This document shows positions 1 to 37,697 of a stretch of 37,697 nt of DNA, piece by piece. The position numbers and the translations under genes are program-made. The stretch is from Ruminococcus sp. (GTDB lineage Bacteria > Bacillota > Clostridia > Oscillospirales > Ruminococcaceae), in assembly GCF_024692365.1 (NCBI RefSeq), contig NZ_JAILMR010000085.1, forward strand, positions 1 through 37,697. Reading direction: 5' to 3'. The notes under the pieces are model-generated. The model was not told where the DNA came from. It saw only the letters and a program-made list of their open reading frames with translations, and did not search any database. Every line of letters begins with the position of its first letter. Position 1 is the first letter of the stretch.

Positions 1-1311
1 GTTACAGAAGTTCTTGCAACAGCAGGTAACAACAAGCTGGGCGGCGATGACTTCGACCAGAGGATCATCGACTGGATGGTAGCTGAGTTCAAGACTGCTG
101 AGGGCGTTGACCTCACAGCTGACAAGCTGGCTATGCAGAGACTTAAAGAAGCTGCTGAGAAGGCTAAGATCGAGCTGTCCTCTACTCCTTCTTCCACCAT
201 TTCTCTGCCTTTCATCACTGCTGATTCCACAGGTCCAAAGCACCTGGAAATGACACTTACTCAGGCTAAGTTCAACGAGATGACAGCTGATCTGGTTGAG
301 TCCACAATGGGTCCTGTAAGACAGGCACTCAGCGACTCCGGTCTCTCCGCAGGCGATCTGCAGAAGGTTCTGATGGTCGGCGGTTCTTCAAGAATCCCCG
401 CAGTTCAGGAAGCTGTTAAGAGATTCATCGGCAAGGAGCCTTTCAAGGGCATCAACCCCGATGAGTGCGTAGCTCTCGGTGCTGCATATCAGGGCGGCGT
501 TCTCGGCGGCGACGTTAAGGACGGTCTGCTGCTGCTGGACGTAACTCCTCTGTCCCTCGGTCTTGAGACCATGGGCGGCGTATGCACCAAGATCATCGAG
601 AGAAATACAACTATACCTACCAAGAAGAGCCAGATCTTCTCCACCGCTGCTGATAACCAGAGCGCTGTTGATATCAACGTTCTCCAGGGTGAAAGAGAGT
701 TCGCAAGAGATAACAAGCAGCTGGGTATGTTCCGTCTTGACGGTATCGCTCCTGCTCCCAGAGGTATACCTCAGATCGAAGTAACATTCGATATCGACGC
801 TAACGGTATCGTTCACGTATCCGCTAAGGATCTTGGCACAGGCAAGGAGCAGAACATCACGATCACTTCTTCCACAAATATGTCCAAGGAAGACATCGAC
901 AAGGCTGTTAAGGAAGCAGAAGCTTTCGCAGCTGAGGACGCTAAGAAGAAGGAAGAAGTCGACATCAGAAACAACGGCGACCAGCTCGCATTCCAGGCTG
1001 AAAAGGCTCTGAACGACTTCGGAGATAAGGTAGACGCTGCTGACAAGAGCGACTGCGAAGCTAAGATAGCTGCTCTGAAGGAAGCACTCAAGGGCACAGA
1101 TACAGCTGATATCAAGGCTAAGACCGAGGAACTGCAGAAGACCTTCGAGGGTATAGCTACAAAGGTTTACCAGCAGGCAGGCGCACAGGGCGGCGCACAG
1201 GGCTTTGACCCCAATAATATGAACATGGGCGGCGGAGCTTCCGCAGGTGCTGCTGACAGCAACAAGGGCGGCGATGACGTTATCGACGCTGAGTTCACTG
1301 ATGCAGACTAA
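1..1311 (+). CDS. dnaK: DnaK (Hsp70 chaperone), 3' part
   Basis: ATP-dependent cytoplasmic folding chaperone that works with DnaJ and GrpE. The open frame runs in from the left edge without a start, so the N-terminal ATPase lobe is missing. Visible are the [10 protein letters not shown] block of the nucleotide-binding domain near the window start, the [11 protein letters not shown] segment, the [11 protein letters not shown] segment, the [11 protein letters not shown] interdomain linker, the substrate-binding domain and a helical lid. The C-terminus ends in a Gly/Ala/Gln-rich stretch and an acidic tail ([12 protein letters not shown]), typical of bacterial DnaK. dnaJ follows 70 bp downstream on the same strand, the usual order. 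Identification is essentially certain. Confidence 0.98.
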
Positions 1312-1328
1312 TTCGATATGATGACGGC

Positions 1329-1358
1329 AGCCTCCGTTCCGTATGCGGGACGGGGGCT
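1329..1358 (+). other. dnaK-dnaJ intercistronic stem-loop
   Basis: Positions 1329-1340 pair with 1347-1358 around the loop GTATGC. The stem is 12 bp, with ten Watson-Crick and two G-U pairs. No T-tract follows, so it does not look like an intrinsic terminator. It may stabilise the dnaK message or be a processing point that makes dnaJ less abundant than dnaK; that role is inference. Confidence 0.5.
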
Positions 1359-1381
1359 ATACCGATATAGGAGCGATATAT

Positions 1382-2536
1382 ATGGCAGATAAAAGAGATT
1401 ACTATGAAGTCCTCGGCGTGCAGAAAGGTGCATCGGAGGACGAGCTGAAAAAAGCATTCCGTAAGCTTGCCAAGCAGTATCACCCCGATCTTCATCCGGG
1501 AGATAAGGAAGCAGAGGAGAAATTCAAGGAGATAAATGAGGCTTATGAAGTCCTCTCCGACCCTGACAAGAGGTCGAGGTACGACCAGTTCGGCCATGCA
1601 GGCGTTGACCCCAATTACGGCGGCGGTGCAGGTGCGGGCGGCTTTGGCGGCTTCGGCGATATGGGAGATATCTTTGATTCCATATTCGGCGGTTTCGGCT
1701 TTGGTGGCGGCGGCGGACGTTCTTCCAACCCCAATGCACCCAGACGCGGCGCAGATATCCGTGCTAATCTCACCATTGATTTTATGGAAGCTTGCTCGGG
1801 CAAAAAGGTGAAGATGAAGTACGCAAGGAACGAGACTTGTCCCGATTGCAATGGCACAGGTGCGGCAGCAGGTTCTTCACCCAAGACCTGTCCCGATTGC
1901 CACGGCACAGGTACTGTAAGGATAAGCCAGAGAACTCCCTTTGGTAATATTTCCCAGACAGCTACTTGTTCACGCTGCGGCGGCAAGGGCAGAATAGTTG
2001 ACAACCCATGTAAGACCTGCGGCGGTCAGGGTATGGTCAAGAAGAGTGTTGAGAGGGACATCGATATCCCTGCGGGTATAGATGACGGTCAGACACTGAG
2101 AGTTTCGGGCGAGGGTCACAGAGGTACAAACGGCGGACCCAGCGGCGACCTGCACATCAATGTTACAGTACGTCCCGACCCGATATTCGAGCGTGACGGT
2201 TTCGATGTATGGACTGATATCCCGATAACTTATGCACAGGCAACTCTGGGCGATGAGATAACCGTGCCTACTGTCGGCGGCAAGGTGAAGTACACAGTTC
2301 CCGAGGGTACACAGAACAACACAGTATTCAGACTGAAAGGCAAGGGCATCAAGCGTCTTAACCGCAGCGATTACGGCGACCACTATGTGCGTATCAATGT
2401 GGAAGTACCGCGCAATCTGAGCCGCGAGCAGAAAGAGAAACTGCGCGAGTTTGAACGTTCGCTGAACGAGAAGAACTATGCAAAGAAGAACTCCTTCAAG
2501 GAGAAGCTGGATAAGCTGAAAGATATTTTCAAGTAA
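1382..2536 (+). CDS. dnaJ: DnaJ (Hsp40 co-chaperone)
   Basis: Co-chaperone that delivers clients to DnaK and stimulates its ATPase. From ATG 1382 the protein has 384 residues. Domains in order: J domain starting DYYEVLGV with the HPD motif (YHPDLHPGD), a long Gly/Phe-rich linker with many FGG repeats, a zinc domain with four CxxCxG-type motifs ([32 protein letters not shown]), and the C-terminal client-binding beta domains. The start was chosen because AGGAG lies at 1369-1373, 8 nt upstream; an in-frame ATG at 1343 lacks such a site and would add an unrelated leader. All zinc cysteines are present, so it is a complete type I DnaJ. Confidence 0.98.
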
Positions 2537-2554
2537 AGCACAAACAAGGATAGT

Positions 2555-2870
2555 ATGCCAAGGAGAAGAGCTTTTGGTCAACCTTTTCGCGAAAAGGTTG
2601 CGAGGATGTTTGCACAGTCAACTCTGTTGACTGTTGGCGGAGTCCCTCAATCACCAAGGCGTAATACCAAAATGCAGAGCGAACTATAAAAGCGAAACGA
2701 ACTTCCGCAAAAAAAGCGCGGGCAACAACAAAAATCCGAGCGTGAGCAAATTTCTGCTTACGCTCTTTTTTGGGTGCGTAAACATATTGCCCGAGCTGAA
2801 ATCAAACGGCATCAGCTCGTTGATTTCTCGACCCGAACGGAGAGAGGGGCGACTTACACGCAGTACGTCC
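2555..2870 (+). repeat. Structured intergenic element, copy A-left (forward)
   Basis: First of four related copies in the window. Order of parts: ATGCCAAGG at the edge; a perfect 22-bp palindrome at 2579-2600; a hairpin with 8-bp arms ACAGTCAA/TTGACTGT just after; the block GGCGGAGTCCCTCAATCACC; one TACCAAA unit; an arm GCGCGGGCAA near 2717 with a partner TATTGCCCG near 2785; an internal hairpin with arms GAGCGTGAGCA/TGCTTACGCTC; a hairpin AAATCAA (2799-2805) / TTGATTT (2820-2826); then TCTCGACCCGA, AGAGGGGCGAC and the end CAGTACGTCC (2861-2870). No credible gene lies in it. It sits directly behind dnaJ. Confidence 0.8.
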
Positions 2871-2895
2871 GTTAAAAACAAGTACGTATTAACAT

Positions 2896-3248
2896 GGACG
2901 TACTGAGGATAGCACATTTATATCAAAGGGACTACGGTTGACAGGGTCGCCCCTCGTTCCTCGGGTCGAGAAATCGGATAACAGCGACTGCGTCGGCTGT
3001 GGCTTCGCTGTCCGATTTCGTACGCGGGCAATATTCACGCATACCAAATGATACGGTCGTATACTTTGGTACACGCTCGTATAATCTGGTATTGCCCGCG
3101 CATTTTTGGTATAAACACAGCTTTGTTTTTCTATTTATGGCGTTATTGCCACGTCGCTTTTGCGCCTTGACCGAGAGGCTCTGCCTCTCGAGCTCTCCGC
3201 AAGCCTGCTAGCGCGAGGCTTGACCGCGCGCTTTGTTTCGCGGCTTGG
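2896..3248 (-). repeat. Structured intergenic element, copy A-right (reverse)
   Basis: Inverted second copy, head-to-head with A-left. Its edge GGACGTACTG (2896-2905) is the exact reverse complement of the edge of A-left. Then come GGTCGCCCCT, GGTCGAGAAATCGG, the hairpin AAATCGG (2971-2977) / CCGATTT (3012-3018) enclosing GACTGCGTCGGCTGTGGC, the arm CGCGGGCAATA, a run of 10-bp units starting with TACCAAATGA at 3042, and the matching arm TATTGCCCGCG. The outer part has a perfect 8-bp hairpin CGAGAGGC (3172-3179) / GCCTCTCG (3183-3190) and arms CAAGCCT/AGGCTTG (3200-3222). Confidence 0.8.
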
Positions 3249-3341
3249 TTTTGTTATTGTCGCACTTTTTCTGCCGCGTCGTCACACCATGTTCCCAAAA
3301 CTTTTACATCTTTGATTCCCGTTTCTTTGGTATCCGCTATC

Positions 3342-3370
3342 TTTACTTTTTCCTCGAAATATGCTATAAT
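3342..3370 (+). promoter_or_regulatory. Sigma-A promoter of the metH operon
   Basis: TTTACT at 3342-3347, a 17-bp spacer and TATAAT at 3365-3370. The predicted transcript starts near 3377. That rules out the ATG at 3369, which overlaps the -10 box, as the start of the first gene. Confidence 0.75.
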
Positions 3371-3401
3371 GGAAAAAATATGTAGTTTGGAGGACGTTGG
3401 T

Positions 3402-4091
3402 TTGAACGGTCATCTGCAAGTGAAACTTGATAGTCTTAACAAAGAGGAAGCCCTGCGCTATATGGGTTACAGGGATACTGCTCCCGATGATAGCATACTT
3501 GCGATGCTTGATGAGTGCGAAAAGGCTTTGCTTGCGGTGATAAAGCCATGCTGTATCTACCATGTGTTCGATATTGAAGAGGTGAGCGAGGGTATCTCCG
3601 TTTGTGGGACTTCTCTTGTGCTTCAGGGCAATGCCATCAGTGAACATCTTGCGGGGTGCTGTAAGGCTGTGCTTATGGCTGCGACTTTATCGGCTCATGC
3701 AGACAGGGTGATTCGCCGTTATGAAGCCACCGATATGACCCGTGCGGTGATGGCGGATTTTCTTGCCAGTGCAGCTGTTGAACAGGTTTGTGATGCGGCT
3801 GAGGAATCCATAGGGCAGGAATTTTCGGCGTACTATCGGACATGGCGGTTCTCTCCGGGCTACGGCGACCTTCCGCTGGATATTCAGGGTAGTTTTCTCG
3901 ATGTTTTGCAGGCACAGAAGCTTATCGGGCTGAATGCGACGGCGAGCAATATCCTTACGCCGAGAAAATCTGTAACGGCGGTGATAGGTCTTAGTGAAAA
4001 CGAGATACAAAAGGGCAGACAGGGCTGTTCTGCGTGCAATATGAAAGATGTTTGTCAGTTCAGGAAAAGAGGGGATCACTGTGGGGTTTAG
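3402..4091 (+). CDS. Methionine synthase reactivation (AdoMet-binding) domain protein
   Basis: Likely stand-alone version of the C-terminal activation domain of cobalamin-dependent methionine synthase, which rescues oxidised cob(II)alamin with AdoMet and an electron donor. The signature is YRTWRFSPGYGDLPLDIQ, matching the RxSPGYG region of that domain, followed by a region like the domain's C-terminal half (NILTPRKSVTAVIGLS) and a Cys cluster (CSACNMKDVCQF) near the end. The start is TTG 3402: GGAGG at 3389-3393 lies 8 nt upstream, while the upstream ATG at 3369 falls in the -10 box. The product has 229 residues. It overlaps metH by 11 bp, implying translational coupling, and supplies the domain that the downstream MetH lacks. 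Confidence 0.85.
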   Translation: MNGHLQVKLDSLNKEEALRYMGYRDTAPDDSILAMLDECEKALLAVIKPCCIYHVFDIEEVSEGISVCGTSLVLQGNAISEHLAGCCKAVLMAATLSAHADRVIRRYEATDMTRAVMADFLASAAVEQVCDAAEESIGQEFSAYYRTWRFSPGYGDLPLDIQGSFLDVLQAQKLIGLNATASNILTPRKSVTAVIGLSENEIQKGRQGCSACNMKDVCQFRKRGDHCGV

Positions 4092-6447
4092 AGAACTTTT
4101 AAAGAACAAGGAATTTGTGATACTTGACGGTGCCATGGGCACTATGCTCCAGGCGAAGGGCTTGAAAATGGGTGAGACACCCGAGGCTATGAATATTGAA
4201 AAGCCTGAGTGGCTGTTAGATATCCACAGGCAGTACATCGAGGCGGGTTCGGACGTTATTTATGCCAATACTTTCGGCGGAAACAGGCACAAGCTGGCTA
4301 AGTGCGGATATTCGGTTGAACAGGCTATCGGTGAGGGTATACGCCTTGCTCGTCGGGCGGCTGAGGGTCATGATACTCTTGTTGCACTGGATATCGGTTC
4401 TATCGGACAGATGCTTGAACCTACGGGCACACTGACTTTCGAGGAAGCTTACGACATCTTCAAGGAGATGGTCATTGCGGGCAAGGATGCCGATGTTATC
4501 GTGTTCGAGACCATGACCGACCTCTACGAGCTGAAAGCGGCTATACTGGCGGCTAAGGAGAACAGCGACCTGCCCATAATGTGTACCATGACTTTCGAGG
4601 AGAATATGCGTACATTTACGGGCGTTGACATAAGCGCAATGTGCCTTACGGCTGAGGGTCTTGGAGTTGATGCTCTGGGTGTCAACTGTTCTCTGGGACC
4701 TAAGGAGCTTTATCCTGTTGTGGAGAAGATTTGTCAGTGGACGACCCTGCCTGTTGTGGTAAAGCCTAATGCAGGTCTGCCTGACCCTGTTACCAATGAA
4801 TACAACTGTTCAGCCGAGGAATTTGCTGAGTTTGCCGAGAAGCTGATACCCCTTGGAATCAAGGTTATAGGCGGCTGCTGCGGTACCGACCCGACTTACA
4901 TATCTGCGCTGAAAAATATGCTGGCTGACAAGAAGTACGTTCAGAGAGATGTTCACATACCCGCAGTCTGTTGCTCTCCAACCGAGACTGTTGTTATCGA
5001 TCAGCCCCGCATAATAGGTGAGAGGATAAATCCTACTGGTAAAAAGCGTTTCAAGCAGGCACTTCTGGAAGACGATATCGACTATATCCTCGGACAGGCG
5101 ATGGAACAGATAGATGCGGGTGCTGATATCCTTGATGTCAATGTTGGTCTTCCCGCCATTGACGAAAAGGCGATGATGGTAAAAGCGGTAAAGGCTTTGC
5201 AGGGCGTTTGCGATGTTCCTCTGCAGCTTGACTCCACTATTCCCGAGGTAATGGAAGCGGCGCTGAGGGTCTACAACGGCAAGCCCATAGTAAACTCGGT
5301 AAATGCCGAGGAAAAATCCCTTGAAACGGTGCTTCCTCTGGTAAAGAAATACGGTGCCGCTGTGGTAGGTCTTACCCTTGATGAGAACGGAATTCCAAAG
5401 ACCGCAGATGCTCGTTTTGCACTGGCTAAGAAGATACTCGACCGCGCTATGGCTATCGGAATACGCAAGGAAGACGTTTATATCGACTGCCTGACGCTGA
5501 CGGCTTCGGCTGAACAGGAGAACGTTATGCAGACGGTGAATGCTGTCCGCCGTGTTAAGGAAGAACTGGGTCTGCGCACTGTTCTGGGTGTATCGAACAT
5601 AAGCTTTGGTCTGCCAAGCAGAGAGATCGTCAACCACAACTTCCTGATGATGTGCCTGACAAGCGGTCTTGACCTGCCTATCATGAACCCGAATATCGAT
5701 TCCATGACGGCGACTGTAAGGACTTACAAGCTGCTGACTAACATCGACAAGAACTCCATGGACTTCATTGCCCACTACGGCGCAGATACTTCTTCGCCTG
5801 CACCCAAGGCAGAGAAGAAGTCGGACATGGATTTGCCTTATGCTATCGAGCACGGTCTTAAAGGTGAGGGTGCCGAGATAACGGCGAAGCTTCTGGAAAC
5901 TACGGATTCCATGACCATCATCAATGAGATGCTGGTACCTGCGCTGGATAAGGCAGGTGAGCAGTTTGAAAAGGGCAAGATATTCCTGCCCCAGCTGATT
6001 CAGACCGCAGGCGTTGCACAGGGCTGTTTCGAGGTAATCAAGCAGAAAATGCTTGCAGAGGGCGGCAGCAGTGTTTCAAAGGGCAAGATAATCCTTGCGA
6101 CGGTTAAGGGCGATATCCACGATATCGGCAAGAACATTGTGAAAGTTCTGCTTGAAAACTATGGCTACGAGGTCATCGACCTTGGCAAGGACGTTGACTA
6201 TCAGACAGTTGTTGACGCGGCTATCGAGAATGACGTTCATCTGGTTGGACTTTCAGCGCTGATGACCACTACTCTCGTCAGCATGGAAGAAACTATCAAG
6301 CTTCTGCGTGCCAACAATGTTGACTGCAAGATAATGGTGGGCGGCGCTGTGGTAACGCCCGATTATGCCGAACAGATAGGCGCTGATTTCTACTCGAAGG
6401 ACGCCAAGCAGTCGGTGGATATTGCAAGACAGGTTTTTGGTAACTAA
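4081..6447 (+). CDS. metH: Cobalamin-dependent methionine synthase, form without reactivation domain
   Basis: Transfers a methyl group from 5-methyltetrahydrofolate to homocysteine through a cobalamin cofactor in the cytoplasm. From GTG 4081 it has 788 residues, shorter than the roughly 1200 of E. coli MetH. Domains: homocysteine methyltransferase with zinc ligands Cys203, Cys266 and Cys267 (GGCCGTDP); pterin-binding barrel (about 310-570, RIIGERINPTGKKRF); cobalamin cap; and B12-binding Rossmann domain with GDIHDIGKNIV, giving base-off ligand His680. The AdoMet reactivation domain is absent and is encoded by the gene just upstream. The GTG start has AGAGGGG 6 nt upstream at 4068-4074; an ATG at 4048 would extend the overlap and has no better site. 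Confidence 0.95.
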   Translation: MGFRELLKNKEFVILDGAMGTMLQAKGLKMGETPEAMNIEKPEWLLDIHRQYIEAGSDVIYANTFGGNRHKLAKCGYSVEQAIGEGIRLARRAAEGHDTLVALDIGSIGQMLEPTGTLTFEEAYDIFKEMVIAGKDADVIVFETMTDLYELKAAILAAKENSDLPIMCTMTFEENMRTFTGVDISAMCLTAEGLGVDALGVNCSLGPKELYPVVEKICQWTTLPVVVKPNAGLPDPVTNEYNCSAEEFAEFAEKLIPLGIKVIGGCCGTDPTYISALKNMLADKKYVQRDVHIPAVCCSPTETVVIDQPRIIGERINPTGKKRFKQALLEDDIDYILGQAMEQIDAGADILDVNVGLPAIDEKAMMVKAVKALQGVCDVPLQLDSTIPEVMEAALRVYNGKPIVNSVNAEEKSLETVLPLVKKYGAAVVGLTLDENGIPKTADARFALAKKILDRAMAIGIRKEDVYIDCLTLTASAEQENVMQTVNAVRRVKEELGLRTVLGVSNISFGLPSREIVNHNFLMMCLTSGLDLPIMNPNIDSMTATVRTYKLLTNIDKNSMDFIAHYGADTSSPAPKAEKKSDMDLPYAIEHGLKGEGAEITAKLLETTDSMTIINEMLVPALDKAGEQFEKGKIFLPQLIQTAGVAQGCFEVIKQKMLAEGGSSVSKGKIILATVKGDIHDIGKNIVKVLLENYGYEVIDLGKDVDYQTVVDAAIENDVHLVGLSALMTTTLVSMEETIKLLRANNVDCKIMVGGAVVTPDYAEQIGADFYSKDAKQSVDIARQVFGN

Positions 6448-6464
6448 CTGAATAAACTATTATT

Positions 6465-6509
6465 TTCCTCCCATGATAAGTGTGAAAGCTTATTATGGGA
6501 GGAATTTTT
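6465..6509 (+). terminator. Strong terminator hairpin behind metH, masking a Shine-Dalgarno
   Basis: Arms 6465-6480 and 6489-6504 pair over 16 bp with one G-U pair around TGTGAAAG, followed by TTTTT (6505-6509). The right arm contains GGGAGGA, the ribosome binding site of the next small gene, so terminator and binding site coincide. Confidence 0.85.
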
Positions 6510-6734
6510 ATGACAAGAGGTTCAAGACTTTACATCGCGGCAGTATCGGCGTTTATTTTCGCTTTTGGAAACGGCAGATTTTTCAGCGGCATACAGAATG
6601 CATTTTTTCCGGCGCAGGCTGTTCATTTTGAAGAGGAAAAGACGAAGATCGGGGAGCTGACAGTGATAAGTGGTGAGGGCGAGATAGAGATATCTTTCAG
6701 GATAGCCGAGTTTATACTGGAATTGATGGACTAG
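6510..6734 (+). CDS. Small putative membrane or secreted protein
   Basis: A 74-residue product I do not recognise. It has a short basic start (MTRGSRL), a hydrophobic segment at about residues 8-22 (YIAAVSAFIFAFGN) that could be a membrane anchor or signal peptide, and a charged remainder with an acidic C-terminus. GGGAGGA at 6498-6503 is well spaced (6 nt) from ATG 6510, but this site is the 3' arm of the metH terminator hairpin. Translation would therefore need read-through or an opened hairpin. Codon use is like the neighbours. It is probably real, but could be a chance open frame. Confidence 0.5.
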   Translation: MTRGSRLYIAAVSAFIFAFGNGRFFSGIQNAFFPAQAVHFEEEKTKIGELTVISGEGEIEISFRIAEFILELMD

Positions 6735-6758
6735 TACCCAAATTTGTACATCTTTGAT

Positions 6759-6787
6759 TTGACAAAAATCTTCCGCGGTGGTATACT
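6759..6787 (+). promoter_or_regulatory. Sigma-A promoter of addBA
   Basis: TTGACA at 6759-6764, a 17-bp spacer and TATACT at 6782-6787. The addB start at 6821 follows, with GGGGAGG at 6807-6813. The 23 bases before it (6737-6759) resemble 3294-3317, upstream of the metH operon promoter. Confidence 0.85.
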
Positions 6788-6820
6788 GTTAATGACTATA
6801 TCCTACGGGGAGGAATAATT

Positions 6821-9800
6821 ATGACCGAGATCATCACGGGCGGTGTGCGCAGCAGCCGCGAAAGCCTTTTTATACAGCGTATTTGTGAAGCCGCTTCTTC
6901 GGGAGAAAAGGTGCTTGTCATCGTGCCCGACCAGTTCTCATTTGAGTACGACAAGACTCTTTATGAAGCTCTCGGAGCGAGACTTTTCAATAGTATAGAA
7001 ACTATGGGTTTTCAGCACCTTGCGGAGGAGATATCCGCACGTTACGGCAGCAAGGCGAAGGACAGCGCTAACGCCAATGCCCAGATGATACTCATGTACC
7101 AGTCGGTAAAAAAAGCTGTTAAGGACGGTGTTATCAGGTTTTACAAGAACAGTACTTCCAAGGCTTCATTTATCGGTGAACTCACTCAGCTTTTACCTCG
7201 TCTGCGTCAGAGCGGTGTTACCCCACAGGCTTTGCAGATGGCTTCGGCAAAGCTGGAGGGTTCTATATCGATGAAACTTTCCGACCTCGGTGCGATATTC
7301 GAGAACTATATGCAGGAGCTTGAAAATGCCAATATGAAAGATCAGCTATCACTTATGGAAGAAGCGGCTGAACTTTCAAAGACCTGCGATGTATTTGACG
7401 GCAAGAGCATTTTTGTTTCGGCGTTTACGGATTTTTCCTTTGATGAAAAACGTATGCTGGAACAGTGTGTTATCAAGGGCAAGTCCTTGACAGTATCTCT
7501 GCTTATCGATGATGCTTTTGTGTCCCGCTGCCGCACTCACCCCTTTGATGTGACAGCGTCCGTAAGGCAGATGCTGAGGAATATGACCATGAGCCACAAC
7601 AAGCAGCTGAGGGAAACTTCCGCCCCCGACATAGTAGGCGACCACCCGGATATTTTACAGCTGAGCGAGCATCTTTTTGATTACAACAGGATACCCTACA
7701 AGGCATCGGGTGACTGCGTAAAGGTGCTTGCAGCTGATGATGTTTACGAAGAAGCTGACTACATCTGTGCCGAGATTTGCAGGCTTGTTCGTGAGGAAAA
7801 TTATGCCTTCAACGATATCGCTGTGACTGTCCGCGATCTTGAAAGCTTCGGACCTGTGATAGCAGGGGCGATGGAGAGGTATGATATCCCGTTTTTCCTT
7901 GATAAGCGTGACAGCATCGACGCATCGGCGATAGTGCATTATCTCAACACGATTTTCAAGACTGTTCTCACCAGAAAATTCAGGACGGACAATATCATCA
8001 AGCTGATAAAATCGCCTCTGTACGGTCTGCTGAATTACGAGATCAGCGACCTTGAAGACTACTGCGTGCGCTGGGGCGTTGACGGCGATATGTGGACGGA
8101 AGATTTTACTGCCTCACCCGACAGCGGTGTTGCCCTCGCGCGTATAAACGAACTGAGAAGACAGGTCATCGAGCCCCTTGTGCGTTTCAAGGAGGCTTGT
8201 TCAGGTGCGACCGCGACGCAGATATCAAGGGCGTTTTATGATCTGCTTGATGCGCTGGATCTTTCAAGGCAGACTTATTCGCTGGTGAAGCGCGTAAGCA
8301 CTTCGGACAACGATACTGAAACCGAGATGTCGAGAGGTTTGAAACAGCTCTGGACTATGAGTCTTTCGGCGGTGAGGTCGATATACGAACTGCTTGGCGA
8401 TGAAAAGATCAGCCTGCGAAGCTACTACGATCTTTACAGCCTTATGCTTTCACAGATGAAAGTCTCCGAACCGCCCCAGAAGCTTGACTGTGTGCGTGTG
8501 GTCGATGCTTCACACTCCAGATTCAGCGGAGTTAAGGCGTTGTTTGCGGCAGAGGTCAACGACGGCATTTTCCCTGCATCGGTGAAAAGCAGGGGACTTC
8601 TCAGCGAACACGAAAAGGAACTTCTGAAACTGGAAGAGGATATCGAGATTGCGGATAATTCGCTGAATTCACTGAAACGTGAAAGGCTCGCCGCTTATAC
8701 CGCCCTTTGTACGCCCTCGGACAAGCTTTATGTGCTGTATTCACGTTCCGACCTGCTGGGCAGTGAGAAGCGTCCATCTGTGCTTGTCAAGGAAGTCCGC
8801 GAGATACTGGGAATTGGTGAGGAAAGCATAAATCAGCTGCCCCCCGACTTTTTCTGCACTTCCTACAAGACGGCGTACTCTGTTTACATAGAACATTCGC
8901 GGGACAACACCCCCTCGGTCAGCAGTATAAAGGATTCTCTGCTGGGTTCGGCTTACTATTATGACAAGCTGAGAACCCTGGGCGAAGCCTGCAAGGAAAA
9001 GCCTTTCAAGCTTTCGGAAGAAAGGGCGAAGGAAGTCTTCTTCGCGGCTGAAACTGCGGAAGTTTCACCAACAAAGCTGGATAACTATTTTAAATGTCCT
9101 TTCATGTACTTCTGCAATTATGGACTAAGACTTTCCAAATCCCAGAAAATGGATATGGACGGACTTAACAAGGGTCTGATGATACATGATGTTCTTGAAA
9201 AGGCGATAGGGTCGGAAAAGCGCACTCCTGTGGAGAACCGTGAGCATTTTCTTGCCATGACCGAGGAAGATATAACATCGCTGATTGAGGAGCGTTTCAC
9301 GGAATACTACGACAAAGTTTTCTGCGGAGATTTCGGCAAAAGCAAGACATTCCTCTACCGTTTTGAGGCTATGAAACAACAGGCGTTCAACATCGTGAAG
9401 TATGTTCAGCGCGAGCTTTCAAACGGCGGATTTGCCCCTGCTGTCACCGAATACAGGCTTACTAAGGAGAACGGCGCTGACCATCTCGACCTGACGCTGA
9501 AAGACGGCAGACACATTGTCCTTATAGGCACTATTGACCGCGCCGACATTTACGAGGACGAGAATGGCAGAAAATTTGTGCGCATAATCGACTATAAATT
9601 CCGCAAACAGACCTCCTTTGACCTTGGGGAACTTTTCTGCGGACTGAACCTGCAAATGCTGATATATCTGTCGGTTCTGCTTGAAACAGGCAACCCTGTC
9701 AACCCCGACAAGGAACTGGAACAGGCGGGAGTTTTCTACCTGAAACTTATCGGTGACGGACAGAAGCTTTCCGAGGACTGCGAGCTTTCGGAAGATATAC

Positions 9801-10165
9801 TTTACAGCGCCGCCTGCGAATCTGCCATTGATGCATTTTCTCGAAAGGGCAGGATATCCGATGCTGATGGCATAAACGAGAAGCTGGATTCCACCATCAG
9901 CAAAGCGTCACTCAGCAGTTGTACTATGAGCGATGCCATGTTCACGGCGATGAGGATATTTGCGAAGAGGAAAGTTATCGAGTACGGCGACCGCCTGCTT
10001 GAGGGCGATATCGATGCCGATCCGCTGGAGAATATATGCTCATACTGCCGATTTGGCGGCATATGCGGCAGGGCTTTCCCCGACGAGCCGAGAAAGGGAA
10101 GCAAGGAGCAGATGAAAGAAGCGTTGGAAGAGATAATGAGTGAGAACGGGGAGGGAGAAGAATGA
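6821..10165 (+). CDS. addB: AddB, helicase-nuclease subunit B
   Basis: Subunit of the AddAB helicase-nuclease that resects double-strand breaks for RecA loading; it carries the nuclease for one strand and an iron-sulfur staple. The product has 1114 residues. The nuclease motif IIDYK is at Asp924-Lys926. The four cluster cysteines are present: Cys759 in FKCPF, then Cys1073, Cys1076 and Cys1082 in CSYCRFGGIC. The N-terminus reads ITGGVRSSRES where most AddB proteins have a Walker A GxxxxGK(S/T), so the Gly-Lys pair is missing. It has its own promoter and overlaps addA by the 4 bp ATGA. Confidence 0.93.
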   Translation: MTEIITGGVRSSRESLFIQRICEAASSGEKVLVIVPDQFSFEYDKTLYEALGARLFNSIETMGFQHLAEEISARYGSKAKDSANANAQMILMYQSVKKAVKDGVIRFYKNSTSKASFIGELTQLLPRLRQSGVTPQALQMASAKLEGSISMKLSDLGAIFENYMQELENANMKDQLSLMEEAAELSKTCDVFDGKSIFVSAFTDFSFDEKRMLEQCVIKGKSLTVSLLIDDAFVSRCRTHPFDVTASVRQMLRNMTMSHNKQLRETSAPDIVGDHPDILQLSEHLFDYNRIPYKASGDCVKVLAADDVYEEADYICAEICRLVREENYAFNDIAVTVRDLESFGPVIAGAMERYDIPFFLDKRDSIDASAIVHYLNTIFKTVLTRKFRTDNIIKLIKSPLYGLLNYEISDLEDYCVRWGVDGDMWTEDFTASPDSGVALARINELRRQVIEPLVRFKEACSGATATQISRAFYDLLDALDLSRQTYSLVKRVSTSDNDTETEMSRGLKQLWTMSLSAVRSIYELLGDEKISLRSYYDLYSLMLSQMKVSEPPQKLDCVRVVDASHSRFSGVKALFAAEVNDGIFPASVKSRGLLSEHEKELLKLEEDIEIADNSLNSLKRERLAAYTALCTPSDKLYVLYSRSDLLGSEKRPSVLVKEVREILGIGEESINQLPPDFFCTSYKTAYSVYIEHSRDNTPSVSSIKDSLLGSAYYYDKLRTLGEACKEKPFKLSEERAKEVFFAAETAEVSPTKLDNYFKCPFMYFCNYGLRLSKSQKMDMDGLNKGLMIHDVLEKAIGSEKRTPVENREHFLAMTEEDITSLIEERFTEYYDKVFCGDFGKSKTFLYRFEAMKQQAFNIVKYVQRELSNGGFAPAVTEYRLTKENGADHLDLTLKDGRHIVLIGTIDRADIYEDENGRKFVRIIDYKFRKQTSFDLGELFCGLNLQMLIYLSVLLETGNPVNPDKELEQAGVFYLKLIGDGQKLSEDCELSEDILYSAACESAIDAFSRKGRISDADGINEKLDSTISKASLSSCTMSDAMFTAMRIFAKRKVIEYGDRLLEGDIDADPLENICSYCRFGGICGRAFPDEPRKGSKEQMKEALEEIMSENGEGEE

Positions 10166-13100
10166 GCGTTAGCTGGACAGCCGATCAGCAGAAAGCCATA
10201 GATTCATACGGCAGGGGAGTTACCGTATCCGCGGCGGCGGGAAGCGGTAAGACCGCGGTGCTTATCGAGAGGATAATCCGACTGCTGACGGATAAGGAGA
10301 AGAATATCCCCGCGGACAGGCTTCTCGCCGTGACATTTACCATAGATGCCGCCGCACAGATGAGGGATAAGCTGAATGCGGCTTTTGAGAAAAAACTTCG
10401 TGAAGACCCGGAAAACGTCTGGGTGCTTCGTCAGCAGGACTTAGTCCAGCTGGCAAGGATATCCACCATAGATTCTTTCTGCTTTGATATGGTAAAGGAG
10501 AACCTTAACAAGTTCGAATTTACGGGCAATCTGAAAATTCTTGGCGAAGCCGAATGTGATATGATATTTGATACTGCCTTTGAACAGGCGACGGAGGAAC
10601 TCTGTGCTGAAAATGCCGATGAATATAAATTTCTGGATAATTTCTTTTCGGCGGACACAGGCGAGTTGAAATATGTGGTGAAAGAGCTTTACAGCCATCT
10701 GCGCTCGATCTGTCATACAGAAAAATGGATCAGGGAAACATCGGAAAACTGCGTAAGTGACGAGTTCTTTGACACCCTCTATAATGACGCATTTTCGCGG
10801 TTTGAAACTAAGCTTGCAGAAGCGGGACGACTTGTGGACGATGCTCGCTACTGTTTCAATTATACGATTTCAGCGGGTGGACAGGAGTTCCATTTTAAAG
10901 ATCATGTGAAGACCGCCGAGGAAAATATGGCTATCTGTGAAGCTGTTTTCAGCGGTTATCAGCTTGCTTCCGACCACCGCGACAGCGCAGGTTTCGGTAA
11001 GATAGAAGCTGAAAAATTTAAACCTCTGCGCTTGTCGGGCAAACTCCCCGAGGACGTAAAAGCCATATTCAGCGATGTAAAGGAGCGTTTCAAGCTGGAT
11101 ATCAACGGAGTTGGTTCTCTGCTGTATGCGGCATCACGCGGGCTTGCTTTGTCTCCCGAACATCTGCGTGAAAACCTTGCGCTGGCACAGAAGCTTTTCC
11201 TTGCTGTGTGCAGGCTTGAAAAGCGTGTTGAGGAAGTCAGCTTCGATATCAAGCTTGAAAAAAATGCCGTAGATTTCGGCGACATCGAGCTTATGACAAA
11301 GAATCTTCTCGTGCGTGAAACAGATGATGGTTTTGAGAGGACAGAACTTGCCGAGGAGATACGCTCGGGTGGATTTTACAAGCTTATCGTCATCGACGAA
11401 TATCAGGACGTTAATGATATTCAGGAGATGATATTCAAGGCGGTATCCGATACCGATGACCTTACGTTCATGGGCAACAACACATTCATCGTTGGCGATA
11501 TGAAACAGGCGATATACGGCTTCCGCAAGACGAATCCCGAGCTTTTCAAAAGCTGTATCGAGCTTGCACAGAAGCACGGCGAAGAAAAACAGCTGGAACA
11601 TATCGGTCTGCAAAAGAATTTCCGAAGCAGGGGCGAGGTCATTGCCCTGTCGAATTTCATCTTTGAAAGACTGATGAGCCGCGGCTGTGGTCAGGTGGAT
11701 TATGACGGCAGTGAGCGTCTTGAAGCGGGTGCTGTTTATACCGAAAGAAGCTGTCCCGCCGAGGTGATGCTGGTCGATGCGCCCGAGGAAAAGAGTGCAA
11801 TATCAAAGGAATTCCGTTGTACAGCACAGCGCATAAGAGAGATGATAGACAGCGGTGAACCTGTCTGCGACGGCGGTGCTGACAGACCTTGCAGGCAGTC
11901 GGATTTCTGCATACTTGTGAACACCAACGACAATATCAGGCAGGTTACACAGGCGCTGAACGATGCAGGGCTGAGGGCATTCTGCGAGGACACCGACGGC
12001 TACATAAAATCCCGCGAGATATCCCTTGCGCTTGACCTTCTGCGCACCGTTGACAACCCCATGAACGATATCGCCCTTGCGGCGGTGATGATGTCTCCCG
12101 TGATGGGATTCACCCCCGATGAAATGACCATTATAAGGCAGAAATGCACGGCTGCCAACGCCAAAAAGCCCGACCATATCTACCAGATACTGGCAGGCGC
12201 TTCAAGGGAAGAGGGCACCGACGAAAAGTACGCAAAGTACGTAGATATGGGCAATGCGGTGCTTCAGCAGAAATGCCGTTCAGCCTTTGAGATGATAGAA
12301 TCCCTGCGCTACTGTTCAATGAGCATGAGTTTAGAGAAGCTGATAAGGCGGATATTTGATGTTGCCGACCTTATGGGGCTGACATCATTATACCTTGATT
12401 CGGCTAAAAAGCGGGCAAATCTTCGTCTGCTGATGCAGTATGCGGGAGATTATGAACGAAGCGGAAACGACGGCGTTACAGGATTCCTGCGTTTCATAGA
12501 TTCTGTTTCGGGCAACGATAAGGCTTTCAGAAATGCTGTTTCCGTCACTGCGGGGGGCGATTCCGTCAACGTTAAGACCTACCACAAATCCAAGGGTCTT
12601 GAATACCCATTCGTCTTCCTGTGTACCCTTTCAAAAGCCCTTGTCCGCGACGATACCCGCGACCTGATAAAGCTTCACAAGACCATGGGCTGCGCTTTCA
12701 CCATTAAAGACAAACGGCTGAATGTCAAGCGCTCCGATCTTTACTACGATTACCTCGACGACGTTATCACACGCGAGCAGAAAAGCGAGCGAATGCGCCT
12801 TTTCTACGTGGGCTGTACCAGGGCGAAAGAGAAGCTGATATTCGTGCTTTCAAACGAGAAGACAGGTCATGTCACCCGCGAAAAACTGCTTGAAAAACTG
12901 CGTGATGCTGTCAAGGCATCTGCGAGGTTCGACCGAATCCCCGCGGATATCACATCGGCGCAGGATAGCGTTCTCGCATGGACAGTGATGTGTCTGGCAA
13001 AACTTCCCGAGCGGTCGCAGCTCGAGGACTGGCTGGGTATGCCACTGGATACGGTGCCGATTTCCGAAAGTGCGGAGGGTGTCAGCATAAGTTATCATGT

Positions 13101-13857
13101 CTGTGAAGATGTTTCGGAGGCTGAGACTTCCGAAGAAGCAGAAAAGACTGTCTACGCATCTGCCGACCCTGCCATAGTCGCAAGACTTCGCAAAAAGTAC
13201 GATATGGGTATAGAACGCCCTGAAACACGTCTGCCCGCAAAGCTGACGGTAACGGAGATAGTCGCCGCAGAAAAGGCAAAAGACCAAGGTGCGAAGAACA
13301 CTGAATTCTTCCCGAATCTGCCCCGACTAAGCGACGAACTTGACAAACTCACCGCGGCGGAAAAAGGCACATTTACCCACAAATTCATGGAACTTGCCGA
13401 CTACGACAACGTGCGTAAAAGCGTAGATGCGGAACTTGATAGACTGGTAAAAAGCGGCGGTCTGACGGCGCGTGAAGCGAAAGGCGTTTACAAGGATAAG
13501 CTGAAAATCTTCGCCGAAAGCGAGCTGTTTAACAGAATGATGTCCTCACCAGACCTGCGCCGCGAGCAGAAATTCTTGGCGAGAGTTAAAGACCTTGGTC
13601 TGACGGAAGAACTCAAAGAGTATACCACGGGCGACGGCTACATTCAGGGTATCGCGGACTGCATTTTCAAAGAATCCGACGGCTGGGTGCTGGTGGATTA
13701 TAAGACAGACAACTTCAAAAACACCGAGGAAATGAAGCGCTACAAAACTCAGCTGATGCTCTATAAAGCCGCCTTTGAGCTTGTTCTGGGTGAAAAGGTG
13801 AAGAGCAGCTATATCTACTCCTTCAAGCTGGGCGAGGGTCTGGAATTCATGCTGTAA
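10162..13857 (+). CDS. addA: AddA, helicase-nuclease subunit A
   Basis: UvrD-like superfamily 1A helicase with a C-terminal RecB-type nuclease; motor subunit of AddAB in recombinational DNA repair. The product has 1231 residues. Walker A is AAAGSGKT (24-31), Walker B is VIDEYQD with Asp412-Glu413, and helicase motifs YGFRKTNPELF, QKNFRS, KTYHKSKGLEYPFVFL and RLFYVGCTRAKEKL are all visible. The nuclease motif VDYKTD has Asp1179 and Lys1181, preceded by GIADCIF. The ATG overlaps the addB stop (ATGA), so the two are translationally coupled. It is complete. Because AddB lacks a usable Walker A, ATP hydrolysis is likely to rest with this subunit. Confidence 0.96.
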   Translation: MSVSWTADQQKAIDSYGRGVTVSAAAGSGKTAVLIERIIRLLTDKEKNIPADRLLAVTFTIDAAAQMRDKLNAAFEKKLREDPENVWVLRQQDLVQLARISTIDSFCFDMVKENLNKFEFTGNLKILGEAECDMIFDTAFEQATEELCAENADEYKFLDNFFSADTGELKYVVKELYSHLRSICHTEKWIRETSENCVSDEFFDTLYNDAFSRFETKLAEAGRLVDDARYCFNYTISAGGQEFHFKDHVKTAEENMAICEAVFSGYQLASDHRDSAGFGKIEAEKFKPLRLSGKLPEDVKAIFSDVKERFKLDINGVGSLLYAASRGLALSPEHLRENLALAQKLFLAVCRLEKRVEEVSFDIKLEKNAVDFGDIELMTKNLLVRETDDGFERTELAEEIRSGGFYKLIVIDEYQDVNDIQEMIFKAVSDTDDLTFMGNNTFIVGDMKQAIYGFRKTNPELFKSCIELAQKHGEEKQLEHIGLQKNFRSRGEVIALSNFIFERLMSRGCGQVDYDGSERLEAGAVYTERSCPAEVMLVDAPEEKSAISKEFRCTAQRIREMIDSGEPVCDGGADRPCRQSDFCILVNTNDNIRQVTQALNDAGLRAFCEDTDGYIKSREISLALDLLRTVDNPMNDIALAAVMMSPVMGFTPDEMTIIRQKCTAANAKKPDHIYQILAGASREEGTDEKYAKYVDMGNAVLQQKCRSAFEMIESLRYCSMSMSLEKLIRRIFDVADLMGLTSLYLDSAKKRANLRLLMQYAGDYERSGNDGVTGFLRFIDSVSGNDKAFRNAVSVTAGGDSVNVKTYHKSKGLEYPFVFLCTLSKALVRDDTRDLIKLHKTMGCAFTIKDKRLNVKRSDLYYDYLDDVITREQKSERMRLFYVGCTRAKEKLIFVLSNEKTGHVTREKLLEKLRDAVKASARFDRIPADITSAQDSVLAWTVMCLAKLPERSQLEDWLGMPLDTVPISESAEGVSISYHVCEDVSEAETSEEAEKTVYASADPAIVARLRKKYDMGIERPETRLPAKLTVTEIVAAEKAKDQGAKNTEFFPNLPRLSDELDKLTAAEKGTFTHKFMELADYDNVRKSVDAELDRLVKSGGLTAREAKGVYKDKLKIFAESELFNRMMSSPDLRREQKFLARVKDLGLTEELKEYTTGDGYIQGIADCIFKESDGWVLVDYKTDNFKNTEEMKRYKTQLMLYKAAFELVLGEKVKSSYIYSFKLGEGLEFML

Positions 13858-13891
13858 GACCTCGGGCGTTCGCGGGAAAGGAACAATAAAT

Positions 13892-14392
13892 ATGTACGGA
13901 ACACACTGGATAGATGCGGAAAAACTCGATGGCTGGTGCGTGTCGATTGAGAAAGTCGTAGGCGGATTCATATGGCTCGGATTTTCAAAAGCCGAGCCAT
14001 GGAAGATGCTGTGCATATCGGCGGATAAGACCACCATCTTTGATTGTAACAGCGGAACCATAACCAAGACTGACTGCGCATACGATGAGGACGCGCTTTT
14101 CGCACTGTGCGAAGACCTGAAAGATGACATGATAACCATTGCAGGGCAGTACGGCGGTTCATTGCCGCAGACTTCACCGCAGGGTGACATGGTGACTAAC
14201 GAATGTCGGAACGTGTTTGAATACGGCAAAGACCTTGTGAGAGAACGTGTTTTCTTCACTTCGGCAGACGGCGCAAAGCATGAGATATACGAGGGCTACA
14301 CGCCGTACATCTACGGCTTTTCCCATGACGGCAATTATTTTGTTTTCGCACATGACGGCGGAGTGACAGTGCTTAAAAGGAAAGTTCGGTGA
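13892..14392 (+). CDS. Unrecognised 166-residue protein
   Basis: I do not recognise a family. The protein starts MYGTHWIDAEKLDGW and looks mostly beta-stranded, with repeated short aromatic strands (GGFIWLGFSK, YIYGFSHDGNYFVFAHDGGV) of the kind seen in propeller-like or immunity-type proteins. There is no signal peptide or membrane segment, so it is probably cytoplasmic. AAAGGA at 13877-13882 supports ATG 13892. It follows addA by 34 bp with no terminator visible, and another unknown gene follows 25 bp later, so both may be transcribed with addBA. Confidence 0.7.
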   Translation: MYGTHWIDAEKLDGWCVSIEKVVGGFIWLGFSKAEPWKMLCISADKTTIFDCNSGTITKTDCAYDEDALFALCEDLKDDMITIAGQYGGSLPQTSPQGDMVTNECRNVFEYGKDLVRERVFFTSADGAKHEIYEGYTPYIYGFSHDGNYFVFAHDGGVTVLKRKVR

Positions 14393-14417
14393 AACATATC
14401 GGAAAAGAGGTAAGTCC

Positions 14418-14939
14418 ATGTCAGATGCTCACATAATCAAATTAAGCGAATGCGCATACGATGATTTTAATACATATCTGATATGGTACGAAGATGAACA
14501 AGGCAGAAACCGCGTATTTACGCAGGATAATAAGATTGTCAGTTTTTATTCAGAAGAATCTGCCAAGGAAAAACTCGCGGAACTTGGTCTGAACTATAAT
14601 GGTACGGAAATGTTCGATATTGAGCGGCTGGATTTCTGGTGCGCTAACGGAATGCCCTTGCAGGTTCGTCTGAACTTTTCCGATGAGATCGACTGCGAAT
14701 TTCTGCTGGATTTTTGGAACTTATTTGATGATATCTTTTATTCACTTGGCGCGGTTTTTGAACCTGAACCTACCACGCTGTCACGGGAATGTTACGACAA
14801 GCTGTTCTTTGGCACTGATATCGAAGCTATAGACCAAAAGGGAGAAGCACCTGTTTTTACAGAAGAAGAACTGGGAGTTATCAGGGCGCTTATGAAGCAT
14901 GGGGTTGATTTTCTGACAAGAAACAGCAGGGTGATCTGA
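14418..14939 (+). CDS. Unrecognised acidic 173-residue protein
   Basis: The protein starts MSDAHIIKLSECAYDDFNTY and is acidic and rich in aromatic residues (LDFWNLFDDIFYSLG), without signal peptide or membrane segment. This composition resembles small immunity or SMI1-type accessory proteins, but I see no diagnostic motif and assign no function. GAGGT lies a suitable distance before ATG 14418. It closes the transcription unit: a hairpin with a T-tract starts 18 bp after its stop. Confidence 0.65.
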   Translation: MSDAHIIKLSECAYDDFNTYLIWYEDEQGRNRVFTQDNKIVSFYSEESAKEKLAELGLNYNGTEMFDIERLDFWCANGMPLQVRLNFSDEIDCEFLLDFWNLFDDIFYSLGAVFEPEPTTLSRECYDKLFFGTDIEAIDQKGEAPVFTEEELGVIRALMKHGVDFLTRNSRVI

Positions 14940-14957
14940 GAAATATATAAATAATTG

Positions 14958-14995
14958 AAAGCTGTGTGAGCCGTACTTTGCTCTGCAGCTTTTTT
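14958..14995 (+). terminator. Intrinsic terminator behind the addBA-unknown gene cluster
   Basis: AAAGCTG (14958-14964) pairs with CAGCTTT (14986-14992); an inner GAGC/GCTC pair extends the stem. The T-tract TTTTTT runs 14990-14995. Confidence 0.8.
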
Positions 14996-15060
14996 ATTTG
15001 CCGCAAATTTTTGCCGCCTACAGTTATCATTGACATAATAAATAAAAATTTGCAAAAGAC

Positions 15061-15089
15061 TTGAATATATCAGCTGAATGTGGTATAAT
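15061..15089 (+). promoter_or_regulatory. Sigma-A promoter of the membrane GGDEF gene
   Basis: TTGAAT at 15061-15066, a 17-bp spacer and TATAAT at 15084-15089. The predicted leader is about 80 nt and A+T-rich. I see no recognisable cyclic-di-GMP riboswitch in it. Confidence 0.75.
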
Positions 15090-15173
15090 GATAAAAATTA
15101 AATTTTATAGCGTATCAGTTTTACAAATTAACAATTGATCTTTTTGCATATAATCAGGTCAAGGAGTTTATAT

Positions 15174-16202
15174 ATGGAAAAAACTATAAAAAACAAAGTG
15201 CTGATAGAAAAACTGACCTTGTTCTTTGGCGGATTCCTGCTGTTTACCGACGTTTTCTTCCTGTTGGTTGCAATATGTTGCGATATGCCCATAGTGAGGT
15301 ATGTTGTTTATGTGAAGTTAGCCATCAACACCACGAATATCTATCTTATCCTGAAAAAGCATTACCTTGCATCGACCGTCATCATATGCACGGTAATTCT
15401 GGGATTTATGATAACGGGTCTGGTGTGCGTGGGAACAGAAGCGGCATTTCAGCTTTATGCTTTGGGAATGCTGGCTTGCATAAGTTACAGCGGATATCTG
15501 CACAACAGGGTGCTGAAAAAGGAACTGCCATTTGCGCTGATGATAGTTATCCACGTGGTATTATACGCAGGCGGCTACATTTATGCCCGAACTCATGAAC
15601 CCATTTATCAGGTATCGAAACTGGGTGTTAATATTCTGATAGCTTTCAATTCAGCGGCGACTTTCGGTATCGTGATACTATACATGGTGCTGTTCCATAA
15701 TGTAGCGATACATTCCGAGGAAAAGCTTGAAAAGATGGCGCTGATAGACAATCTCACGGGGCTTTACAATCGTCATTATCTGCTGACATCTTTGGATCGT
15801 ATGGAGGTTTGTTCCCCTGAAGAGCGCTGGCTTGCGGTTCTTGATATTGATGATTTCAAGAAAGTGAACGACACCTACGGACACAACTGCGGAGACTACA
15901 TTCTTAAACAGGTGGCATTTATTACAAAGAAGATCTGCAAGGATTGTATAGTTTGCCGCTGGGGTGGTGAGGAATTTATAATCCTTTCGACTTTACGTGA
16001 TAATAAGACTGATGTTCTTGATGAGCTCAGGAGTAAGATCGAAGGAGAAAAATTCAGCTTTGAGGGAAACGAGCTTCATATAACCGTTACCATTGGTGCG
16101 ACCAATTACGAAAGCGGATTTTCAAGCGAGAGATGGATCTCACAAGCTGATGAAAAGCTGTATAATGGCAAGACCAACGGAAAGAATCAGGTGGTTTTGT
16201 GA
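15174..16202 (+). CDS. Membrane-bound diguanylate cyclase (GGDEF)
   Basis: Likely makes cyclic di-GMP from two GTP at the inner face of the membrane. From ATG 15174 (AAGGAG at 15161-15166) it has 342 residues. About six hydrophobic helices fill residues 10-185 as a sensor of unknown ligand. The GGDEF domain follows: LIDNLTGLYNRHYL, DIDDFKKVNDTYGHNCGDYIL, and active-site GGEEF at 264-268. The usual inhibitory RxxD site upstream of the active site is not present, so product inhibition there is unlikely. An upstream in-frame ATG at 15135 has no ribosome binding site. The stop is followed within 16 bp by the 10-bp phased repeat array. Confidence 0.9.
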   Translation: MEKTIKNKVLIEKLTLFFGGFLLFTDVFFLLVAICCDMPIVRYVVYVKLAINTTNIYLILKKHYLASTVIICTVILGFMITGLVCVGTEAAFQLYALGMLACISYSGYLHNRVLKKELPFALMIVIHVVLYAGGYIYARTHEPIYQVSKLGVNILIAFNSAATFGIVILYMVLFHNVAIHSEEKLEKMALIDNLTGLYNRHYLLTSLDRMEVCSPEERWLAVLDIDDFKKVNDTYGHNCGDYILKQVAFITKKICKDCIVCRWGGEEFIILSTLRDNKTDVLDELRSKIEGEKFSFEGNELHITVTIGATNYESGFSSERWISQADEKLYNGKTNGKNQVVL

Positions 16203-16210
16203 TGGGTTGC

Positions 16211-16310
16211 GAGTTCATACGAAAGTATACCAACTTATACGAGTGGGTACCAAAGGATACGAATTTATACCAAACGATACGACCGTATACGAAATAGTAC
16301 GGTCGTATTT
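16211..16310 (+). repeat. 10-bp-phased TAC repeat array
   Basis: Nine TAC trinucleotides occur at exact 10-bp intervals (16218, 16228, and so on to 16298). The bases after them alternate as GA, CAA, GA, CAA, GA, CAA, GA, GA, GG. The basic unit is therefore 20 bp, close to TACCAAACGATACGACCGTA. The same unit occurs at 3042-3091, 16495-16600, 31810-31940 and, in frame, inside the gene at 22258-23256. Confidence 0.9.
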
Positions 16311-16314
16311 TTTT
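16277..16314 (+). terminator. Terminator formed from the phased repeat
   Basis: ATACGACCGTA (16277-16287) pairs perfectly with TACGGTCGTAT (16298-16308) over 11 bp, and a run of seven T follows (16308-16314). It ends the GGDEF transcript and is made of the last units of the 10-bp array. Confidence 0.85.
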
Positions 16315-16365
16315 ATGTGGACTTTTCTCATGATGTAATGGGTTTTGATTCTTTCTGTTTTTTTA

Positions 16366-16680
16366 GACGTACTGCGGGGGAGGTCGCCCCTCTCTACGTT
16401 CGGGTCGAGAAATCGGTTAACAGCGACTGCGTCGGCTGTGGCTTACGCTGTCAGATTTCAGCGCGGGCAATATTTACGGACTTGGTTTGTGCGGGTGGTA
16501 TAGTTTGGTACACGCTCGTATCGTTTGGTATTGCCCGCGCATTATTAGCAGACGTTTGTTTCGCCTTGGTACTTTGTCGTACATTTTGGTATGCGCCTTG
16601 GTTATTGAGGGACTCCGCCCCTCAAACTCCTCGCAAGCTTTTCGCGAAAAGCTTGACCAAAAGCTCTTTTCTTTGGCATA
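16366..16680 (-). repeat. Structured intergenic element, copy B (reverse)
   Basis: Read left to right it gives the edge GACGTACTG, GGTCGCCCCT, GGTCGAGAAATCGG with hairpin arms 16410-16416 / 16452-16458 (one mismatch) around GACTGCGTCGGCTGTGGC, arms GCGCGGGCAATA / TATTGCCCGCGC enclosing 10-bp units, further units up to TTTTGGTATGCGCC, a hairpin TTGAGGG (16605-16611) / CCCTCAA (16619-16625), and a perfect 22-bp palindrome at 16634-16655, ending in TTTGGCAT. The open frames across it are not credible genes. It lies between the GGDEF terminator and the pyrE promoter. Confidence 0.8.
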
Positions 16681-16722
16681 TCTTATCGCTTTATGTTTTC
16701 CTCTAAATTTTTATTTGCTCTC

Positions 16723-16751
16723 TTTACAATATGCTCTTTTTATGATATAAT
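16723..16751 (+). promoter_or_regulatory. Sigma-A promoter of pyrE
   Basis: TTTACA at 16723-16728, a 17-bp spacer and TATAAT at 16746-16751. The pyrE start lies about 39 bp downstream with AAAGGA at 16775-16780. The leader is too short for a PyrR attenuator. Confidence 0.8.
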
Positions 16752-16789
16752 AAACTTATCGAATTTTCAATCGGAAAGGATCGTATTTT

Positions 16790-17449
16790 ATGACTTACAA
16801 AGAAGAATTTATCAAGTTCATGGTTGACAGCGGAGTGCTGACTTTCGGTGAGTTCACTCTGAAAAGCGGCAGAAAGGCTCCTTACTTCATCAACTGCGGC
16901 AACTACAAGACAGGCGCTCAGCTGGCTAAACTGGGTGAGTACTATGCCGAGTGCATAAAGGACAATGATATCCCCGTTGAGACCCTTTTCGGACCTGCTT
17001 ACAAGGGTATCCCGCTGGCAGTTTCCGCTGTTGTGGCTCTCAGCAACAAGTTCGGTTATGATGTTTCTTACTGCTTCGACAGAAAGGAAGCTAAGGATCA
17101 CGGTGAGGGTGGTATGTTCGTCGGCAAGAAGCTGACTGACGGCGAAAAGGTCGTTATCATCGATGATGTTATGACTTCGGGCAAGGCTCTTGGTGAATCA
17201 ATGCCCAAGCTGAAGAGTGCGGCTGATGTTAACGTTACAGGTATGGTCATCACCGTTGACCGTATGGAAAAGGCTCTTGATACCGACTTCTCCGCAGTTC
17301 AGCAGGCGTATAAGGACTACGGTGTGAAGGTATATTCCATCGTAAATATCAACGATATCATCAAGGCAATCGAAGACGGTGTTGTTGAGGGCAAGGAGTA
17401 TCTCGACGCAATGAGAGCTTACCGTGCCCAGTATGGTGCGGAGTACTGA
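16790..17449 (+). CDS. pyrE: Orotate phosphoribosyltransferase
   Basis: Converts orotate and PRPP to orotidine monophosphate in de novo pyrimidine synthesis. The product has 219 residues, normal for the family. The PRPP-binding signature VVIIDDVMTSGKA has Asp125-Asp126; upstream are FTLKSGRKAPYFINCGNY, the LFGPAYKGIPLA segment and the catalytic-loop region YCFDRKEAKDHGEGG. It stands apart from other pyr genes here, with its own promoter. The DUF4261-like gene starts 1 bp after its stop, so the two are probably co-transcribed. Confidence 0.96.
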   Translation: MTYKEEFIKFMVDSGVLTFGEFTLKSGRKAPYFINCGNYKTGAQLAKLGEYYAECIKDNDIPVETLFGPAYKGIPLAVSAVVALSNKFGYDVSYCFDRKEAKDHGEGGMFVGKKLTDGEKVVIIDDVMTSGKALGESMPKLKSAADVNVTGMVITVDRMEKALDTDFSAVQQAYKDYGVKVYSIVNINDIIKAIEDGVVEGKEYLDAMRAYRAQYGAEY

Positions 17450-17450
17450 T

Positions 17451-18197
17451 ATGATCGGAAACATACATTTTCTCGGTTTTATGCTTCTGCGTGAACCCGA
17501 ATGGGATCAGGAAGCTTTTTTCGCAAGGCTGAAAGATAAGTGGGATATCGAACCACAGGATCTTGACAGTAAAGATGAGGAAAAGATCTTCGTGTTTGAC
17601 GCAGGTAATTATCGTGTTTCGCTTGCTTTTTACCCTGCACCGATCCCCGATGGCGAGGCTGAACAGAATGCTGCGTTCAATTACCTTTGGCACGATGCAC
17701 AGCAGGAAGTCGCAAAGCATACCGCTCAGATCGTAGTGAGTGTCAGCAATGGCATGGATACTATGGAGCGTGCAAAGGTCTTTGTAAAAGTGTGTGAAAG
17801 CCTCATTGATGACAATACGATCGGTATTTACACAAACGGCACGGTTTATGCGCCTGATTTCTATCGCCAGAATGCGGAGCTTATGAAGTCCGATGCACTT
17901 CCTCTGCTGGACTTTGTATGGCTGGGTCTTTCCAATGCTGAGGGTGTACTTCGCGGATATACCATGGGTATGGAAAACTTCAAGAAGCTTGAGATGGAGT
18001 TCCTGAATTTCAGCGGAAATCCTCATGAATTCCTGAGCTTTATGCTTGCAATAGTCAGCTATATTATCGAGGGCGATATTGTACTGAATGACGGTGAGAC
18101 TATCGGTTTCAGCGAGGAACAGAAGTTCAAGATCACCCTTTCAGACGGCATCGAATTCAACGACAGAAAGACTCTCAAGATCGATTGTAAGCTATAA
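17451..18197 (+). CDS. DUF4261-like protein
   Basis: A 248-residue cytoplasmic protein that resembles the DUF4261 family in layout: an N-terminal beta domain (FVFDAGNYRVSLAFYPAPIP), a middle helical region (KVFVKVCESLIDD), the segment GIYTNGTVYAPDFY, and a C-terminal half with LLDFVWLGLS and GYTMGMENFKKLEMEF. The function of the family is not known to me. GGAG lies 7 nt before ATG 17451, and the gene follows pyrE by 1 bp. No terminator directly follows it; the next hairpin with a T-tract is at 18397. Confidence 0.65.
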   Translation: MIGNIHFLGFMLLREPEWDQEAFFARLKDKWDIEPQDLDSKDEEKIFVFDAGNYRVSLAFYPAPIPDGEAEQNAAFNYLWHDAQQEVAKHTAQIVVSVSNGMDTMERAKVFVKVCESLIDDNTIGIYTNGTVYAPDFYRQNAELMKSDALPLLDFVWLGLSNAEGVLRGYTMGMENFKKLEMEFLNFSGNPHEFLSFMLAIVSYIIEGDIVLNDGETIGFSEEQKFKITLSDGIEFNDRKTLKIDCKL

Positions 18198-18277
18198 GAA
18201 GTTAGGTTTGGAAAACGAATAGTTACATTTTGAAATCATTTGTAATATAAATGTAGCCATATGTAATAGCTTTGTTC

Positions 18278-18306
18278 TTGTAAATATTACCGATTTGTTC
18301 TATAAT
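18278..18306 (+). promoter_or_regulatory. Promoter of the candidate small RNA
   Basis: TTGTAA at 18278-18283, a 17-bp spacer and TATAAT at 18301-18306. The -10 box lies inside a 28-bp near-perfect palindrome at 18295-18322. Confidence 0.6.
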
Positions 18307-18322
18307 AGCTATTGTAGAACAA
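18295..18322. promoter_or_regulatory. 28-bp palindrome over -10 box and start point
   Basis: Outer arms TTGTTCTA (18295-18302) and TAGAACAA (18315-18322) are exact inverted repeats. The inner AATAGCTATT (18304-18313) is itself a perfect palindrome. Only one symmetric pair of bases breaks the dyad. Its position suggests a repressor operator; the regulator is unknown. Confidence 0.6.
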
Positions 18323-18420
18323 AGAAAGAAAAGAATGAACACTAAGAAATTACTCTTAGCTCGTTTCATCCTCTCCAAAATTTTTACACAAGCAGGAGGC
18401 AGTCAATAGACTGCCTTTTT
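18313..18420 (+). ncRNA. Candidate small RNA of about 108 nt (or short peptide gene)
   Basis: A promoter-to-terminator unit lies in a stretch without a larger gene. The predicted transcript runs from about 18313 to the T-tract at 18420. Its body can fold into a hairpin in which ATGAAC (18335-18340) and CTAAG (18342-18346) face CTTAG (18355-18359) and GTTTCAT (18363-18369), followed by the terminator stem. An open frame of 24 codons (18335-18409, [20 protein letters not shown] plus four residues) also fits, but has only a weak A-rich ribosome binding site and its start codon lies in the stem. I cannot decide between RNA and peptide. Confidence 0.45.
18397..18420 (+). terminator. Intrinsic terminator
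   Basis: AGGCAGTC (18397-18404) pairs perfectly with GACTGCCT (18409-18416) around AATA. A T-tract runs 18416-18420, followed by GTTTT. Confidence 0.85.
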
Positions 18421-18446
18421 GTTTTATATGTGAAAATATTAAACGC

Positions 18447-18480
18447 AAAAAAATCGGTCGGGGTATGTACCCTGACCGAT
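18447..18480 (-). terminator. Terminator of the 50-residue membrane protein gene (minus strand)
   Basis: On the minus strand ATCGGTC pairs with GACCGAT and, inside, GGGTA pairs with TACCC, each separated by one mismatch. A run of seven T follows (plus-strand A at 18447-18453). Confidence 0.85.
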
Positions 18481-18491
18481 ATCTTTATGCA

Positions 18492-18644
18492 TCAGATGCC
18501 GCATTCTTCGTAATCTTTCCACTTTTCGTAGTGTTCTTTTTCCTCGAAGTATCTGTATACTATATAGGCGGTTGAGCCGACCACCAGAAGCAGTGCGCTC
18601 ATCAAACACCAGAATGATTTTTTCTCGGAATGTTTCTTTGCCAT
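18492..18644 (-). CDS. Small single-pass membrane protein, 50 residues
   Basis: The product is basic at the N-terminus (MAKKHSEKKS), then has one hydrophobic helix (FWCLMSALLLVVGSTAYIV, residues 11-29) and a charged C-terminal tail (YRYFEEKEHYEKWKDYEE). I do not recognise a family. It is supported by a good promoter upstream (-10 at 18676-18681, -35 at 18699-18704), a GAGAGG site 12 nt before the ATG, which is somewhat far, and a strong dedicated terminator. By composition it is a single-pass inner-membrane protein with a cytoplasmic N-terminus or a signal-anchor orientation that cannot be decided here. Confidence 0.65.
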   Translation of the reverse strand: MAKKHSEKKSFWCLMSALLLVVGSTAYIVYRYFEEKEHYEKWKDYEECGI

Positions 18645-18675
18645 TTGTCTGCACATCCTCTCTTAGTTTTTAATT

Positions 18676-18704
18676 ATTATACTACATTCACAAAGCAAAG
18701 TCAA
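18676..18704 (-). promoter_or_regulatory. Sigma-A promoter of the 50-residue membrane protein gene (minus strand)
   Basis: On the minus strand TTGACT (18704-18699), a 17-bp spacer and TATAAT (18681-18676). It lies between the DD-carboxypeptidase gene and the small gene, so the latter is transcribed on its own. Confidence 0.85.
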
Positions 18705-18720
18705 GTATTTCACATAATTT

Positions 18721-19302
18721 TCAGCAAAAAGTATATTTTTCTGAGTAGAAGTGCAAAAATTCCTCAAGGCAGATGCCGCTCTCGGTCATCAGTTCGGCTG
18801 ATTTTTTGCCGACGTATCGGTAATGCCAGGGTTCAAAATCGATTCCCGTGATGTGTTCTTTCATGCGGGGATAGCGGAGTATGAAGCCGAATTTGCTTGC
18901 ATTTCGGGAAAGCCATTTTCCCGCGGCGGTCTTGTGGAAGTTCGGGTCGATATCATCAGCACCCACTGTACCGAGGTCTGCTGCAAGTCCTGTGCCGTGT
19001 TCGCTGCACCCGGGCAGTGCGAGAGTCTTGCCTGTTTCAGCAACTGCATCGGCGTAGTCAAGACCTCTGCCCATGTTGCGGCTTATCTCCTTTTCCCAGA
19101 GCATCTGCTGATAGTCGTCCGAACGATATCCCGATATGACGGCGATATCTATTCCGTCGCACTTTGCCGCATGAAGAAGTTTTTCAAGTTGAATGGCAGT
19201 CTGCTCTTCAAAAAGTTTTCCGCCCGCTTCACGGAGTTTCAGCGTGTCGGCAAAGCCGGCGGGTATGGGTTCAAATCTGTTTACAAGTATCAGGTAGTCC
19301 AT
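18721..19302 (-). CDS. DD-carboxypeptidase, VanY/M15B type
   Basis: Zinc peptidase likely to trim terminal D-Ala from peptidoglycan peptides or related D-amino-acid peptides. From ATG 19302 it has 193 residues. M15 motifs are complete: SGYRSDDYQQ (58-66), SEHGTGLAAD (Ser100, zinc ligands His102 and Asp109) and EPWHYRYVG (catalytic Glu157, zinc ligand His160). AGGAGG lies directly upstream of the start at a normal distance. No signal peptide is visible, unlike most cell-wall carboxypeptidases, so the site of action is unclear. It diverges from spoIIP, another peptidoglycan enzyme, across about 100 bp. Confidence 0.9.
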   Translation of the reverse strand: MDYLILVNRFEPIPAGFADTLKLREAGGKLFEEQTAIQLEKLLHAAKCDGIDIAVISGYRSDDYQQMLWEKEISRNMGRGLDYADAVAETGKTLALPGCSEHGTGLAADLGTVGADDIDPNFHKTAAGKWLSRNASKFGFILRYPRMKEHITGIDFEPWHYRYVGKKSAELMTESGICLEEFLHFYSEKYTFC

Positions 19303-19403
19303 AGGCACCTCCTGTTTTGGTACAGTATATTCGGGTTGATTGAGTTGTGTTACTTTCAGGCATAAAACAGCCTGTCCCGAATATAATAGAACGAGGTGGT
19401 TTT

Positions 19404-20534
19404 ATGGGACTTAAAACAGTTTGCAGGCGGGCACTTATCTGTATATTTGCTGTGTTCGTGGTACCGATGTGCATTTTCTGGTGTGCGAAACACAGCGAGG
19501 ATATTTCTTTGGTTGCCGAGGGTGCGTCTAAACTTTTGGTGATAGACCGCGGTAGGGTTAATAAAATGTCACCCCAGACTATCCCTGCGGGGGCAGATAT
19601 TTCGTCACGAAGTTACTGGGACATCGCTCTTGCACAGACAGAACGTGAACCCGAGAAAGTCAGCGCGGAGATACCCAGCCCTCTGCCTGCGGAAGATGTC
19701 AGCGGAATGATACCATATCCCGAAAATCTGACCGACCATGACGGCGAGATTCAGAAGTACACCTATCTGCAAAGTGACGAGCCCCAGTTTTTTAATATAC
19801 CATCGGGCGGTCAGGTGAGAAACTGCACTTTGTATGACAATGCCGAACTGCTTCAACTAAGCGGTGAGGGTCTGCCTTTTGATACGGACTTTTCCGAGGG
19901 TCAGCCTGTGGTGCTTATCTATCACACCCATGCCACCGAGAGCTTTGAACTGGAGGACAGGGACTGGTACGACAGCGATTTCAGCGGAAAAACCACCGAG
20001 CGTGACAAGAACATCATCTCGGTTGGAGACAGGATTTGTGAACAGCTGGACGCGGCGGGTATACCTTACATACATGATACTCTGGTGCATGATTATCCCA
20101 GCTACGATGACGCTTATTATTCCAGCCGCGAAGCTGTGCAGGAGATACTGGCGGAGTATCCCTCGATAAAGGTCTGTCTTGATATCCACCGTGACGGTAT
20201 CGAGCGTAATGACGGCACCCGAATCGCCCCTGTCGCGGAGATAGACGGCAGGGAAGCGGCGCAGATAATGATAATCTCCTGTGCCGATGACGGCAGTGGG
20301 AATATCCCGAATTTCCGCGAGAATTTCAAGTTTGCCTGTGTGTTTCAGTCTGAAATAGAAAACCGCTTTCAGGGTCTGACCCGACCTGTGCTTTTCGACA
20401 CAAGGTACTACAATCAAGACCTTTCAAGCGGTTCGCTTTTGATAGAAGTGGGAAGTCACGGCAACACCCTGGCACAGGCGCAGTATTCGGGGGAGCTGTT
20501 GGGTAAAGCCCTGGCAGGGCTGTTTAAGGGTTAG
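19404..20534 (+). CDS. spoIIP: SpoIIP-family peptidoglycan amidase/endopeptidase
   Basis: In endospore formers SpoIIP cuts peptidoglycan during engulfment together with SpoIID and SpoIIM. From ATG 19404 (GAGGTGG upstream) it has 376 residues. A membrane anchor is at about residues 8-27. The catalytic domain from about residue 168 contains LIYHTHATES (His174, His176), CLDIHRDGI (His262) and LLIEVGSHGNT, the expected zinc-site motifs. Presence of the gene suggests a sporulating organism or a lineage that recently sporulated. A TATAAT at 19382-19387 is too close to the ribosome binding site to be an ordinary sigma-A promoter with a usable leader. Confidence 0.93.
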   Translation: MGLKTVCRRALICIFAVFVVPMCIFWCAKHSEDISLVAEGASKLLVIDRGRVNKMSPQTIPAGADISSRSYWDIALAQTEREPEKVSAEIPSPLPAEDVSGMIPYPENLTDHDGEIQKYTYLQSDEPQFFNIPSGGQVRNCTLYDNAELLQLSGEGLPFDTDFSEGQPVVLIYHTHATESFELEDRDWYDSDFSGKTTERDKNIISVGDRICEQLDAAGIPYIHDTLVHDYPSYDDAYYSSREAVQEILAEYPSIKVCLDIHRDGIERNDGTRIAPVAEIDGREAAQIMIISCADDGSGNIPNFRENFKFACVFQSEIENRFQGLTRPVLFDTRYYNQDLSSGSLLIEVGSHGNTLAQAQYSGELLGKALAGLFKG

Positions 20535-20548
20535 GATATGTTATCGGG

Positions 20549-21100
20549 TCAGTCTTTCAACTCAAAATGAATTTGAGGATCGCCCTTTTTTCTCAGGCTG
20601 AAACCTGTGACAAACACTTTATCATCCAGGATATACACTGTGCAGTAAGGTGAAGCGAGCACTTTTTCAGGAAATTTTTGCCCGACACTTATAGTACATT
20701 CCCGTTCGCCTTTGTCACGAAATCTGATATTCAGCAAGGTGTGATTGGGTTTGTTGCTCATACTTCCGCTGCGAATATTAACACGGATCCTGCGGTAAGA
20801 GATCACTTCACCCTCTGTCTTTTTCCCGTTTTCAATGATTTTTTTCACGCGCTTTATTCTGTATGTCATGCTAAGATCCATGAGATAAAACGGAACGGAA
20901 AAGCCTATTGGATAGTGCATGTTTTCACGGAGATCTGTCCAGCCGTCTTTTTCAGTGCAGACAAATAAAGCGGAGATCAATATGAGAAACACCGTTGCAA
21001 AAAAGTATGCGCCTATCTCTGCTGCGTGACATCTGCGAAAGCTGAAATCATAGTCATCAAGCGGGTTATTTATGACGGTATATTTGGTGGGTCTTTTCAT
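20549..21100 (-). CDS. Two-helix membrane protein of unknown function
   Basis: A 183-residue product, not recognised with confidence. The N-terminus is cytoplasmic (about 27 residues), then two hydrophobic helices (AAEIGAYFFATVFLILISAL and IGFSVPFYLMDLSM), then a soluble domain with alternating beta strands (GEVISYRRIRVNI, HTLLNIRFRD, ECTISVGQKF, TVYILDDKVFVTGF). The layout recalls DUF3592-type membrane proteins. AGGAG precedes ATG 21100 and a strong promoter lies further upstream. It converges with spoIIP with 14 bp between the stops. Confidence 0.7.
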   Translation of the reverse strand: MKRPTKYTVINNPLDDYDFSFRRCHAAEIGAYFFATVFLILISALFVCTEKDGWTDLRENMHYPIGFSVPFYLMDLSMTYRIKRVKKIIENGKKTEGEVISYRRIRVNIRSGSMSNKPNHTLLNIRFRDKGERECTISVGQKFPEKVLASPYCTVYILDDKVFVTGFSLRKKGDPQIHFELKD

Positions 21101-21174
21101 GGTGCTGCTCCTGTTCAGCTCACACGTCGGATATTTGTATGAACTTTATTTCATAGTTTATTGCGCTTGATTGG

Positions 21175-21203
21175 ATTATACCACGTTCCACATCACAAGT
21201 CAA
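21175..21203 (-). promoter_or_regulatory. Sigma-A promoter of the two-helix membrane protein gene (minus strand)
   Basis: On the minus strand TTGACT (21203-21198), a 17-bp spacer and TATAAT (21180-21175). It is back-to-back with the promoter of the AraC-GGDEF gene 28 bp away, so a regulator bound between them could affect both. Confidence 0.85.
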
Positions 21204-21230
21204 CCTAAAAAAGAAAATGCTCAAAAAGTC

Positions 21231-21259
21231 AAGACAAAACATAAAATCTGTGTTATAAT
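21231..21259 (+). promoter_or_regulatory. Promoter of the AraC-GGDEF gene
   Basis: AAGACA at 21231-21236, a 17-bp spacer and TATAAT at 21254-21259. The weak -35 box suggests the promoter needs an activator. GGGAGG at 21295-21300 precedes ATG 21308. Confidence 0.6.
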
Positions 21260-21307
21260 ATGACCATAGTAACGTTACTGATATTTTACCCATCGGGAGG
21301 TGAGCTT

Positions 21308-22156
21308 ATGGCAGGTGAAAATGAACAGAGGTTTGAACACGGGTTTGCTACGTTCGTCACGGCGCTGGATTATATCGAATCACATCTGTGCGAGGATATA
21401 TCTCAGGAAGATATAGCGGCTGCCTGTTTTGTTTCGCTGTCTTCACTGCAAAAGGTCTGGAGGTACTGCACTCATTTCAGCCTGAAAGACTATATCTCAA
21501 AGCGCAGGCTTACCCTTGCGGGACGGCTTCTACTAACCGAGGAAGTCTCTGTCCTTGAAGTCGCCATGAGATTCGGCTACAACTCCCATGAGGTATTCAC
21601 CCGTGCTTTCACGAAAGTGTGGGGGATAGCACCCTCGAAGTTCAAAAAACAATGGAAAGGTGACTGCGGGCTTTATCCGCCCCTGAACCCCGAATATATT
21701 GAAAGGAATGAGCGTATGAGAGTTAAGAAATACGATATCAGTGAGTTCTACGATTATCTGAGGTCGCAGGCAGGGACTTTTGTGCTTTGCTTTGACATTC
21801 AGAACCTTATGATGATAAACCACGATCTTGGCAGGGAAGCGGGCGACAAGGCGATACTTGAAGCTTTCCGCCGCATAAACGAAGCTGCTGAAGAAAATAT
21901 GATATGTCTGCGTCTGGGCGGTGATGAATTTGCCATGATAACCGAAAGCGACGATACCGAAAAAGTTATTGCGCTGGCAGAAAAAGTTCTTTCCCAGAAC
22001 GGCTGTAAAGTGCCGTACAGCGGCGGCGAAGTCAGCGTATCGGTCAGGTGCGGTGCAATTAAGATAGGTGAGCATCTGAGATATTCCGTGCTTTGCAATG
22101 ATTTCAATGCGGTTATGGAGAAGGCTAGGTTTTCGGGACGGATCGAGTTTATGTGA
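21308..22156 (+). CDS. AraC-type DNA-binding domain fused to a GGDEF domain
   Basis: A 282-residue fusion. Residues about 10-115 are an AraC/XylS double helix-turn-helix (ISQEDIAAACFVSLSSLQKVW; then VLEVAMRFGYNSHEVFTRAF and GIAPSKFKK). Residues about 140-280 are a GGDEF domain with FDIQNLMMINHDLGREAGD and an intact active site GGDEF at 204-208; the inhibitory RxxD site is missing. It could make cyclic di-GMP at a promoter, or bind GTP as a regulatory signal. The start was chosen from GGGAGG 7 nt upstream. It is divergent from a membrane protein gene and may control it. No sensor domain is present other than GGDEF itself. Confidence 0.88.
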   Translation: MAGENEQRFEHGFATFVTALDYIESHLCEDISQEDIAAACFVSLSSLQKVWRYCTHFSLKDYISKRRLTLAGRLLLTEEVSVLEVAMRFGYNSHEVFTRAFTKVWGIAPSKFKKQWKGDCGLYPPLNPEYIERNERMRVKKYDISEFYDYLRSQAGTFVLCFDIQNLMMINHDLGREAGDKAILEAFRRINEAAEENMICLRLGGDEFAMITESDDTEKVIALAEKVLSQNGCKVPYSGGEVSVSVRCGAIKIGEHLRYSVLCNDFNAVMEKARFSGRIEFM

Positions 22157-22221
22157 TTGAAAGTCAGTTATGCGGTTATAAGGCTACTTCGTAATTTCAG
22201 AATAAAATCAGTGCTGATGAA

Positions 22222-22254
22222 AAAATCCTCTGCCTGAAAAGACAGAGGTTTTTT
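22222..22254. terminator. Bidirectional terminator
   Basis: CCTCTG (22227-22232) pairs with CAGAGG (22243-22248). A T-tract (22249-22254) follows on the plus strand and an A-tract precedes it, giving T on the minus strand. It serves both the AraC-GGDEF gene and the convergent cohesin-like gene. Confidence 0.85.
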
Positions 22255-22257
22255 CTA

Positions 22258-23256
22258 TCACTTCTTATTCTTCTTACCCAGCTTCATCGTCCAGTTAATA
22301 ACAATGAAAAGCGCAACTATCAGTGTCACCAGGATTATCGCAAGTGCCGGGTTCAGCAGCCTTTTGTATTTGTCTTCGGTGGTCTCTTTTTTGTGGGTCT
22401 TGGTTTTATCGGATTTCTTGGCGTTTTTGTCTTCGGCGCGAATTACCTTTACCGTGTAGACATTTACTGTGCCGTCTTCGGCGGTGACTGTGGCGGTAAG
22501 GATATTCTCGCCGTAGTCCAGTTCTCCACCGCCGGATATCGTTACCGTATCGGAAAAAGCTGCCGCTGTTGCGTTGAGGTCGGCTGTTTCGCATGAACTG
22601 TCTGCATTGACGGTATACTCAAAAGTATCGTAGGAAAACTCTGGTGAGAGTTCACCTGCGGTGCAGGTCAGACCGATGAGGTAACCTTGTACCACGGGCT
22701 GGTCGTACTGAGGTTCTTCGGTGACAGTATCGGTATCAACGGGGGATTCTGATACGGTCGTATCGTTTGGTATACTTTCGTATGCGCTGGTATCGTTTGG
22801 TATTTCAGATTCATCGTTGGTATCGTTTGGTACATCTTCGCTTGCCGCCGCAACATGAACGCTTCCGCTTGAAGTTGGCTGTTCCAGAACAGTACCGTCG
22901 GTGGAGAAAACATATGCGTTGGTAAGGGTGATACTGCTGTCGCCCTCACCGATTGCATTGAAAGTCAGAGAGCAGTCAAGAACACCATTGTTCTCGGCAG
23001 GGAAGCTGTTGATGGTGATAAGTCCGCCGCCGCCCCATGCGTCGCCGCCAACAAATTCTATCACGCTGTCATCGTATTCCAGTGATGAATTCAGGTAACC
23101 TATGTCGCTGTCGGATTCTATCCTTATGTTAACGGTGAAAGTTTCGCCCACTGCTGGGCTGCCGCTGACTGTTATGGTGTCGGTGGTATCTGCAAAAGCT
23201 GTCAGCTGCACTGCAGCCGCGGCAGCGATCGCCAGACCGAAAGTTGATATCTTCAT
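22258..23256 (-). CDS. Membrane-anchored cohesin-like surface protein
   Basis: A 332-residue exported protein. Signal peptide 1-22 (cleavage after AFA); a cohesin-like beta domain at about 24-135 (SPAVGETFTVNIRIESDSD, then LEYDDSVIEFVGG); a Ser/Thr/Asp-rich linker at 136-185; a cadherin-like beta-sandwich at about 190-275; a Lys-rich stretch; one membrane helix at about 303-323 and a basic tail, so it is held at the membrane with domains outside. Cohesins bind dockerins of secreted enzymes in cellulosomal ruminococci; whether this one does is inference. The linker holds three decapeptide repeats starting at residues 142, 152 and 162 with core (I/V)PNDT, coded by the intergenic repeat unit. 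AAGGAGA precedes the ATG. Confidence 0.8.
   Translation of the reverse strand: MKISTFGLAIAAAAAVQLTAFADTTDTITVSGSPAVGETFTVNIRIESDSDIGYLNSSLEYDDSVIEFVGGDAWGGGGLITINSFPAENNGVLDCSLTFNAIGEGDSSITLTNAYVFSTDGTVLEQPTSSGSVHVAAASEDVPNDTNDESEIPNDTSAYESIPNDTTVSESPVDTDTVTEEPQYDQPVVQGYLIGLTCTAGELSPEFSYDTFEYTVNADSSCETADLNATAAAFSDTVTISGGGELDYGENILTATVTAEDGTVNVYTVKVIRAEDKNAKKSDKTKTHKKETTEDKYKRLLNPALAIILVTLIVALFIVINWTMKLGKKNKK
22760..22832 (-). repeat. Phased repeat inside the cohesin-like gene
   Basis: On the plus strand GTA occurs at 22760, 22770, 22780, 22790, 22800, 22820 and 22830, the same 10-bp register as the intergenic arrays, with TCGTTTGGTA repeated three times. Read on the coding strand it gives ACCAAACGATAC units every 30 bp. 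It fills the linker and keeps the frame. Confidence 0.9.
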
Positions 23257-23292
23257 TTTAAAGTCTCCTTTGCGGGATATTTTGTCACGTCT

Positions 23293-23321
23293 ATTATACT
23301 ACATTGATGCGCCGCGGTCAA
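23293..23321 (-). promoter_or_regulatory. Sigma-A promoter of the cohesin-like gene (minus strand)
   Basis: On the minus strand TTGACC (23321-23316), a 17-bp spacer and TATAAT (23298-23293). The -35 box overlaps the stop codon of the deacetylase gene upstream (23318-23320). Confidence 0.85.
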
Positions 23322-24211
23322 CCGTTTTCAAAGTCTTTCATCATATTTTCAACAAAGCTTACCGTATCTGTCATACCCGACCGATTATAGCGGTTCAGCC
23401 TGTAAAGACATTCGCTGTCGTTTCTGATTATGTAGTTGGGCTTTTCCTCGACCCCGAGGGTTGCCTCAAATCCAAGTGCTTTCAGGGTTTCCTCGGATTC
23501 ATCGCAGTTAAATCCGTATGGGTAGGTGAATACGTTTGGTCTGAAATCGCAGTTGGTCTCAAACAGCTTTTGCAGACCGTCGATATCGGATATCAGCGCA
23601 TGGCGGTATTCGTCGGAGGATTCACCCTCTTTTTTCAGTACGCCCCGCCTTTCGCCCAGATTGTGCATTGAACCGCTGTGATTGCAGAATTCGTATCTGC
23701 CGCTTTCGCGCATTTCTGTGATGTCTTTCCAACTGAGGTATGAGTACAGTGCCGACTGCTTTTCACCGCTTTCCGATGCGTCTATTGTGTAATCACCAAC
23801 AACCGAGATAGTCGCCTTGAAATCTTCCTTTTTCAGCAGACCGTAGAGATACTCGCGGTTGTTGTAAAAACCGTCATCAAATGTCAAGACTATCGGCTTG
23901 TCAGGAAGCTCTCCGTCATAGTTTACGTACCTGATCAGGTCATTGATGAACACTGGTGTAAAGTTTTTCTGCTTGAGATATTGTATGTCGCTTTCTATCT
24001 GGTCAAGGCTTACCACATATTCACCGAGATTGTCATCATCAAGAGTTATGCTGTGATACATTATTATAGGCACTGGAATGCCCTCTTTCTTGGGCTTTTC
24101 TGGTGCTTCCTCCTGTGCCGCGAAAGTGCTGGTCATACCCGCACCAACTGCTATCACCGCGGGAAGAAGTATCACCAGAAGCAGTTTGTTCAGCTTTATC
24201 GTTTTAAACAT
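23318..24211 (-). CDS. Polysaccharide deacetylase (NodB homology domain, CE4)
   Basis: Likely removes acetyl groups from N-acetylglucosamine residues of peptidoglycan or from acetylated xylan at the cell surface. The product has 297 residues. A signal peptide or anchor helix (residues 10-31) is followed by the catalytic domain. CE4 motifs: LTFDDG with Asp112 and metal ligand Asp113; HSGSMH with ligands His178 and His183; and TYPYGF (motif 3). GGAGG lies before ATG 24211. The cohesin-like gene follows on the same strand but has its own promoter. The substrate cannot be decided from sequence alone. Confidence 0.9.
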   Translation of the reverse strand: MFKTIKLNKLLLVILLPAVIAVGAGMTSTFAAQEEAPEKPKKEGIPVPIIMYHSITLDDDNLGEYVVSLDQIESDIQYLKQKNFTPVFINDLIRYVNYDGELPDKPIVLTFDDGFYNNREYLYGLLKKEDFKATISVVGDYTIDASESGEKQSALYSYLSWKDITEMRESGRYEFCNHSGSMHNLGERRGVLKKEGESSDEYRHALISDIDGLQKLFETNCDFRPNVFTYPYGFNCDESEETLKALGFEATLGVEEKPNYIIRNDSECLYRLNRYNRSGMTDTVSFVENMMKDFENG

Positions 24212-24307
24212 AGTATTTCCTCCATGTCAACTGATGTAAATTTAAAGTGCTTGTTTAGTATATATGCCGCTTCTGCAAAAAAAATTCAAAAAAACGCGAA
24301 TATAGGG

Positions 24308-24336
24308 TTGAAAAAATTGTGCAAATATGATATACT
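24308..24336 (+). promoter_or_regulatory. Sigma-A promoter of the chemoreceptor operon
   Basis: TTGAAA at 24308-24313, a 17-bp spacer and TATACT at 24331-24336. ATG 24399 follows, with GGGAGG at 24385-24390. Confidence 0.8.
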
Positions 24337-24398
24337 CTAATTATGTTGAAATGGTAAATTAAGCATTTTGATAAATTATTTAACGGGAGGATCCAGAT

Positions 24399-26519
24399 AT
24401 GAAAACGATCAGTACTAAATTGATGCTGATAATGTTTTGTGCGGCATTGATTATCATATCCGTTCTCGACGCTGTGGCGATAACCGCCATAAGCAAGACT
24501 ACCAAGGATACCGTCATGAGTTCTGCAAAACCTCTTTCGTTACAGGGTGTCAAGAACTTTGACAGTTCCGTTCAGCAGTATGTTACAGATCTTTCCAGGT
24601 CTGTCAGATCATCTGATTTCAGCCATGCAGCCGATGAAGCTGCAATGGTCGAAGTTATGAAAAGCGATTTCTCCGAAAATGTCAGGGACGATATCACATA
24701 CGCCATTATGGGCTCGGAGGGTCAGACCCTTTATTCTACAAACTCTGCCCTCACCGATACTATCCAGCGCGAAGATATAACTCAGGCTGTCAGCTCAAAT
24801 GAGTCCTTCGTCAGTGACCTCTTCGTTGTTGACAGCAGTGACGGCAAACAGCAGTATTTCTATGTTCTCCAGTCGGTATATCTGGAAAGCAAATACGTTG
24901 TTGCTGCGGAGGTGATAGATTCATCTTCGCTGTGTGATGTTTTCTCGGGGTCGGATATCGGTCATGAGGGATTTATATTCCTTATGGACAGGGACGGCAA
25001 TATGCTGATGCACACCGATAACGACCTTGGTCTGAAGCGCTTTAATCCCATAAAGGAAGCGGGCAGTGATGAGAATTACAAGTCCTTTGCCGATGCTTTG
25101 AAGTCCGTTGTTTCCAGCAGCGGTGATACGGGAGAGTTCAAGCTTGATGACAAGGATTATGTTTTCGGTGCCTGCTATTCCGACTATTTTGATGCGATAA
25201 TGATATACGCCCTTACTCCCGGAGATTTCAGCGCTGTTTCATCGGGTATGTTCAGGACCATCGTTATATGCGGCATAATACTTCTTCTGCTGACGGTATG
25301 TTCTTCAATGTTCTTCTCCAGACGTCTTTCAAAGCCCATCGTTTCCGCGACTGCCCGTATACGCGAGCTTGCACAGGGCAATCTTTCGTCACCTGTTGAC
25401 GTATGGTACTCAAAGGACGAGCTGGGCGTACTTACAAGCTCACTTGAAGAGACCATAGTATGTCTGAGACAGTACATCAATCTCATAACCGTAGCCCTAA
25501 ACCAGATATCCGAAGGCAACCTCTGCCACCGAATGGAGGGCACTTTCAAGGGCGATTTCCAGCAGATTAAGACCACATTCAACGATATCCTGAATTCACT
25601 TTCTGATACTTTCGCATCGATAAATACCGCAGCTGAACAGGTGAATACAGGTGCTGTGCAGGTATCGAACTCGGCACAGTCGGTTTCACAGGGTTCAACT
25701 CAACAGGCGTCTGCTATCGAGGAACTTTCCGTTACGCTGAAAGACGTTTCAAAGCAGGTCGAGCAGAACGCCAACGATGCTAAGAACGCTAATACCATCG
25801 TTTCAAGAAATGCAGAAGCTATCGGCACCTGCAACGATGATATGACAAATATGCTGAGCGCTATCAACGAGATAAGGATATCTTCGGAACAGATCTCCAA
25901 GATAATCAAGGTCATCGATGAAATAGCATTCCAGACAAATATACTCGCGCTGAATGCGGCAGTTGAAGCTGCCCGCGAGGGTTCAAAGGGATTCGGCGTG
26001 GTTGCTGACGAAGTAAGACGACTTGCATCACGTTCGGCAGAAGCCGCAAAGCAGACGGCTTCGCTAATCGAGAATTCTTCGGCAGCGGTACAGAAGGGTT
26101 CGCAGATAGCCGAAAAGACAGCGGAATCCCTTGGCAGTATAGTTGAGGGTTCGGAGGAGATACAGACACTGGTCAAGAACATCTCCGAAGCATCGGAAGC
26201 CCAGACAGAAGCTATCGCACAGATAAACACAGGTCTCGGACAGATATCCACTGTCGTTTCGGCGAATACATCGGCTTCCGTGGGTACTGCATCAGCCAGT
26301 GAGGAACTTTCAAGCCAGTCGCTGATACTCAAGAACATGATCGCAAGGTTCAAGCTGAGTGATGAAACAAAGCCCACCAGCGGTGTTATGAAGTATGATT
26401 ATTCAGTTCCCGAGGAGAATTCCTCGATACTCAAAAACAGGGTTATGCAGCTGACCAGCGTTGATGTTGACTTCGATGACGATCGGGAATTTTTAGACGA
26501 TATTGACGATAAATACTGA
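24399..26519 (+). CDS. Methyl-accepting chemotaxis protein
   Basis: Transmembrane chemoreceptor that controls a CheA-type kinase. The product has 706 residues. Membrane helix 1 is at about 8-29, then an extracellular sensor of about 255 residues with a double-Cache-like layout, helix 2 at about 287-306, a HAMP domain ([18 protein letters not shown]), and a long coiled-coil signalling domain. The conserved hairpin tip begins at Glu508 ([20 protein letters not shown]) and continues to [16 protein letters not shown]. The tail is very acidic ([16 protein letters not shown]) and has no NWETF-type CheR-docking peptide. No che genes are in the window. The pfk gene follows 32 bp downstream. Confidence 0.95.
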
Positions 26520-26551
26520 CGATGATTATAACAGAAAGGATATGATCAGAT

Positions 26552-27628
26552 ATGAAGAGAAGAATAGGTATACTCACAAGCGGCGGTGACTGTCCCGGAC
26601 TTAACGCAACTATCAGAGGTGTTGCCAAGGCTTGTTATGAAAAATTCGGCGAGGACGTTGAGATAATCGGTATACATGACGGTTATTTCGGTCTGATAAA
26701 CGGTCTCTGTAAAGAGATGAACCAGTCGGATTTTTCGGGCATACTCACCACGGGCGGAACTATCTTCGGTACAAAGAGGACTCCTTTCAAAATGATGCAG
26801 GTCATCGAAGACGATAAAGTTGACAAGGTAAAGGCGATGAAAGCCACCTACAAAAAGCAGAAGCTGGATTGTCTGCTGACACTGGGCGGAAACGGAACCC
26901 ACAAGACTGCAAATCTGCTTTCAAGCGAGGGTCTTAACGTTATCGGTCTGCCTAAGACTATCGACAATGATATCTGGGGCACAAGTGTAACTTTCGGTTT
27001 CCACACCGCAGTTGATACCGCTACCGATGTTATCGACAGACTGCACTCCACCGCAAACTCCCACGGACGTATTCTTGTGGCTGAGATAATGGGCAACAAG
27101 GCTGGCTGGCTGACCCTTTATTCGGGTATAGCTGGCGGTGCTGATATGATAGTCATTCCCGAGATACCCTACGATATCGAAAAGCTTGCGGCAGCCTGCG
27201 AGCGCCGTGATTCCAAGGGATTCTCTATCATGGCAGTAGCTGAGGGTGCTTTCGATAAGGAAGAAGCCAAGATGAAGAAGAAGGAACGCGCTAAGCTTCG
27301 TGCTGAACAGGGCATCACCACAGCGACCGCACGTATCGCCAAGCAGATAGAACAAATGACCGGCAGAGAGACCAGAGTTTGCATACCCGGTCATATGCTG
27401 AGAGGCGGAAGTCCTTCGGCTTACGACAGAGTTCTTGCAACAAAGTTCGGCGTACACGCGGCTGAACTTGTGGCAAAGGAAAAGTACGGCTACGCTGTTG
27501 CTATGATAAAGGAAGTAGTTTCAGAGAACAAGCTGGAAGACGTTGCCGGCAAGACAAAATTCGTGCCCGAGGACGACCAGATGGTTAAGTACGCAAAGGC
27601 GCTGGGTGTTTCATTCGGCGATAAGTAA
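26552..27628 (+). CDS. pfkA: 6-phosphofructokinase
   Basis: Phosphorylates fructose 6-phosphate in glycolysis. The product has 358 residues, in the bacterial size class. Motifs: GGDCPGLNA at the nucleotide-binding start, GGNGTHKTANLL, and PKTIDNDIWG with the catalytic base Asp138. At the two sites that separate ATP from PPi enzymes (Gly104 and Gly124 in E. coli) it has Gly115 and Lys135. Gly at the first site favours ATP; Lys at the second occurs in PPi enzymes and in some ATP enzymes such as that of Trypanosoma. Asn114 replaces the usual Asp103. The phosphoryl donor is therefore probably ATP but not settled. It may share the chemoreceptor promoter. Confidence 0.93.
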   Translation: MKRRIGILTSGGDCPGLNATIRGVAKACYEKFGEDVEIIGIHDGYFGLINGLCKEMNQSDFSGILTTGGTIFGTKRTPFKMMQVIEDDKVDKVKAMKATYKKQKLDCLLTLGGNGTHKTANLLSSEGLNVIGLPKTIDNDIWGTSVTFGFHTAVDTATDVIDRLHSTANSHGRILVAEIMGNKAGWLTLYSGIAGGADMIVIPEIPYDIEKLAAACERRDSKGFSIMAVAEGAFDKEEAKMKKKERAKLRAEQGITTATARIAKQIEQMTGRETRVCIPGHMLRGGSPSAYDRVLATKFGVHAAELVAKEKYGYAVAMIKEVVSENKLEDVAGKTKFVPEDDQMVKYAKALGVSFGDK

Positions 27629-27636
27629 CAAAACTG

Positions 27637-27668
27637 ATTCCCGACATCGTAAGTGCGGTGTCGGGAAT
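27637..27668 (+). other. 13-bp stem-loop behind pfk
   Basis: Positions 27637-27649 pair with 27656-27668 around TAAGTG (one G-U pair). No T-tract follows on the plus strand. It may protect the 3' end of the pfk message or terminate inefficiently. Confidence 0.55.
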
Positions 27669-27712
27669 AATCATGCCCGCAGGGGCGATGATATAATAGA
27701 TGGAGGATAGAC

Positions 27713-28939
27713 ATGACCGAAGTTATTGAAAGATTTTTGAGATACGTCAAGATAGATACCCAGTCCGATGAGGATGCGCAGACACAGCCAAGCACTGCCA
27801 AGCAGTTCGACTTGGCACGACTGCTGTATAAGGAACTCAACGAGATGGGTGCGAAAGATGTTTTTCTTGATGAAGCCCATTGTTATGTGTACGCTCGCAT
27901 TCCTGCGAATGAGGTTGGTAAACAGCCGAAAACACTGGGATTCATCTCCCATATGGATACTTCACCCGAAGCATCGGGCGAGAACGTGAAGCCCCGGATA
28001 ATCGAGGATTATGACGGCGAAGATATCACGCTGAACGAGGAACAGGGGATAGTGCTGAAAACCTCGGTTTTCCCCGAGATAAAGAATTATATCGGGCAGT
28101 CGCTTATCGTCACCGACGGCACTACCTTGCTGGGTGCTGACGACAAGGCGGGTGTTGCCGAGATAATGACAATGGCACATCGTCTGCTTACTGACGACAG
28201 CATCAAGCACGGCGAGATAGCAATTGCGTTCACTCCCGATGAGGAGATAGGCGCGGGTACGGATAATTTTGACCTTAAAAGATTCGTGGCTGACTTTGCT
28301 TACACCGTTGACGGCGGCGGCATCGGTGAGCTTGAATATGAGACTTTCAATGCGGCTTCGGCTGACATCACCGTGCGGGGCGTTAATGTGCATACAGGCG
28401 AAGCCAAGAACAAGATGGTCAACGCGGCACGTATCGCGGCGGAGTTTGACAGTCTTCTGCCGCCCGAACAGAAACCCGAATTCACCGAGGGCAGGGAAGG
28501 GTTCTTCCACCTTATGAACATTGAAGGCAGCACCGAAAGTGCTACGCTTTCATACCTTATCCGCGACCATGACAGGACTAAGTTTGAATCTAAAAAAGCC
28601 CTGATATCGAAGCTTGCGGATATTCTGAACCTAAGATACGGCGAGGGTACAGTTACTGCCGAGGTCAAGGATACCTACTACAATATGCGCGAGAAGATAG
28701 AGCCCGATTTCATGTTCCTTGTGGAGAATGTTTCCGAATGCATGAAAAAGCTGGGCATCGAACCGAAGATACAGCCTATCCGCGGCGGCACCGACGGTTC
28801 AAGCCTTTCGTTCAAGGGTCTGCCCTGTCCGAACATCTGCACAGGCGGTCACAACTACCACGGCAGATACGAATACTGCTGTGTTGAGTCAATGGAGAAG
28901 ATATGCGATCTGCTTGTTATGCTGACCGAAACTCTTTGA
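27713..28939 (+). CDS. pepT: Peptidase T (tripeptide aminopeptidase)
   Basis: Dinuclear zinc aminopeptidase of the M20B family that releases the N-terminal residue of tripeptides in the cytoplasm. The product has 408 residues, the usual length. Metal and catalytic sites: SHMDTSP (His80, Asp82), GADDKAG (Asp143, a zinc-bridging Asp), TPDEEIG (catalytic Glu177, ligand Glu178), TVDGGGIGELEYE, and the C-terminal GGHNYHGRYEY with the last histidine ligand. GGAGG precedes ATG 27713. A TATAAT at 27692-27697 is too close to the ribosome binding site to act as the main promoter, so it is probably read from the pfk side. Confidence 0.95.
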   Translation: MTEVIERFLRYVKIDTQSDEDAQTQPSTAKQFDLARLLYKELNEMGAKDVFLDEAHCYVYARIPANEVGKQPKTLGFISHMDTSPEASGENVKPRIIEDYDGEDITLNEEQGIVLKTSVFPEIKNYIGQSLIVTDGTTLLGADDKAGVAEIMTMAHRLLTDDSIKHGEIAIAFTPDEEIGAGTDNFDLKRFVADFAYTVDGGGIGELEYETFNAASADITVRGVNVHTGEAKNKMVNAARIAAEFDSLLPPEQKPEFTEGREGFFHLMNIEGSTESATLSYLIRDHDRTKFESKKALISKLADILNLRYGEGTVTAEVKDTYYNMREKIEPDFMFLVENVSECMKKLGIEPKIQPIRGGTDGSSLSFKGLPCPNICTGGHNYHGRYEYCCVESMEKICDLLVMLTETL

Positions 28940-28952
28940 TCGAGGAAGAAAA

Positions 28953-29603
28953 ATGAAACAGAAGATAATTGTTACAGTCCTGCTGATAGCCCTGCTTTCG
29001 TCCTGCGGGAATACAGTTTCCAAGAATGATGAGAGTACAAACTCTGTCGGGGCGGAAGTTTCATCATCGGCTGAAAGGGAAGTGTCTGCTGAAAGTATAG
29101 CGGAATCAGAATCGACAGCGGAAGAAAATCCCGCGGAAGAAAGTTCATCGGCTGAAGACGTGGTGGAGATAATCACTGAGATGAACGAAGAAGCCGAGGA
29201 GGAGAAAGGTCTGCTGGAAAGCGCCGAGGATATTCAGCTTACCGACGTTGACGGCTGGGAGACCAACTACACCTTTATTTACGACGGCGAAACTTACAGC
29301 GCGGTGTACACTCCCGATAACTGGAAAATTATAGATTCCTACAAGATGACCAGCGAAGCGGATATGGTTATAATCTGCGGTGCGCTGGCTGAGGTTCACC
29401 CCGTTCACGGCTGTGACGGCGAGAGTTTCCGTGAACCAGAGGATATGGCTTATGAGTGGGTACAGCATAACATCGCCTACGAGATTCTTCCCGATGACAA
29501 CAGCTGGAAAGCCATCGCCAAGGACGTTGACATCAATCCCGCCGACCAGAATAAAAGCCTTTATGAGATGTACAAAAGCAAAACGGGCGGAAGTCTGAAT
29601 TGA
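28953..29603 (+). CDS. Putative lipoprotein
   Basis: A 216-residue protein with a type II signal peptide and lipobox LLSSC (Cys18), so the mature form is lipid-anchored outside the membrane. Residues about 20-85 are a low-complexity Ser/Glu/Ala stretch (SSSAEREVSAES, AEENPAEESSSAE), probably a spacer. The C-terminal 125 residues form a small alpha/beta domain (NYTFIYDGETYSAVYTPDNW, then DMVIICGALAEVHPVHGCDG) that I do not recognise. It follows pepT by 13 bp and is probably co-transcribed. Confidence 0.8.
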   Translation: MKQKIIVTVLLIALLSSCGNTVSKNDESTNSVGAEVSSSAEREVSAESIAESESTAEENPAEESSSAEDVVEIITEMNEEAEEEKGLLESAEDIQLTDVDGWETNYTFIYDGETYSAVYTPDNWKIIDSYKMTSEADMVIICGALAEVHPVHGCDGESFREPEDMAYEWVQHNIAYEILPDDNSWKAIAKDVDINPADQNKSLYEMYKSKTGGSLN

Positions 29604-29614
29604 TTGTAATAATC

Positions 29615-29672
29615 TGATATATCGTAATATATTTATATTGACATATTAGCTTATATGTGATATATTGTAATA
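29615..29672 (+). promoter_or_regulatory. Operator-like repeat pair around the NAD operon promoter
   Basis: TTGACA at 29638-29643, a 17-bp spacer and TATATT at 29661-29666 form the promoter. Two 15-bp direct repeats that differ at one base, TGATATAT(C/T)GTAATA, lie at 29615-29629 and 29658-29672, one upstream of the -35 and one over the -10. Each has dyad symmetry at its centre. They are good candidates for binding sites of the NrtR-like protein encoded directly downstream. Confidence 0.6.
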
Positions 29673-29707
29673 AACCAATAGTTAATAACTCTTTGTTACA
29701 ATGAGAG

Positions 29708-30466
29708 GTGAGCGACCTGTATTCACTTGAAAATTTTGACAGACCATCAGTGGCGGCAGACGCTGTGGTCTTCGGTATCGACAGTATCAAGGCAGAAGAC
29801 AAGAAAAATCTCGATACCAAAAAGCTGAAACTTCTGCTGGTAAAGCGCGGCGAAGAACCTTTTATGGGGAGCTATTCACTCCCCGGCGGATTTCTGCGAA
29901 AGGGCGAGACCATCGAGGAAGCCGCAGTCCGCGAATTGCAAGAAGAAGCAGGGGTCAAAGAACCAAAGCTGATAAATCTGGGAGTGTACAGCAAACCCGA
30001 GCGCGACCCGCGTGGCTGGATAATCTCATGCTGTTTCATCGCGCTGACAAACACCGTTGAACTTTCCACAGCGGCAGGTTCAGATGCTGAATCAGCCCAC
30101 TGGCTCGACCTTGAAGCCACAGATACAGAACATGGTCTGAACCTGAAACTTCACGATGACGGCGATGTCGTGTACGAGTATTCATGCGGAATGGCGAAGG
30201 TGGATAAACTGGCATTCGACCACGGCAAGATGATACTTGATGCATTCCTGAAACTGCGCGACGAGGTTATCAATCACGATATGATCTTTGGGCTAATGCC
30301 CGAATATTTCACCATATCAGATTTACAGCAGCCCTTTGAGGCCATCACGGGCATACATCTTTCGCCCCAGGGTTTCAGAAAAAAAGTTATAGGCAAGCTC
30401 ACGGAAACAGAGCTTTTCGATGAAGCCGCGGCACACAGGACATCAAAGCTTTACCGAAAGGCGTGA
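29708..30466 (+). CDS. nrtR: NrtR-like regulator: Nudix domain plus winged helix
   Basis: NrtR proteins repress NAD-synthesis genes and are released by ADP-ribose. Residues about 12-155 are a Nudix domain with a complete Nudix box at 61-83 (Gly61, Glu67, Arg75-Glu76, Glu79-Glu80, Gly82), so hydrolase activity may remain. Residues about 185-252 are the winged-helix region typical of NrtR (YFTISDLQQPFEAITG, then FRKKVIGKL). Two NAD-related genes follow directly, which supports the call. The start is uncertain: GTG 29708 is used, but the only good ribosome-binding-like sequence (AGAGGTG) overlaps it. The product has 252 residues from that GTG. Confidence 0.82.
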   Translation: MSDLYSLENFDRPSVAADAVVFGIDSIKAEDKKNLDTKKLKLLLVKRGEEPFMGSYSLPGGFLRKGETIEEAAVRELQEEAGVKEPKLINLGVYSKPERDPRGWIISCCFIALTNTVELSTAAGSDAESAHWLDLEATDTEHGLNLKLHDDGDVVYEYSCGMAKVDKLAFDHGKMILDAFLKLRDEVINHDMIFGLMPEYFTISDLQQPFEAITGIHLSPQGFRKKVIGKLTETELFDEAAAHRTSKLYRKA

Positions 30467-30486
30467 CCCACAAAAGAGGTGTCGGT

Positions 30487-30903
30487 ATGATCGATAAATT
30501 CACAGATGAATATTTTTTCCTGAGCAATTTTTTTGAAAGCAAAGTAACATATGAGGGCATCACTTATCTTAACAACGAAGCCGCTTTTCAGGCGATGAAG
30601 ACTCTTGATGAAAACGAGCGCAAAGCTTTCGCGGAACTTGACCCTGATGCCGCTAAAAAGGCAGGCAGAAAGATCAGCCTGCGGAGCGACTGGGAAGATG
30701 TCAAGACAGAGTTGATGTACGAGATCTGTAAGGCAAAATTCACCCAGAACAACGACCTTGCAGAGAAACTTCTGGCAACAGGCGATGAAGAGCTTGTTGA
30801 GGGCAACAACTGGAACGACAAGATCTGGGGAAAAGTCAACGGAGAGGGCGAGAACCGCCTTGGAGTAATACTTATGAGGATCAGAGAGGAGCTTAGAAAA
30901 TGA
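30487..30903 (+). CDS. NADAR (YbiA-like) family protein
   Basis: NADAR proteins are N-glycosidases or ADP-ribose hydrolases: YbiA acts on riboflavin-pathway intermediates, and others remove ADP-ribose from DNA guanine. From ATG 30487 (AGAGGT at 30475-30480) it has 138 residues, short for the family. Motifs: FLSNFFESKVTYEG, YLNNEAAFQAMK (Glu31, Lys38), and NNWNDKIWG (Asp111, Trp114, Gly115) followed by GENRLG. It sits between an NrtR-like gene and nadE with a 4-bp ATGA overlap to nadE, so it is tied to NAD or ADP-ribose metabolism. The substrate is unknown. Confidence 0.85.
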   Translation: MIDKFTDEYFFLSNFFESKVTYEGITYLNNEAAFQAMKTLDENERKAFAELDPDAAKKAGRKISLRSDWEDVKTELMYEICKAKFTQNNDLAEKLLATGDEELVEGNNWNDKIWGKVNGEGENRLGVILMRIREELRK

Positions 30904-31655
30904 GCAATTTCGATGCAAAAAAAGTCAAGGAAGACATCATCAGATGGATAAGAGAATATTTTGAGGCGAACGCAACTCCCACCACAAATGCAGTTATCGG
31001 CATTTCTGGCGGCAAGGACAGTTCAGTTGCTGCGGCGCTCTGCGTTGAAGCGCTGGGCAAGGACAGAGTTATCGGCGTGCTGATGCCCCAGGGCGAGCAG
31101 TTCGATATTGATTGCAGCAAAAAGCTGGTGGCACATCTTGGCATCAAGAGCTACGAGATAAACGTTGGCATCACAGTTTCCGCTCTGCTGGGCGAACTTG
31201 GCAGCAAGCTGGAAGTTGCCGAGCAGGCAAGGGTGAACACTCCTCCGAGAATCAGAATGACTACCCTTTACGCTGTTGCAGCTTGCGTCGGCGGACGTGT
31301 AGTGAACACCTGCAATATGTCTGAGGACTGGGTTGGCTATTCTACCAAATTCGGTGATGCCGCAGGCGATTTCAGCCCACTTTCCGAACTCTGCGTTCGT
31401 GAGGTTATCGCAGTGGGCGACGAACTGGGTCTGCCTTATGAGCTGACTCACAAAACTCCTATCGATGGTCTTTGCGGAAAGACTGACGAGGACAATCTGG
31501 GATTCACCTATGCTGAGCTTGACAGCTATATCCGTAATGAAACAGACCTCTCCGATAAGCCCGAGCTGAAAGCCCGCATTGATGGTATGCACGCGAGAAA
31601 TCTGCATAAGCTTCTGCCAATGCCTAAATTTGAATTCACAATTCACAATTCATAA
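30900..31655 (+). CDS. nadE: NAD synthase, ammonia-dependent type
   Basis: Last step of NAD synthesis: amidates nicotinate adenine dinucleotide using ATP and ammonia. The product has 251 residues. The PP-loop ISGGKDSS (35-42) is present, as are RIRMTTLYAVAA, NTCNMSEDWVGYSTKFGD and the C-terminal PIDGLCGKTDEDNLGFTY. There is no glutaminase domain, so ammonia must be supplied directly or by a partner. It overlaps the NADAR gene by ATGA. The last residues (EFTIHNS) are coded by a tandem heptamer repeat that continues past the stop, so the C-terminus has probably been altered by a repeat. Confidence 0.96.
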   Translation: MSNFDAKKVKEDIIRWIREYFEANATPTTNAVIGISGGKDSSVAAALCVEALGKDRVIGVLMPQGEQFDIDCSKKLVAHLGIKSYEINVGITVSALLGELGSKLEVAEQARVNTPPRIRMTTLYAVAACVGGRVVNTCNMSEDWVGYSTKFGDAAGDFSPLSELCVREVIAVGDELGLPYELTHKTPIDGLCGKTDEDNLGFTYAELDSYIRNETDLSDKPELKARIDGMHARNLHKLLPMPKFEFTIHNS

Positions 31656-31661
31656 TTCATA
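31634..31661 (+). repeat. Tandem heptamer repeat over the nadE stop codon
   Basis: Four 7-bp units: ATTCACA twice, then ATTCATA twice, followed by ATTG. The nadE stop TAA (31653-31655) lies in the third and fourth units. A change in copy number would alter the C-terminus of NadE. Confidence 0.8.
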
Positions 31662-31701
31662 ATTGTTGGCAGGGCGGAATCGTAGCTGTACTTAGATAAG
31701 A

Positions 31702-32097
31702 ATGCCAAGGAAAAGAGCTTTAGGTCAAGCTTTTCGCGAAAGGCTTGCGAGGATGTTTGCACAGTCAGCAAGCTGACTGTTGGCGGAGTCCCTCAATCAC
31801 CAAGGCGTATACCAAAATGTACGGCAAATTACCAAAGCGAATAAACGCATACCAAAAAATGCGCCGGTACGCTGCCGACGCAGTCGCAGCTACCAAACGA
31901 TACGAGCGTGTACCAAACTATACGACCGTATCATTTGGTATGCGTAAACATTACCCGCGCATGAAATCGGACAGCGTAAGCCACAGCCGACGCAGTCGCT
32001 GTTAACCGATTTCTCGACCCGAGGGCGCTGCCGACGCAGTCGCAGCTGAGGGGCGACATACCCCGCAGTTCTTCTAAAGCAGTTCTTCTAAATAAGA
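31702..32097 (+). repeat. Structured intergenic element, copy C (forward)
   Basis: ATGCCAAGG edge (31702); a 22-bp palindrome with one mismatched pair at 31726-31747; a hairpin ACAGTCAG/CTGACTGT; GGCGGAGTCCCTCAATCACC; phased units TACCAAA at 31810, 31830, 31850, 31891 and 31911 with TACG units between; arms ATGCGCCGG / CCCGCGCAT; hairpin AAATCGG (31964-31970) / CCGATTT (32006-32012); TCTCGACCCGA; and the tandem 14-mer GCAGTTCTTCTAAA at the end. A 20-bp bulged hairpin sequence GCTGCCGACGCAGTCGCAGC occurs twice in this copy. Confidence 0.8.
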
Positions 32098-32112
32098 AAG
32101 CATAAACAAAAC

Positions 32113-32150
32113 GAGGGCAACCCGTAACAGTTGGGTCGCCCTCTTTTTTT
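32113..32150 (+). terminator. Intrinsic terminator of the NAD operon
   Basis: GAGGGC plus ACCC pair with GGGT plus GCCCTC, separated by one A-C mismatch (32113-32123 with 32133-32143). Seven T follow (32144-32150). It lies beyond repeat copy C, so the copy would be part of the nadE transcript. Confidence 0.85.
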
Positions 32151-32172
32151 GTATATAAACTTTGTACCAGCC

Positions 32173-33150
32173 TTACTCAGCCTTCTCGCCATCCGTATCA
32201 TACTTCACAGGTTCCGTATCAAGCCCAGGATCGTTTGTTTCCTCACAGCGGGCAGTTATATCATCAACTATCCGCTTGTAAACTTCAAAACTTTCATCGT
32301 AGTATTTCTGCGCCTCTTCCTTGCTGAGACCCATGGTATCCTGCGGTATCCTTATGGACATATGTACATCGTTCGGCATCAGTTCGTATTTCAGTTCTTC
32401 CGACATAACCTTTGAGTTGAAGCTGAATCCCTGTTCGTCAATGTACTTGTTTCCCGGGAAATCCTTGTCCAGATCAGTCTTCATGACCTCCATGAACTGG
32501 TCTTCGGTGTGAGAATCGGTAATGACTATCATGCCCTCACCTGTCTGTATCTCCGCAAGGAACTTCTGCGAATAAGTGTTTTTCGTCACCGCATCGAGAT
32601 TCTTGCTGATGGGTATCGCGATAACGCCAACATGAACATATCCGTTGCCGTCAAGGTCGTCGCAGTACTTCTCAAAAAATTCCTCGATCTCTGCTGTGCG
32701 CTGTGTGAGGTCGTTGTCGGTGATGACCATTACGCTGATATCGTCACGCTTTCTCGTCGCTTCGGTGTATATGAGAAATCCCACTATCAGCAGGGTGATG
32801 AACGAGAACACGATGATGAATTTGTAGTGATACCAGAAATTTGCTACCGCCGCCGCACCGTGAGGCTTCTCAAATGCAGCATCTTTCTTTGTCAGTTCCG
32901 AATCTTCCTCAGAAGTCAGACCCGATTTCATTTTCAGAAGCTCGCGGCGTTCTTCCTCTATCTGACGATTGCGCTCCTTTTCGGCTTCGCGCTTGCGCTT
33001 TTCGCGGGCAGCTGCTTCAGCGGCTTTCTTTTCTTCAGCCTGCTGACGTTTCAGCTGTTCTTCTTCGGCGAGTTTTTTTTCGTACTCGAAATCCTCGGAG
33101 TCAACGCCCATATTTTCTATATTGATGTCTTTTTTTGCCATTTTATTCAT
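32173..33150 (-). CDS. Coiled-coil single-pass membrane protein
   Basis: A 325-residue protein I do not recognise. Residues about 20-75 form a highly charged coiled coil rich in Glu, Lys, Arg and Ala (LAEEEQLKRQQAEEKKAAEA). A membrane helix is at about 110-128 (KFIIVFSFITLLIVGFLIY). The C-terminal 190 residues form a soluble domain, outside the cell if the coil is inside, with strands such as ISVMVITDNDL, GYVHVGVIAIPIS and GMIVITDSHTEDQF. The start is uncertain: the first ATG (33150) has AAAGG only 3-4 nt away, and the second (33141) has it about 13 nt away. A -10-like TATAAT lies at 33181-33176 on the minus strand. Confidence 0.7.
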   Translation of the reverse strand: MNKMAKKDINIENMGVDSEDFEYEKKLAEEEQLKRQQAEEKKAAEAAAREKRKREAEKERNRQIEEERRELLKMKSGLTSEEDSELTKKDAAFEKPHGAAAVANFWYHYKFIIVFSFITLLIVGFLIYTEATRKRDDISVMVITDNDLTQRTAEIEEFFEKYCDDLDGNGYVHVGVIAIPISKNLDAVTKNTYSQKFLAEIQTGEGMIVITDSHTEDQFMEVMKTDLDKDFPGNKYIDEQGFSFNSKVMSEELKYELMPNDVHMSIRIPQDTMGLSKEEAQKYYDESFEVYKRIVDDITARCEETNDPGLDTEPVKYDTDGEKAE

Positions 33151-33276
33151 TGACCTTTCAGAAAAATATACATTAATTATAACCGAGAGTTGTTGACTTG
33201 ATATTAATTAATCATGAACTTAAAAACTCTAATAAAATTTTCAGCTTATGTCCTGAAATCCCTTAAATTCAATGAC

Positions 33277-33305
33277 TTGACAAAATATAGGATTGGTGTT
33301 ATAAT
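33277..33305 (+). promoter_or_regulatory. Consensus sigma-A promoter of the beta-helix gene
   Basis: TTGACA at 33277-33282, a 17-bp spacer and TATAAT at 33300-33305, a full consensus match. The leader is about 110 nt. Confidence 0.9.
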
Positions 33306-33327
33306 GTACCAGTGTAAATATTTTCAG

Positions 33328-33367
33328 ATGTCCGCCGACACATATATACATAACTCTCGTCGGACAT
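33328..33367 (+). other. Stem-loop in the 5' leader of the beta-helix gene
   Basis: Positions 33328-33339 and 33359-33367 pair over 9 bp, with a 3-nt bulge on the left arm and an A+T-rich loop of about 19 nt. It lies about 57 nt before the start codon, in a leader of unusual length for this window. A regulatory or stabilising role is possible. Confidence 0.5.
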
Positions 33368-33423
33368 AACTTATAATGGTATCATAATAACCGGAGAAGA
33401 TAAGCGAAAGGATAGAGGCTAAA

Positions 33424-35901
33424 GTGAAGTTGAAGAGTTTGGTGCGCGTCTTGTCAGTGTGGACAGCTGCTTTATCCGCGGCGGTTCTGCTTATGTCGGG
33501 ACGTTCTATGCTAACTGCAAGTGCCTATGATTACAGCGTGATAAGTGGAAGCCACGCATCGGGCGCAAATATAAACGGATATGATTCCGCTATTGCGGTC
33601 AGCGTTACCGACCTTGGCGCAGACCCCACAGGTAAAAAGGATTCATCTGCGGCTATACAAAAAGCACTTGACTATGCCAAAACAAAGGGCAGCAGTTCGG
33701 TACAGGTAAAGGTCATTGTGCCCGAGGGCACATACAGCGTCTGCAAGGCTCTGTATGTAAGCTCGAATACATGGCTTTATCTTGACAATGCAACGCTCCG
33801 CAAGGATTTTTCGGGCGGCGTTCTTCTGATGAATAATACAGACGGCAACGGCGGTTTTGACGGTGCCGAGAATATCGTTATCGAAGGCGGCTGTCTTGAC
33901 GGAAATACAGGCGGCGGTAACGTAAAGGCTTTCTCTGCCATACGTATGGGACATTTGCATGACCTTTGGGTGAAAAACGTTGAATTCAAGGATAACTACA
34001 ACTGTCATATGCTGGAACTTGGCGGCATCAAGAATGTCACTATCGAAGGCTGCAGTTTCCATGAATACTACGGACAGAAGTTCAAGGAAGCTATACAGTT
34101 CGATATCCTCAATAACTCCAACCTTTTTGAAGGCTATGCGCCTTTCGATGATACCCCCTGCGACAACGTTATCATCAGGAACAACAGCTTCTATGATATC
34201 ATGCGCGGTATTGGTTCACATTCCGCTATCGTGGGTAAGTATTACACCAATTTCTATATCGCTGACAATACCTTCAGTAACATCTATGAAACTGCCATCG
34301 TTATGCAGAATTACCGCTGCTGTTCCATCGAGAACAACAGCATGACGAGTGTTGGCTGCGGTATCGACTTCAAGAATATGACATCTCTCGAATATTCGGG
34401 ATATTATACTCCTGTTGCTGGCTATGACGGCGTTTACGACAGGATAAACGATTTTTCTGATCTCGTTATCACCAACAACAATATCTCTACGAACATCACA
34501 GGCAGCTGTGATAAACCTTGCGGTATAAGTCTGTACGGAAAAATTGTGCAGAACGGCAGTCTGCCAGACCACGATTACAAGGTCAGCGGTGTTCACATAA
34601 GCTCGAATAATATCACCAGCGCAGGTTCGGCTGTTCTGCTGAACGATGCTTCGGGCGTATTTATCGATTCTAACGTTATCGGCACACCTTCCGATGGCGA
34701 TAAGAACCAGAGCAATCTGGTGAATGTCAAATTCTCCAACGATGTCACCGTAAGCGGCAACAGCATAATCGGCAGTGCAGCCGATGCCATATCCGTTCTG
34801 GGCGGCAAAGGCGGAGTTGTCAAAAAGAACTCATGCCTTTACAGCGCGGGCAGCGGTATCTCGGCGGATAAAAGCGCTGAGGTCAAGATAACGGGCAACA
34901 CCGTAGAAAGTGCTTCTCAGAGCGGTATCTACATTACGGGCAAAGCCAAGGCTGATGTCAGCAAGAACACCGTAAAGACAAGTTACAGCGGCGTTGCGGT
35001 CGAGGGTGCTTCGGGCATAAACGTCACTGATAACAAGATAAAGGGCTGTACCGATTACGGCATTTTTGCCGCCGAGGGTTCAAGTGCCTACGTCAATGCC
35101 AACACATTTACTGAAAACAAAGGCGTGAATTACAAGGGCGAAGTCTTCGCTATGCCTGTTACATCTTTCTCAGCTGACGGCGTTTACGGCGACCATGTTC
35201 AGCTTTCATGGAAGAGCAAGGGCGGTTCCGACGGCTTCTCGATAAAGCGCAGACTTGCAGGCAGTGAAGAAGAATTCACCGAGGTCGCACAGGTGTCAAC
35301 ACCCTCATTCTCCGATGAATCTCTGCCCTCTAACACAGGCTTTGAGTACAGGATAGATTCTCTGCTCGATACAGGTGAAGCAGTCACCGAGAGCAGATCA
35401 AAGGTACTGAATATAAAAACAAAAGCATCTCTCAGCAGATGTACCTGCGATATCAGACCTGTTTACAGGTTCACAGGCAGGCGCGTTGAGCCCGATATAA
35501 ACGTGATGCTTAACGGTACAAAGCTTGTGCGCGATGTTGATTACATCATCAAGTACTACAACAATATCTCCGCAGGCAGGGCGACCATTTCTGTAACAGG
35601 CTGCGGACAGTATTTCGGTTTTAAGGAATTTGATTTCGAGATAAGTCTTTCAGGCGGCTATATCGTTCCCGAGAAACCGCTGAACGATCTCCGTTTTGCG
35701 GGTGACAGCATCGAAAGATACGAAGTTCTCGCATTCACTCCCGACAATATCCCGAATTTCACAGCGCCCATAGCAAACCACGAAAGCGACAGCCCGATCG
35801 TTGTTGAGATCAATTCAGCGAAGAATACAGACGGTCTGAGGATAGTATCCAGAAGAAAGTCTTCTTCCAACGTTATGCCTTGCTTTGATGCTTGGTATTG
35901 A
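33424..35901 (+). CDS. Secreted right-handed beta-helix protein (pectate-lyase-like)
   Basis: An exported 825-residue protein. The signal peptide covers about 1-35 (cleavage near ASA-YDY). Residues about 55-560 form a right-handed parallel beta-helix with repeated strand-turn units (NIVIEGG, NVTIEGCSFH, NVIIRNNSF, FYIADNTFSN), starting VSVTDLGADPTGKKDSSAAI as in the pectate-lyase-3/GH28-like superfamily. A fibronectin-III-like domain follows at about 579-665 and an Ig-like domain at about 670-745 (RDVDYIIKYYNNISAGRATI), then an 80-residue tail. Probably acts on or binds plant or bacterial polysaccharide; the enzyme class is not clear. The start is GTG 33424 with AGAGG at 33414-33418. No dockerin or sorting signal is seen. 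Confidence 0.85.
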   Translation: MKLKSLVRVLSVWTAALSAAVLLMSGRSMLTASAYDYSVISGSHASGANINGYDSAIAVSVTDLGADPTGKKDSSAAIQKALDYAKTKGSSSVQVKVIVPEGTYSVCKALYVSSNTWLYLDNATLRKDFSGGVLLMNNTDGNGGFDGAENIVIEGGCLDGNTGGGNVKAFSAIRMGHLHDLWVKNVEFKDNYNCHMLELGGIKNVTIEGCSFHEYYGQKFKEAIQFDILNNSNLFEGYAPFDDTPCDNVIIRNNSFYDIMRGIGSHSAIVGKYYTNFYIADNTFSNIYETAIVMQNYRCCSIENNSMTSVGCGIDFKNMTSLEYSGYYTPVAGYDGVYDRINDFSDLVITNNNISTNITGSCDKPCGISLYGKIVQNGSLPDHDYKVSGVHISSNNITSAGSAVLLNDASGVFIDSNVIGTPSDGDKNQSNLVNVKFSNDVTVSGNSIIGSAADAISVLGGKGGVVKKNSCLYSAGSGISADKSAEVKITGNTVESASQSGIYITGKAKADVSKNTVKTSYSGVAVEGASGINVTDNKIKGCTDYGIFAAEGSSAYVNANTFTENKGVNYKGEVFAMPVTSFSADGVYGDHVQLSWKSKGGSDGFSIKRRLAGSEEEFTEVAQVSTPSFSDESLPSNTGFEYRIDSLLDTGEAVTESRSKVLNIKTKASLSRCTCDIRPVYRFTGRRVEPDINVMLNGTKLVRDVDYIIKYYNNISAGRATISVTGCGQYFGFKEFDFEISLSGGYIVPEKPLNDLRFAGDSIERYEVLAFTPDNIPNFTAPIANHESDSPIVVEINSAKNTDGLRIVSRRKSSSNVMPCFDAWY

Positions 35902-35921
35902 TTTAAAAGTATAAAAGTTTG

Positions 35922-35966
35922 CGCCATAGTTTTCCCGATATGCTTCGGGAATGCTGTGGCGTTTTT
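35922..35966 (+). terminator. Intrinsic terminator of the beta-helix gene
   Basis: CGCCATAG (35922-35929) pairs with CTGTGGCG (35954-35961), and inside TTCCCGA pairs with TCGGGAA. TTTTT follows (35962-35966). The next promoter starts 2 bp later. Confidence 0.85.
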
Positions 35967-35967
35967 G

Positions 35968-35996
35968 TTGACTTTTAGTCGGTGCCGTGATATAAT
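35968..35996 (+). promoter_or_regulatory. Sigma-A promoter of the accessory gene cluster
   Basis: TTGACT at 35968-35973, a 17-bp spacer and TATAAT at 35991-35996. ATG 36034 follows, with AGAGGTGAG upstream. Confidence 0.85.
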
Positions 35997-36033
35997 TTAC
36001 TATAATAAAACTGATATTTCAGAGGTGAGATCA

Positions 36034-36537
36034 ATGATCGATGGAACATATGGAGTATATAAGGGTGAAGTTCATCGTATAGGCACAAGAAAAGACGGGA
36101 AAATATCTTTGTACCCTAATTCTGAAAGTGAAATAGATGATACATATATTGATGAATACAATACAGGTAGATATCATAAAATTATAGAACCCTCAGAACT
36201 TTCAGAGGCGTATATATTATCATCGTTTGCAATGTATAAAGGCTATAAAACCGATATTGCCCGTGAGGTCGGTGATGAGTATGACTTATGGGTTACCGAT
36301 TATGAAATTGCCAAAAAGCTTGGCTTTGACCGATGTGACAAAATGGCATATAATTTGATGGTCAAAAAAACCGATGTAGATGAAGTCATTGTTGAAAAGC
36401 AACCGCTGAAATTGCGGGAAAAGCCTTCACCTGAACCTGTCACGGAAACAAAGCGGTCTGTTTCATTCGTAGAAAAGTGTTTTCAGTCAATAACCTCTAA
36501 TTTAAAAGGGTTATTTTCAAATGGAGGGCAAAAATAA
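36034..36537 (+). CDS. Unrecognised 167-residue accessory protein
   Basis: Starts MIDGTYGVYKGEVHRIGTRK, a short beta-rich region, followed by YHKIIEPSELSEAYILSSFAMYKG and a mostly charged remainder. It has no membrane segment or signal peptide. The Tyr-rich beta start and loose order resemble proteins found beside secreted toxins and their immunity factors, but this is only an impression. An ATG at 35956 lies in the terminator/promoter region and is excluded. The DNA is visibly richer in A+T than the genes to the left, suggesting acquired DNA. Its stop overlaps the next start (TAATG). Confidence 0.65.
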   Translation: MIDGTYGVYKGEVHRIGTRKDGKISLYPNSESEIDDTYIDEYNTGRYHKIIEPSELSEAYILSSFAMYKGYKTDIAREVGDEYDLWVTDYEIAKKLGFDRCDKMAYNLMVKKTDVDEVIVEKQPLKLREKPSPEPVTETKRSVSFVEKCFQSITSNLKGLFSNGGQK

Positions 36538-36743
36538 TGAGTGATATTGAATTTAATCTGTCACTGAGACCATTAAATCGTGCTTACAGAGATATATTCC
36601 ACGAAATACCTTGTATTCAAAATTATTCATGTACTCGTGATGAATACGTTGCAGCTTTGAAAAAATCGATAGAAACAGGTAAACCTATCGATACATACTT
36701 GGTAAAAGCCGTAATGCCACAGAACAAAGATGTTCTGATATGA
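36537..36743 (+). CDS. Small unrecognised protein, 68 residues
   Basis: Starts MSDIEFNLSLRPLNRAYRDI. Its start codon shares one base with the previous stop, giving strong coupling, and GGAGGG lies 7 nt before it. No motif is recognised. Its last codons and stop (GTTCTGATATGA, 36732-36743) are the left edge of the 541-bp tandem duplication, so the C-terminus may have been reshaped by that event. Confidence 0.6.
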   Translation: MSDIEFNLSLRPLNRAYRDIFHEIPCIQNYSCTRDEYVAALKKSIETGKPIDTYLVKAVMPQNKDVLI

Positions 36744-36809
36744 TCCATATTTAGCGGCAGATATGCCTTTATAATGTGTATATCTCAAATAATGAAAGGA
36801 GAAGGTTAA

Positions 36810-37295
36810 GTGAACAGCGAATTTAAAAATGAAACAAGCTTTCGCCCTGATGTGTTATCGTTGGAATACGTAAAAGAACATGGAGTTTTGTATTCGGATG
36901 ATGTTTTTTATTTGGATGACTTTAAATCATGTGTATTGTTTGATAAAGATCCAAAACTTGGCGGAAAACCATTTACGGGACTTTTGTATGAACTTGATGA
37001 CAATGGAATTCTTCGGTATTATAAGTATTATATCGAAGGTTTTGAAGATGGAGAATATGTTGAGTTTTATGATTCCGGTGCAGTTGCTTCATACTGTATT
37101 AAGAAATACGGAGCCTTTGCTGATAAATTGTATGAATGGCACAGAAACGGCAAACTAAAATGCTTTGAAGAGGTAGATAAAGATAGAAGACATTTAATAA
37201 CTATTAGGTTTGACGACGCCGGGAATATTATTTTCCTTATGGAAAAAGGAGAGATAAAGATAGACAAAAGAAGTTCTGATATGAAAAATACTTAG
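36810..37295 (+). CDS. YwqK-like (MORN-type repeat) protein, copy 1
   Basis: A 161-residue protein with short beta-strand repeats of the MORN/YwqK type: PFTGLLYELDDNGILRYYKYYIEGFEDGEYVEFYDSG is the centre (given in parts: GLLYELDDNG, GFEDGEYVEFYDSG, KLYEWHRNGKL). Proteins of this type are often immunity or antitoxin partners of secreted toxins; this is inference. Start GTG 36810 with AAAGGAG and GAAGG upstream. The stop TAG is the first part of the next repeat unit, so the last residues (RSSDMKNT) may derive from the duplication junction. Confidence 0.6.
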   Translation: MNSEFKNETSFRPDVLSLEYVKEHGVLYSDDVFYLDDFKSCVLFDKDPKLGGKPFTGLLYELDDNGILRYYKYYIEGFEDGEYVEFYDSGAVASYCIKKYGAFADKLYEWHRNGKLKCFEEVDKDRRHLITIRFDDAGNIIFLMEKGEIKIDKRSSDMKNT

Positions 37296-37350
37296 CGGCA
37301 GATATGCCTTTATAATGTGTATATCTCAAATAATGAAAGGAGAAGGTTAA

Positions 37351-37697
37351 GTGAACAGCGAATTTAAAGATGAAACAAGCTTTCGTCCTGAGGTTTTATC
37401 GTTGGAATACGTAAAAGAACATGGAGTTTTGTATTTGGATGATGTTTTTTATTTGGATGACTTTAAATCCTGTGTATTGTTTGATAAAGATCCAAAACTT
37501 GGCGGAAAACCATTTACGGGACTTTTGTATGAACTTTATAACAATGGAATGCCTCGGTATTATCAGTATTATATCGAAGGCTTTGAAGATGGAGAATATG
37601 TTGAGTTTTATGATTCCGGTGCAATTGCTTCATACTGTATTAAGAAATACGGAGCCTTTGTTGATAAAGTGTATGAATGGCACAGAAACGGCAAACT
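37351..37697 (+). CDS. YwqK-like protein, copy 2 (cut at window edge)
   Basis: Second copy of the duplicated gene, starting at GTG 37351 with the same leader; 115 codons are visible. Comparison with copy 1 gives 15 base differences, of which 11 change the amino acid (for example N7D, D14E, S29L, D63Y, D64N, I67M, L68P, K72Q). Three or four of these cluster in the loop at residues 63-68. The 3' end is outside the window. The likely role is as for copy 1. Confidence 0.6.
   Translation, partial: MNSEFKDETSFRPEVLSLEYVKEHGVLYLDDVFYLDDFKSCVLFDKDPKLGGKPFTGLLYELYNNGMPRYYQYYIEGFEDGEYVEFYDSGAIASYCIKKYGAFVDKVYEWHRNGK

Follow-up and report, generated by a model that had tools for sequence, protein, structure and literature searches.

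We give an even chance to the reading that the repeats described here form a genus-level family of dispersed non-coding DNA, in which ordered hairpin modules occur singly or as an inverted pair, and that this family is a REP/BIME-like palindrome mosaic that is maintained in the form of DNA hairpins and from which long perfect palindromes are filtered out. Across the copies, the stems were kept paired through changes on both sides. Moreover, in inverted pairs the central modules (E stem and F loop) differed between the two arms, while the outer modules A and B were paired at random.

Structure of the units in the window

The window is the whole analyzed stretch of 37,697 nucleotides from Ruminococcus sp., and its genome (G000) is a draft of 3.68 Mb in 140 contigs. 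Each unit was ordered as hairpin A, hairpin B, a spacer, stem C around module D, hairpin E, core F, and a tail. Module D consisted of TACCAAA/ATACG repeats or of another hairpin, as in the left arm of the two-armed window element, where stem C encloses not D repeats but a hairpin at 2738-2765. Core F had the form TCGACCCG...GGGGCGAC, and the tail often started near CGCAGTACGTC. The units were found singly or in pairs of arms that face inward, the two F cores of a pair being 78 to 156 bases apart, and the window element carried a 10-bp inverted repeat at its centre (Table 1).

The sequence-only reading had counted four copies in the window. The repeats were real, but 2555-2870 and 2896-3248, taken for separate copies, were the inward-facing arms of one element (2552-3260), which was accompanied by two single units. 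The stem variants quoted in that reading were present in the sequence, namely, CAACC/GGTTG at 2579-2600 versus CAAGC/GCTTG at 16634-16655 and, including one T-G pair, at 31726-31747, ACAGTCAA/TTGACTGT at 2614-2634 versus ACAGTCAG/CTGACTGT at 31761-31780, and AAATCAA/TTGATTT at 2798-2827 versus AAATCGG/CCGATTT at 2970-3019 and 31963-32013. In the case of the minus-strand unit at 16366, the B hairpin differed from the other copies, and the E stem contained one mismatch region, with GAAATC/GATTTC only.

Table 1. Positions of the units and their modules in the window
Feature	Position	Strand	Basis or details
Two-armed element, two inward-facing units	2552..3260	.	Outer limits approximate
Hairpin A, left arm of two-armed element	2579..2600	+	Sequence
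Hairpin B, left arm of two-armed element	2614..2634	+	Sequence
Stem C, left arm (CGGGCAA 2719-2725 / TTGCCCG 2787-2793)	2719..2793	+	Sequence
Hairpin E, left arm (GAAATCAA stem)	2798..2827	+	
F core, left arm	2828..2853	+	Pattern match
Central inverted repeat, 2861-2870 / 2896-2905	2861..2905	.	Sequence
F core, right arm	2946..2969	-	Pattern match
Hairpin E, right arm, long-loop form (GAAATCGGA stem)	2970..3019	-	
Stem C, right arm, around D repeats (TACCAAA/ATACG)	3024..3101	-	
Hairpin B, right arm (CGAGAGGC type)	3172..3190	-	
Hairpin A, right arm (CAAGCC...GGCTTG type)	3200..3222	-	
Array of D-like repeats, each ~20 bp, separate	16216..16310	.	
Single unit	16366..16680	-	F 16383-16408, E 16409-16459, B 16605-16625, A 16634-16655
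Single unit	31699..32080	+	A 31726-31747, B 31761-31780, D 31891-31944, E 31963-32013, F 32014-32057

Several further features were observed around the units. By eye, single units often had AATTCATAATTCATAATTGTTGGCAGGG...GTAGCTGTACTTAGGATAG directly outside module A (for example, 31640-31700 in the window), and this flank was mostly absent from inverted pairs. Also by eye, the base after GAGCTTT in the outer motif of module A was mostly T beside the AAGCTTTT stem and mostly G beside the AAGCCTTT stem. D-like repeats (...IPNDTSAYESIPNDT...) were located within a coding frame as well, at 22747-22845 in the minus-strand gene 22258-23256. Because the one close orthologue used, L297 of G027 (L298, L299, and L301 were set aside), has equal length there, these repeats are likely, from the sequence comparison, not an insertion. 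Apart from the units, 36721-37020 and 37262-37561 were two tandem copies of a gene that match at 94% across 300 bases.

Extent and distribution of the family

In the genome of the window, 73 matches to one unit were obtained, which is a lower bound with 40 of 136 candidates scored. Units were matched in 9 of 61 genomes (G000 and 60 relatives), namely, G000, seven of the 28 others of the genus, and one genome of another family, where the match of 24 bases was regarded as chance. On these matches, the family does not appear credibly outside the genus. The F-core pattern was found in 6 of the 29 genus genomes. In total, 139 distinct units were parsed (74 in G000, 29 in G005, 25 in G027, 6 in G022, 3 in G014, and 2 in G017), and a similar script gave 150 units over a larger set of loci. 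Wherever the neighbours could be called, the units sat between open frames. Searches of plasmids with 31699-32100 and of phages with 2552-3260 gave no match, and viral contigs contained 0 matches to either of two exact patterns, 27 and 26 bases long. No description of the unit family was found in the open-access literature, most subscription papers being outside the scope of this search.

Paired changes in the stems

The proportion of paired cells was determined for distinct hairpins and compared with 500 shuffles. The observed values were 98.6% for E (48 rows; shuffled mean 84.4%), 98.2% for B (19 rows; 70.6%), and 97.6% for A (14 rows; 91.5%), although these percentages are inflated by the choice of rows for hairpin formation. 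The covariation scores were 0.443 versus 0.164 shuffled for E, 0.740 versus 0.215 for B, and 0.237 versus 0.106 for A. In both measures, 0 of 500 shuffles reached the observed value for any of the three hairpins, and since the unit copies are related, the shuffle figures overstate independence. Changes on both sides were found at 5 of 12 pairs in E (102 such cells versus a shuffled mean of 33.0), 7 of 9 in B (43 versus 12.1), and 3 of 9 in A (9 versus 2.8). When the partner was slid by one to three columns, 20.7 to 75.9% of cells remained paired. Not every measure exceeded the shuffles. For E, neither the count of pairs with changes on both sides (5 versus 4.9) nor that of further pair types (13 versus 14.4) was above them, and for B the corresponding values were 7 versus 5.8 and 15 versus 12.5, with 73 and 46 of 500 shuffles as high, respectively.

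The E stem was 6 bp or longer in 131 of the 139 parsed units. The main E stems were GAAATCGGA, GCCGTCAAA, GTCATCGGA, GCTGTCAAA, and GAAATCAACG, among which several pairs differ at once. Chimeric E hairpins were also seen, in the right arm of L025 and in L026, with the 5' stem of one type, the 3' stem of another, and the loop the same. The sequence-only reading had proposed a covariation check over many genomic copies, with independent variation of stem positions as the outcome that would count against it; over these copies the stems instead stayed paired above shuffles.

Unlike arms in inverted pairs

The E stem was found in both arms of 30 of the 33 inverted pairs, and none of these 30 had the same E stem in both arms, versus 8.7 expected when arms were shuffled within genomes; 0 of 20000 arm shuffles gave zero like pairs. 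Similarly, the F loops were alike in 0 of 33 pairs versus 4.2 expected, and 0.7% of shuffles were as low. The exact figures are weakened by the kinship of the copies. The outer modules were at chance level: among the pairs in which the module was parsed in each arm, A was alike in 5 of 19 (versus 5.6 to 6.5 expected) and B in 3 of 17 (versus 2.4 to 2.9). The F stems, which are closest to the centre, were identical between arms.

Inverted pairs with like centres would form a long palindrome, which may be cut or deleted, so that such pairs would be lost. As the two arms share their F stems, a palindrome filter of this kind would have to act on the total paired length; the shared F stems and the 10-bp inverted repeat at the centre of the window element count against it. 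In most REP families, unlike inverted pairs are likewise reported to be preferred, 'with no obvious explanation', and protection from SbcCD is suggested in the same paper (PMC3733652). A homologue of SbcD was found in the genome of the window (E 5.4e-46). The element has a built-in control, with central modules always unlike and distal modules random, and this makes the idea of palindrome stability directly testable.

DNA hairpins or RNA

G-U pairs are tolerated in RNA stems. In the unit stems (81 A, 95 B, and 131 E hairpins), G-T accounted for 19 of 2710 cells (0.7%), a share somewhat lowered by the hairpin finder, which penalises G-T, and A-C for 9; these counts are too few to infer the strand. 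In the acceptor and T stems of tRNAs from the same genome, 33 of 336 cells (9.8%) were G-T and 8 were A-C, this control comprising 30 tRNA loci and the 28 of 35 tRNAs that passed an acceptor-stem filter. The G-T share differed between the two sets of stems (Fisher p 6e-20, with cells that are not independent). Because G-T is this rare, and because the two-armed build places the same hairpins on opposite strands, the structure is more likely maintained at the level of DNA hairpins than of an RNA. Accordingly, covariation alone can suggest RNA where the kept structure is more likely DNA.

Of 106 short E hairpins, 103 had a GNA or GNNA loop when read along the unit strand, and 0 had the reversed form. 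In another E set, with ties broken towards G..A, 108 of 115 were GNA/GNNA, and the 43 tetraloops comprised 35 GNYA and 8 GNRA, while the F tetraloops (n=51) comprised 37 GNRA and 14 GNYA. Among DNA hairpins, d(GCGAAGC) and d(cGNNAg) stand out for their stability. The E and F loop types do not decide between DNA and RNA.

Insertion and spread

Units were absent at the dnaJ and pyrE sites of two close relatives, G005 and G027, the only genomes in which the same neighbours were seen kept. The distance between dnaJ and a motif near the start of the following gene was 180 bases in G005 and 181 in G027 versus 871 in the window, and the gap between a GGDEF gene and pyrE was 102 and 101 bases versus 587 by the open frames of the window. 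When 9 genomes were searched, no A or F motif was found within 1000 bases after dnaJ in the 8 loci examined, or within 700 bases before pyrE in 7 of the 9. For 55 arms of the window's genome, the best match (at least 150 bases) had a median identity of 86.6%, and the highest identity, 94.8% over 155 bases, was between two arms of one element. As no near-identical long copies were present among these arms, no recent burst or movement was seen.

Spread of the units may depend on a trans-acting enzyme that would read the hairpin on one strand, by analogy with REP/BIME. The way in which REP transposases recognise hairpins in single-stranded DNA, together with bulges and tags (PMC8266576), served as the model for the enzyme. 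No mobilising gene was found for the units, and clustering of the ORFs around them gave no transposase common to many units; the clusters with the most loci (43 and 41) resembled frames read through the element. A narrower proposal, which we offer tentatively and hold to be doubtful, is a REP-like system without a Y1 transposase, in which an enzyme would act on single-stranded DNA by reading the E hairpin with its GNA/GNNA cap, and the two E hairpins of every inverted pair would have to differ so that each folds alone.

A recombinase ORF cluster was considered as the mobiliser and rejected, since it belongs to a mobile element inserted into units. In G027, an element of 8.6 kb lay inside module A (L334 397-8979), splitting GCCAAGGA...GAGCTTT from TGGTCAAGC, and it encoded a large serine recombinase of 543 residues together with ABC transporter proteins and a protein resembling a relaxase (identified by eye). 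In G022, such junctions were 16.4 kb apart (L335 408-16846). Eight further left junctions were located in L336-L343 (six in G027 and two in G005) and five right junctions in all (L051, L055, L210, L217, and L236). The left ends shared about 80 bases and then diverged. Module A seems to serve as an attachment site for a large-serine-recombinase element.

Alternative explanations

The unlike arms could merely go back to a single ancestral pair whose arms already differed. The copies are related, some arm features last in relatives (GGGGCGAA versus GGGGCGAC ends), and linkage could be scrambled by inversion of the centre. However, in the window's genome, the E type was unlinked to the tail type (GCCGTCAAA 9 and 6, GAAATCGGA 9 and 6), with a crude tail label that gave both arms one label in 10 of 33 pairs. 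In the relatives, it was close to unlinked to the F end (7 and 5 versus 5 and 11), and the partner graph was not bipartite. Since the E type is unlinked to the arm tail and the graph is not bipartite, two fixed ancestral arm types are no explanation, and descent of this kind is considered distinctly unlikely. In the case of the paired changes, template switching between hairpin arms could make and mend them in the absence of selection. The sequence-only reading had taken these changes as selection for structure, in RNA or DNA; that the structure is maintained stands, but template switching could also give paired changes. Such a process is reported (PMC8794818, PMC8604942), and it fits the stem changes that come in blocks, the chimeric stems of L025 and L026, and the G-T pairs that are not favoured in stems. 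It should, however, also invert the loops, and none of the 106 short E loops was inverted, while switching between paired arms should make the arms alike, as in none of the 30 pairs. Template switching is therefore judged unlikely.

That the units are a structured RNA under selection, as a non-coding RNA or UTR element, would account for the covariation in the stems and is consistent with the predicted folding. The RNA fold of the whole element was better than shuffles (z -9.8, 20 shuffles) and paired its two arms around the F cores, and a single unit gave z -2.9 for RNA of the other strand and z -4.1 for DNA folding. Moreover, 27 single units ran along tandem genes and 11 against them, which mildly fits a transcript; with longest-ORF calls, 24 of the 62 with callable neighbours lay between convergent or divergent genes. 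The predominance of GNRA in the F loops is also what RNA would favour. Against this stand the scarcity of G-T relative to tRNA stems, the same hairpins on both strands of inverted pairs, and 0 Rfam matches above gathering score in the window, on which an RNA family was rejected; a structured RNA is thus quite improbable. That the units are a genuine REP family, mobilised by a Y1 transposase of the RAYT/IS200 type, would agree with the copy number, the intergenic sites, the inverted unlike pairs, and the unpaired bases of the E stem. However, a GTAG tag was found within 12 bases on either side of 0 of 119 A, 0 of 101 B, and 0 of 131 E hairpins. CGTC was found within 12 bases of 3 of 119 A (5' side), 0 of 101 B, and, for E, 3 of 131 (5') and 7 of 131 (3'), and within the first 25 tail bases of 34 of 139 units; the unit hairpins do not carry the tag of the REP CGTC super-family. 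Among the genus genomes, some of them incomplete, PF01797 was present in 5 of the 8 with the element and in 11 of the 21 others, and the 8 Y1 loci fetched had no element match, so that a Y1 partner was rejected for want of co-distribution. Because the units fail on both tag and transposase, the family was not filed as REP, and a true REP family is considered very improbable.

Comparison with known systems

Bacterial MITEs share with the present units that they are non-coding, dispersed, and missing at some sites in relatives, but the single units have differing ends, so that no terminal inverted repeat common to them could be made out, and the empty sites at dnaJ and pyrE were too diverged to show target duplication. 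BOX-type mosaic repeats are also ordered modules between genes; their modules appear to be others, and inverted pairing with unlike centres, as in the present family, is not known from them. The REP unit is one hairpin of 20-40 bp, whereas the present units are about 300-400 bp with several hairpins, carry no GTAG tag, and have no linked Y1 transposase found. In the main text of PMC3733652, Firmicutes, Ruminococc, and Clostrid have 0 occurrences. As described for REP/BIME in that text, the units are intergenic and present in many copies, their hairpin stems change, and their inverted pairs are often unlike. The 33 inverted pairs had arms of opposite orientation, with unlike E stems in 30 of 30. 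The element therefore works like a BIME, with inverted, unlike DNA palindromes between genes.
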